A DNA stretch of 64,000 nucleotides from Tetmemena sp. SeJ-2015 (lineage: Eukaryota > Ciliophora > Spirotrichea > Sporadotrichida > Oxytrichidae): contig JAJKFJ010022002.1 of NCBI GenBank assembly GCA_027382625.1, positions 62,001 to 126,000 on the forward strand, read 5' to 3'. The translations under genes and the position numbers were made by a program. Under the pieces are notes generated by a model, which did not search any database, was not told where the DNA came from, and saw only the letters and a program-made list of their open reading frames with translations. This document shows positions 1 to 64,000 of the stretch, piece after piece; position 1 is the stretch's first letter, and every line of letters starts with the position of its first letter.

Positions 1-2009
1 AAGAATTTGCCTCTCTTGAGTGAGTTCACTTTTCATAGTCAATTTAAGAAGAAATAGAGGAAATAGAAGGTAGAAAATTTCTCTGTCTCAAGCAACTGTA
101 CCTTTTCTTATAACTTCTTCAAATTAGTGTCGGTTTCTTTGCGACTGGAGATGGTCAAGTAGTCCGCAGCTCTTACAACTAAGCTTTGGCAGATTTCTGC
201 TAATATCTCCCCTCTGCCCGTGAAAATAGGGCCTTACTCATTAAACTTAGTCTTCAAACTTTCGAGTCCCTCAAGAAATTTATCTATGTTCTCGTACATA
301 TCGTTCTACAGATTTCTCTTGATTTACTGCACATCACTCTCCAACATTTAATAAGCATGCGTCTTACAGTGCCTGATGAATTCTAGCTTGATGTCTTTGT
401 GCTTCTTCGATATGCCTTCCCTCAGCTGAAATTCAAACTCTGCTATCTCTTAACCAACTGCTTTCTATTTGAAGCTTGCAACTGCCTGCTCTTTGATTTT
501 CCTATGCTCCTTATTGATGAGTTCTTCATTGCAAGTCAGCTTGGCTTGTGCAAGGACCTTATCTTAACTACTGCTCATAGCTTGAGATTGAATCATTTAT
601 AGCCCTCTGGCATTCATTTTAGCACACATAGGACCATGCATTTTGAATGTTGGGCAGAGTACCCTGTGTTGATCGCCTCAGTGTAAGAGTAGCAAAGCTC
701 GAGCAGCATTTCTCCAGTGATGAATTTGGAGTTAAGAGTCTTAGGCCTTACTCTCTTGAAAATCTTGGTCCTAAGTGAGTTTATCGATTGGATGAATTCC
801 TGTCTCAACTAATCATCTGGCATAGACTACAGACTCAAAGAAAGAAAAAAAAGAAAGATAAATACTTAACTCTGCAATTCCTTCTCTTCTTCTACTGGTC
901 TGACTAGAGTATAGCAGTCTCTGTCCTTGAAGAAGTGCTTCACCAATCTTCTAATCCTGTTCTTAGTTTCAATTTAGTCGCTTGACCCTTTTTGAGGGAG
1001 CAGAGCATTATCAAAGTACTGTTTAGGAGTTATTTAATTACCCTCCATGTCTAGCAACTTTAGAGAAAAATCTCTCACCACCCACAGAAAAGATGGAAAG
1101 TACTTTGCTATCTCGTCTGGATCACAGTCACCTAGAACTTCAGACTTTATCTGCAACTCCTTAGATAGGTTTATCTAGAAAAGATAAGCAAGATACTGAT
1201 AGAATTACAATAAGGGATAAGTTATTGATTGCGTTCTCATCAATTGTGCCCATGCTATTGTAGATAAAGTAAGAGCACAGCAGCAAAGCCAGTAAGAAGA
1301 TTTTTGTATCATGGTTTTCATCCTCATCAAAAGCTCCTATGCCCTCGCTGTCTATTAGCAATATCTTCAGCTTCTCTCCTTAGTATTCTCCTTCCAGAGT
1401 ATCGCCCCAGATCCAAAGACCTTTGGTGCAAGGGTTGATAGTCGGTCCCACTCCGAAACCTTGGTTTCTCTTATTGATGATAACTCTGTTCAAGAGAAAA
1501 GACTTTCCTGTTCTGTATTTACCTGCTACTGAAATCACACCTACTCTTTCCTTTATGGAAGAGAGAAAAGTTTTTGCCTCCTCGGAAACTCTGAATTTTT
1601 CTATAAATAGTTTAGCTTAAACTTAAGCTTACTCTCTTCCTGATTGTAAACTTGCAATCCTAATTAAGATTACTCTAATTGTATATTGAAAAGTATAGTA
1701 GATGAGATGAATGGGCTGGATCCCCTCCATATTTTATGGCAGCTGATAGAATTTGATGTTCTTGGCTTGGAGTGGAGATCGATCGGGTGTTGTTGTGGTT
1801 GTGTTCTTAATAAATTCTGGATGTTCCTTATTCTACTTGGGCGTGGCTGACTGTGAGTAGCTCTAGCCAATGACTCCACTTGCTTGCAAATCCTGTGAGT
1901 TCTTCTTGCTAGAATAGTTAAGTGTTTGACTCCTGTTGAATCCTAGAGAGTTGGATGAGCCCCCACTGTGTGAGGAAATATTTGAAGAGAGGTATTAGTT
2001 GTCTACCAT
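1..2009 (-). CDS. Guanylate-binding protein-like large GTPase (3' end beyond window)
   Basis: Dynamin-like GTPase of the GBP family, which binds GTP through a large G domain followed by a helical stalk. The ATG lies at 2009 and is followed by about 95 residues rich in S, Q, T and P. The G1 loop GKYRTGKSF sits near 1500, the G3-type motif IDSEG near 1350, and the family signature YNSMGTIDENAINNLSL near 1230. Two IESs break the frame; removing them gives LIVNLSKELQ and KELQSLQSMPDDQLRQEF, as the family expects. The C-terminal half (about 600 down to 1) is a long charged helical region that is still open at the window edge. Two small frame changes near 653 and 570 remain; either very short IESs or base errors would explain them. 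Function in ciliates is not established; membrane remodelling is the family theme. Confidence 0.85.
833..872. other. IES in GBP gene, pointer GAGT
   Basis: On the minus strand GAGT flanks a T-rich 36-bp segment. Deleting the segment with one copy joins KELQ to SLQSMPDDQLRQEF in frame, matching the end of the GBP G domain. Forward-strand copies are ACTC at 833-836 and 869-872. Confidence 0.75.
1171..1207. other. IES in GBP gene, pointer TAA
   Basis: TAA copies on the minus strand (forward TTA at 1171-1173 and 1205-1207) bound a 34-bp deletion. Removal turns a run into UGA into NNLSLIVNLSKELQ, the conserved GBP sequence. The segment also starts GT and ends AG, so a spliceosomal intron cannot be excluded here. 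Confidence 0.65.
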
Positions 2010-2242
2010 TTTGGAATTAGTTGCGAGTATGATTTACACCCTTGCTGCTCTTATTGTTTAATTATAATTTGATTTTAAATTTAAATCACTTTTGAATAAC
2101 TCAATCCCCCTTCTTTAGAAACAACTAACTTTACTATCACATATATATTGCATGTGAATGCATATTTGATTCTAGAATAGTCTAATTCAAGGATTAGTTA
2201 ATTTAAAATCTGGTTAATTTAGTTAGAATAGGAAAGAGGAAT

Positions 2243-3048
2243 ATGACAGAATCTGCGCCACAGGACTTCAAGAGGAGTTTAGAAGAGAGGAGGAAAGATG
2301 TTATGAAGTTGGTCGAGGAGAAGGATAAGATAGAGAAGGAGATATTAGACTTGACTGAACTACTGGAGACTCCCCCCATGCCGGGAGTGAGGGGCTCATT
2401 AGTTGACGCTGAGGGTTTCCCAAGAGCAGACATAGACTCACTCACTCTAAATAGTTTTAAAGTGATTTAAGGTTTTAGACGTGCAAGAGGTGAGGAGGTA
2501 CAGACATAGATTAGCATGCTTGCAGACTGATCACTGCACAATCATGAAACAGATAGAGAAGGGCCTAGAAGGTCTGCATTCAGATTACATTGAGCACAAT
2601 TTGCAGGACGAGCCAGAGGAAAGGAAATAATCAACAAGAACAACTTCAAATCAAAAGTCGATGCCAGATACTAAAATGGAAGAATAAATAAATATGCAAT
2701 CACATATGACATTTATCCATAATCATCAAATTAAAGATGCTTCCATTTCGAAGCCAGAAGTAAAAATTCCATTCGCTTGGGTTTCAGATGTAATCAATGA
2801 ATCTCCAGCGCAACAGGCCGGACTTAAAATGGGAGATGCCATCTACAGATTTGGAGATATCGATCATTCCAATCATGAAAACCTAGGTGCTATTGTGAAT
2901 CTATAATATTTTGTAATGAATTTGTGGAGTTAGTGAAGAGATCATTGAATAACGTTATCAAGGTGAAGGTGCTAAGGAAAAACATTCTAGGAAGCAATAG
3001 AAGAAAAACACAGCATCCCGAAGCCTTGATAGTCTTGTTCCCTCAATG
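2243..3048 (+). CDS. PSMD9: 26S proteasome assembly chaperone, PSMD9/Nas2/p27 family
   Basis: Chaperone that helps build the base of the 19S proteasome regulatory particle. The ATG at 2243 opens a charged helix (about residues 5-45) followed by the family motif PPMPGVRGSLVDAEGFPRAD. After an IES it continues DVQEVRRYRHRLACLQTDH and IMKQIEKGLEGLHS, the conserved N-domain. A PDZ domain follows (FAWVSDVINESPAQQAGL, GDAIYRFGDID). A second IES lies inside the PDZ domain; removal gives NLGAIVELVKRSLNN. Stop TGA at 3046-3048. Length after IES removal (about 240 aa) fits the family. Both IES solutions recover human-like spacing, which makes this a strong test case for the germline interpretation. Confidence 0.9.
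2433..2480. other. IES in PSMD9, pointer TAGAC
   Basis: TAGAC occurs at 2433-2437 and 2476-2480. Deleting 43 bp joins PRADID directly to VQEVRRYRHR in frame, matching PSMD9 across species. A 25-bp GT-AG intron reading is possible but leaves five extra residues. Confidence 0.8.
2893..2926. other. IES in PSMD9 PDZ domain, pointer TTGTG
   Basis: TTGTG at 2893-2897 and 2922-2926 bounds a 29-bp deletion that restores GAIVELVKRSLNNVIKV, the second half of the PDZ domain. Confidence 0.8.
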
Positions 3049-3125
3049 AGGATGGAGAGACAAGTAGTGGTTTTAGAGGCTATACTGGCGTTGCGCCAAC
3101 CCCACGACGCTAGCATCCCATTTTT
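3049..3125 (+). ncRNA. Possible small structured RNA ending in a T run (tentative)
   Basis: Directly after the PSMD9 stop, GGATG at 3049-3053 can pair with CATCC at 3113-3117. Inside is a perfect hairpin GGCG-TTG-CGCC, and a T run at 3120-3125 follows, like a Pol III terminator. It is GC-richer than its surroundings. It does not fold as a normal tRNA cloverleaf and I do not recognise the family. It may be just a 3' UTR. Confidence 0.25.
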
Positions 3126-3334
3126 TAGCTGGGAACTTCTCTCTCATAACTTTCATGAAACCTCTTCGATAAATAAATTTTCTCTTTTTCTAAAAAGCTA
3201 CTTCAATTGTATTTATTGTTTTTAATGAAGGAAGTGTTGATGGCCAAAGAGAGAGCATTAATAAGAATAAGTTTAAAATTTGTGTGTCTCAAAATTATCT
3301 ATATTATATAAAAAGTACTCAGTTTGTTTGAAAA

Positions 3335-6300
3335 ATGAGCACAACTGAAGGAGGCTCTACTGATGCAGGATCAATAGACGAGTTTAAGGAACTCCAGAAA
3401 TATTCAATCACTTAAATTAGTCCATATTCATCGTTTTATCTATTCAAAGTACTACAACATGTTCTTTGCAACTGGATTGGGTTCTTTGCTCGCACTACTC
3501 GCCTTGTTCCTCTACATAAGAAGCAAGCGCTATCAGAGATACAACCCAATTGGCATCATGTTCAACTAGATGGTGATCTAGATCGCCCTCTCTAAATTAA
3601 TGATGTAGATATTATCTCATTCAGATTGTTCTTGGTGGGATTACTATTTTAGATTGAGTAAGTTGAAGCAACTTTGCATTCAAGAATGATTTTCTCAAAT
3701 TATATGTAGGGGCTACGACTTCATCTCACTCTAAATTGATGGCTCTACAAAGGCAGACTTCTACTGCTCTTTCGAAGGTCTGTACTACTATGCATTCCAT
3801 TTGTGCGAGATCATGCAGGGCATAATGTGGCTAGTCGACTTCCATTACTTGCTCAAGTCGCCCCACATATACACTGGAAAACTACTCCTCTACCAAAGTC
3901 TGATCGTCTACTTACCTTCATTCGGATTCTCTATCGTAGTTTTCTTCCAAGACCAGAATAACCTCACCTCTGTAACTTTAGATAATGAGTTTAAACTGAG
4001 TATAGGCTGCTAACTTGATGTGCTTTGTGGTTGATGACAACAGTTTGGGGTACTATCTGCTGTTTAACATCCCCATAATTATCTTCTCAGTGTTCTACCT
4101 ATACACCTACTGCAGGTACGGCAGACTCTTAAACCAGAAGCATCAAGCTGCTCAGAAAACTTTGGGAAACGATCAAGAGACTCTCATCCAAAAGGGTGAT
4201 ACAATTGGAGGACTCGCTCCTTAACTCCATTTAAAACTGTATCACAACTTCCAGTTGCTGACTCTCTACTTCATTCTATGGTTCATCTCTATCATCCCCA
4301 ACTTCTTCATCCTAGATCCTGATGGCCTCAAGTGGTACTCATTCATCAAATTCAGACAACACTTGTTTAATGATTGCTTATGATTTCTCTATTGTTCTCT
4401 AGCTTCCACCCCATTGTCATATTGATAGTGGTTATGAGATCTCTGTCAATAGGTGCTTACAATCTTGAACGCTAAGGTGGAAGCAAAACTGCGGATCAAA
4501 ACAAGGGAGGCCAGACTGGTGCCAAGGAGGATATTGAACTCAGTGGAACTGATCTTAGTTACATGAGTGACATGAGCGACGCCTCAGTCCTTATTATGAA
4601 AAAGTGAACGTACTTGTGAGGATTAATTTAGAATATAGTCTTTAATATGCCTGGAGGGGAGTCCGAGCGAGTCCTCTATCGTCAGTTTGTAAAGGAAAAG
4701 TTCAATCAATACACTGACATCGACTCAACTCTGGTTTAAATTCTCTCACCTTTTTTTAAAAATATAGATGAAACAACAGATTGCTCTATCAAATTAGATA
4801 GGATAAAGAAAATGCATTTTAGACTAATGCCAGCTTTTTATATCTTGAAAGAGAAAATATCTCACTTAATATTTTAGAGGTACACTTAATTTTCGATTTT
4901 ATCAAATTTAGAATAAATTTAGAGAACTAATTCAGAGTTAAATTCATTTATGATGATATTTTAATATTTGGTATCTGATGAGTAGATGAACAATTTCAGA
5001 CTCAATCAAAAACAAGCCTTGAGGATCATCAGAGGATCCACAATTTCGAAAAACCCCAAGCCAAGAACCTACACAGCAGCTTGGATTCGGAGAGGCCCCT
5101 CTTACCACTCATCTCGGATTGGAAACACAGCAAGAGAAGAAAAAAATTTAAAAACAATAACAAAATTTAAGGGTTCTTTTTTCCGGGCAAACTACTTTTA
5201 ACACATCTTTGAGTTTTTTGTTTCAACAAAAAGGGAGGGGTGCAACATCCCCCAAAGGACCCAATCTGGGGCACTGAATAAAGGGACGGGTATTGGGTCC
5301 CCCTGATTATAAAAGGTTTAACCGTCTAAGGGGAGAAGCAAACAGAAACTAGAAAATACCTCAACCAAATAATTAAATAAAAAAATCTTTTATTTAAACG
5401 AAACCCAATTTGAAAAATTTCCCCTAGATTTTGTTGAGCTGCCCAGAAATTTAAAATACCCTTTGCTAAGTTTTTAATGCTTTTAAGGATAAATTTCCCA
5501 ATTTTTGAGGAAGATCAACAACATTGAAGAGGACTTAGTTAAGAAGATATTCAGCATGGAGAACATAGAGAATCTTAAGATTGATGTGGCTTCCTCAAAG
5601 GGAGGAATGTTCTACATTTTCCCCAAGCAAGGAGGGCTTGTCCTCAAGTCAATCTAGAAAGCAGGCTACAAGGAGCTCTAAGATTTTCTTCCCGAATACT
5701 ACAGGCACTTTATGATGCACTTATTATTTCTGTGTACCAAAATAAATTATGATGAACCCTAGCACCAAACTTACTCCAATCCTTGGAGCATACAACATTA
5801 AGCTTAATAGGGGAGGGCAATCGATGCATCTTTACTTCGCTTTGCAAAGAAAATTCAAGACTTTGATGACTCTTCTCTCGAGAATGATGACCTTGCTTTG
5901 GATTCGACATCAAGGGTTCAGTCTAGGGGCGTAAGCATCTTGCAAACCCTAGAGATGTTCTTAATTTCGAATTGGTGCTCCAAGACAAATCAAAGTTCAA
6001 GTACAAGCTTAAGGATCAAGACTTCTTGCAAAGCTTAAGAAACTTGAATCCACACAACATCAATCAGAAGAATCATAGCCCAATTTGAAAGCGATGTGGA
6101 GCTGCTCTCCAGACAAGGGTTTATGGATTACAGTCTTTTCATGACAGTTTATCATTATATATTCTTTTTCTTTTCATATGTGTATTGTTATAGTTGTGAT
6201 AAAGCCTATTAAACGCATCGATATTTTGAAGCAGTAAGTGCAAGGACTGTCCATCTTCACTCATCCTCAGAACTCTTTCGAAGGTAACTTCAATCTAGAG

Positions 6301-7548
6301 CGTATGGACTCTGCCTTTGGGAAAAGAGACTTTATATCGGCTTCACTGACCCCAACCTTTAAAGAGGAAGTGCGCTGAGGACATCGTACTACTTCGAGAA
6401 GAATCAAAGTTTAGGACTAAGATTTACCATGTCTGTGATCCCTTTGATATAGCCTCTGTGCAGCAGTTTGAATCTGAGATGCACTTCTCTAAGAAGTCCC
6501 TTCAAGATAAAAAATATCTTTTTATTGAAAAATTTTTTTTAATAGATTTTCCCCCAAAAAAGGCCAAAAATTCTCCAAGGCAGCCATGCTACCAACTACA
6601 GACAGACCTCAAATTCAACTCTCTAATTATTCATAGCTAGGATTTAATTTTCTAAATTCAGTGGTGAACTTTATAAGAACAGACACCTGCTATGAATTCT
6701 CATCCTAGAAATTACAGGATGACGCCAAGAGTCTCAGAAATTCCCAAATTGCCAAAGCCAAGCAAGACTCAGACAAGAGGGCTTAAGAAGAGGAGGAGAA
6801 GAAGACAAAGAAACAAGGTGACTTCCTAACCCAGCTCAGTAGCTTCTACGGAGAACAAAGCCACAGTTCCAAACATTTAGAAAATCAAGGCTCCAATCTA
6901 ACTTAATAAGTCTTAATTTTTAATGAGATTGAATTAAGGAATCAAAGAAATCTAATGAAAAAATTCTATCTTTTAAAATATAAGGCCCTAAGATTTTTCT
7001 TGAATCGATTCATTCTTTATATCTGTTATACTAGCTAATTAAGTATTTTTATTGCTCCTTCAATCCACTAATTTAATTCTTAACTTTATTTATCTGTTCG
7101 TGGCTGGCGAAAAGGAAAAGCCAGTGAAATGCTACCAGTGCTCAGAGAATAAAACCAACCACTTGGTTCAAGAATTCAAGAGCACTGACTAGGATGTGGA
7201 ACAAGATGAAATCAGAAGGAGACTCCTCAAGCTATCCAAGAGAGATGTGATTGAGTAGATTATTTTCGACCCTCAGCTTGGAATTGTCAAGAGGGAAATC
7301 CACTACGGCATTATTGACTATCTCATTGTAAGTGCAGCACAAACTATCGTATTCTTATCTACACGTCTTCTCTAATTTGAGGGTGAATGCTCTTCTCTTA
7401 TTGTTTTTAATAATTTTTTTAGACCTATCCTATGAAGAGAAGATTCGACGAGATCATTGCTCACAAGAACAAGGATGTGTCTGCTGCTGTCAGACCTAAT
7501 GTATACGCAGAGAGATTCATCAAAACCATGAAGAAGATCTTCCAGTGA
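3335..7548 (+). CDS. Seven-TM receptor fused to phosphatidylinositol phosphate kinase (GPCR-PIPK)
   Basis: The N-terminal part (3335-4598) has seven hydrophobic segments (for example FFATGLGSLLALLALFLYI, ILWFISIIPNFFIL, HPIVILIVVM) with a receptor-like layout and an acidic Ser-rich tail. A 51-bp IES then joins SVLIM to PGGESERVLYRQFVKEKF in frame, which makes the receptor and kinase one protein. The PIPK part shows GGMFYIFPKQGGLVLKSI (ATP loop and lysine), FLPEYYRHFMMNPSTKLTPILGAY, the DVELLSRQGFMDYSLFM motif near 6130 and the C-terminal YGIIDYLITYPMKRRFDE plus NVYAERFIKTMKKIF ending at TGA 7546-7548. The same fusion is known from Dictyostelium RpkA and oomycete GPCR-PIPKs. It should couple a membrane signal to PIP/PIP2 synthesis. 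Several further IESs, especially around 5300-5510 and 6540-7100, are not resolved. Confidence 0.8.
3425..3446. other. Very short IES in receptor part, pointer TATTCA
   Basis: TATTCA at 3425-3430 and 3441-3446. Deleting only 16 bp joins ISPYS to KYYNMFFATG in frame. One of the shortest here. Confidence 0.65.
3637..3711. other. IES in receptor part, pointer GGG
   Basis: GGG at 3637-3639 and 3709-3711. Deleting 72 bp removes an in-frame TGA and gives SDCSWWGYDFISLQ. The pointer is short, so the exact ends are less certain. Confidence 0.6.
4595..4649. other. IES joining receptor and PIPK parts, pointer TATG
   Basis: TATG at 4595-4598 and 4646-4649. Deleting 51 bp removes the TGA at 4605 and joins SVLIM to PGGESERV in frame. 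This is the basis for calling one GPCR-PIPK gene rather than two. Confidence 0.75.
5150..5520. other. Unresolved homopolymer-rich stretch inside the PIPK gene
   Basis: The open frame from 4647 runs to a TGA near 5309; coding sequence clearly resumes near 5520 (EEDLVKKIFSMENIENLKI). Between them are dense runs of A, T, C and G and a perfect 9-bp inverted repeat (GGACCCAAT at 5257-5265, ATTGGGTCC at 5292-5300). It could be an IES or a badly polished stretch. Confidence 0.4.
5710..5754. other. IES in PIPK kinase domain, pointer TTATGATG
   Basis: TTATGATG at 5710-5717 and 5747-5754. Deleting 37 bp gives RHFMMNPSTKLTPILGAYNI, matching the PIPK fold where an N-P-x-T sequence follows the helix. Confidence 0.85.
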
Positions 7549-7820
7549 GCACACCCACTAACAACCTACCTATCTTTACTAGAAAGATATTATTCACTAT
7601 TTTTGGATTAGAAAAGGTCTATTTAAATTTGCAAGAATCCCATAAATATAACTTACTCTGATACGCTATTTAATCTTGAATAGGAAGTGTGTAGACGGTC
7701 GAATAATCGAGTTATTATGATAATTTGGATGATAGATTGAAGGTACCTACTACACTGAGTAGGCTAATAAACGGCTCGGAGGCTTTGGGATTAACCCTTT
7801 TTAAAGTAATTAAAATATAA

Positions 7821-10800
7821 ATGAAAACAAAGGCAGAGTCCGATAAGATGAAGTTAATGGCCTCCCAACAAGAACACAAAAACTTACACACACATATCAC
7901 TCCCTTCAGAAAATAACTTTTTTAAACGGCTTGAGCAGTCTAAATGCATCAGTGAATATCTAAGACCCAAATGGGGAAGAGACGACAGTCGTGACTAAGC
8001 CGCGATCAAAGAGCGTGCTGTATGATTTCAAAGTGAACGAGATCCCCGATAGGAAAGATAAGCGTTTTAAGTCCAACTTGATCTCCACTTGCAAATACAC
8101 TTGGTGGAACTTTATCCCCAAAAACTTATTCATCCAGTTTACTAAGTTGGCAAACGCCTATTTCTTGCTCATTCTCGTGCTCCAAGTTATAAAGCCAGTC
8201 AGTATCACAAATGGCTTGCCTGCTATTCTGCTTCCGCTTGGAGTGGTGGTCTCAATTAGTGCCCTTAAAGATATCATAGAAGACTTGAAACGCTACAGAT
8301 CAGACCAAACTGAAAATTTGTCCCTTACACTTCAATTAATTTCATACTCTTTATAATAAATAGGAAGAAATGCTTGGCCAAAAATGATGAAAGCTAGAAG
8401 TTTGAGCCTACAGAATGGGAAAAGTTGAAAGTTGGGCAGACCGTTAAGATATTCTAGGACGAGCCTTTCCCTGCCGATTTGATTCTGTTGAATTCTTCTC
8501 TCACAGGTGGTATATGCTATGTAGAGACGAAAAATCTAGATGGTGAAACAAATCTAAAGCATAAGAACTCAGTGAAAGAAGTTATTCCTTTAGCAGCCAC
8601 TGAATTTATAATTAAATAAAAATGAAAAGCTTTTAACTGATGAGATGGTATTAAATTTCGAAGGGCATGTATTTTGCGAGTCTCCTAATGACCGAATTTA
8701 CAAGTATGAGGGGAACATGCAGAGTCCCAAAGTTAATAAGGACATTTCCTTGTCAGCTGATAACATGCTTTTGAGAGGATCAAATCTGAGGAATACTGAA
8801 TTCGTTTGGGCAGTAGTGGTTTTCGTAGGCCACGATTCCAAAATTATGCTCAATTCTACCTCAGCGAGGAATAAATTTTCCAGAAATGAAAAAGCCACTA
8901 ACATCTAGGTTCTACTAGTATTCTTGCTTCAGCTAGCTGTATGCTTCTTTGGATCTATGTTTGGAACTATTTGGGAGAGGGATAATCGTGAGGAGACGTT
9001 TGACTATTTGAACATCACAATGCTTTATCCAGGTAGCGAAACGAGAAGTTGGGCCACTCAATTTTTCACAAGATTTGGTACATGGATCTTGCTCTTTACA
9101 AATTTCATTCCTATCTCCCTCACAGTCACGACTGAGGTTGTGAGAATGGCTTGATAAATTATAATATTTTTAGTATCTATATTGGCTTAGGGATTCTTCA
9201 TGTCTTGGGATGTGGAAATTTATGATTTCGAGAAGGACATGGCAACAAGGGTACAGTCGAGTAACCTAAATGAAGAATTGGGCTAGGTCCATTACATATT
9301 CTCAGATAAGACCGGTACTCTCACTCAAAATATAATGGAGTTCAAGAAATTCTCAGTTGGCGAAATCTCCTATGGTATAGATGGATTTAATCATAAGGAT
9401 AAGATGGCTTAAATATATAGAGTCTTTATTAAAATGATTATAACATTTTAGCTTAGAGGTATCCAAAACTTTAACAAGAAAATATCACGAATGTGAACTT
9501 CGAAGATCCCACTTTCTTCTCACATTTGAAAGACCAAGGACACCCTAACAACTTGAAAATATATAACTATTTGGAGTGCTTAGCTCTCTGCCATACAGTG
9601 CTCATTGAAAAGAAAAACGACAAAGTGTTTTACAACGCCTCTTCACCAGATGAACTTGCTTTGGTTAATGCAGCCAAATTCTTTGGCTTTACTTTCATTG
9701 GGAGAGACGAAAATATATTTGCTTAATGTTTTTCTCAGTCTTTATAATGAAAATAGTAACATGATGATTACAAAGCCTAACGGCTAGAAAGAGACTTTCG
9801 AACTTTTAAATGTTCTTGAGTTCAACTCAACTCGAAAAAGAATGAGTGTCATAGTTAAGAATTAATCAGGTTAGATAAAGCTGATATGCAAGGGAGCTGA
9901 TTCAATAATTGAGGCAAGACTCAAGAAATCTCCTGATAACTAGGAGATGTTCAAGAAGACAGACAACCATCTTTAGTAGTATGCCAAAGATGGCCTAAGA
10001 ACACTTCTTATAGCAGAGAGAATCCTAGATACAAACTATTATAGCTAGTGGTCATAAGAATTCTACAAGGCATCTCTACTCACGCAGGGGAGAGATGATG
10101 CTATAGATGAGTGTTCTGAGAAAATTGAAGTAGAGCTGAATATTATAGGTACTACTGATTATTAAATTAGAAAGTTAAAATTCAGGACGCACACGACCGG
10201 CACTAGGCACCGGTCGCCCTTTCCCTGAAGGCTCTCTGGTTTGGTAATCCATTGGCTGGTGGGTGAGTGCTTAAAAGAGGCAAGGGATAATGGCAGCCGA
10301 AGCCCTGGGGAAGGTGGTCGAGCTGCTCACTGGAGAGATAATCAAAGGTGAGTGGTTCCCACTCACCCTCCTAATCCTTGTAGGCGTGTAGGGATGTGAT
10401 CTATGGGCAAACACTCAGTTATGCAGTTGGACAGCGAAGCCAGACGCTACGGAGCAGCGACTTGCTCCCGGTCCGAAGCTACCGGATTTTTTTTCTCCTT
10501 TTAGGTTTTTTTTTGGATGGTATGCAGGGAGCTTCTGCTCAGAATGTGAGGTGGGGGGTGCCACGTGTTTAATATCCCTATTCGGCTGGTAGGTTTGTGT
10601 GCGTCAGATAAGTGCGTCACAGCAATATCATTGACGTCACGGCCTATCTTATTTATGCCGGGGGCCCTTTAATTCCCTTAATTATTATTATAGGTACTAC
10701 TGCCATTGAAGATTTACTCTAAGAAAAGGTCGGAGAAACAATTTACTCACTCAAGGAAGCTGGAATTAAAGTTTGGGTGTTGACAGGAGACAAAATTGAA

Positions 10801-12970
10801 ACGGCCATCAACATCGGATACAGTTGCTAACTTCTCAATAACGACATGCTTTAGCTTTTAATAGATGGAGCTAATTCGAAAGAGATAAAGAACGAAATGG
10901 GAAAGGCAGAGGTAGAAGTTAATAAAAATAATGGAGAAAGAAAAGTCGGTATTATAGTAAGTGGGGCTGCTCTTATAGATATTGCTGCTGATAGCTTTAT
11001 GAAAGACAAATTTATTGACATTTGCAGTCTCGCTCAAGTCGTCCTAGCTTGCAGAGTCTCACCAAAGTAAAAGGCAGATGTAGTAAACATGGTTAAAGAA
11101 AGATACCCTGAGGCTACTACTCTTGCTATTGGAGATGGCGCAAACGACGTTAATATGATTACTGCTGCTCACATAGGAGTAGGAATAAGTGGAAAAGAAG
11201 GATAATAGGCTGCAAGAGCTGCTGACTATGCAATTGGCTAATTTAAGTTCCTTCAGAATTTACTCTTTGTCCACGGAAGAGAGTCCTATAGAAGAAATTC
11301 ATATCTGATCTGCTATATGTTCTACAAGAATGCTCTTTATGTGTTCCCATAATTTTGGTATGGAATTCTTAATACTTTCTCAGGACAAACAATTTATGAG
11401 TCTTGGGTATATCAGCTTTACAATATCGTATTTACAGCACTACCTATTATGTGGTATGCACTTTTTGACGCTGAATTCAGCAGAGAAACTTTACATTCAG
11501 ATCCTAAGCTTTATGTGGCGGGCCCGGATAAGCGTCTTTTTAATAAGAAGATCTTTTGGAAATGGATGCTATATGCCACTTGCAAAGCCTGCCTAATTCT
11601 GTTCCTAGTCGCTTGGACCTTCGAGAACTCTGTAAATAAAAAAGGCTAAACCTCTTCTTTCTGGGTTTTCGGCATGATCATTTATTCGCTGATAGTAATT
11701 CTAGTGAACGTTGAGATTCTCTATCAGACTAGCAATCATTCGGCCTTAAGTATTTTCATTTTCATAATATCTACTGGTTCTTTCTATCTGGTTTATGCTA
11801 TAGAGAGCGCTCTAACTATAATTCCCAATCTCTACGGCACTTACTTCTTCATTTGGATTTCTCCTCAGTACTACCTAGTCATCATCTTTGTCGTAATCTT
11901 TCAACTCTTTATTCAAATGTCTCAAAGAGATAAGTTAATTTTTAGTTAGCATCCTTAAATTCTTGATATAAGATATGGCAAAGTGGTACTTCGAATATAA
12001 AGACAGTGCTAATCTTAAAGGGACCCATCACTCCATAAGACAAGATGAGAAGGAGGGAATTCAGCAATCCTTAGCCATCACATAGCAATAGACTAAGAAT
12101 ATAGCACACGATAGCTAGTAGAACCCTGAAAATTTTGTAAACACTTTTGAGGCTATTAGAAGGCAGACCACTCATAAGGGCTTTGCATTCAGTTAGGAAA
12201 GAGGAAACGACCCCATGGTTATTGAAAGACTTCCAACCAACAAGAGAAGTATAATTATCATGATTATAGGATAATAATTTATATGAGAATCTAGCACATG
12301 AACTCTTTAAATTTAAGTCAGAATAGAATTGGAGATGACACTCCAAAGGCCAATGCTCCTCACTCTGCACACTCAAGAGGCGGCAACAAAGTAGCACCTG
12401 TTTATCACTTCCACACAATTAAATGTAAACTTAATTAATTATCAGTCCTAGAAATCTAACTCCATTAAGCAAGCTGATTAAAGTGATCTAAACTGAATAA
12501 ATGAAAATGGCACTATACAGGAGGAAAGCATCTATGAAGTGGAATATGATAGCGAAGTTTCCCAAAATTACGATTAAAATATATAAAAGAGAGATCAAAC
12601 TTCAATTTCAGACTTAAACGAGAGCAGCTAGGGGAGGTTGAACGAAAGCAGTATAGATCAGATTCTTCATCTCTCTTCAAAACAGTCGGATTAATAAGTC
12701 AAGGCGGCGGCAAAAAGGGTTTATTAACATCGACAGCAATATGACGACTCAAACAAAAATACTGATGATGAGGTGGAAGAGAATAAAGAAAGAGTTAAGA
12801 AACATTTTTTAACTATAATATTTAACCTGGTCTAAAGTTGGTTTAAGTCAAGTCTAGGAAGATTAAGAATCCACTCAAAAAAGCAAAATTCAAGACCTAG
12901 GATTTGGAAAACACTCTCACTGGGATTCTAAAGTAGAATCGTTGAGTAATCTTTTTAATGCTTAAAAATA
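7821..12970 (+). CDS. P4-type ATPase (phospholipid flippase)
   Basis: Flips aminophospholipids from the outer to the inner membrane leaflet using ATP. Visible in order: first TM pair ([20 protein letters not shown] and following), actuator DGETN in [10 protein letters not shown], the phosphorylation site [11 protein letters not shown] near 9305-9335, nucleotide-binding [12 protein letters not shown] and [11 protein letters not shown], hinge [10 protein letters not shown] near 11130, and four to five C-terminal TM segments to about 11950. Eight AT-rich IESs and one 545-bp GC-rich IES break the frame; each removal recovers the family sequence. A long charged, Ser-rich tail follows TM10. Upstream ATGs at 7821-7857 are one frame off the body, so a short IES probably lies near 7910. 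The end is uncertain (12945-13080) because several frames are open. Confidence 0.9.
8314..8361. other. IES in P4-ATPase, pointer AAAT
   Basis: AAAT at 8314-8317 and 8358-8361; deleting 44 bp gives [14 protein letters not shown], the expected start of the actuator domain. Confidence 0.8.
8599..8640. other. IES in P4-ATPase, pointer ACTGA
   Basis: ACTGA at 8599-8603 and 8636-8640; deleting 37 bp joins IPLAAT to DEMVLNFEG in frame. Confidence 0.85.
9147..9188. other. IES in P4-ATPase, pointer TGGCTT
   Basis: TGGCTT at 9147-9152 and 9183-9188; deleting 36 bp removes a TGA and gives [18 protein letters not shown], the conserved stretch after TM4. Confidence 0.88.
9407..9455. other. IES in P4-ATPase, pointer GCTTA
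   Basis: GCTTA at 9407-9411 and 9451-9455; deleting 44 bp gives [20 protein letters not shown] in frame with the downstream nucleotide-binding domain. Confidence 0.82.
9709..9755. other. IES in P4-ATPase, pointer GAAAATA
   Basis: GAAAATA at 9709-9715 and 9749-9755; deleting 40 bp gives [18 protein letters not shown], which leads into the [13 protein letters not shown] motif. Confidence 0.85.
10141..10702. mobile_element. 545-bp GC-rich, structured IES-like insertion with 17-bp pointer
   Basis: TATTATAGGTACTACTG is present at 10141-10157 and 10686-10702. Deleting 545 bp joins VELNIIGTT to AIEDLLQEKV exactly, in the middle of the P-domain coding region. Unlike other IESs here it is long and GC-rich. 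It contains perfect hairpins: CGACCGG/CCGGTCG (10194-10200 with 10210-10216), GGTGAGTGG/CCACTCACC (10347-10355 with 10359-10367) and GGAGCA/TGCTCC (10451-10456 with 10463-10468), followed by runs of eight to nine T. No protein-coding frame is convincing. A SINE-like or other Pol III-type element with a 17-bp target duplication would also fit. Its flanks could even splice as AG/GT (10149-10693). Confidence 0.75.
10190..10520 (+). ncRNA. Possible structured RNA within the GC-rich insertion (tentative)
   Basis: The core of the insertion holds at least four strong stem-loops and ends in long T runs near 10486-10515, as for a Pol III transcript. I do not recognise 5S, tRNA, SRP, RNase P or group I intron signatures. 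Orientation is inferred only from the T runs. Confidence 0.3.
11928..11975. other. IES in P4-ATPase tail, pointer AGATA
   Basis: AGATA at 11928-11932 and 11971-11975; deleting 43 bp gives [19 protein letters not shown], the usual short helix after the last TM segment. Confidence 0.82.
12244..12289. other. IES in P4-ATPase tail, pointer GAGAA
   Basis: GAGAA at 12244-12248 and 12285-12289; deleting 41 bp joins LPTNKR to [17 protein letters not shown] in frame. Confidence 0.7.
12417..12441. other. Short IES in P4-ATPase tail, pointer AATTA
   Basis: AATTA at 12417-12421 and 12437-12441; deleting 20 bp gives [17 protein letters not shown]. There is no family conservation here, so this rests on frame continuity only. 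Confidence 0.5.
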
Positions 12971-13081
12971 GTAGTGCACAGTTTATCTCTCTTTAAATTT
13001 ATTCTCGTTACAAATTCTCAAGATCTAAGCACAGAGAGCTTATTTTTATAGATTTTTTTGGGAATTAAAGATATGTTATAA

Positions 13082-16000
13082 ATGGAATAATCAGTGAACT
13101 ATTAAAGAAGCAGCAATTTAGAATAATTATCTAGTCATTTCAAGACCTAGGATTTTAAAAGGTCTAGACTCAGAGCTTAATCCAATATAACTTCCCAAAC
13201 TTTTAGTAAACTATAAAAAATATTATCAGTTCTCAAGTATAAACCTTTTTATTTTACTTTGAACTATGATAATAAGAATCTTAATGAGGAGGAGAGTAGA
13301 AACTTTTTGATTCTAATAAATCCTAAATCTTCCTCTCTAATGAGCAAACCTTTCTTATTTCAGCCCAAGGTTGGGTAAATAAATTAAAGAACAGTAACTG
13401 AAACTGATTTAAGTGCAAGAGAGCCCAAAACTTCCACCCATTTCTCAAATCATCCTTCAATTTGGAATTATATTGCATTATGGTATTTTAACTTTATATA
13501 AATTTTTGAGCTAAAGCAAATGATAAAGAGGTAACTCCAAGATACTTCAAATTTAACTAGCCGTTCGAATATAAATCACTTTCTCTAAGGCGATAAACAA
13601 TAAATAAGGAGTTTAAACTAGCCCGTAAAAGCAATTAATACTAATTCTGCATTAAAAATTAAAAAGAGAGGCTCAAGGAACTTCAAATCTTTCGACTAAA
13701 GTCAGTCCAGATATAAGCTTTAGGAGGAGGAAAGTAATAGCATTGGCTTCAAAGAAGATAAAACATTTATTGCTACATCAAATATGCACAGCAGCTTTTT
13801 GAATTTTCCTAATGGAAAAATAATTTCGTCTTTATAATTTCCTAATGAGCAGGTAACTAGAAATTTATCGATGACGAAATACTCTGAGAATGAAGAAGTT
13901 TGGAAATTGAAGACATTATATTCTAAGAGACAAGTTAACTAAAGATCAAAGTCGGATTTTTAACAAATGCATTTTATTTTTATGCTTGATTAATCACGCA
14001 CCAGCCATAGATCCTCACTTATAAAGAGTAAATTCGATACTCAGATTAGCAGCAGACAGAAAGGAGAACTTTAATATTTTATAATCTAAAAATTTAACTT
14101 TAATCTCCCAAACCATCTTTTCCATCTCCTAGGGAATTCAAGCAGTTTACTGATTTCAAGATCGAAGAAATTAATGGAGAGCGAGTGAGAACTCAAAGAT
14201 AGAAAGAAATAACCGAGCGAGAGGAAGCTTAACAGTTGCAGGCTATAGATGTAGAGAAATTGCAAACTCAAGCCAATTTTTTCATTAAAAAGCAGAATCA
14301 CAATTAGTAAATACAAGAGCTATTTTCTCACAAAATGATTATAGTTAACTTTAATTAAGAAGAACTATTATAGATTTAAATGGAATTGATGAACTCAGGA
14401 ATAATTTCGAACATCATCAAGACTTCAAGGAAAATGAGATCGAATTTAAAGCTTATAGACTTTTAACTCACTCTGCAAAAGAATACTAAATCCCCAGAGC
14501 GCAGATAATAGGGTTTTTAAGATTCAATAATTTAGTTATATTATGTTTAATGATATAAAAGATTTCAAGTCAATTAAAGAGCTTATGCTCTAAGAGGAGA
14601 GACAAAAAATTGGCATGCATGAATAAGAATAACAGATAAATAATCACAAGCAAGAGAGAGTCAAATATTAATCCTTCAATACAAGTAAAGAGGCTAATTA
14701 AAGAAGAAAACTAAATCAGTACAGGAATCCATTTGATACCACACTAGCCATAGATATTCCCATTTCAGACTTGGAGAATAATTTTTAAATACTCCCAGAG
14801 ATAAAGTCACCTACTCAAATTCAAAATGATAAATAAAGGGCTGCAAATTTACAAGTTAGTATAAGCTCCTCAAGGAACCAAAATTTTAGCAATTTCAATA
14901 TGGGAATGAATACTCCTTTTTCAAAAATATCATTGGCCTCTCCCATCTTAACTAAAGATAAAAATAGTCAAAGTATGTTGAGACAAAATAAGAGCAAGCC
15001 AGCTACTTTGGTATCTTCTTATTTATATCTCAAATTTGAGAAGACATCTATCGAAAGATTTCAGGCCACATAGAAGAGACAATTGCTCCTAACTTTATCA
15101 TTAAATTATTCAAAGTTATTTCTTAGTTTAAATTTATTACTTTCTACTTGAGGAGCATCTAAATTAGGACTCTTAGCTAACTTTTGATGCTAAAAAACAT
15201 CAGCAGAATTAAAGCCAAGATCTTAAAGTACTTTAGCATGCTCTATTTTCTAATAACAAGCTACTAGAGAAAACAGAGATCAGATCTTTGAAAAATAGTG
15301 GAGCAATTTAAGAGCCAGAGAGCTTGAAATAGAGGAATCTAGACAAAATTGGATAAACTATGTAATTTATAGAAAACTCAGACACTCAGAGCGACTTTTC
15401 AAAGGAGTTTTATAAGGATGAATAAAAGATAAGCGAAGAGAATTATGTAAGATCAAAGTTTAAATCTTATTTGTTTTTGGTAGATCTTCTCAGAGGTAGA
15501 ATTTGACAACTTAGAGAAATACTTCTAATAACTTGACGAGAGATCATTTTACTGTAAGATGATTTTTCACTTTATAGTGATAAACTTATAGCTCGGAAGT
15601 ATTAGGAGTTCAAGAAATAATTTTCAAACGAATCTTTGAGGCTGTAGCAAGTGGATATTCTTTCTCATATGCAAAGCAATAACAAAATTGGAGAATATAG
15701 AGATAGCGAAGATAAAATCATGTAGGAGTATTTATAAGTACATCAAAGAGAAAATGAGGCACCCCTCATGATTATTCATTAGTTGAAAAATTAAAGACTG
15801 ACCATTGGAAATTAGAAGCTAACCATTTAGGGAAGTTAAGCTCTATCTAATGCGATTAACTAAATGGATGGAACAAAATTAAAGCACATCTACTTGGAGA
15901 ACACATTTTAAGAGCACGATGCTTTTCCAAGGTTTTTAGGATTTTATTATGCTTGCTTTAAATAGGTTTTTGCAATAGCTTCGAATTAAGAATGATCTTC

Positions 16001-18650
16001 TCTCAATGATATTCGTAAATATGCACTTTGAAGAAAAAATTTCCGATCTCTTAATATAAGCCCTCGAAGAGTATTCATATTTCAAATTTTAAAAACTAAG
16101 CATTAGCAACTGCTAAATGGGAATGAACTTAGATGAATTCATAAAATAGCTTAAACGAAGGATTCATATTATTTTTTCCACTGAAAAAGTTATCATTAGC
16201 ATAAATGAACCTGAATGACACTCATCTCGAAATGCTAACAGCCTACATAAAATCTAATGCGAATCTAATTGAGTTAGATATATCTTGGAATCATTTCAGT
16301 TCTCAATCCCTTTAGAAATTTATTGTTGCCATGCGGCACGTTAACCACCTTCACTCTCTAAATATCTCTTGGAATAACTTTCATTTTGATAATGATGTGT
16401 CATAGGAAATTGCTCATTCGTTTACTTCTTTAATTAAAAACTCCTCAAATCTGGTTCACTTATATAACTTACTAAAGATATTGATTTCTATATTTTTAGT
16501 TAGTTCACTTGGATCTTTCAAACTGTAATCTAAGTGACCACTTATGCTAAATTTTGGTGAAAGTAGCCAGCTAATCTCTGACTTTAATGGCTTTGCATCT
16601 CTCGGGGAATAAGCTTTCCCAGGCTTCGAAAAGTAAATTTAGGAACATTCTCAAGACTTAAGATTATAAAGAATTTTTTTATGAAAAGTAATTATCACTA
16701 GAGAAGGGAAGTAACTCATCATGTTTTGAAAGATTATGGAATGGATCACGAGGAATAAGTAATCGAGCAGTTCAATTTGAGATCACTTAAAGAAGATTAG
16801 CTAGCCAAGAAGGTAATATTCACTCACCAGTCACCCAGAAATAGACAAATATGTTATAAGCAGGTTAAGATCATTATATATTTATGTCTTGTGGAGAATC
16901 ATTGGACAGAATGATCTAAATCGAGAAATAGGAAATAAACATTGGCAGCATGAAACATAATGGTATGAAAGTGAAGACTGTTGGATTTGCAGGATAATGG
17001 AGATATTTTACAACTTCTTGCCTTGAGAGTGAGTTTACTGACGACTAAAAGTACTTAAATAATTTAAATTTCATTAAGTATAATAGCTAGGAATAATCTG
17101 AAAAAGCTTTCTCGAGACTAGTGAATGAACTTGAGTATGAAGATATTTTCGATCTTAAAGAAAGACAGTTTAAATTTATCCATTTTTATCCATCTTTAAT
17201 ATAAGAAGTTTTATTGCATCGGAACATTTACCTAATGGAAATTTGTGAAAATGCAAAGACTTTAGATCTTTTGATGAAGATAGACACTACTGCTTAAAAT
17301 TTTGTAGATCAAAAGAAATCCGAGCAAGATATATGGAAGTATTACTCCAAAGTGTGGACTTATAAGCTAGCATAATATCTTCACTACAAACCTTTTCATG
17401 ATAGACTTTACAAAGGCGCAATTAGTTTGCATATTAATTTATAATTTTAATCCCTATAGATGATATGCTGTGGATGTTTTGTGATATTGTCCCTCCAGGA
17501 AAGCATTCTTATTTTTTGGTTTATAAGACTCTTGAAGGGCAGATCAGGAAAAGATTTTTCACCACTGTAGTTAAACTGAGGAGCGAAGATATAAAAGAAG
17601 TAATCTTATTCAGAATGTCATCAACATTTTTCTAGACTAATTATTGAAGCGGAAGACTGAGTTGAAGCAAAGAGTTTTCAATAAAGGGACAAGTATGTTC
17701 AAAGATTGGACAGAAGGCAGTTCTAAAGATTATCAAAAGATAGCTTATCTTTTAAATGAATAATGGAAGGTCCCTAAATTAGTGAAAGATGAGGAAGATG
17801 TAAGTATAAGTGTCCTATTAAAGATTTTTAGAGAGCTAAAATTCAAGAGATTTTGATAAAAAACATGGAACTACTTCTCAACATTCACAGATCTTTAATA
17901 GCTTAATCTAACTATCCAAATATATCACTTAATGAAGTTACTTAGTTTGCCAACTCTATGAATTTCATAGATAGCAATTTTGGCCTCTCTGCTTTTGATA
18001 GACAGTATATTGCCTCTAGTGTTTCATCTTAGAAGAAAGACTTAGGAGAAGAATAAGGCTCAGCTTCTTCTGCCTCAGATTTGAGAAGATCTGATTTCTA
18101 CGAACTCTTGATTAGAAGCGCAGGTGCTATCTATAGAGAAACTGGAATCTGTAAGACTTTTTCAGAATCTTTTGAGAGATTAATAGCAGATAAATTCGTA
18201 GGAATGGATAGTTTCTTCGTTCATGAAAATTATAGAAAAGATAAAATTTGGGTTCTCGAAGTGAACGATATCCTCTTTGCTAATCAGAAATCTTTACTAA
18301 AGCTATATAAGCAGCTATGTTCAAGAACAGTGCATAAAAATCTAAGCCCTAAAATTGCTATTGAGTTCCTAATGAAAGACTTTAATCTTCTGGATCGAGA
18401 AGTGATCCAATGCTACTGCATGAGTAAAATGACAGAGGTCAATTAGAATGAGAAATCGGTATATAGTAAGCTAAGCTTTGTGGAATTCCTTGACTTCATT
18501 TGCAGAGTATGTGATGTTGCGCTGACAGATAAAGTACCCTTATATAAGAAACTTAAAGTCTTTCTATTGAAAACTTTCTTAACCTTTGGACTAAGGTATA
18601 GCGATTTCAAGGAAGAAATGATCGGGGAGAATGAGGAAGATGATTACTGA
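13082..18650 (+). CDS. Large leucine-rich-repeat protein of a ciliate-type family
   Basis: Start taken at the ATG at 13082 (MEQSVNYQRSSNLEQ), in a frame open to about 14187. The first 2.5 kb is low complexity, rich in S, N, Q and K, and probably disordered. Leucine-rich repeats appear at about 16200-16650 (LIELDISWNHFSSQSLQKF, LHSLNISWNNFHF, HLDLSNCNLSDHLCQILV). Near 16970 a CWIC-W motif (DCWICRQWRYF) occurs, which I associate with ciliate LRR proteins. The C-terminal end, DFYELLIRSAGAIYRETG to DFICRVCDVAL, is helical and intact (18081-18650). Several IESs must lie inside; one is resolved. No catalytic residues are seen; a scaffold role is a guess. Confidence 0.65.
14067..14104. other. IES in LRR gene, pointer AACTTTAAT
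   Basis: AACTTTAAT at 14067-14075 and 14096-14104; deleting 29 bp joins KGELQ to SPKPSFPSPREFKQFTDFKI in frame and bypasses a run into TGA at 14188. Confidence 0.8.
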
Positions 18651-18746
18651 TAGATAATTTCAATTTCATACGTATTGTATCATTAATCTTATTGGATAAA
18701 TCATTTACTTAGTAGAACAAATTAATATTAAGTATATTATCATAAA

Positions 18747-20597
18747 ATGGAAGAAGGAAAAAATAGCATAGTGAGAGTATAAAAGTTCTCTCGAAATCAG
18801 ATTCACACTTACTAGATAAGTGCCATTTCAAATCAACTTCTCAGTATAAAGTTGTATTGCATCATGCCATTAGAGCCTCTAAGTAAATTTCCCCTAATGT
18901 CTTAACTTTGCATTAAGTCTTCACCCTGCGACTGATAATTTCCCAATTGCACTTCTGCCCGTGGCAAACAAACCTCTCCTCTGTTATCAAATCGAGTATC
19001 TTCAGAGAAATAGATTGGATGATATTTTGATTGTGATTGAAAAGCGCTTCTTACCCAAATTCCAGAGCTTCTTCCAAAATTATTTCCTTAATGAGACATC
19101 TCTAGACGTCGAGCTAGTAGTTCTCTAAGATGAAGAAGAATCAGCAAGAGTGATTAGGTTACTGAAGGAAAAAATTGATGTATATCTTTTACAATTTGCT
19201 AATCTGTTAATAGAAAGATTTCATTTTCATGAATGGTGATAGCTTGAGTGATATAAGCTTGACCTCAATTTTAGAGACTCATTCGATCAACTAGAATGCA
19301 GTGACAACTTTGTTAAAGGAGCTTGATTTAACCCAAAAAGCAAAGTTTCAGGCTCAGAGAGGAGAAGTTTTAGGCTATGATATATTTGGACTGAGTTCAT
19401 GGGTTGAAAATTCTGCAGAATCTTCTAATCAATCATTGAGACTTAAATTATGATCAAACCATGATTTTACTATTTATAGACTTGTGTTTAAAGCCAACAA
19501 TCAAGAAAATGAGAATATGGATTTAAGTATAAAGCCCTCTCTACTAAGAAAGTGCTTAAGTTTCTAAGTCAGATCTGATCTTCAGTTCGGAGGAATCATC
19601 ATCTTCAAGTACTGGGCTATCAATCTACTTGAAAAGCTCGAAGAAGAGAAGGATATAGTGTTCTATAGCATTGAGGTAAAATAATTTCATATCTCTAACT
19701 GAATAGGATGAATTCTTGCCATTTTTGGCACGAAACCAATTCAAGGCTTCACTGAAAAAGTACTTCATCAAATCAAAGGATGAACTGAAGAGTTCTTTCT
19801 AGGATGCAGATATTTAAGACAAGCTTGAATTTATGATGAATCCCTCAAGAAAGATGACTAAGGACCAAGTTAAGATAGGTGTCTATATAGATAGCAATCA
19901 CTAAACTTACTACCAGTAAGAAATATAATGATGTCTTATTTGTGAATTAGGAAGTTTTAACTGTTGAGACACTATATTTCTGCAAACTAAGACTATCACA
20001 AGTTTTAAAAGCTCTAAGCTGTTCAAACACACATAAAATTCCTTGCAAAGCTTCTTTGACCCATTTTAAGCAAAAATAGAGGAGAATAAGCAAAATCAGA
20101 AGCCATTCTACGAAGGTCTCCCATCAATAGTCAAGCAAATTAGCTTGGACTCAGTTGCTGCAGTTGATGTTGAATTAGATGAGGGAGCTCAGGTATCAAA
20201 ATGCACTCTAGGAAAAGGAGTTAAGATAGGAAAGAAGTCTAAACTAGTGAACTGTATTATTCTCGACAAGGTTGAGATTGGAAATGAGTAATTATATATT
20301 CATGTGATAACCTTATATAGTTGCATTATTTAAAACTGCCTGATCCTAAGCAAGTGCAAGATATTGGATGGATGCAAATTAAAGGACATTAAGCTTGCAG
20401 CGGGTGAAACTTTATAAGAAAAATCAAATCTGGCAGGAGAAAGGCTAATGGTGGTTTTTAGGTTTAAATTTTATTTAAAATTTTTAAAAGGGAACAAATT
20501 TTAAAAAACTTTTAATATCGAAATTTTAATTTCGTTTAAGGGTTTTTTTATGGAGGGATCCTTCGAGCTTTTTGAGGTGTCCTATATCTCATTTTGA
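18747..20597 (+). CDS. EIF2B3: Translation initiation factor eIF2B subunit gamma
   Basis: Part of the guanine-nucleotide exchange factor that recharges eIF2 with GTP. The nucleotidyltransferase-like domain shows ATDNFPIALLPVANKPLLCY and FIFMNGDSLSDISLTSILE; the left-handed beta-helix shows GKGVKIGKKSKLVNCIILDK and CLILSKCKILDGCKL. Gamma is favoured over epsilon because there is no W2 domain after the helix and the ending ELAAGE-type turn is followed by NLAGERLMVV. The ATG at 18747 lies in another frame from ATDNFP, so at least one IES lies between 18830 and 18935. The 3' end beyond 20460 is AT-rich and uncertain; TGA at 20595-20597. It converges on SKP1. Confidence 0.82.
19177..19219. other. 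IES in eIF2B gamma, pointer GAT
   Basis: GAT at 19177-19179 and 19217-19219; deleting 40 bp joins LLKEKID to FIFMNGDS. The segment also begins GT and ends AAG, so a splice reading gives the same join. Confidence 0.65.
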
Positions 20598-21184
20598 ATC
20601 CAAGGGAATCTCTTCTAAAGTTATTCATCTTCCTCAGGTGTATAAGTCTCGTCTTCAAGTCCAAAGTCTTTCTTGACTTATCAAAGCTTTTCCCTTTGAA
20701 TTAAGCTCCTATCGCAGCACATGCCAGCTCAAAAATGGGTGGAATATCCAAGAAATTGCTGTAGTTAATCAGATCTATCCTTATATAAAGTTGAAATTAT
20801 AAGTCATTTTTAAAGGTTATAATTATCCAACCTTCCAAATCGTACTTCATTATGAACTGAACTTCGAAAGGATCTTAGAGAACAAGTTCGAGGTTGTTTT
20901 GGGGAAGTGGTGCTGGTATGTTGGCTGTGAGTTTCGCATAGTTGAAATGTTTGCAATAATTAACGATATCGATGAGATGCGCTGAGGGTATTTCTTCAAG
21001 GGGAATCTCATCTTCGTAGTTTTAGTTATCTTCGAACATGTTTCTCAGAAGTCCACACATTTAAATGATTCTTCAATAAATAAGTGGATCCATATAATAA
21101 GTGAGTAAATTTTTATTTTCTTGCGTCGACTTCAATTCTTTCTCCCTCTTTAGAAACAAGTGTAATTTTTGATTAAGGTTCCAT
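20575..21184 (-). CDS. SKP1: SKP1 (SCF ubiquitin ligase adaptor)
   Basis: Links F-box proteins to cullin in SCF E3 ligases. Minus-strand ATG at 21184 gives MEPQSKITLVSKEGERIEVD, then after a short break GLLRNMFEDNQNYEDEIPLE, LIDIVNYCKHFNY, LDIPPIFELACAAIGAQFKGK and a C-terminal GLEDETYTPEEDEQLQKRF. All parts of the BTB/POZ fold and the F-box-binding end are present. Small frame changes near 21090 and 20670 are best explained by short IESs (a CTTTG repeat of 20 bp spacing fits the second). The stop is not clear and the end abuts or overlaps the eIF2B gamma end. Confidence 0.85.
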
Positions 21185-21633
21185 TTTCTGAGTAAAAATA
21201 TTTTCCTGATAGATTTTAAGTTAAATTATTTATGAATTTCTATTATAAATAAAGAACTTCATAATACAAAAAGAGGCTCATTCTTGAGATTAAGACCCAA
21301 TCTTGAATTTATTTTCATAAAAAAAAGAGAAATAAAGAAAGTGAGAGAGAGTGTTATTCATTATTTATAGAGATTGAAAATGAGGAGGCAGTTTTAGTGG
21401 AACATAAATAAGAGAAGCAATCAATGATTATTAATTGAGTTGAATTTAATATAGGACTGAATATAGTACCTGAAATATAATTGATAATCTTTAATATACT
21501 AACTAATCCTTTTTATCAGCATGACAAATATAAAAAGTACATTTTTTTAAAAGTTGCATGAATTATAGAAACCTAAAAAAGACACTAGATCTTTTCAGCT
21601 ATAAAAGCGACTAATCTCTACATAGTGAGCCAG

Positions 21634-22217
21634 ATGACAATTCCTAACCCTAACAGTAAATCGGCTAAATTATTAACACAGATTCTAGAATCGGGCTACA
21701 ACCATCTCAGCCCTCAGACACAAATTTAGAAATTAAACGAAAGCAGAGTGAAATACATGAACAATAAAAAGAGAATAAAAAGAAAAGAGTCAGTGAAAAG
21801 GGGAATCATGAAAGAAGTAATTTATTAAAAGGATGTCCAAAGACAGGACATACCTCTAGTATTTTCGATTTTAAGTACACGACCTGCACTGATCAAATCT
21901 CTTAGTCAATACTGAATTACAAAAGAAGGGAGAAACTTATTTTCTTTTCTTCATTTAAGAAGAGGTTTTTCAAATGCTCTCAAACTGATAATAGTTCTGC
22001 TTCACATCAGTCTCTTCTGGACAGTGCAAAATTTATAGATAATTAATTACACTATTTTTTTAAAAATGGTTAATACATAAAGAATATTATCATGATAACA
22101 GCAAACGTTCTCGCTCTTTACTTGGCACAGAAACGATTTGAGCATTTTTATAACCTCGTCATCATGAAGATGAAAAATTATTTTTATGTTTCTTTATCAT
22201 GGCGTATTGGGGAGTGA
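21634..22217 (+). CDS. Hypothetical basic protein
   Basis: Two long UGA-free stretches in neighbouring frames: MTIPNPNSKSAKLLTQILE from 21634 (about 93 codons, rich in K, R and S) and SIFDFKYTTCTDQISQSIL to WRIGE ending at TGA 22215-22217 (about 118 codons). A short IES near 21860 could join them. No known domain is recognised. It lies next to the foldback element, so it may be chance. Confidence 0.3.
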
Positions 22218-22397
22218 CTGTAATCTTCACTTCAAATTTGAATTCGGATGAGATAAGTTAGCATTATCAGCAATACTACTAACATTCTTTGTAAGGCTTG
22301 AAAAGGTTTAAATTTCTCAAATTGATTAATTTAATTAGCTTTAAACAAATTAAATTGAAGAATCACTCCTCGAACTCCTGCTTTTTGTATTATATAA

Positions 22398-22456
22398 TTA
22401 GTAAAATTTGTAAGAAATAAGAGGGTAATGAAAAGTTTAATCAATCCAAAGTCGAT
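22398..22456 (+). repeat. Left copy of the 59-bp inverted repeat core
   Basis: Begins TTAGTAAAATTTG; differs from the reverse complement of 25815-25873 at two positions only. Confidence 0.95.
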
Positions 22457-22948
22457 TTATTATAATGTCTTTAATTATTTGATTAGTGAGTTTGAGAAAA
22501 AAATTCGCGTTCAAGAGACATTGAAGTACAGACAACATTTTCTATATTGAACAAGTAATAATTGAATTTCAAGTAAGTTTTATTCCAATAACATATAAAT
22601 ATATTCTAAAATTAAAATTTCATTTTTTATAGACGGCATCTATAAAAAAGGGAGAACAAATTTTTTCTCTTCAATTGTAAGTTATTCATTAGGAAATTTA
22701 TTTCTCTCAATTGTTAATTCATAGGCTTAATGAAATACACAATATATACATTCTTTAGAGTCTTAATCCAAATAACTCATTAGTTAGATCCATATTAAAA
22801 ATTTTAGTTACAATATGAATTTTTTTTACTTTCAATCAATTTATCGTTCACAATATTTTATCATACAATAATTTATTATTTGGCGTCTGCAATTGACTTA
22901 AATGTTTTTAATTTAATCATTTATAAAAAATTTTATGTGGGCAAATTT

Positions 22949-22962
22949 TCCGCCCGGGCGGA
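22949..22962. repeat. GC palindrome P1
   Basis: TCCGCCCGGGCGGA, a perfect 14-bp palindrome with weaker symmetry out to 22941-22970, in strongly AT-rich DNA. Its centre lies 175 bp from that of P2. Confidence 0.95.
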
Positions 22963-23115
22963 TTTTTTGCCTTTGGTCCCTAAGTAAATACTTTAATTGA
23001 TAGTGCTATTGATATGATTATTGGCGATAATATTGCTGAAATAAAAAAAGAAATTTCATTTATAAAATTGATTAAAGTTGATTAAAAATCTCGATATAAA
23101 CTAAAGTTAAAAAGA

Positions 23116-23145
23116 GCGGATTATCCGCCCGGGCGGAAAATCCGC
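23116..23145. repeat. GC palindrome P2
   Basis: The same 14-bp core TCCGCCCGGGCGGA at 23124-23137, extended by GCGGAT and ATCCGC to a 30-bp near-perfect nested palindrome. Confidence 0.95.
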
Positions 23146-23612
23146 CCGGAAGTTTGTAATCTAAACTTAATATATTGCATAGTAATTTCATTTATTTCTT
23201 ATTTAAATTCAAAATATTTCTTCATTACTTTCATAAATTTCAACTATTAGTTGCTTATCTTTGGGTTTTTTTCATAAACATTTGCTTTTATTAAAAATTT
23301 CAGTTAAGCTTTATAAATTACCTTTTCCAAATACTATATCTCAATTCTCCGAATTACCAAAGCTGCATTTTGAAAATAAGCATAGATATATTAAAACCTC
23401 CTTCACAATTACTTAGAATAAATACGAGAGCATGAAGATGATGATCTCAAACTTGAACGGAAAATAAATTATAGGAAGCTCAAATCAAAATAATTTGTTA
23501 ATATTAGTGACTAAACAATTTAGTGATAATTTTTGAATTAATCTATTAAGCTTGAATTAACTTCTAAGTAAATTTTAATCAAACGTTAGATCTATAACTG
23601 GGAAGTGATTTA

Positions 23613-23789
23613 ATGCAAGTCTCTTTATTTTTTCCATTGGATTATGAACAGAGGTTTCAATAATTAGAACGTGTGATTGGTAAGAATTATGCGTACTCAG
23701 GAGCTCCTACGTTCTTGAATCAATTCAGTTATGCACCACCTAGAGTTGTGACTTTGCTTCTGTCGTCTGGCCTTGAGCACCTAAGTTGA
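23613..23789 (+). CDS. Small ORF in the centre of the foldback element (doubtful)
   Basis: 58 codons from ATG 23613 to TGA 23787-23789, containing LDYEQRFQQLERVIGKNYAY and APPRVVTLLLSSGLEH. Base composition is more GC-rich than its surroundings. No family recognised; it may be a remnant of an element-encoded gene. Confidence 0.3.
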
Positions 23790-24189
23790 TTGCTTCATGA
23801 GCTAGAGTACTAAACCGTTTTTTTCTCTGAAAAGAAGATGAAGAAAATCACAAATATTTTTTCTTGAGTTGAAAGTCTGAAAAGTTATTTGTTTGATTAT
23901 TTATTTCAGTGGATTATATGAAGAGGTCTTACTTGGACTTGAAGCGACGAGAGAGCTTTTTTAGGAACCACTTTTCATTATACTCTTATTAAATTTGTCC
24001 TCATGAAAGTGCTCTACCTCAGCCCTTATCCTTTTTTAGGATTCCATAATAATTTTCAGAAGTCTATTTGTGGAATGAAGATTTTAATTTAACAAAGCTG
24101 AATTTATATAGTAAATAGCTTTGACTAACTAATATCCCATATAGGGTTCAGAGACTTTCTTTTATTCAAGTGAAAATTTTGAAATTTGA

Positions 24190-24365
24190 GCTTGTGATTT
24201 TTTTTTAGGGCTTTGTGATTTTTTTATCAAATTTTGTGATTATTTGTGATTTTTTGTGATTTTTTCTGATCTGAGAGACCTTTTGTCCCTTATTTCTGAT
24301 GTCGAAAAATTGATAAAAAAGTCTCTGTGATTATTTAATCACAGCCATTTTATGCTTGTGATTAT
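24190..24365. repeat. Irregular GTGATTTTT repeats
   Basis: Five TTGTGATTTTT-like units lie between 24190 and 24270, and two GTGATTATTTAAT units at 24326-24365, one followed by its inverse (ATCACAG). Simple-repeat-like, inside the element. Confidence 0.7.
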
Positions 24366-25052
24366 TTAATTTCTTCCAAGGAGGAAATCAAAAATGTTTT
24401 TTATTTGAGTCAATCGACTTTTCGTAAATATAGAAAAGTACTCAACCTTTTAGCAATAGAATACAGTAAATGATTGCCAAACTTTATTTGAATCTAATCT
24501 AATCTTAGGCTTTAGCATTTTCATTTTTTATATTAAGGTCTAATTTGAGTTATGCTGATACCTTAAACATAAATCACTCCAGAAAAATAGTTTCAGATTT
24601 TCATGATATAATTTTAAAAAGCCTGTAGGATTTATGATTTTGGTAATCTTACTTTTTTTTTTTTTCGTTAATTCCAAATTTAGAATGACAGAATATATTT
24701 TTTGTGATTATTTCTATAAGGTCTCTGAGAGAGAGCAGAAGATGATATGAATAACTTTGAAAATTTATATATTTGGAAGACTATAAACATAGGCATTAGA
24801 GAAAGAAAAATAAGTTAGAAAACTTCTCCTAATGAGTGAACCATATTGGGATAATTTTTAGCATTGTCAAATTTAAGGGATCAAAAATATTTTTGGGTCA
24901 AGAAAATTCTATAAAGGAAGCAAGAAAAATATTCTCATGAAACGAAAGAGATTGTTTAAAAATTATTTGAAATTAATTAGGACCTCTTTCTATATATCAA
25001 AAGTAATTTGACTTCTAAAGTATATAATCTTTAAATATATTTAAATAAAAGA

Positions 25053-25090
25053 AATGGCGGATAATCCGCCATGGCGGAAAATCCGCCATT
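25053..25090. repeat. GC palindrome P3
   Basis: 38-bp near-palindrome centred on CCATGG between positions 25071 and 25072, made of two GGCGGAWWATCCGCC-type units. Mirror partner of P2. Confidence 0.95.
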
Positions 25091-25228
25091 TTTAAATGCA
25101 GCATAGATGAAAGTTTGAACTAAATTTAATAATGGTTTATAGTCCGATAATATTTTTACTATTTCTACAATATTATCAACATTTAAGAAATAAAAAGGCC
25201 CTAATTGCTTTAATTAATGAGTTGATGA

Positions 25229-25266
25229 AATGGCGGATTTTCCGCCATGGCGGATTTTCCGCCATT
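25229..25266. repeat. GC palindrome P4
   Basis: 38-bp repeat of GGCGGATTTTCCGCC units around CCATGG, centre 176 bp from that of P3. Mirror partner of P1. Confidence 0.95.
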
Positions 25267-25491
25267 TTAAAACTGTTCATTTCAGATTAAATTAAGACTT
25301 AATGTAGTCAACAAATATTATGAAAACAAAAGTTAATGAAATTGAAGTGCTTATTTTTCAACACGATGTTCAAGAAATGTTCTTAGAAATTAAATTTAAA
25401 CCCTTTAAGGAAAATTTTTTTATAATAAACTAAATTTTAATTAAAATCAAAATTTTAAAAAAATATATCTTGGTCAGAGGAGGAGAAATTT

Positions 25492-25495
<4 letters not shown>

Positions 25496-25551
<56 letters not shown>

Positions 25552-25564
25552 AAAAAAAAAAAAA
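25496..25564. repeat. Poly(A) tract
   Basis: 54 A at 25496-25549, then TT and 13 more A. Exact length may be an assembly artefact. It sits in the right arm and has no equal in the left arm. Confidence 0.9.
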
Positions 25565-25814
25565 TGCATAAAAAAAAATTTACTATTTAGTCGAAATATG
25601 TCTGCACTTCTTGCATCAGCTTATTTTAAAAAATTTAAAAAATAAAGTTTTTAAATTTTTGAAAAATTTTAAAAGATATTAGTGAATTAATTATTACTTA
25701 GCCCGATTTTAATGTCCCGCACTTAAAAATTTTTCTTGCTTGTTTTATTAAATGTTCCTAAGCGAGTATGTCTTTCAAAAATTTTAATTAAATTATTAAT
25801 TAGATTATAAAGAG

Positions 25815-25873
25815 ATCGACCTTGGATTAATTAAACTTTTCATTACCCTCTTATTTCTTACAAATTTTACTAA
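25815..25873 (-). repeat. Right copy of the 59-bp inverted repeat core
   Basis: Reverse complement of 22398-22456 with two mismatches; ends TTTACTAA at 25873. Confidence 0.95.
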
Positions 25874-27311
25874 ATGAATAAAACGCAGACATTTTGCTTC
25901 ATTAACTGCTCCTCACCATTTTAATTTCTTAATTATCACCGCTTTTCTAATTTCCTTTTGTAGCGACGCTTCGAATCAATAAAATTGCAACTTTATTTTT
26001 TAAAAGCATTTTATCGAATGTGCTCTTTACTCTTTTCTTGGCAAGATGCGTTGATATAAATTGGTAGATGACGTCAATTTAAATAAATAATAATAAATGT
26101 TTTATATAGAAAATAAATTTTCTTTGTGGCACATAAAATTTATAATCTCATACTGATTAATCAAGCCATAGGGATAGTAAGTAGTTATCATCATCTCAAA
26201 TTATTCTACTATACAATTTAAACAAAACTAAGAAAATCAAACATTTGATTAGGCAAAAATTAAATTTCTTATTTATTTAAAGTAGGTTGTTTTATTAAAT
26301 ACAATTCAAAGTGAAGAAATAAATTTTAATAATTTTTAAGGCATAGATTAAAATACTTCGTTAGAATCTACAAATCTTTTGTTGAAAAAGTCTAGTGTAA
26401 TTTTCTTTTTGTTTTTATGGCTTTGCAGTAAATAATTTGATTACTTCCTGTAATCGAATACAAGTAGTATTGAATAGCTCAACAGTAATCAGAATCGAGA
26501 GACCTTTAAGAAAAATTTATCACAAATATTACCGATTACAAATCCGAGAGGCGAATAAAACTGGAATTTTTAAAATATATTTACTACATTTATATAACAT
26601 AAAAAATATTATTTAAAAAATTATCTTTAATCTTATCCCTATTTATATTTTAATTTAATTTTGCTTTGATTATCTTTTGGAAATTAGAAAAGTCATCCTT
26701 TAATATTTACATAACTTAGCTTGGGGAAGACTTAGGTAAAATATTTTGGGTATATTTATATGAAGTGTTCAAGTTGTCTAACTGAAAGAAATTTTGAAGT
26801 TTTCTATCTTTTCCTTCACTAATCCTTTTTTTCTAATAAATTTTCTCCCTAAAAGTTTCGAAACATAAAAGTTTTTATAAGTTTAAACAAATGTGCTTCT
26901 ATTATGACCTTGAGTTTATATTTTGTAATATAGTCAGCTATACCTCACCAATAGTACTTTGCATACCTGCTAGAGGTGGTTATATTTATCAAGGGCCAGA
27001 AATTTCAAGATGATCAATTCATAAACCTTAATATTTTATGAATTTATATTTTAGATCTTCTATATGAACTGAAGAGCGCCATTACAGAAGCTAAAGATGT
27101 AAGAATTAGGGATTCCCCGACTAACTAATCTAAGTCTACTCTATATTTATAGAATTACTTATTATCAAGTGTAGATATTAATTGCAATAAGCAGTAAAGT
27201 ATATTTGCATAAGCTTCTTTAGAAAATTTTAAGTTAAAGATAAATGAGATAAACCCTAAATATAGGCTGAACTTGACTTGAGTATAATTAATATTGATTT
27301 TAATTTTGAGA
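25874..27311. other. AT-rich stretch without a supported gene
   Basis: About 1.4 kb of AT-rich DNA with no recognisable protein. Upstream exons of the histidine kinase may begin near 27060 (LLYELKSAITEAKD), but this is weak. Confidence 0.5.
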
Positions 27312-30063
27312 ATGCTGGTTAAATTGCTGCCTGAGGGAGTTATAATCCTGAACACAAAGACGAAGTCAATTTAGTTGATAAACCGCACTGCCATCAAGCT
27401 TTTCAAGCCCCAAGATCTTCTTTTATTTTTGAGAGAGTGATATCGATCCCAAGTACGATTTGAAGGCACTAGGTGCGCCAACCCCTGCAACGCATCAATA
27501 CTATGAAAGAATGAGAAAGGAAATAAATGATTTATACTATACACACATAAACCTATTAATTATCACTTTTATAAATGAGATTATCAAAGAAATTAATATC
27601 AGAGAGCAGCAGTCTATATAAAATGTGGAGAGAAATGGCAAGAATCCACTCACAGACTTGCATTCATTCCTCTTCTATAAGGCATAGTCAACCATTCAAT
27701 TTATGAAGCAATAATTTTTAACTTCGATTTTTACCATAAATCTGCAGGGCCAGTTTAAAATCATGAAGAATAAGCAGCAAATAGACTTAATATAAGAAAG
27801 ATGAATTAATATATAGACTACTAGATTGTAAATTTCAATAGGAAACACTAGGTGCTTGTTCTATTACAAGATTTGCAGCAAGTAAGAGAGGAATAGAAAT
27901 CTGTGGTTCAAACTAGAATGCAAACTCTCTATTTCGCATCTATCGCTCACGACCTAAGGACTCCACTTAATGCTATGATGAAAAAATTATCTGTTAATTG
28001 CATTAGCAATTTATAATTAGATGAGTGCCACTTAATCTCTCAAAGTCGCTAATTTACCAGCGCGCTATACTGAAATTTATATTTGAAATTTTAGAGATGC
28101 AAGAGATGAGTGGAAAGTTTTTAAGCAATTTAGTGGAAGATATATTGGTAAGTGGCTATTTATAGACAATTTACTCATTTAAGAGAGAGTAACTTAAATT
28201 TGTATAGGATCTCTCAAGATTTGAGTTTAATAAGTTTGAGCTGAACAACTCTAAATTTAACCTCAGACAGTAAATAGATGACGCCTGTTCCATGATAAGG
28301 CACAGGGCTGAAGCCAAAAAGATTCAACTCGTCAAGATCATTGGAGATTCAGTTCCAAATAAATCAAAAAATATAAGTAAATATTGTTTCCACTCTTTAT
28401 CATGGCAGATAAGAAAAGAGTCAACTAGGTTCTCATAATTAAAATAAATTATAAATGCCTACATTAAAAAAGTTCTAATCAACCTGCTAACAAACGCTAT
28501 CAAGTTTATAAAGAAAGGGCAGGTTGTCCTAAGAGCCAATAAAGTTGATGCGATGCAATTTTATTTTAAAAACGATTCCTAAAAGAGAGAACCTAACTAT
28601 ATGCTCTGGAGAGCCTATTCAAACAGAAGAGAGTAATGATACTGCTGATAATGCAGGCTTTCTAGCTTAGATATTTTAAATATATAATTATAGAAGTCAC
28701 CAGGATTCATTTAGATCCAGGTTATAGATACGGGAATAGGGATAAGTTTTGAGAATCAGAAAAAGCTTTTCAAAACTTTTGGAAAGTTGAAAGACCATTC
28801 AGGTTTGAATGAAAATGGGTGCGGACTTGGTCTTACTATTTGCAAAAAGATTGCTGAATCTATGAATGGAGCCATTAAATTCATTTAAATGAAAATGATT
28901 TGTTTGATTTAGTTTGTATTATGCTTGAAAGTTATCCGGGAGTTGGGTCTACTTTCACTTTCTATTTCTAACTTCAGCAAGACATTAGTCTCTAATAAAG
29001 TAGCTAAGAAGAGGGAGTAATCTCTGGCGATGATTTAATTGTGGAAGAGTAGCCTTCTGACCATGAAACTCTATTTGAGCATTACCTAGTTGAAAATTAG
29101 GGGAATCATCGCAAATCTCTTACACAAGTAAATAGAGGGGAGAGACCATCAACTTTGAATATGCGGAACTATTATTTCATTGAATTATATAGTGGATAAA
29201 ATTTCATAACTTTACTAAAGTGATAGTATAGGAGTCCTTCGCTGAACATTTCATCTAAACTAATTTCATTGTTGTTATCATCACAGAATTAAGCATCGAT
29301 CAAGTTTACTTCTTAATTTACAGCAAGCAGAAGACAAAGCAATGAGCATCTATTTTTCCGTTCTGAGCTGGTCTCAGTAAATAACACCCAAATTATCTTC
29401 ACAGAAAGAGCTCCAGTTACTCAACAGCAATTTTAGAGAAGAGTGGTGGTTCCATCAAAACCATCCAAAAAATACAACATCCTTATTATTGATGACAATT
29501 CCTTCAATATACTGGCCCTCAAGCTTTAACTACAGATGCTAATAGATGGCGAGGTCAACTTCGAATAAGGCTTTTCAGGTTAAGACGGGCTTGAGATTCT
29601 TCAGAGCTTCATTAAATTTTAAAGAAATTTAAGTTAGAATTTAAATCAATAGAAAGCCGATTGAAATGCAGTTTGATCTAGTCTTTCTGGATTTCAACAT
29701 GCCACAGATGAGCGGGCCAGCTGTAAGATATGATTTATTAGACTTTATGCCTTATAGATGATGAAACAAGTTTAAGAGTTGGAAAAAAAAGGACTCTTAC
29801 ATTTTTACAAAACTCAGTTTGTGCTTTGGAGTGCGCAAACTGAGGATCAAGTAAACGAGTATAAAAAGCTTGGTTTCAACATGTTTCGTAAGTCTTGTTT
29901 TCACCTTTCATAATCTTTTTTTTTTAAATAACTTAAAGTTCTAATCTTACATATAGTTGAAAAACCTGTAGACACTCTACAGCTCAAAAAGATAGTTAGC
30001 AAAGTAGGCATACCCTTTAATACTTAGCTTAATTTTAATGGAGCCGGATAATAAGAGAGCTGA
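27312..30063 (+). CDS. Hybrid sensor histidine kinase with response-regulator domain
   Basis: Two-component phosphorelay protein. A PAS-like start (LLPEGVIILNTKTKSI) follows the ATG at 27312; this ATG is the first in frame after a TGA, but more N-terminal segments upstream are likely. HisKA H-box FASIAHDLRTPLNAM is near 27930, with the phospho-accepting His. The ATPase domain shows N-box VLINLLTNAIKF (about 28470), G1 VIDTGIGISFENQ and G2 GCGLGLTICKKIAESM (about 28820). The receiver domain shows acidic pocket ILIIDDNSF (29480), phospho-Asp FLDFNMPQMSG (29680), LWSAQ, and lysine VEKPVD (29960). Stop TGA 30061-30063. Multiple IESs are present, one resolved. No TM segments are seen in what is recovered, so it may be soluble or lack its true N-terminus. 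Confidence 0.88.
27414..27448. other. IES in histidine kinase, pointer GATC
   Basis: GATC at 27414-27417 and 27445-27448; deleting 31 bp removes a TGA and gives KLFKPQDPKYDLKALGAPTP. Confidence 0.75.
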
Positions 30064-30166
30064 AAGAATTTTTGTTTTAGGAACAATTTCTTTAGACTTT
30101 TTATTTAATAACTAAAAATATTGAATGACCCTGAGCGGAAGATTTTATTTAGAAATTAAAAATAGA

Positions 30167-32563
30167 TCATTCAGGTATATTCTCCTAAGGAGTATTAACA
30201 GAGTCAGACTTAATCTACTCTTATCTCTCTCTTTCTAACTCTTCCTGGTAAGTGTAGTGGAACTTACTGTCTACACCAAAACTCCTTTCAATTGTGTGAT
30301 CCACACTCCATCCAAGAGGCAAGAATTTAGGTTCCATAGACTTTAAGAAATGAGTTCTCCAGAGCTTTATGAAATCAGCAATTTTATCCTGAGCTGATAG
30401 GAGATCTACCAGCTGCTTTCCATGAGGATTTTACTTATCTCTGTTAGTAAGCTTTAGCAAAGGAAGCTTGAAACAAAAGTGGATGAATTTCTCATTAGTT
30501 TCTCTTTTTTCTATATTAGTGTGATACTCTTCAGGGAAGAAAGGAAGCATCTGCTCTTTCATTTCTTCGATAAGATTGAAGATAGTTTCCTTGATCTGGA
30601 ATATTTTGTCTTCTGGCATTTTATCTGATGCTTTTTTCAATGTGTAAGAAAACTTGTTTATCTGCTGGATCTAAAGATTGAGCAACTTATTGGGGTTGTG
30701 CTCGTTAAGAGGTATTCCGTATTTATCAGATAATTGCTTCTTTAGATTATCCTAGAATTTGCTAGCTTTTTCATGGCAATTAAAGCAAAGCAATACTACA
30801 TCATGTGAGCGATGAGATTTCAAAGTGTCTGAAAAATTCTAACGGTAAAGAGTAGGGATCACATGGAAACGAGAGTAGTCTTTATCAGCACCGCATGAAA
30901 CGCAAATGTTTTCTCTGTTAGCAATGTAGAAATTATCATCATATAATTCCTCATAAGGCTTTGATTCTCCTCTGCCGTTAGGCTCAAAATTCAACTTAAT
31001 TGTAAAAGGATCATCTTTGATTTTCTCAGCTAAACCCTTTTCAATATACCATTAAGCTTTCTTCAAATCACAGTTAGAAAGTATTTAGCCATCAGGAGCA
31101 ACCATTTTGCAATTTTCGTAAACAACCTTTTTGCAGGTATATTTCTTCATCATCACTTACTTTCTTTACTCCTTTTGTTTTTGTCTCTCTTAAGCCGAAT
31201 TAAAGCCATTATTTGGTAGTGTAGCATAGTAGTTTCTCATTTTTTCTAATGCATTTGGAAATTCTTCAATAGCTGCTTCAATTTCTAGATTGAAGTATTC
31301 TATAAGTTACCTAAACAAGGCGGTAGTTTTCTGGGCTTATTTTTCTAATAGCTTTCTAGTTTCAAGATACTCTGTTGGCTAAAGTTTGCTCAGAATTTAT
31401 AGAACTATATTATCGCAAATTTCATCAGGACCCACATCCATAACCTGTGAGAAGTGCTCTCTCTAATTATATAGCCTCTTGAAGATATATTCTATCTTCA
31501 GGAATTCTTCACTCTCTGGGTCGAATCCATCACAGGACTTTCTAAACGGGATTCTATAATCATCTTCTTTATTGAATTGACTATTTCTCAGCTTATAAAT
31601 TTAAGCTACGCACTGCTCGTTTACTTATTAGCAAATATCTTCTAGTTCCTTCTCTTTACCCTCCTTTAGAAAGCTATTTTGGATTTGCTGAGCGATGTAT
31701 ATGAGGAAATGAGAGTCATGTGCTGCATATTCTAACATTTTTGCAGTCAGAGGCCTCTAACTCCAATCTTCTTTTTGAAAGATGTTCTTTTCCTCTTTAG
31801 TGATCTTGCTCTAGTCTTAGCAATAACTCTCCCACAGATGAAGAAGGGACATTCGCTGCCCTTTGTACAACTTTTTAAAAGCCTCCTGTGTATCAAATAT
31901 GTTTACAGTTGCGAAACCAAAGTCACGCTGAAGCCAGCCTATATCTGAATTTATGCATCCATGGAAGATTTTTAAAGTTGTGGGACTTTCAAATATTGCG
32001 GCCAAGTAGGACTTAATGTCTTCACGAAGGGTCAAACAATCAATCAGATACGTGTCATAATTTGGAGTAGTGATTTAAATCAGGCAAAGGAACCCGTGGT
32101 AAGACTTTGCTTAATGATTTTCAAGGTCAATTCTAAATGAGTATCTAAATAGACAAGTATAAACGTAATAATTCCAAGGACTTTGTGTGAATATAGATCT
32201 TGCAAGATTTCTTGCAGCTGATGTGGTTAATCAATTAGCTTGAATAATCCCTCAGTATAAGGTTTAAGAGTACTTTTCTTCTCAATTTTATAGTCAAACT
32301 TTACGTTTTAGTTAGTATTGTTATTTGTGACTGCTGCCCATTACACATTCTTGAGTATAACATCTTCGGGTATTGAGTAGCGATTAGTTTTGGGCTTAAA
32401 TTGAAGCTCATATGGATTTCTCTGCTTCTTTTTAATTATTTTTTATTGGACCACTGCTCTATTTTGGTTTCTATTTTGTAATGAGGAAAATGCTTTGTAA
32501 ATTGCGATACCTGCTAAGAATATAAAATTTAAAATGTCCCCATTAGGAGATATAATGTCTCAT
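30167..32563 (-). CDS. 3'-5' exonuclease with C-terminal HNH-like zinc region (EXD2-like)
   Basis: Minus strand. The N-terminus has a hydrophobic anchor (ILNFIFLAGIAIYKAF, about 32540-32490). The DEDD exonuclease domain follows: IDLENHQ with the first acidic pair (about 32130), LKIFHGCINSDIGWLQRDFG (31990-31930), VNIFDTQ, and AHDSHFLIYIAQ near 31710. A C-terminal zinc region has ENICVSCGADKDYSRFHVIP, SHRSHDVVLLCFNCHEKA (about 30930-30770) and a final WRTHFLKSMEPKFLPLGW plus SVDH. This order (anchor, DEDD exonuclease, CxxC...HD...CxxCH) is that of EXD2, a mitochondrial/nuclear nuclease, while the exonuclease core itself also resembles Rrp6. The start is uncertain: ATG at 32563 is one base out of frame, suggesting a short IES. 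Confidence 0.8.
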
Positions 32564-32673
32564 TATCAATCATTGTGAATTTACTTGAATATATTATTAG
32601 TACAAGTATTAGCTATTATAATTATTTTGTCCTATAATCTGTTTAAGATAGTTTTTTATTCATTAATCTTCAG

Positions 32674-34744
32674 AAAGCGTAGGAGATGAAGAAATCTACT
32701 TGATAGATTCTGTGCCTGAAAAGTTTGCAGACAATCCTCTAGAAGATGAAAAAAGGGAATAAAATGAAGAAGAACTAGCTTCTTTCATTATGAAAAACTT
32801 GGTAAGACTACTTTTATCTATATTTCTAATATATTTTAGGCATCACTCCTCTTTGAAAATAAGGAGACGTTCGTTCAGATGAAAGACTATTTTGCGTCCT
32901 ACAGGACACAAATGTAAGACAACTTGCACTCCTACAAGGAAACTTCGAAGTCGATGCTTGTAAATAACTTTAGCGCGATAAATTTACCTGATGGGGCGGA
33001 TGGAGGTGAAACTGGTCTAAACCATTTCTTAAGTACGGAAAATCTACCTGTTGTGCAAAGAGCCTCCTCTTCAACTTATTACATGAGTAAGCGAAAGCAA
33101 GGAACTGCAGTCTAGCCAGTAGGTATAATGGATTCGCGGATAACCAGTGGAAACGACTAGCGTGTAAATTCCACCCTCACTACCAGCCAAGTTGAAAGGA
33201 ACTAGAATAGCTAGATGAATGCACAAGCTGTGCAATAGCTGAAAGACATATACATTTACCAATCAGGAGAAAATCAGCTCAAAGAAAATGGCTCTGCCCC
33301 ATTTAGTAAGATTGCAAATTCTTAAGTGATATCTTTTCATATAGGCTAGTAAAGTACTGCGAGAAACGATGGTTTTATGAGGCAGAATAATAGAGGCTAC
33401 TACGGTACACAGTTTTATCAAAAGCAGTAAAGTAATCAGGAACGAGCAGCATTAGTATATCAGCAGCAACAGCCCAACATCAGAAGAAAGATGTCGGCAG
33501 TTCAATCCAATAAAGTTGCAAAATAAGATTTCAGGAACGAAAAGATGGGAAGGAGCAGTTAGATGCAACAAAGTTCATAACAAAAGCAATTTTTGCAACA
33601 CTATCAAAATTATCAGCCGAAAATGCAGGAGCCACTACATTAAGTAAGTAAAGATCAGCTTGTGTATTAACTTCTTAGGTAACTTCACAAAATAATCAGG
33701 GTTGACCACCTCATCTCACGAAGCAAAGATAGATATACTCCTAAAAGCAAAGCTCTATCAATACGAATGAAAGCCAAACAGACCTTTTGAACATGTCTCA
33801 GCTTTAGATAAGAGGAGAGAGCAATAATAACTACTAGGGCGCAAATAATCAATTATAGCCATATTAGGGTTAAGAGCAAGGAGTAAATTAAAGAAGAAAG
33901 GCGAGGCAGAGCTAATACCAACAATAGATCAATTTCTCCAGCCAAAAGAAAAATAAGTTCATAGTAAACTCAAATCATTTGAACCAGTTTAAGATTCCAA
34001 ATAAGATGTTCTCTCAGCAGAATGCATTAAATCAGCTTTCAATATATTTTAAGCTTCGCCAGAAAATATAAATATCTTTGTCTAATATCTTAATTAAAAT
34101 TAAATGAGTAGTTAGTCGGGAAACTACTAGAACCTCAATCAATAAGATCCCATGCTTATTTAAAACTTATAGATAATAGGCGATAACTAATAACCATAAA
34201 GTGTATAATTAAGAGAGACTGGAAACATAAGAGAATCCCAGAGGATAAATGAAGCCTCCCTATCAAATTTAAAGCTTCAAGCACGATCTTAGAATGAGAT
34301 AGGCTCAGCATCTTTATCTTTTTTAAATCAATATAAATTTTTGCACAAGGGAGCAAGCTAAAATCAAATGAACATCAACTTATAAATGAATAACTCCTCT
34401 TATCTGCCAGCTCACAATATGTGAATTTTGTATTAATAAATATCTATCCTTCGCCCATGAATCAGCAGCAGTCTTTGCGTACTCAATACAATATACCCAT
34501 TTCTCCTTAAAAAAGGGTGAGCAAGTACACAAATAATATTCAGAATAAGTAAAGGCAAGCAAATAATCCGCTCGATGTGTATAGTTCAAACATTTCTTCG
34601 ACTGGAAATATAAACCAAATCAATGTTTAAGGGAACAACCTCCAAAGAAATCTAAAGTTGCCTTAAATCCAAAGAGGTATGAATTAGCCTGCTTCACAAA
34701 TGAGAAACGCAAGTAGCAAAGGCAGAAGCAATAATCATAATTGA
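32674..34744 (+). CDS. Q/N/S-rich low-complexity protein
   Basis: First visible exon ESVGDEEIYLIDSVPEKFAD from 32674; true start unknown (candidate ATGs at 32534 and 32555 overlap the neighbouring minus-strand gene). A 41-bp GT...AG segment at about 32801-32840 separates MKNL from ASLLFENKETFVQMKDYFAS. The rest is rich in Q, N and S, largely encoded by TAA/TAG/CAG/CAA, with runs such as YQQQQPN and QMQQSSQQKQFLQHYQNYQ. It ends MRNASSKGRSNNHN at TGA 34742-34744. Prion-like composition; no domain recognised. Confidence 0.6.
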
Positions 34745-34769
34745 TTTCTTAATTTTCAAATTTTTCAAC

Positions 34770-35664
34770 TGACAGTAGTATCATTCTTTTCTTTTAAAAT
34801 TAAAAAGAAGATTAAGGATGATGCTTGCGGTTATGAAAAACTTTCTTATTAGCTTCAAGTTCAATTCTTTCGCTTTATTCTCTTTCATCTTAGATAGGTG
34901 GAAATTCAATTTCACTCAACTCATTTACTTAAGATATGTGCTTGAGGTAATTACTTCTAGGCAGGGGCTTTAATTCGAAGTCATTTATTGATAAAATTTT
35001 GAAGTTCTGTAACTTTTAATTTTCCAAATTGTGCAATTCTTCTGTTGCTGAAGTCTTAGCTAAGTTTCTAAATTCAGAGATGCAGTCAATCATGTTTTGC
35101 TTTTGCTTTGCTTTCTTCTTTATGTCTGTCTATTCTAAATATAATTTTCAAGATGCCTTAAAACTGCAACTTTTAAATAGTTTACATCTTCCCTCCCTCT
35201 GAAATCCACGATCTCATATTTAATATAACTAACGTTTTTTATTAAAATCTTTCTTTGCCTTGGGCTACCTAATTTCCTGCTTAGAGAACTTTGCGATTAT
35301 CTTCCCTTGCTCTATTCCATTTAAGTTGGTCTTTCTAATATAAATGAAACATACAGATATATTTCATGTTAGTGTGCTTGCCAATCAAATTCAATGTAAT
35401 TTTGCAGCAGACCTCCTAGTTGCTTTTTTATCATTCGCTCAAAATATAAAAAAACTTAAAGCTCGTACTAATCATCAAAGCCAAGCGGCTCTTCAGGTTC
35501 CTCAAATGCATCTTGCTCATTTTCTACGTCTCTCTAATGCTGCTGCTCTTGTACTTTGGTAGTTTTATTTTTGTGACTTGAATCATCATGTGTTGCTTAT
35601 TTAAATATTAATTAATCTCTCAATTATCACCTTATTATAATTTTGTTGCTGTTTTTAATTCCAT
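34770..35664 (-). CDS. Hypothetical protein with acidic and coiled segments
   Basis: Minus ATG at 35664. Joining across a GT...AG or IES segment gives MELKTATKLQQATHDDSSHK and an acidic stretch VENEQDAFEEPEEPLGFDD. Later segments include LLQNYIEFDWQAHQHEIYLY, EIVDFRGREDVNYLKVAVLR, and the helical NMIDCISEFRNLAKTSATEE. No family recognised. Its 3' end meets the end of the Q-rich gene; the exact stop is unclear. Its ATG lies only 24 bp from the ATG of the divergent K+ channel gene. Confidence 0.5.
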
Positions 35665-35688
35665 TACGAAATAATTGATTTATTCAAG

Positions 35689-38600
35689 ATGAAAATTGAA
35701 TTCAAATGCGCTTTAACTAGTATGCAGATTCATTGTCGACAATCTAAAAATTCTACAGAAAAGAAAGAGAAGCGAGACTACCTGTGGTCTTAAATTAAGA
35801 GATACTTCTGGCAGTAGATAATCATAAGCAGGATGAAGAGCGCACTTCAGTCTGAGGTGAGAGTTGAACACCTCGACCCTGATAATGACTTCGACGCTGA
35901 TGGCAATTTTATAATTTTCAAATTTATCTTTTTTGTGGTAAAATTAAATAATAATTACATCTCTCACTATGAGAACATGGTGAAATAGCAGCAAGATAAA
36001 TGGTACCTGATAAGTCCAGAGAGTAATTTCCTATAAGCGTGGGATGTAGTTATGTACATATTCACTGTATACACACTCTTTACCACGCCTTTCATGTAAG
36101 TAGCAAAGGTATATTATGCTCTCTTTTAGATTGGTGTTTCCAGAGTATTATCACTCAGTTCAAGTTGCTGAAACAATGAATGATATTGTTTTCTCAATAG
36201 ACATAAACTGAATAAAAAGTGAGCAATTTTTCGAAGAGTGTCTTATAAGTTTAGCGTTTTCATTTTTCAAAAGAATATTAAATTTATGGAGAAATAAACA
36301 AAAGGGTGTAGATAGTTTATATAAAATGATCCGAAGGTTTTTAATTAAAATTCTGCTCAAATTCCCTTAACCAATAAATCTAATTCTGTTTATAAAAAGT
36401 TAATATCTTCAAAGTGATAGTCAGACATTATTCTTATGGAGGAAGAGAAGCAAGAATTACCTCGCCAATCATTTCTTTGAAGAGAGTGTGAGGAGCTTTA
36501 AACTAGATAATTTTTTCTATTCTTAAACTCATTTATACAAAAATCTCTAATCAGAATCAATACAAGTCCTTGATTTAAAATTAATTCCCTTTAATGATAT
36601 TAAAAGAAAATACCAAAACATATTTTAATTCCATTAAATATATTAATTGTTCAAAAGAAAGAAATACGAAGGAACCCTAAAGGAGACTGCAAAAGCTTAC
36701 CTTAAGTATTTAATTTTCATCTTTAACTTGCTGTTTAGAGGTTATTTCATTTTAATTAGATTTTTACGCTCACTTTTAATAAATTTTTGACTTCTTGTCG
36801 GTCGTGCCCTCTTTAATTGGAGACGACAGTTAGGCTCTTTATCTTTTTAAACTGACTAGATTTGTGCACTCGGAGAGGTTATTTGCGCTCTTCAAGTTTA
36901 TCTTGGTGAAGTTTCTGCTAAATAGAGGGTACAATAGAATGAAGGTGGCTGACTATGCAGCACTCCTCACTTTGATTATCTTCGTGATTTTCGCCACTCA
37001 CATCCTCGCTTAATTGAGAGGATTACTTTATTTAATGAATCGCGTGCATCTACATTTTCTTGGGAAGAAGAGAGAGGATATATTTTATTATGAGGTACAA
37101 ATACCCTGAATAGCAGATCGGATGGATATATGGGTCAGTTGGCTACATAGATCCAGATGACAGCAGAGGCATCTATCTCTTCGCTATTTATTTCATCCTT
37201 ACTACCATCACTACAGTTGGCTATGGCGATCACACTGCAAGCACCAGAGATGAATTCATATTCTGCATGTGCATCGAGTTAAATGCAAAAAATATATAAA
37301 TATCCAAATCTTATGAGATGAGTTTATTGGCCTGAGTTTGTTCTCGTTTATGATGGGAAACATCTCCTCCATGATAAACAAGACTGAGTCGTTTGAGAGT
37401 TTACTGGATGAAAAGATGATGGCCCTCGATATCTGGATTAAGAAGATAGAAAAGTCTAACAAGCCTTACTATATCCCACCTGAACTCTATAGCGAAATCA
37501 AGAAGTATGTCCAAGATGCCTTCTAGTACGATTTCAATCTCATCATTGAGGAATTCTAATACTTAAGATTAATTAGCAAAATATTTTTGCAATTCCCATT
37601 CTATCACTAGATATCTCCTAAGTTGCAGACTGACTTGGTGAATGTGCTTTTCAAAGAGTTTTAGCAACAGTTTAGAGGCTTCTTCTAGAATTGCGAAAGG
37701 GGCTTCATAAATGAAGTCATTATTAACATGTACTGTAGAATTTGGGAGCCCAATGAGACTGTCATCTAATATGGCTCTAAGTTTCAAGAGATAAGAAAAA
37801 TGTGAATAGTTTATTTTCTAATAGATATACTTCATCAGAGAGGGAGAAGTCCTTCTCTACAATAGATAAATAAGTTAGAGAAGTTATAAGATATATAAAA
37901 TCATTTTTGTATAATTTACCTGAACAAATCTTTTATGAGACTGCCACAATATCAGGTATTCGGAGACTATCAGCTATTTTACGACTTGAAATCTAATGTG
38001 AATTTCATCACTCTTCTTAAATTTATTACAGTTTAATTAAAATGTAATTAATTCACTCACAAAAATAGAAACGTGAGGTTTATGTGCGTTTCAAAGAAGG
38101 TGTTTCTCAATTTGTGCGATCTCTTTCCTATAACCGCAGAGAATCTCAGAATAGTCAGTCTTAAAAGGAGAATAAAAATTCATCATCCATCCTATTCAGA
38201 ATTGATTAAAGAAAGTTCTACATATAAGCTATGGAGTAACTAGACCAGCAGAGTGGCGCCTTAAAGGCTTTACAGAGATCGATACGAAGAAAGATGAAGA
38301 TGGCTGCTCCCACTATCACTGAAACTAAACTTAGTTCCACCATGACCACCCCATAAGGTACTAGCAGAGGTGTAGTCACTGGAAATTTAGAAATGGAAGG
38401 CTCAGAAGGAGAGGAAGAGCTTGAGCAATTTTTCTCTGATGAGGAGCCCAAGATCAGTGTCGAAGATGAAGAAACTCCTGAGGTAGTTATGAAGAAAATT
38501 AGCAAGAAGCAATCGAAATACATAGTTTCCATCCATGAATGCACAAAAGCTGTAAATAAGTAGTATGTTTTTGTTTATAAGCAATGGATACTAATTTTGA

Positions 38601-38943
38601 GCTAATTAAGAAACACTTGAAGGAGGGCAGATCCTCAAATCCCTCAGCCTCTAGCTTGAAAGGCTCTGTCATTAAATTGAGTGATAAGTTTCAATAGAAA
38701 ACTGGATGCAAGACTAAAACCCTCCTCTCTTCACTAAGCATGCCACTTTCATAGAGATTATCTTAGGGGCCAAGTGAAGCCAACAGCTTTAGATAAGCCA
38801 CTTTGAACAACAATTTTTCAAAGTTTGAAAAGTTCAATACCGTTTTGCTGAAAGCAAGACCAAGTTCAAATAGAAGGGATGACCCTAATGACAATAACAG
38901 TAAAACTCAAACTATTCCCAAAATTAATCTGTTTGCTAGTTGA
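35689..38943 (+). CDS. Cyclic-nucleotide-binding voltage-gated K+ channel (EAG/CNG/HCN type)
   Basis: ATG at 35689. The channel begins WYLISPESNFLQAWDVVMYI (S1) and includes later S segments. A selectivity filter reads ILTTITTVGYGDH at about 37200, the GYGD of K+ channels. The C-linker follows (SLFSFMMGNISSMINKTESF, MMALDIWIKKIEKSNKPYY). The cyclic-nucleotide-binding domain is at about 37560-38050, with IYFIREGEVLLYNR and QYQVFGDYQLFYDLKSN. The tail is acidic and Ser-rich (MEGSEGEEELEQFFSDEEP) and ends KINLFAS at TGA 38941-38943. It probably sets ciliary or somatic membrane potential. Unresolved IESs remain (for example 36100-36850 and 37280-37320). Confidence 0.85.
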
Positions 38944-39023
38944 TCAGTGATAAGATGCTTTCTCTTTACGCTTGATTTCTTAATTTCTCAAATAACTTTC
39001 ACTCATTCAGATCTATGTTGAAT

Positions 39024-41175
39024 TCAATCTCTGAAATAAGAAATGAAATGCTCCGAGTTAAGACTATCCCTAATAGATTTCCCTTCGTTAGTTTGTTTAT
39101 CTTACTCCTTCTTTGCTCTATTGCTAGCTCCTTTGTGTGGTGAGGATTAAAGATTCTCTGTGACACTATCTTCTCTATATTAACTGAGCTTCTTGACTAT
39201 TCCATTAAGCTTATTAATTACATCAGATCCACTTTTGCTTTGAAGTTTTTCCAGCTTTGGGAGATTCAGGGCACCCTCGAGATACCTAAAGTTCTTAATC
39301 GGTTTCTTTTAAATCAGCAGGTTTTAATTAGAGCTAGATACTGAGGGCTAGAAGCTAAATGATTTATCTTGAAGATTTCCCACTATTTGGTCCAGATCTT
39401 ATTTACTTTTAGACTTTTCAAGGTAGCGAGATTAGTTTGAATTAGCATCCTCGATATAGATGAGTGGATTTAAGTCAGGAGTAGATTAAGATAAAAACAA
39501 TAAATTTTAAATTCCTCTGGCTAGTTTTAAGTTATAATTGATTCAAGGTCCTAATTCTTTTGAGGACTTAATTGTTAAATAATTTATTTTTAGCGTTTTT
39601 AGCGTTCCCTAGAGGAACCTCTTCTTTAATTGGTTTGCTCATTTATAAAAGTAGATCTTTAAGGTGACAGCTCAGGCAATGAGAATTTGTGTTTTCCAAA
39701 AGCGCTTTTTTAATAAGGAACTTCGAAATCCATATTTTACTCGTCTATATCTAATTTTTGGATCTTCGTAGCCACATTCTTCTATTAACAACTATATGAA
39801 AAATTATTATGAAAGTCTATTCAGAGGACTCTAATTAGGACTGAAAAGTCTTCAAGTTCTTTTAAGTTAGAGAAGTGTTATAGATGGCAGCTCCTATATT
39901 GACGTCTTTATTCCTTGAGCTGAAGTTTTCGAAGACTTTCTGAGATTGTTATCCAAACTTAAAGTTGAATGGGCTCACAACATGGGAGGGCAGATGATCA
40001 AAACATTATTACAATGAATTTAAAGTTTTTATTAAAATAGTGATGATTATTGTTGGCAAGCAAATTTGAGCTAGAGTTCTTCGAAGTGAGAGTGAGAAAC
40101 TTTTTGAATTGTGGTCTCTTCTTATACTTAGCTAGAAGCTCTATAGTAGGGTCAAACTCTTGAGTCTTTGGAGAAATTAAAATACATTATTCACGACTGC
40201 TTGAGAAGTGTTGACTGAAGCAGCATTAAGCTTTTGATTTTTCCTCTTTAAAAGTTTATCAACTATTCTTTTCAAAGCTTTCTCTTCGTATTACTTTTTA
40301 GCCTAAGCATCAGTTTGAGAATAATTCTTACAAATTAATAAATAAGTTTGCTTCTCAGCAGCTACTTAATCTTAAGCAAATTGCAAATTCTTAACTTGAC
40401 TAGTTATAATACTTCCTCTTCTAGCTTGAGAAGTATTTTATAGCAGGAGGAGAGAATCATTTCTAGAAGAAGTTTTCATATTATGCAACGGGCTAGTGAT
40501 TTCACTGCAAGTCAGAGATCCATTTTTGTATTTCATGAAAATGGAATCTGAGAGTTGCTTTTTCTTGGTTGACTTTCCTCTCCGTTCTCTAAGACTTTAA
40601 TCAGAGGCGACAAGTAATTGCATTTCACTTTACTTGATGAAGGCTCCCTTTTAGCGTGGCTCCTTCTCATCAACTGAAAATGAAGTGTTGTTGGCCATTT
40701 CTGCAGCTTCCTTCATTGCAAAATTAGTTTTAGCCAGCACTACTCCCTCTTCTCGCTCTCTTTCCTTATCTTCCATTTGCTGATTACGATTGAATCGCTA
40801 CATCTCCAACCTGTTCATATTCGCAGAATGCTTCATGATATCAAACTTCTTTGGCTTTAGCATCTTCTAGTTGGAATTCTAGACTCTTCTTAATCCACAA
40901 AACTTCACTTATTCAACACTATACTATATGAAGTTAATGAGGTTGACAGCTTTGACAGAGCAGAAATCTTTGATGTCTTGGAGTCGCTGTTGGATCATGA
41001 CTTGCGTTATTTGACTCATTCTAAAATTCATCTGTCTCTCCAAAATCTTGTTTTGAGCGGTCAGTCCTAGAGTTTATTCAACAAACGCTTCTTGTTAATA
41101 AAGGGACTAAGTGAACTTAGTAGGAGAGAGCGATGCCACGTTGCTCAGAACTTTTCTATCTTTTGGCACTAGCAT
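39024..41175 (-). CDS. Hypothetical basic coiled protein
   Basis: Minus ATG at 41175 (MLVPKDRKVLSNVASLSPTK), followed by MNFRMSQITQVMIQQRLQDI and a long K/R/Q/S-rich sequence with helical stretches (KQYEEKALKRIVDKLLKRK). The last exon reads RYLEGALNLPKLEKLQSKSG and ends at TGA 39024-39026. A 49-bp GT...AG segment near 39470 joins NLKFI to DANSNQSRYLEK. No domain recognised. An internal ATG at 39642 lies in a frame that continues from upstream, so it is probably not a separate gene. Confidence 0.5.
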
Positions 41176-41395
41176 GATTGAAGGTCATAATTTTAGAGGA
41201 CTAATGAGAGCAGCAGCAGAGGATGAGTTAATAATCTGGTGCTATTGTTGGTGTTGTTATAGGACTAATTGCTTAATGTTCTTTACACCCTCTAAGTTCA
41301 TTTAATCTTTCTTTATATTAATTTTACAATTGGCATTTTAACTTGCAATATAATGATGATATAGACATCGGATTAATTTATAAGGAGATGTGAAA

Positions 41396-44345
41396 ATGAC
41401 AATTTATAATTGCAAAATATATTAGCAGTAATTGCATAAAGTAGAAACAAGCAATAGATCTTAAACTTTTGAAAATGATAGTAGATTCACCGCTTGCTTT
41501 AATTTAAATTTGCAAATCAATTTAACAAAGAGAGATCAAGGACGAGAGAAATACTTCAGTCTCCAGATATTGATGGAGATAGAAAGACGTAAAATTAATA
41601 TCTTCTTTGCGAAAGATTTCTATAGTGCAGAACATATCAAGTTAGAAAGGCCTCGAAATTAAAAACCAGCATCAGTATCAAACTAGATAAATGTTCTTAA
41701 GTTTGCTTTATAACTTTTAACTTACTCGCAACAGAGTGCAAGCACCAAAGTACTTCTGAGAGGCCTAATTTAAGATAATAAAACTTCACTTCCACCCAGT
41801 AAGTAGTTGACCTTCTAGGTTTTACCAAACTAATCTTATCGAGCTGAACAAGTTATTAAACCTCTTCCATAGTAATGAAACTAAGTTTTGATACAATGGT
41901 GCAGCACACAACTGTGGTAGATCAAGCAATACCAAAACCTTAATCCATATCCAACATGAAGCTTTTGAAAAATCAGCACGCATCAGGCTCACCTAAGAAG
42001 AGATCTGTCTTCTTGAAAAGATAAATGAGCGAGAAGAGACTCAAAGAGTATTAGAGATAGCAAATTGCCTAAATGAGTTCTAGTCCTAACCTTATGGAAG
42101 ATTTGGAGGCTCCAGAAAATTTCTTCGCGCAATCTAGATAGAAAGGTGAGTCCAAATACTTAAAGCTTTAGACATTAGAAACAGAATCTTAGTTGTCATA
42201 TAGGTGGAGCTAAAAGATCTTTGATGTTTGACACTGAGGGAAAGATGCCGAAGAGATCTATTCTAGGGAACCCTGACTCCTTTAAACAGGTCTAAATAAA
42301 GCTGAATGATAATAAAGCAAGCAAGAGACAAGCATATTTTGCAGCGTCAACTACAGTTGCTTCTTAATCAGTGCTTGGCTCAACGAGCAATATGTCAATT
42401 CATCAAAACTAAGGCCATAACATTTACTAAAGTTTCATCATAAAAATAGTCTATCATCCTATTCATACTTCGATATATTTTTCTGATTGGTGTTTCTAAT
42501 TAACTAGCAAGCATAATGAAAAGTACCATGTCAACTCCCTAGCAGAGAACTCTCACGGGAGGTGCTGTCTTGACTAGAGGTAATAGAAATAGTAGCAACG
42601 ATCTCCATTAGAGTGTATATGGTAGCCCCACTTAGGGCTAGAGTTTTACAGGGCAATCCACTTAAGCTGCTTAATCCAAGGGAGTAAACTTTCAAGCAAA
42701 AGGAGCCTTCGGATATGGCTAAAACAAGATTATAAGCGATCAATATCTAGAGAAAATGTACCAGAATATCTTAGAGCGAATAAGTGATAACGAAGAAGAG
42801 GAACTCAAGAAGATGGAACAGCTTCCTGAAAGTGTTAAGCTCACTCATTTTAAGTCAGCGAGAATCTTTTAGCGATATAGTCAATTGATTAATTTCCCTA
42901 CTCTCTAGATTATTAATATGAGGAGTTGAAAGATTTCTGGGACAAAAAGCAAGCATCTCTGGCTGAAAAATCTGGCAAGCCTTATGTAGACTAAAGCTTG
43001 ATGCAAGCCTCGAATGATTAAAGGCGGAAATTAGAAGCTCAAGAGCTTGTAGATAAAGCCATCTTAAATAAGAGATGTGCAGGAGGTCCTATTTGGAAAG
43101 CAGATTTGAGGAATTACGACATTATTAACCCTCACAAAAGCGTTTCAGAGATCACCAAGAAACATTTTTTTATATGTATAACCCAATCCATTTTCTGAAG
43201 AGGAAATTAAGCGAATGGCTTTAAGAGAACAAACTATATTGGAAAATAAGTAACAAAGGAGGGCCTTTATAGTGAATGAGAGCTTAGGAAAAGCCAACAA
43301 TGGTGGGGATTAGGGAATATGGTATATGGACAGGACTTACAAGCCTACTGAAATCATTAGAACTCCTAACTTTGACAGAGCTAACTTGAATGGACTAGAC
43401 TAGTTTGGTAGATCTTATTATACAGAAAAGTTCGGGGATACTCATCACTTACAAATTATACTTTTTCTCTTGCTAGATTTATTATCATCAGTTTAATCAG
43501 ACCTTCAAAGGAAGTGAAAGCGGATTTTACTAGCCTGAAAGACAGCCAATCCCTCGTCTTCAAATTAGTTAGGAAAGAAGTTAAACAGATGTGAATGACG
43601 AGGAGTAGTTGCTTTATAAAACTCAAGACAGTATTTAATCATTAGATATTAACAAGAGAGGCAGTGAGAAACAAACTAACATCTCAAATCAATCACACTA
43701 TCAAACCTCGAAGGAGCGGCAGTTCACTCTAAGAGTAGAAGATCTAGATGAAAACCAAGACAAAGTTTATATAAACTTTTATGTCATGGTTTTAAGTTTC
43801 ATAGGCATTTGTGGATAGAAAAATGAGATCTTCATACGCTAGCTAGTTCAACTTGTCTAATGTCTCATCAGTTTCCAAAAAGAAGATCTTGGCTTTAGAA
43901 TTTATATTTATTTAAGAGTTAGAATTCCCTTCATTCATTTTTAAATTGCTAGATAAGAAGAAAGTGGATATTGTTTAGCATCCCAAAAATTAGACAATTA
44001 TGTCTTTCTGTCCTTAGGAAGAGGATCTGCTTGGTATGTGTTTGCAGGGCTAAAATAAGCTTCAGATGGAGTATGATTCTGCTAAGGCAATCAGAGGAGA
44101 GAAAATACTAGTAGCTAAGCAGAGAAAGCACAGTCCTTTCAACACAAAGAAGAGTGATGTTGAGAAACTTCCAGACAAATCTTTAATCAACAAAGCTCAA
44201 GCAGTAACAATTCTCAAAATTGTAATGAAATATATTGCTTTTATTCTTTGATAAATATTCTCTCAACTTTTGAAGATGAGGAAGACTAGTCTGCAGATAA
44301 AGATGAAATTATTGCTATTCAATATGACAAGGGCCTATTTTTCTG
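41396..44345 (+). CDS. Hypothetical Ser/Gln-rich protein
   Basis: ATG at 41396 opens a 160-codon frame (MTIYNCKIYQQQLHKVETSN) with UAR used often as Gln. Further clear segments are KRSVFLKRQMSEKRLKEYQR (about 42000), AFGYGQNKIISDQYLEKMYQ (about 42710), FWDKKQASLAEKSGKPYVD (42930) and RGEKILVAKQRKHSPFNTKK (about 44095). The last segment DEEDQSADKDEIIAIQYDKG ends at TGA 44343-44345. No known domain; about 850-900 residues. Several IESs are required to join the frames. Confidence 0.5.
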
Positions 44346-44610
44346 ATTATTTAAGACATTTAGTTTTTAATCCTATAAGAGATTAAAATTACAAAGTTAA
44401 TTTCTTTCTCTATCCTTAATAATTTTTTTTGAAGTTATCATTTTTTGGAAAAGGTTAAGAGATTAAACTTCTATAATAAGACGAAGATAATACTGCGATA
44501 ATATTAATTTGGAGTATTATCACCTACTCCCATTTATTTAGAGTAGGCATATAATAATAATCATTCGATAAAGCACTTACTTACTTAATTAGAAATCACA
44601 ATATATTAGC

Positions 44611-47600
44611 ATGGATATTCCAAAAATGCTGGTCTCTGGAGACTCCAAACAGATCGTGCAACCAAGCCCCTCTTCGCAGAGGTAGATCTCCACCCAGCCA
44701 AAGAAGACAGTCAGACTCAAACAAAAAGGCACAGCTTACTATCAATCAAGATATTAGTTATTACTTTAGATACAGTACTTAATTTTGAACTGATATTGCA
44801 GAAGAAGGAAACGAATCCTTGTAGACGATATAGTTTTAGAACAAGAAACTTCAGCAGTCTCAATCTCACATGCTGCTACCCGAAATATCGAAGGTAAATA
44901 GCTCTAAAGATCCTCATTATCAAACAGGATAGACAGTTAAGAGCAAGTTAATTTTGAAATAAAAAAGATCTATTCTTTAAATTAGTATCGAGTTATTGTT
45001 TATGAGAGAATGATTAGCTATATATTTCATTGTGAAGTAAAAAATTGTAAGTTCCTTTAAGGGATGCCACTTTCTCCTTCCAAGGGATTGGACTTTGAGT
45101 ATGTTGGTGACTACACCACAAGTTCATAAGTTTAAAATCTTCGGTTTACTGGGGAGCCAGCCATTAAATTGACAAATGAGCCATCCTCACTCAAGAACAA
45201 AACAATGTCCAACTTACAGTCTCATCCTCCCATTATTTGCTATTATCTATCTATTTTATTGTTTATTAGTCTCTCAATGACTATCTCGACAGACGCTTTC
45301 CTAGCATGAGCCAACAGTAGCTTCAAAACTATACCACGCAGCAGATAAATCCGCCCGTTAGTTAACTCAGAATGAACAATAAATAAAATTCTTAGTTGCA
45401 ATCTCAAAAGAATCTTAACCTAAGAAATAGCAATTATTGATTAGTTAAATGACTTATTCTTTTTAACCATAAAACTTAGAGAAATAACTATGGCGACTTT
45501 TATAAGAACCTCATGAAACCGTTAGGAGGGAAGTATGTATGATTTAGTGTATAGTTATACTTCATACTTGCATATTTATGTTGACAACATTACCAAGGCC
45601 CTGAATCCATCGATGCAAGCATAGATAGCAGGCGCCCAATCCATTTTCAAAAGAAACAACAGCTCTGGGGCTATCCTAGTAGATGCAAACTAGGCACTCT
45701 AGTCAAATCTAGAGGCTCATAGAATCCAATCGTTCATTTGAATAACGCGAGAAACTCTTTCGCCTAAATGATAGGCTTGCTCACTAATTAAAATGACTCA
45801 AAATAAATGGGATTAAACCAAACTAGAACAAGCCTAATTTCTTTTATGAATTTTACTTTATCTTAAGCTTGGGTTTTGAATCTCAAAAGGCTCCTCTTGG
45901 AAATCCTGAGCTTGGCCAGAGTAGTGTATTTCAAGGGATGGAGGATAGTGGAGATGAAGCTTCAAAGAACCATTAGCAACAGCTTTAGATGCTTGTTTCT
46001 CAAATAGACTAGAGTAAAATATCTCATAATATAGACGGCCACTCTCTTGAGGAATATAGAAAGCAAGTGGCAGATTAGCATAATTTTGTCTTCTTCAAGT
46101 TTTTCATTTAACTTAAGATCAAAGTGTATCCTTGAAAAATGTGAGCTTTGATAAGCCAGGAGAAGTTTACAAAAATTACTTGAAGGAGCAAGGCGCTCAG
46201 TCTGTAACTCGTCTGCAGCACTCTTTGACGAAGCAATCATTGAATACTTAGACTTTACGAGACAAACTAATCTTCAAGAATCATCTCAGAATGTTTCAGG
46301 ATGAAACAACTTTCCTAGATGAATTCAATAAACTTTCAGAATCTCTTGAGGGCACTCCTGGTGCCTCAACTAACCCTGAAAAGCTACAGAGCTCTCAATT
46401 TAAGAAAGGCTCAAAATTAAAGGCAAAGAGAAGAGGGGCATCACTGGGCGGGGACGAAAGTGCGTACCAACCACCTACGGAACTCACAAAGGTCATAACG
46501 AATAATTAGATTTATTATATTTGGTCAGTAGATAATTTTGAGCTGTTTCAAAAACATGGAAAGTGAGTTTGGTAGAGAGGATGTATAAACCTTTGAGCGC
46601 ATCGTGAAAGATCTACTCTCTGATAAGCTTCTTGTTGAGGATCTAATTTCTAAAGATGAACTTGAAACAGCCATGAACAAGAAAATGTACGCTGGCTTCT
46701 CTATGGCACCTCAGATTAGAAAATAGATCAAGTCTGCTCTGAAAGATGAATACGACATAGATGTCGACAAGCTAGAGGAGATTTTTGCTAATAAGTCCTA
46801 CATCATAAGTTCAAAATTGAAAAGCTTTTTAAATTTAGCTTCATCAAGAATACTCATGCGTATTATAGAAAACACATAAGAAGCTATCAGGAGGCATTGA
46901 AGGAAGCAATTAAGTTAAACAAGGCTGCATCTTCAAAGACTGATCAATTTACAAGTGTGATTGAAGATTTTAAGAACTTTCGGGTGCAGCAAAAACTAAA
47001 AGAGCATCAAATTACTTAAAAGAGGAAAGAGACTATCTTAAATGATATTGAAGGAACTTAAATGGCTTCTGATTTTAAATTTTCCCTTATTGCTAGTCTT
47101 TTAGTTTCTGATTCTCCAGGAAGAATCGATCCTTCATAACTTTTAGACTAATAGAATTCAACTTCCAAGCATAGATCCTCTTCAGTCGGAGCAGAATAAA
47201 ACGGAGCTAATGAGAGGTACACAGCCTTCATAATCTTTATGGCTATGCAAGAGATGATAAAATAAGTTTTTGTTGAATGCAGAGACAAGGGTAGGCTCTT
47301 CCTCAAGCTTTTCAAGAAATACTTTGACGAACAAGAGCGCAACTGGCTCACCATAATTAAAGAGCTCTGCACTCACATCGAGAAGATTAAGCTAGAGAGA
47401 TCGTTCATCCTAAATAAGTTTGTGGATAAAAGAATTTCACTTCTTGATAACTACTTCATCAAAGATCATTTGCAAGACACATTGCTCTCAAAAGAAGTTT
47501 CTCAAGAAAGCATTTATAAGCACAAGAGAATCATAAATGAGCTGATAGGATTTATAAACAGAGAAGAGGATGAGAGATACTTAATAGAAGTTCAGATGAA

Positions 47601-48246
47601 GAATTTAGAAAAAGATGTCAGAGACATCATTTATAACATACTTTATAATGAAGTTATCGTTTTTTAATGTTTGAATAACTGGGATCTTATTAGAGCGAAT
47701 CAAGAGTTCAAGGAAAAGCTCTAAAAGGTGAATACTATGAAGATAAAGGAGGATTTTAACTTAATGGAGTCAGTAAGACAACTTAAGAGAGATGACTAAG
47801 CTGTGCTTGTGAACCTTGAAAGAATGAGACAAGCTCTATCTCAAGGAAATGTTCAGTGGGACTTGGAAAAGATCCAGCTTGAGGGTTAAAACCACTTCTT
47901 CAGAGAGGAAAATGCAGTCATGAAGCAAGAGATGAAAAAACTTAGAGAGTAACATGAGTAGATGCAAGAAAGCTTGTAAGAAAGATCCAAGGAGGTCTTT
48001 GACCTTCAAACTCGTCTCAAGAAATTCACTCAGCACTTGGATATTATAGAAAGAGCTTAGGCAGAGATACAAACAGATGTCAGCTTTAAAAATGAGGAAT
48101 TCACTTCCACATTAGATCAAATTCTTAAGAACAAATTGAACAATTAACTTAAGAAAGTTACTAAACTAATGAACAAAGCGAAGGCAAATGTTAACAACTA
48201 TCAACCAATAAATTTTGAATCCAAATCTAATGAAATAAGGATTTGA
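44611..48246 (+). CDS. Coiled-coil protein, axonemal dynein light chain domain-like (AXDND1-like)
   Basis: ATG at 44611 (MDIPKMLVSGDSKQIVQPSP). The first 1.8 kb is Ser/Gln-rich. From 46290 the protein becomes helical (FLDEFNKLSESLEGTPG, ERIVKDLLSDKLLVEDLISK). At about 47230-47340, AMQEMIKQVFVECRDKGRLF followed by KLFKKYFDEQ resembles the core of the axonemal dynein light chain family (regular form IRQVTIxCxERGLLLxRVRDE). A long coiled coil follows (RRLKKFTQH-type heptads, LKRDDQAVLVNLERMRQALS) to TGA 48244-48246. Size (about 1,000 aa) fits AXDND1. A ciliary role is inferred from this similarity only. Confidence 0.5.
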
Positions 48247-48355
48247 TGAAATGAAAAAATCGTTTAAGGTTATGAAACTCTCTTAACTTCATTCTTAATG
48301 AGATACTCTCTGCGAAGTCAACTTTGAATTAGAATTCTTGGATCTTGCTGAAGCT

Positions 48356-50700
48356 TCATGTTTATATTTACTTGCTTTCTTTTAAACTTAAAACATGATA
48401 ATGTCCTTGATATAATGCACCAGCCTATAGAGAGCTTATCCTTATTTTTGTCTCTCTTCTCTTCATTGTTGGCTTGTTATTAATCGCTAACCTTTTCTGC
48501 TATTCCATTTTTTGTTCCTCTTTCTCTTCTATAAGAACATTTTCCCAGTCTATCATCTTCTCCATGAGGACATTATTCATAGCACACTTTATGAATTCAT
48601 TAAATCTAAGGACACCCTTATCAGAGTCGTCCACTCCTGTCGCCTTTTGATAGATGGCATGAATTTTCCAATCAGATCGTTGAGGATCCACTTTCTTAAT
48701 GATCTTGCGGAACTCTCTAAAAGTAATAGAGCCATCACCGTCGTGATCAAAGACTTTAAATATCTTCCCATAGTACTCTTTAGCTTCTTCAGAGAACCTA
48801 ATTGACATCTTCATTCCAAGATCCATAAACTTTCTCAATGATATCTTGAACTCATACTTCTCTCTAAAAAGCTTTTTCATTCCTCTAATCTTAATCATAA
48901 GCTATCCTTGCTTAAATTCTCCTTCTCTTGGTGAATCTTCCACCATAGTAAGAGCACCAAAGTATTTCCTAAAGAAGTCTTCTTTGTCTAGAACTGAGAA
49001 AACGATCCCAGCATCTTCTGCTCCCAAGGTGCGCTCAAATTCTGTTTTAAACGTTTCATAAGGCAATGTACAGAGCAAGTTGTTGGCTTCATCTATTCCA
49101 AACTTGTCTATTAAAGCCTGCTCAACATTTCCTGCTAGTACATTCTAGCTCATTAGAGTTTTTAAGAATACTAGCATTGTGTAAAGCTCCCATTTCTCAT
49201 TTAGCTTTACCTCAACTTTAGGTTAATTTTCGATCAATAATTCAGAGTCAAAGATAAGATGCTTCTTTAGCTCTTCTTTTAGCGTGGCAGATGAATTATT
49301 GAAAACTCTAACGTATTTATCGAAGGCCGAGTGGAAATCTATGAAGATTCTCTCACAAGGAGTTGAAGTTTATCCATCAGTAGGAACCATGAAGATATTT
49401 TAGATGGACTCATTTGAAGCCTTCATAAGTTAGATATAGAATTCAAGTATCTCTCTACTGTAAGGAGGATTAGGTTCCTCAAACCCTAGAAACTTCTTGA
49501 AGAAATCGATGCGTTCATCCTCCTTTGAGTATTTCCTGACTGCGAGTAAGAACTCCTGACCCTTATGATCTGCTTTCTTCTTTGTGCCAAATCTTTAGAT
49601 GAGAAGAGTGTACACGAAGTCATCAAATTCAGTATTTATCTCTGCCTTGGTATTAATCTCTTGAGACTTCTTGATGTATATACCTTGAATAAGCTCCATC
49701 ATCTCTTACTTTGGCATTGGTTGATACAAAATATATGTTAAATTCACTAACTCTAAAATCGAATTTTCTTTTCTGTAGGTGTCATATCTTTGTAAGGCTT
49801 AAAAATCTGTTTAGTGCTGAGAATAGACTGCATCCAGATATTATCGTCCTCCCCATACTTGAATTTATTGGTGAACATTGACCAGCACCCGATAGCCTAA
49901 CTTGCTACCTCTTTAGTCTTTTCGAATACCTTTTCTGCCTTCCCTTTCCAATTATCCTGACTGCTACTCTAGCTATTGCTTTGACTTACAGGAGCTGATT
50001 CCTTGCTGTCATTTTAGAGATTCCCATCATGGTTATTTCTAGAGTAATCAAATGGATCAGGGGCTACCTTTGAAGTCTTTGTAGAAGGATTGGAACCAAT
50101 ATTGGGAGTTGTTGCCTAGCTGTTCTTAAAAGGAGAAAAATTATATCATTGAAAGATTTAAAGAGTCAATCCACTTTGGAAGTATAGATTCCTCTAACTA
50201 TCTAAATTTAATTTGCATATTAAGGAGAGTATATTAATTGTCGTTAGTAGATGGAACATTTGACTAATGCGACTGCATCAAATTTAGAAACGGATTAGAG
50301 TGCTGCTCCCTTTAGTTTAAATCCTTATGGTTTAAAGGTTTTTTCTTCTCAGATAGCTAAAGTTTTGGGCCACTAAATTTATAAATATTATAAAGCCCAA
50401 TTCTGCATTCAACTGCGAAGTCTGCTTTAAAAAAAAGAGTATTTGTAAATCTCAAGAGCTTTGTGAATGATTAGTGCTGTTAGTGATGAGCTATAATTGG
50501 TCTACTGTTATCATGAAAAGAGGAGAATCCTTGCTTCAACGGAAGGGAAGGAGAGAGATCAGTTACAATACTCGCGCCTTCTCTAATTGATGAATTCCTC
50601 TCTTATATAGATTAATCTTCCATATGTTCTGCTGCACTATTGCTTAAGCTATCACTGTCTAAAATTGTCTCCTTATTCCTTTCCTAGTTAATTAACTTTA
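48356..50700 (-). CDS. EF-hand calcium-binding protein
   Basis: Minus strand. A long intact segment from about 49690 to 48356 includes ELIQGIYIKKSQEINTK, DERIDFFKKFLGFEEPNPPY, ALIDKFGIDEANNLLCTLPY and a canonical EF-hand loop DHDGDGSITFRE (about 48740), followed by a weaker second hand (VDDSDKGVLRFNEF). In-frame TAG after KEEQKME is read as Gln, so the stop is TGA at 48356-48358. N-terminal segments include KAEKVFEKTKEVASQAIGCW and MFTNKFKYGEDDNIWMQSIL. Ser-rich open frames continue upstream to about 50700 (NSSIREGASIVTDLSPSLPL), perhaps the true N-terminus or a separate gene. Likely a Ca2+ sensor. Confidence 0.7.
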
Positions 50701-52193
50701 AAATATACAACCTGTCTATAATTAATGTCTTGATAGGGATTCTAATAAGGGAATCTATGAGTCCGGTGATTTAGATTCTGCTTGTTGCTTTAAAAATACT
50801 AAGAGCTCATTTTAAATATATAAAAATATGCTGACTGCTTGTTTATGCTTTCTTATCATTGTTTCTATATTCTCTAAACTTTTTCTTGACATTCAAATTC
50901 TTAAATTCTAAACTATGCATATATGAATGACATCCCAACTTGTGATGTCTAAATCATCCACTCGCTTTTAAAAAACTCATAATATAATCCTATTTATGCT
51001 TAGTGACTAATTATCTTTTAAGAGTCTGTTAAGAAATAAACTAGGGCTACTTATCTTAGTCTTTAGAAGTTTTAATCTCCCCTAAAGTTTATTCTAAATC
51101 TGCGCGGGACTCTTAACTCAGTGACTGTAAATTCTAATGTTGCAACTCACTCTTTATTAGATTATCAACTTGATTTTAGCTACTCAAGAAAAGAGTTAAA
51201 AATAAAGAGAATATATTGTGCAAGAAAGTGAAATTGTTTGCATTAGTCTTGGTGCGACTATTTACTCTCTCGTGATTGGTAGCAGCCAAAGCAGCTTGCA
51301 CTTCACTTTCATTATAATTGATATAAATTTTACAATTATTTTCGATTCCCATGGAATCTTAGTCTTGCTCAAATCCTTTCATCCTATCAACTATTTTATC
51401 TTATTTTGTTTGAGAATTGTTTAGGCCAAGATCAATATCATTCTTCTCTATCTCGTCATTACTTGCCTCGTATATATTACAGTTGAGAATTTATTGGATA
51501 ATTGAATAGATGCATTAAATAGAAAGGATTAAAGATTGACAGTAGGTCTTACAAATCTATTATAAATTAAATACCCTTGATAGAGTATTAAATTTTAAGA
51601 ATTTAAATCTTGACAATTGGGCTCAAAATATTATTTAAAAAATCGCAATTCATTTATTGATTACAAATAAGCTGTTTGAAGAAAAGAATATAAGCAGGAA
51701 TAAAATATTTTTGAACACTAAAAACTTATTCAAAATAATAAACCAACTTAATTAAATTCAAAGTTATATTTCTCTGTTGATTAGGATCATGAGTCGCTCC
51801 TTCATTCCACGAATTATTTCCAACTTACTCCAAATTTGAAAACGGACTGCTTTATTTCTCTTTCATCCCAGCGTTCTTTTCATATAATAACATTTATAAT
51901 AATTTGTTAAAAAAATTTCAGGAGAAGGCTACTGTATTTCTTTAAAAAAATTACAATATTATACTAGGAATACAATTTTCTTAGAATTGGCTTGATTGAT
52001 TGCGTTTCATATCCATAATAATAAAATAGCAATAAATTTATTGAATTTATATATTCAAAGACAAATTTTACCCTCATATTTAGATCAGCATATTTGGGAT
52101 TGGAGAATATGAATTAGATTAATCTAAATGCAACAGAGTTGTTAAAATACTTATATTGATATAGAGTGAGTGGCACAATAATTTTAAATATTA
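50700..52193. other. AT-rich interval with no supported gene
   Basis: Open frames near 50730-51170 (-) and 51218-51520 (+, hydrophobic, no ATG start) show no family resemblance. 51520-52190 is strongly AT-rich with nothing recognisable. Confidence 0.45.
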
Positions 52194-53470
52194 TCATAAG
52201 AGCGCTCTTGTACATTTCTTGTTTGAGTTAAGTGTAAAGCCTTCTTGGCAAGTGACGCATGTATTTCCATCTGAGCATGATATGCAATTGTCTATACTTT
52301 GGACGCAAGATGAACACTCACAAACTTTAAAATTCAATTAAATCTGAAATAATCATCTAGAAGTATTGACTGTGAGGGGAGAGTTGAGTTAGAATTTGCT
52401 TATAGGAAATAACCGTCTTAACACGAATAGCACGTGCCACCTGTGTTAGAGCAAGCACTGCATTTGGGGAAATTAATTTGGCAGCTTTTGCATCCTCCAG
52501 TTAACGCATTTTTGTAGTATCCCATAGAGCAAGTTGCACACCTCAAGTATTGTTGTTAATCTGTGTTGATACTTTAAAATTTTGTGTCATAAGGAAATAT
52601 TATTGATATCGGATATGCCAATATAGGTATATGTAGGACCATAGGAAGATAAATTTTCACAGGTTAAGCATCCTGGAAGAATATCTTAGCAGCTCATGCA
52701 TTTTTTGGTGGTTGCCATGACATAATCATCGCACTCGCATTGCTTCTTATGGTTATTCCAAATCCAATTTGACGACTGATCGCATGTACAAACTTTATAA
52801 ACAATGTCATTTTATTTCTACAAGTTCCATCATTTGAAAGGAGAGCTATTCCAGAAGTACAAGATGTGCAAACATTTGTGTCTTAGCAGGTATCGCAATA
52901 TCTCAGACTACTGCTGCAAGGTACGCAGAGTTGGCTTCCATCAGCTTGAGTTGCAAGAGTGTAGCCGTCGTAGCAAGCCAGGCATTGCTGACCATCGCAT
53001 CTTGCGCAGTTTCTGTCCATGTCGCATTTAGAGCAGAGTCCGTAATCAAGTTCTTTAAATACGAAGTTCATACTGAACTTTAAATTTAAAAGTCTAAAGC
53101 CCTCACCGCATTCTATGCATTTCTCAGCAACGTTGCAGCTCACACATCCTGAAGAATATAAATTAAAGAGGCACAAGGTTCACAATGGCCGTTTCCTTTA
53201 AGAACATAACCTCTTTGGCATTTCTTGCAAGTCATGAAGTCATCGCCACAACTTGCACAATAAGAATCAAAGCAATGTTCGCAAGTACTTCCTCTATATC
53301 CCATCTTAGATCCGCACTGCATCTAAGGAACTAACTTGTAACTTTAATGCATTTATTTTTGAGTTTATATATTAATTTTGTAAGCAGGCGCTAATGTAAC
53401 AATGATCAGAAGAATGGTAATTGCACTATTAATTATTGAATACCTCTTAAAATATTTTATGACTAATGTA
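52194..53470 (-). CDS. Cysteine-rich repeat protein, copy 2 (furin-like/VSP-like repeats)
   Basis: Starts with a hydrophobic signal-like segment after KYFKR (SIINSAITILLIIVTLAPAY, about 53455-53385). Then come CxxC-rich repeats: CEHCFDSYCASCGDDFMTCK, CQRGYVLKGNGHCEPC, CVSCNVAEKCIECGEGF, CARCDGQQCLACYDGY, and at the end CISCSDGNTCVTCQEGFTLN before TGA 52194-52196. This pattern is common in ciliate surface or secreted proteins. IESs separate the repeats. The start ATG is not found in frame; the frame may continue from the upstream multi-TM gene. Paralogue of the protein at 55682-57220. Confidence 0.7.
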
Positions 53471-53525
53471 GAGTTACTTTTTCCTGAATATCATTATGAT
53501 CTAATTCTCATTGAGTCTCACATTC

Positions 53526-55436
53526 ACACGCTCTTCATCATTTGAAATAATGAATTTATAAATTTATTATAGATATATACCCTTTCATCATTGCTTCCAC
53601 TGTTCATTCTGCAACGCTTGACAAGCACCACTATCATCTCTAACATCAAGAATACTAAATTCAGGAATCCTAGTGCCACAGCTCCTTCCTATAATTGACT
53701 TAATTGGTCTTGGCCAAGAGTGGCATTATTTGTCATTTGAAGGAATAAATATGGTAACACCTAATTCAAAGACAAATTTACAAATTATTTCCCTTTAACG
53801 CTTATTTAATTAACGAGTTCAACTGCATATCCGAAAATAATGGTGACTGGCTGCTGTCTGAGTGAGATAAATCTGTGAGCTCCAAACTGAGTCATGAATG
53901 CCTAGTTAGAGTGGAAAATAAGTTTCCCAAAGAAGGAGACTTCTCCCAACTCCTCTGCCTCGTTAGCCCTCTCAGTATCGGGAGGTAGCTCGATGCTCTT
54001 GCGGCGACATGAAAGTAGCAGCTTACTAATTAATATCAATCCCAAAATTATGGGCTTAATCGCAATGAAATTTTAGCTTCACATTGTAGAAATAAATGCT
54101 TACTTTATTTTTTATGAAACCAAGGTACGCCATATAAAGATCATAAGAGGTGAACTGTCCTTTATATTGATAGATGAGAGCTACCATATAGTTGAAGAAG
54201 GAAACCAAGAAGCACAGAATTTTGAGTGCTATCCCGAATATATTGATGAACTTTTAAGCAAAAGTGAGCTCCCTTACTAATCGGTTTTAGTTTTGAATGC
54301 TTTCATTTGTTCTTGAGGAGTCGTCTGTATCCCCATTTATGTTATCTTGATTCTATTTCTTGGTCATCTTGTTAAAATAAAAATGTAGTTATCTGCAAAT
54401 CTTGCTATTATTTATTAAAATTGTTGAAAATAGATGGTCTACTAGAAACCTGTTTGCTGGGGTGTTGCTAATCATCTAATCCACTAGCCATGAGATGGTT
54501 CTGGGATAGAGATTAACATAACGAACTTTATTTATTTTAAATATAGATCCATCGTAGAGTATTCTCCTCTCTGACTGGGATAAATTCTAATTGTCTGGAA
54601 GAGTCTTTTGAGGGGGCCCCATCGAATCAACAGCATTCTATTGGACACCTACGATATTGAAGTTAACTTTATATCAGCTTATCTAAAATTAATGCTTGGC
54701 AAGTTAACGTCTTCTATATTTATCTCCTCTTCGTAATCTTCGTCTCCTCCTCTCTTGCTATTGGTGACCGAGCTATCACCTCTCTTCCCGTGAGTGTTCA
54801 ATTGTCTAAGTCGCTCCTCTTTGGTACGCTTGTAGTAGTCCATTTAATCAGCAGGTTAGTTTTTGCGTATCCTACTCGTGCTGTTCAATATTGACTCTTC
54901 TAGATTCTGGTTCTTTGCACCCTTAAAATAAAGTAAAAGTGTAGATTATCTTAGCGATGCTTTATTCGTGCTAATCTTCTACATCTGCATCTAGCTGCTC
55001 CTCATCTTCATCCTAAGAACCGTAATCTAAAGTAGAAATTAAATGCATCACTACTCTTTACATATGTTATTTTCATTGAACATATCATAATAATGATTTT
55101 TTTATGTATAAATCTTGATTCTAGTCTTCTATTTTATCAGGTGTGTCATAGACGTGATCGAAATCCCTCGAGCGATCGTTACTTGAGCGGCGGTTCATCT
55201 AGTCTTGCAAAGGCACTATCGAGTTAAAATTTTCATCTCTAATGTAGTTGTAGTTAGAAGGGTTGCTCTATTGCAAAACTAATCATCTTTATCAACTTCA
55301 CATTTTTATTATGATTAGTAATCCATACAATTTAAGGATAGTGTTAGTTGGCAGAAGCTTCTTGGAAAGCGAGGTTGTCCTTATCAGGCGAGATTATGGT
55401 GTTCACGTGATCGTGAATTATGCTCTGAGTACTCAT
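53526..55436 (-). CDS. Multi-TM membrane protein, copy 2
   Basis: Minus ATG at 55436 (MSTQSIIHDHVNTIISPDKD), then a long polar N-terminal part rich in S, N, D and E (SNPSNYNYIRDENFNSIVPL, DYGSQDEDEEQLDADVED). From about 54350 it becomes hydrophobic: FINIFGIALKILCFLVSFFN, IKPIILGLILISKLLLSC, FMTQFGAHRFISLRQQP, and EGAVALGFLNLVFLMLEMIV near 53640. A repeat AATGATGAA suggests an IES near 53570; removing it gives NSGSNDEERVNVRLNENQII and bypasses the TGA at 53524. No channel filter seen. It shares its layout with the gene at 57226-58427. Confidence 0.6.
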
Positions 55437-55681
55437 TAATTTGAAAGTTTAAATTCTATACTCGATAATCACGCACCTAACTTAACTCACGAAAACTTCA
55501 AACCTAGCCAATTAAACCTTTTCATCTCATTTTTCTAGTTCTCATAAAAATTCAAAGAGTTTACTTTAAGTTAATTAGTGAGATCTTTGTCACTAAAATT
55601 CTGACTATTTTAAGCTCCTTGAAACATTATATGCTAGATGGAATAACTGGCTAAAATAAATTTGAAACAGAAACAGAATAC

Positions 55682-57220
55682 TCAGATAGGCTCGCAACTG
55701 CTGCCATCCGAAGAAACACGGAATCCATCATCGCAAGTCTTGCAGATGTCCTGCGTACTGCATTCAAAATCAATACCTTTTTTTAAAATGATGTCATTAT
55801 GATTCAGCACACTTGCTTATCGCTGATGAACACAGTGCACATTTAAATTCACTTCAAAAAAAGACAATGAATAAAAATTTAAATAGCTGGCCCGCAGCTG
55901 CTTAATAAATATAGGAATCATTCTCGCATTTAGTGCAACCTTAGCCGTATTTATCGCAAAGCTCGCAGTTTGGAATTGCTGACGAGCAATCTTAGCAACT
56001 CCCAGCAGATAAATTTAGGAATGCACCTGCTCCGCAGTCTAAACATTTTAAGTATGGATGTTGATTAGGGGCCACGTCAGGGGTACCTATATATACTTGT
56101 CCATAGATAAAAGACGTAGTATCTGAGCAATTTTAACACCCAGGGATGAGTTGATTTATAAAATATATTAATTATCTGATTACAGGCTGAGCACTAAAGA
56201 TTGGTGCTAACATATCTTTAATCAGTGTCACATTAGCAAGTTTCAAGTCCTGTAAATATTGAAGTACTTGCGTTGACGTCTTTAATTGACCATCCATTTC
56301 CTTAATCGCATTGGCATGTAACCTTAATATTTTTACTGAATGCAATGATTTAACAACCTCAATAGTTTATTATTAGCAAGTACGGAAATTCCAGAGGTAC
56401 ACTTTCGTGCATTAGTTAAGGTTGCATTCTTCGCAGTATGGGTGAATTTCTGAGCATTTCACACATTATGAGACTGGTAGTCTCAAGATAGTAGCCAGAG
56501 AAGCATGAAACACAATGTGTTGAGGAGCAAGCTTAGCAGCCATCTGTAGAGAAAAATCAGCACTAGCCATTGAAAATCAGTCTTACACTTAATTTTTGGA
56601 TTTAAAATTAATTCAAATATTAAACAAGTACGGATAAATAAGTGCTTTGGTTTTGAAAATTTGATTCATTATATTTTTATTCCCAAAAATTTTAAAATTT
56701 ACTTTACAGTCTATAGCCAGCGATGCAACTAGTGCAAGTACCGTCAACTCCACAGGTCAAGCACACTCCTGTCCTATCACAATCTAGGTTCTCTTAAAAC
56801 ACAAGATTGAACTCTATTTAATTAAAGGCACACTCCATTATCTTTGTCTGGGAAGTAGCCTCGTTGGCAATAAGTACAAAAATCTTTGCTGTCCTTGCAA
56901 GCTAGACAATTCTAGTCAGTGCAATCAACACAAACAGCTCTATCTATCGCTTATCCAAAAGCGCAAGATCTGTCAGGAATTGCTTTGCTGCCTGCTGCTA
57001 ACACTATTACAAATACTATGAACATCAACACTCCCATTAACTTAAAGTCATTTAAGAAATTTACAATTGATATTAGCATGGATCTTTTGAAGTACTTGCT
57101 TCTTCGAGGCTCCTCTTTCAACTAGTCAAACTTTAAATTATAGACATCGCTTTAGAAACTTAGCAATATATTTACAGACTTGTAAGGGTTGACATTTTAA
57201 CCTACTGACTCATTTCTCAT
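55682..57220 (-). CDS. Cysteine-rich repeat protein, copy 1
   Basis: Minus strand. A hydrophobic segment LMGVLMFIVFVIVLAAGSKA (about 57090-57030) again follows KYFKR. Then Cys-rich repeats: CVDCTDQNCLACKDSKDFC, CQRGYFPDKDNGVC, further C-x2-C blocks through 56900-55750, ending CSTQDICKTCDDGFRVSSDG SSCEPI at TGA 55682-55684. ATG 57220 (MRNESVGQ) or an internal Met near 57091 could start it. A GTAGG repeat would fuse it in frame with the multi-TM gene just upstream. Confidence 0.7.
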
Positions 57221-57225
57221 CCTGT

Positions 57226-58427
57226 TCAGCCTACAATTTCGTGGATATGAAGAGCAGCATTTCCCACATTTTCGAACATTGCAATTATTATCAATGCTAG
57301 AGAGTACTTATTAATTTCAGAGTGAATGAAGTAGGCTCTCAGTGTTGCGTTATTTGAACCCTCCACAAAGATTATTGGAATATTCTAGAGGAAAAACTCC
57401 AAACAGTTCTAAACTAAAATACTTTATGATCTATAAAGTAATTGAAGAAGATGTGGATTGGGAAATCACGCACAGATAGTAGTCGATAGAAACCAAACCA
57501 GCTCACTAGTGGCTAAAAGAAATAGAGGAGCATACCATGGACTGTGTTTTGTTGAAAAGTTTACCCATTTGGAATGTCTTCGTCTACTGTTTTCCTGCAA
57601 ATCAAATTCTAGCAAAGCTACGGAATAATTTGTTACAAAAAAGTAAATTGAAGCTAATAGGATGTAGTAAGGAGGATTAAGATGACCCTTAAAACTGAGA
57701 AGGCGATGAAGGCGTTATATAAACTCCAACTTGAGAACTGGTGTTTCATCGAATATAGAAGAATGCCCATCAAGTTCATGAATGAAAGTAAACTGCCTAA
57801 TAATCTGCAGAAGAATCTTATCTTGTCCATTATAGTCCATTTTAATTATTCAGGATTTAGCAAATTTAAATTTGCTAGGCTCTTCCTCCAGAGATGGTCT
57901 AAATGTGTGCGAGACTTGCTGGGTTTTAGGGGTGGGAACATCCTCGATACTTGATTGCTTGTACTTGACAGACCTTTCTCCAGGTCCGAAAATATCTGCT
58001 GTGTTAGAATTTTTTTACTATGTAATTTTTCCAGCTTTACCTCCCTTTCCTGCTTTGTCAATATCTTTTTGCTTCACACTTCGATTCAATCCATCACCTC
58101 TCTTCACACTCTAGTTCACTTTCTGATTGTCTTCAAATAACTTAGAACAAAATCATTCAAATTTGGTATTCAAAGTTCCCGCCCCTCGCTCTCTGATTAA
58201 AATACAAAGCTTTTGAAGTTTATTTTCTTAAAATTATTGGTGGCTGTGTGATTTAAATTGACTTATATCTGCTCCGGAGCAAGTTAGCTATCTCTATCTG
58301 TATCGACCTAATTTTAATTATTTCTGTCTTCATAGTCACCCTGTGTTCTTTATGTGTCGATCTCCACTCTGGAATACTGCTTATTGTCTTTAATTGACAT
58401 GTCATTTTGCTTTATTGAGGTATTCAT
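57226..58427 (-). CDS. Multi-TM membrane protein, copy 1
   Basis: Minus ATG at 58427 (MNTSIKQNDMSIKDNKQYSR). The polar N-terminal part is rich in K, S, Q and D (QKDIDKAGKGGKAGKITQQK, SSIEDVPTPKTQQVSHTF). From about 57870 on it is hydrophobic: PPYYILLASIYFFVTNYSVA, WYAPLFLLATSELVWFLSTT, and NKYSLALIIIAMFENVGNAA near 57265. The raw frame stops at TGA 57226-57228, only 5 bp before the next ATG. Transport function cannot be assigned. Confidence 0.6.
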
Positions 58428-59500
58428 TTCCTTAGTTTAAATAAAAACCATCATCAATGATAAGACTATGATGATATTAATTATAAGTATATCATAATTA
58501 ACTTAGTCGATTAAACGCCACTTGCAATTAAACTATAATTCTAAAATTAATAGCTAGATGACTTTCCTCTTATCACTAAATTTGGTAATTTTAAAATTTA
58601 GCATTTTTATCTATAACCTACTTTTAAGCTCAGAATTCTTAAGATTTAATCATAGGTAGATAAATTTAACTTTAATTTATGGAAGGCAGAAAACCGAATC
58701 AGACCTTCGTAGTTTTATAAAAAAGTAAATTGATTTTGAGTTTTTGGGAACACTCAAAGCGGGAAGTCTACTTTGGCGGGGCAACTTATATTTAAGTACT
58801 AAAATATTTCTGAATTGAAATTCAAGGAAATAGAGGAAGTTTCTACAGCTATTGGAAAACGAGCTATAAATATGCATGGCTAATGGATAAGTTAGCAAGA
58901 TCAATATTTAATACAGATCTTTATATAGGAAAATAACTCATTTTCTTATTTAGTACTATAAGTGCTGTTTTAAGAAATTGATTATAGGTAAGATAGAAAT
59001 AGTTTATCACGATTTAGTTAAGTTTAATTAAAACTTTGTGATAATATTATCTCACCTAATTTATATATGAATTATTAATTTCTAATAAAATGCAAGTCAT
59101 AAGAGTTTTAACTCATTTAAAGAAGCGCACTGAGTCCTTATACTGTCTCTAAAATATAAACTCAAGAAGGAGAATGAGAAAATTTTAAAGCGTCAAAGTA
59201 AGATTTAGAACTCTAAAATTTAAACTCTCTTAAAGAGATTCATCTAAGTTTTCAGGGTGGATTGACACATGTTTGCAAATTCTATATCAAAATGCCAACT
59301 ACAAGTACCTGAAATAAAGCAAGGTTAAGTTCTTACTAGCAACTTCTAAATACATTCATAAAATTTGAAAATCTTGACAGCTGCAGTACCTTCTAGACGC
59401 TTTTTAGATTTAATCTGTGCATTTTGCTATCACCTAATTCTATTTCACCCATATTATCTTTATTCCTAAATTTTTACTTTACTTTACTTTAATGCAGATC
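58428..59500. other. AT-rich interval upstream of the eEF1A-like gene
   Basis: No convincing gene. An ATG at 58680 starts MEGRKPNQTFVVLQKSK, faintly like the N-terminus of eEF1A, but the GxxxxGKS/T loop expected next is not visible anywhere in this interval. Confidence 0.4.
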
Positions 59501-60936
59501 TAAAATTAATTTCTTAAAAAAAAGAGAAAGAGAATAGGGAACTAGTTTTAGCTTTTCAATTGATAAGATTGAAACCGAGGAAAAGCAAATTACTCTAGTA
59601 GACACACCTGGCGCTAGAAGATTCATCAAAAACATAATTACTTTGAATTTAATTAATTTACTTTTTGATTTATTACTGGGTTGAGAATTGGAGATATTGG
59701 AGTGCTTGTAGTATCAGCTGCTAAAGAAGAATTTGAAGATGGGTTTAAAAGTGAGGCTACAACTCGAGATGGCATTTTGATAGCTTATACGAGTGGTATC
59801 CGACGAATTATAGTAGTTGTAAATAAGATGGACCATTACACTGTAAATTACTCCCAAAAAAGATTTAAATTACAATTTAGTAAATTATTTTATGAATGTA
59901 AAGATTCCAAGAGATAGAGGCAAAAGTCAAATCTCATATTTTGAAGGTAGGATTTAAAGAACACATGATTACTTTTATTCCTGTATCTGCTTGGAAAAAT
60001 GAGAATTTGATATAAAATAATCAGAATTTAAAAAGAATCACATTTTAAGCACATTTTTTTTTTAGCAATAGAGAGCTGTGAAAACTTATAATGGTATGAT
60101 GGACCAACGTTTATGTAGCTACTTTAATTAACCCCCATTTAAATTATGTACGATTTTTAAATGAATTTATCCATAAATGAAGAAGTTAGAGCTTAGCTAG
60201 AGTAACTGCCTTTCTGTTTCGAGATCTTTGACTCTTACAGAATCGGAGGAGTGGGAAATATTATTGCTGGCAAAGTTCTTCAAGGAACTATTCAAGAGCA
60301 AGAACCAGTTAAGCTTTTGCCAAACGAGAAGTTCTCTAAACTAAATAGTATTGAAAATTATTACAATCCTGTATAAAGAGCATACCCTGGAGATATAGTT
60401 GGCTTAAATATAAAAGGAATCTCCCTCAAAGATATAAAGAAGAGTCAGATATGTGTGGGTAATAAGCAAGATTAAGAAATAGCTGTGTAGGGGAATCGGG
60501 TTTACAGCTTTAATGCACAAATTATAGTAGTGAATATTGAAGGCACTATCAAGCCAGGAATGACCTTTGTTGTTGATGTTCACGCAACTCTATTTTTAAA
60601 TTTATCTTATAATTCTTATTATAGATATTTAAAACTCATGTGGGTTGTAGATTAACTAAACTAATTTCTAGAGTTGATAGGAAAACCTCTGAATTATTAC
60701 TAGATGATGGCATTTAGAGTTTAAAAGCAGGAGATATGGCTATTGTCGAGTTCAAACCTCAAAGAGCTTTCATCCTATCAAATATGGAATAACTAAGGTA
60801 AATTTTGCAATGTATTAGTTTATTTTTAAACTACCTGCTCTTGCAAGAATAAGCGTAAGGTTAGGAAAAGAATTAATTGCAGTTAAATTTTTATTCTTCA
60901 GTTGGCCAGACTAAAGCAGCTGCCTATGAAGACTGA
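59500..60936 (+). CDS. Diverged eEF1A-like translational GTPase
   Basis: Related to elongation factor 1-alpha and its paralogues (HBS1, eRF3). Seen: ERExxLVLAFSIDKIETEEK, G3 TLVDTPGARRFIKNI (about 59600), IGDIGVLVVSAAKEEFEDGF, G4 IVVVNKMDH (about 59815), FIPVSAWKNENLI, domain 2 FDSYRIGGVGNIIAGKVLQG and SFNAQIIVVNIEGTIKPGM, domain 3 THVGCRLTKLISRVDRKTSE, ending VGQTKAAAYED at TGA 60934-60936. The P-loop is not found. G3 has DTPGARR instead of the usual DAPGHRD. It is very AT-rich and diverged, so a specialised paralogue or a decaying copy are both possible. Confidence 0.65.
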
Positions 60937-61051
60937 ATATAAAAATCATCTATAATTAAAAAGTAATACGCTAAACTTCCCTTTAAAAAGCTGCTGTTTA
61001 AAATATTCCAGAGATACAGTAAATTTATAATAGATAATTTAATTCGTATTA

Positions 61052-61957
61052 ATGACAAGTTCTGCGTCACAGGCCCCTGTTGTCTAACTCTATGGAGATT
61101 TCCTCTCCCAACCATTTAGAGCGATGGATAAAATATTCCATTCGAATATGATTCAAAATTTTATTTTTGTTGATTAAATTTAGAGCAGTTGCGATTTTCA
61201 TGTTGATAAATAAAATTCCTCATCAGTTAAAGACCCTAAGACTTATGAAGGGAGAGCACAAGACTGAGGAGTTCAAAAAGATATCCCCTCATTAAAAGGT
61301 ACCAGTGCTCGTGGAACAAGATCCTCAGAACTAGAAGCAATTTTCACTCTTCGAAAGCCATGCCATACTGAAGTATCTCAAAGCCTCAAGACAAAGATCA
61401 TAAAAAAAAATTAATAAAATCACCTTCTCAGATTAATTTAAAGATCTTAAGGTATTGACGACAGATGGTACCCCGAGCAAGACTTCAAAGCCAGAGCTAG
61501 GATTGATGAGTATCTAGACTGGCATCACACTGGCACTAGAGCGCCTCTGATAGAATACCTTAAAGCCAGACTTATGAGGTAGGAAACCGATGAGAAGCTT
61601 GCAGCTAAATTTGGCGAGGTAAAGAAGATGCTAAAGATGCTTGAAAATTATTGGCTTGGTGAGCCAGGAAAGTAATTCCTTATTTTGGCAGACCATCCTA
61701 CAATTGCAGATCTAATAAAGACATATTAATTTCTGATAACTAAATATCTTAGCGCTTTCTGTGAATTGGCTCAATTGCTTCCTTTCGAAGAGGATATATA
61801 CGCTGGGTTCCCTCGAGTGAAGGAGTGGATCGCAAGAATGATGAACATGCCTGAGGTGAAATAAGTGCATGAAGGCATCCACAAAATCCAGAGAGCATCC
61901 TACTCCAAAATTGACCAGATCAGAAGGAAGAAAGCCAGTGAGACCCCCAAACTTTGA
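61052..61957 (+). CDS. Glutathione S-transferase, theta-like
   Basis: Conjugates glutathione to electrophiles in the cytosol. ATG 61052 gives MTSSASQAPVVQLYGDFLSQ with the theta-type LYGDxLSQPxRA start, whose Ser is the usual catalytic residue. After an IES comes INKIPHQLKTLRLMKGEHKT and the glutathione-site KVPVLVEQ with LFESHAILKYL. The C-terminal domain is ARARIDEYLDWHHTGTRAPL, ILADHPTIADLIKTYQFLIT and FPRVKEWIARMMNMPEVKQV, ending at TGA 61955-61957. About 240 residues, the usual length. A second gap near 61410-61450 must hold another IES. Confidence 0.88.
61114..61186. other. IES in glutathione transferase, pointer ATTTAGAGC
   Basis: ATTTAGAGC at 61114-61122 and 61178-61186. Deleting 64 bp joins SQPFRA to VAIFMLINKIPHQL in frame. 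The segment has no GT...AG ends, so it cannot be an ordinary intron. Confidence 0.9.
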
Positions 61958-62070
61958 TTTAATGACAATTCATATCTTACTTAATTGCTCTCTCAAAAAA
62001 TTTTATTTCAAGAGGATACTTTAATCTGGATTTTAAGTCATTTAGAATTATAAATCAATAATATAGAGCA

Positions 62071-62361
62071 ATGGAAAATTCGAGCAATCTCCAAGCTAAA
62101 GAAGATCAACAGCACAATCAAAAGAGTAAAGAGGAGTTCAATATAGATCAAAGTGTTTATAAGGAACTTGAATTGAAGCGAGTGCAATAGAAGGTAAAGA
62201 AGCACAGACCTGAGTTGAGGAACATCATGTGTGACGTATTCTATCAAGCCCCTGGCTACTTCCAGTCCAACCCTAGCCTCAAAAATGAACTTACTGAGGC
62301 ATAAATTAAGAACGCACTAAGGTTTGATGAAAAGCTAATTCAGTGGGAGAAGCAGCGATGA
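62071..62361 (+). CDS. Small hypothetical protein, 96 aa
   Basis: Uninterrupted frame from ATG 62071 to TGA 62359-62361, with two UAR-Gln codons. Polar N-terminus (MENSSNLQAKEDQQHNQKSK), then RVQQKVKKHRPELRNIMCDV, FYQAPGYFQSNPSLKNELTE and FDEKLIQWEKQR. Looks like a compact helical protein; family not recognised. Lack of any IES over 291 bp is noted. Confidence 0.65.
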
Positions 62362-62726
62362 TCTTATAAATCAAACAAGTAATTTTAGTCAAGAATGTAA
62401 AAGTAGAGAACTAGAAATATCAACTTAATTTCCTTAAATCTTTCTAGCATTTATTCTTTATCTCTTTCATAACTTCTCATAATCAAATTTTTGTAATTAT
62501 AAAATTGCGGAGATATTTCTAGAGTGACAAGATAATGAATTCTTAATGGACCTGGAAACCCATATTTGTGAAATAAACATCGACATACAATATTCATTAG
62601 GAAAATGAAGAATTTTGATTGAAATAGGTTGGAATAAGTATAAGAGAGAATTTTAATAAATTGTTCTCAATATATTAATATCTTTGATAATTTTAAAGCA
62701 ACTTCACCAATCATAAATCTAGTATA
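62362..62726. promoter_or_regulatory. Intergenic AT-rich interval
   Basis: 365 bp between the small gene and XRN. No motif or RNA seen; presumably holds the 3' and 5' ends of the two genes. Confidence 0.3.
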
Positions 62727-64000
62727 ATGGGAATACCAAAGTTTTTCAGATGGCTTTCGAGGAGATACCCTCTCATCTTGCACAACCTCCAAAAAGAAGG
62801 AGGAGTGCCCTCCAATTGGTAAGTCTCAGTCCTTTATACAATAAGAGAAAATCAAGTTTACACTGGAAAGCTCAATCTAATCAACTTTCTTAGACAATTT
62901 ATACTTGGACTTAAATGGCATCGTTCACAATTGCATCCATGGAAATGACCCAAGCAAGCATGAGAAAGTTAGCAGAATGCAAGACTTTGATCAAGTCTGG
63001 GTTTCAATTATGAGGGCTATCGATGAGGTAGTTCACATAGTCAAGCCTTAAAAGCTTTCATATATAGCCTTTTATTTTAAGGTAGCTTTTGTTCTTGGCT
63101 GTGGATGGTGTCGCTCCAAGAGCGAAGATGAACCAACAAAGAGCAAGAAGATTCAGAAGTGCCAAGGAAGCATTCGAATCTAGAGAACAGTTAAGGCGGG
63201 AGGGCAAGGAAGCACCCTAACTCTTTGACACTAACGCTATCTCTCCTGGAACATAATTCATGTTTGAGCTATGCTAGCAGCTGCACTTCTTCGCTCAGTA
63301 CAAGACCAGCACTGATCCTCTATATAAAAATGTAAGAGAAGACTCAAATCTAATTTTTTTCATCTCTTCTAGTCTATCATAATCTTCATAAAATACTATT
63401 CTCCTTGCTTCCATGAAATCTAATAGAATATTTGTAGCTTTAGCAAGTGGTTGTATCTGATGGAAGTGTGCCAGGTGAGGGAGAACACAAGATGATGGAC
63501 TTCATTCGCTAAGCTAAACTTCAGCCAAACTACGACCCTAACACAAGGCACTGTTTCTATGGAGCAGATGCTGACTTGATCATGCTCTCACTATTAACTC
63601 ACGAGCCCCATTTCATAATCATTCGTGAAGAGCATGTTATTTAGAAGAAGAAAAAGGAAGGAGGAATTTAGAGGAGCGAGAAGAAGAAACCTGTTAACTT
63701 CTAACTCATCTTCATAAACCTCCTTAGAGAGTATTTCGAGCTTGAGTACAAGGATCTTTCCTCTAAGATGAAAATGAAGTTCGACTTAGAGAGAATAATC
63801 GACGATTTTGTTTTCTTCTGCTTTTTCATCGGAAACGATTTCCTTCCATCTTTGAGTGCCTTAGATATCAGTGAAGGTTCTCTTGACTAACTGATAAAGC
63901 TTTATAGAAAATTGCTTCCCCAGATGACTGATTATATTACAGAGGCAGGTACAATTTACTGGGAGAGGGCTGAACCCTTCATTAAAATGCTTGGACTTCA
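62727..64000 (+). CDS. 5'-3' exoribonuclease, XRN1/XRN2 family (5' part)
   Basis: Degrades decapped or uncapped RNA from the 5' end. ATG 62727 gives [20 protein letters not shown], the classic XRN start. After IES removal the conserved [18 protein letters not shown] and [20 protein letters not shown] follow, with the first acidic metal ligands. Further: [74 protein letters not shown]. These carry the remaining catalytic Asp/Glu residues. The window ends in the region after GNDFLP; XRN1 and XRN2 cannot be told apart without the C-terminus. Confidence 0.92.
62813..62899. other. IES in XRN, pointer CAATT
   Basis: CAATT at 62813-62817 and 62895-62899; deleting 82 bp gives [24 protein letters not shown]...TTAG intron reading is visible but puts the downstream part out of frame, so the IES reading is better. 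Confidence 0.88.
63053..63089. other. IES in XRN, pointer AGCTTT
   Basis: AGCTTT at 63053-63058 and 63084-63089; deleting 31 bp gives [20 protein letters not shown], the conserved XRN motif. Confidence 0.9.

Follow-up and report, generated by a model that had tools for sequence, protein, structure and literature searches.

The window, that is, the whole 64,000-nucleotide stretch of DNA analysed, covers positions 62001-126000 of contig C2964 in an assembly of 146.2 Mb and 5213 contigs. Within it, a P4-ATPase gene is interrupted by an insert flanked by two copies of a 17-bp sequence, TATTATAGGTACTACTG, at 10141-10157 and 10686-10702. The two copies are spaced 545 bp apart, and the repeat had no match in 100 shuffles of the window. 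The perfect 17-bp repeat around a 545-bp insert, which had been proposed from the letters alone (hereafter the sequence-only reading), is therefore real. The element itself is 528 bp long (10158-10685), and the net segment of element plus one repeat is 545 bp. The features of the locus are as follows.

8601-12048, plus strand: P4-ATPase stretch examined; 926-amino-acid frame after joining
9147-9188, plus strand: short IES-like segment, 36 bp removed, pointer TGGCTT
9407-9455, plus strand: short IES-like segment, 44 bp removed, pointer GCTTA
9709-9755, plus strand: short IES-like segment, 40 bp removed, pointer GAAAATA
10141-10157, plus strand: left copy of the 17-bp target-site duplication (proposed pointer), containing TAG/GT
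10158-10685, plus strand: full-length SINE-like non-LTR retroposon, differing by 2.3% from the majority sequence of 58 copies
10194-10216, plus strand: hairpin 1, CGACCGG/CCGGTCG
10347-10367, plus strand: hairpin 2, GGTGAGTGG/CCACTCACC
10451-10468, plus strand: hairpin 3, GGAGCA/TGCTCC
10468-10485, plus strand: hairpin 4, CCGGT/ACCGG
10487-10514, plus strand: two internal T runs, T8 at 10487-10494 and T9 at 10506-10514
10661-10685, plus strand: conserved 3′ terminus, with the beginning of the (TTA)n tail
10686-10702, plus strand: right copy of the 17-bp target-site duplication, a perfect repeat of the left copy

The P4-ATPase reads with both TAA and TAG as glutamine. Its 926-amino-acid frame opens once the insert with one repeat and the three short segments are removed; with the insert kept, the frame stops early, and the net 545 bp is not divisible by three. 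Because only removal opens the frame, the germline gene needs exact removal of the insert. As with an IES, a direct repeat flanks the insert and its removal restores the coding frame. The insert lies within a P4-ATPase motif conserved with yeast DRS2, to which a joined part of 445 amino acids was aligned over 431 residues across the junction (E = 9.4e-113). The three short segments have a GC content of 0.16-0.20. With no exact GT-AG register in any of them, they look like IESs to be excised rather than introns. The sequence-only reading had described the other IESs of this gene as AT-rich, 20-44 bp long and bounded by pointers of 4-7 bp; the three that were checked, not all of them, agree with this. 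The glutamine code, these pointer-flanked segments and 150 scored Tc1/mariner-type DDE_3 matches in the assembly (among 921 first-look candidates) suggest that the assembly represents a spirotrich ciliate's germline genome. An empty P4-ATPase site was absent from the assembly, which holds only this locus and five matches of 68-74%, presumably paralogues, and from the viral contigs.

The insert is GC-rich, as claimed (0.496, where the window has 0.338 and 4 kb of flanking sequence 0.367), and four hairpins were located where at least four stem-loops had been announced. It does not end in T runs, as had been thought: T8 and T9 are internal, and the 3′ terminus is CCCTTAATTAT, which continues into the right repeat. 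The folding energy was mildly unusual, with z = -1.47 on the plus strand, where 5 of 100 shuffles were equally good, and z = -2.66 on the minus strand, where none of 100 was. Neither the window nor the insert had a match in Rfam, even up to E = 5, or to a tRNA; phage records gave no match. Covariation was weak overall. For the predicted plus-strand structure, 13 double-changed cells were counted versus 6-11 with slid partners, and adjacent pairs in hairpin 1 supplied 4 of the 13, one cell each; for the minus strand the count was 7 versus 1-7. The sequence-only reading had named a structured RNA or a SINE-like retroelement. Without an Rfam match and with such weak covariation, the structured-RNA part found little support.

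The retroelement part fared better. A search of the assembly with the insert gave 40 scored matches among 703 first-look candidates, namely the window itself and 39 others that matched over nearly the whole length at 94-96%; three partial matches were found besides. A 28-base pattern at the 3′ end had 128 exact matches in the 146-Mb assembly, a 39-base 3′ stretch with at most three mismatches had 298, and a 5′ stretch pattern had 293. Reversed control patterns had no match for any of these three counts. The similar 5′ and 3′ counts, obtained with patterns of differing strictness, suggest that most copies are full length. The element is thus one of roughly 300 members of a dispersed and young family.

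For closer comparison we used 58 full-length copies, 30 from the insert search and 28 of 36 fetched tail loci; the remaining 8 tail loci were incomplete or cut by contig ends. Forty-five of the 58 were within 3% of the majority sequence, in a sample biased to young copies because similarity or an exact tail was the basis of selection. Four copies differed by 10-17%. The 5′ end was nearly fixed across the copies. One copy, L078, looked like a mosaic: its mismatches cluster in a strongly diverged 5′ part and its 3′ part is close to the majority, which may reflect template switching or a subfamily with another head. Relatives of 73% identity adjoin young copies in contigs C206 and C1710 (L007 1023-1435; C1710:27037-27458), as if an older subfamily marked preferred sites.

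Insertions of non-LTR retroposons are flanked by target-site duplications that differ from site to site and vary in length, about 7-20 bp. Such duplications were present here. An edge repeat of at least 7 bp was found in 53 of the 58 copies, and one of 11-18 bp in 39; in the other 19 no repeat of at least 11 bp was seen. Left and right flanks shared at least 12 bp in 36 of 58 copies, versus 3 of 684 swapped pairs, so the duplications are specific to their sites. They start AT-rich and often with TTA, matching the (TTA)n tail: 38 of the 39 duplications of at least 11 bp start with A or T, and 30 have TTA within the first six bases. The tail is itself variable, measuring 4-38 nt from CCCTT to the second duplication in these 39 copies.

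Variable target duplications and a 3′ simple-repeat tail of variable length are marks of a non-LTR retroposon, and a short (528 bp), non-coding, dispersed and mostly full-length element resembles a SINE. The data carry the class assignment as far as a SINE-like non-LTR retroposon; we do not claim membership among the classical SINEs. Pol III A and B boxes scored no better than in shuffles, and there was no tRNA or Rfam match that could place the head with tRNA, 7SL or 5S RNA. A T run of at least 7 is kept in 57 of 58 copies. T runs of such length are expected to stop Pol III on that strand, and here it is the strand needed as template on which they should do so. For these three reasons the element is filed as SINE-like only. 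A small ORF of 96 nt gave a nonsynonymous-to-synonymous ratio of 1.83 versus 2.36 expected; this is no clear constraint and lends a coding origin no clear support.

A LINE family found with RVT_1 (LINE A; L031-L037 and L039) also has a (TTA)n tail, and its copies have differing 5′ start points. Duplications of 12-15 bp flank 4 of the 7 copies tested (L037 was left out) and none was found at the other 3; 4 of 42 swapped pairs also reach 12-13 bp, which we attribute to loci that share flanks by duplication. A classical SINE would share its 3′ end with a partner LINE; between LINE A and the element only the tail unit was found in common. The 3′ end of LINE A scored 23 against the element, below the shuffled maximum of 27, and no common body sequence was seen. 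Nor was any other LINE seen to share the 3′ end of the element body: all 36 tail loci fetched, of 128 exact tail matches, carried the element itself. LINE A is a candidate helper for the element. LINE families B and C are also present (L038, L040-L044, L065-L068). Two loci with APE and RT domains, L065 and L066 (contigs C3382 and C3934), are 97.5% alike over 9.9 kb, which could reflect duplication, two haplotypes or a long element.

Some other copies also lie in exons. In a codon screen of 53 copies, L057, L078, L001 and, marginally, L052 scored above the 99% intergenic value, and the remaining 49 were not evidently in coding sequence. The score was trained on the long ORFs of the window, the P4-ATPase included, and its background took in the intergenic control region as well; it therefore serves as a screen and not as proof. 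Pfam detected domains in two of 10 joined ORFs, namely RCC1-type repeats at L078 and an AMP-binding domain at L074; the other 8, L057 included, had none.

The L078 insertion interrupts an RCC1-like gene in contig C2029, and contig C3925 has the same left edge and duplication. Contig C1095 carries an uninterrupted RCC1-like homologue (416 residues over 1248 bases, 96%), whose DNA holds ATTAGGTACCACTCTA once, in line. The ORF at L057 (contig C1180) likewise has uninterrupted homologues, in contigs C3307 and C4353, with 213 residues across the junction at 80%, and C3307 holds TCAATTATGAAAAA once. Because the empty homologues hold a single copy, the duplication at both sites is a product of insertion, and the unit to be removed is exactly the element plus one copy. 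The SINE-like part of the sequence-only reading therefore stands on a dispersed, young family with target duplications and on a single-copy repeat at two homologous empty sites. Contigs C1095, C2029 and C3925 have several matches in common at similar spacing, two with the insertion and one without, and seem to be haplotypes or a recent segmental duplication in the assembly. At L057, residues 1-40 of the joined ORF (C1180, about 7602-7721) were hit alone by about 136 of 142 homologue-search matches, at 52-89% identity; this stretch is a further dispersed repeat, which in some places (C1863, C455) lies near the retroposon.

Several other explanations were weighed. A DNA transposon or MITE, like the mobile IESs tied to Tc1/mariner elsewhere in ciliates, would also be short, non-coding and repeated, but no terminal inverted repeats were among the listed pairs, the duplication varies in length where a MITE would have a fixed one, and the variable (TTA)n tail stands at one end only. 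We give this origin practically no weight. Equally negligible is a single structured RNA gene of the host: the several hairpins, the minus-strand fold and the four adjacent double-changed pairs of hairpin 1 are what such a gene might display, yet the element has roughly 300 dispersed copies with target duplications, no Rfam match and weak covariation overall. Retention of the insert in the soma, with this P4-ATPase copy a dead or dispensable paralogue, is a little less remote and still very improbable. The presumed paralogues exist, and one of them, in contig C541, is uninterrupted across the insertion point, but the 926-amino-acid frame is open apart from the insert and the three removable short segments, and the alignment with DRS2 extends over nearly all of the 445-amino-acid part.

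Splicing deserves more attention, although we consider it unlikely. The insert would then be kept in the macronuclear gene and spliced as an introner-like intron, GTACTACTG...TTATTATAG, with splice sites supplied by the duplication. A target duplication containing AG/GT could convert an insert into an intron in this way. Since the 17-bp duplication (AG/GT) has one exact GT-AG register, splicing could remove the window copy. Of the 39 copies whose duplication measures at least 11 bp, the window copy and L078 are the only ones with an exact GT-AG register in the orientation of the element; L046 alone has one on the other strand. Both of the former lie in coding sequence and both introns would begin GTACYACT. 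Nothing else speaks as strongly for splicing, which keeps some weight at these two sites. At L057, the third coding insertion, there is no exact GT-AG register, however, and AGGT stands close before the 5′ end at only 7 places, compared with 4 for the reversed control and with 293 five-prime ends in all. The duplicated C2029/C3925 site accounts for two of the 7, and some of the matches may be other sequence than the element. A family-wide preference for AGGT, as expected of introners, is therefore not clear, and the introner reading does not hold as a family property. The P4-ATPase also has three pointer-flanked segments beyond the reach of exact splicing, so removal as an IES at the 17-bp repeat is the simpler explanation. 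The sequence TAGGTACYACT is common to the duplications of L078 and the window copy, which lie in unrelated genes, and the other 37 duplications of at least 11 bp have no AGGT; this may be chance or selection for splicing as a fallback.

We conclude that a full-length, young, non-coding SINE-like retroposon has landed in a P4-ATPase exon and is, with good probability, eliminated as an IES with its own target duplication as pointer. That the 17-bp duplication is the pointer is our best inference from the sequence.

This combination has partial parallels in other ciliates. In the openly accessible literature that we consulted, we met no SINE-derived IES in a spirotrich and no retroposon-born IES with a target duplication as pointer. 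The Paramecium germline has putative SINEs and LINEs (PMC5405496), and thus also harbours non-coding, multi-copy class I elements in the presence of LINEs. The putative SINEs there were annotated from sequences inserted in other elements (PMC5405496), whereas the present copies include exon insertions, with empty sites and duplications that are candidate pointers. Paramecium also has thousands of mobile IESs (PMC8354472). These are likewise dispersed and mostly non-coding, and the title of that paper mentions colonised exons, but several of the families are tied to Tc1/mariner (ITm) elements, and the word retrotransposon occurs 0 times in the main text (PMC8354472).

IES boundaries are TA in Paramecium and diverse repeats in other lineages (PMC8384191), and most pointers in four spirotrichs are AT-rich and shorter than 10 bp (PMC10901763). 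Hypotrich germlines harbour TBE transposons (PMC9797194). The TBE and Tec elements of hypotrich and Euplotes germlines resemble the present element in being transposons within germline-eliminated sequence of ciliates with pointers; they are DNA transposons with a transposase (PMC9797194), whereas the present element bears marks of spread through RNA and a long, variable duplication. In Blepharisma, IESs occur with Pogo-type elements and MITEs, and retrotransposon-derived sequence was detected more in the soma than in assembled IESs (PMC9942856). The MITE-derived IESs are similarly non-autonomous elements accommodated by genome editing, but they are Pogo-type, with a TAA/TTA duplication and terminal inverted repeats (PMC9942856). 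An insert whose duplication contains AG/GT could become an intron, a point in common with introners, but the present family has no clear AGGT preference. Introners are the subject of PMC9860276.

The starts of the duplications and the variable tail are what target-primed reverse transcription produces when a nick in the target leaves an end that pairs with the tail of the element RNA, and the element was probably copied in this way. Here, a target end in TAA-3′ would pair with the (UUA)n tail. The enzyme would be that of a LINE, and the assembly contains a LINE family that also ends in (TTA)n. During macronuclear development the insert would then be eliminated as an IES, with the 17-bp duplication as pointer, and because of this elimination the insertion would be neutral in the soma.

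IESs are usually traced to cut-and-paste DNA transposons, and the excision machinery may still recognise the ends of these. A copy-and-paste element with arbitrary duplications provides no transposon-type ends. If such an element is removed precisely, repeat homology together with a comparison of germline and soma may be enough to tame a new insertion. The assembly holds both filled (C2029, C3925) and empty (C1095) homologous sites. We lean, with less assurance than for the single locus, towards a general form of this explanation: any target-primed duplication of 11-18 bp may double as a pointer, and retroposons that land in exons may be born as removable IESs with no need for transposase-type ends. 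If this is true, retroposition would keep supplying new IESs with long pointers.
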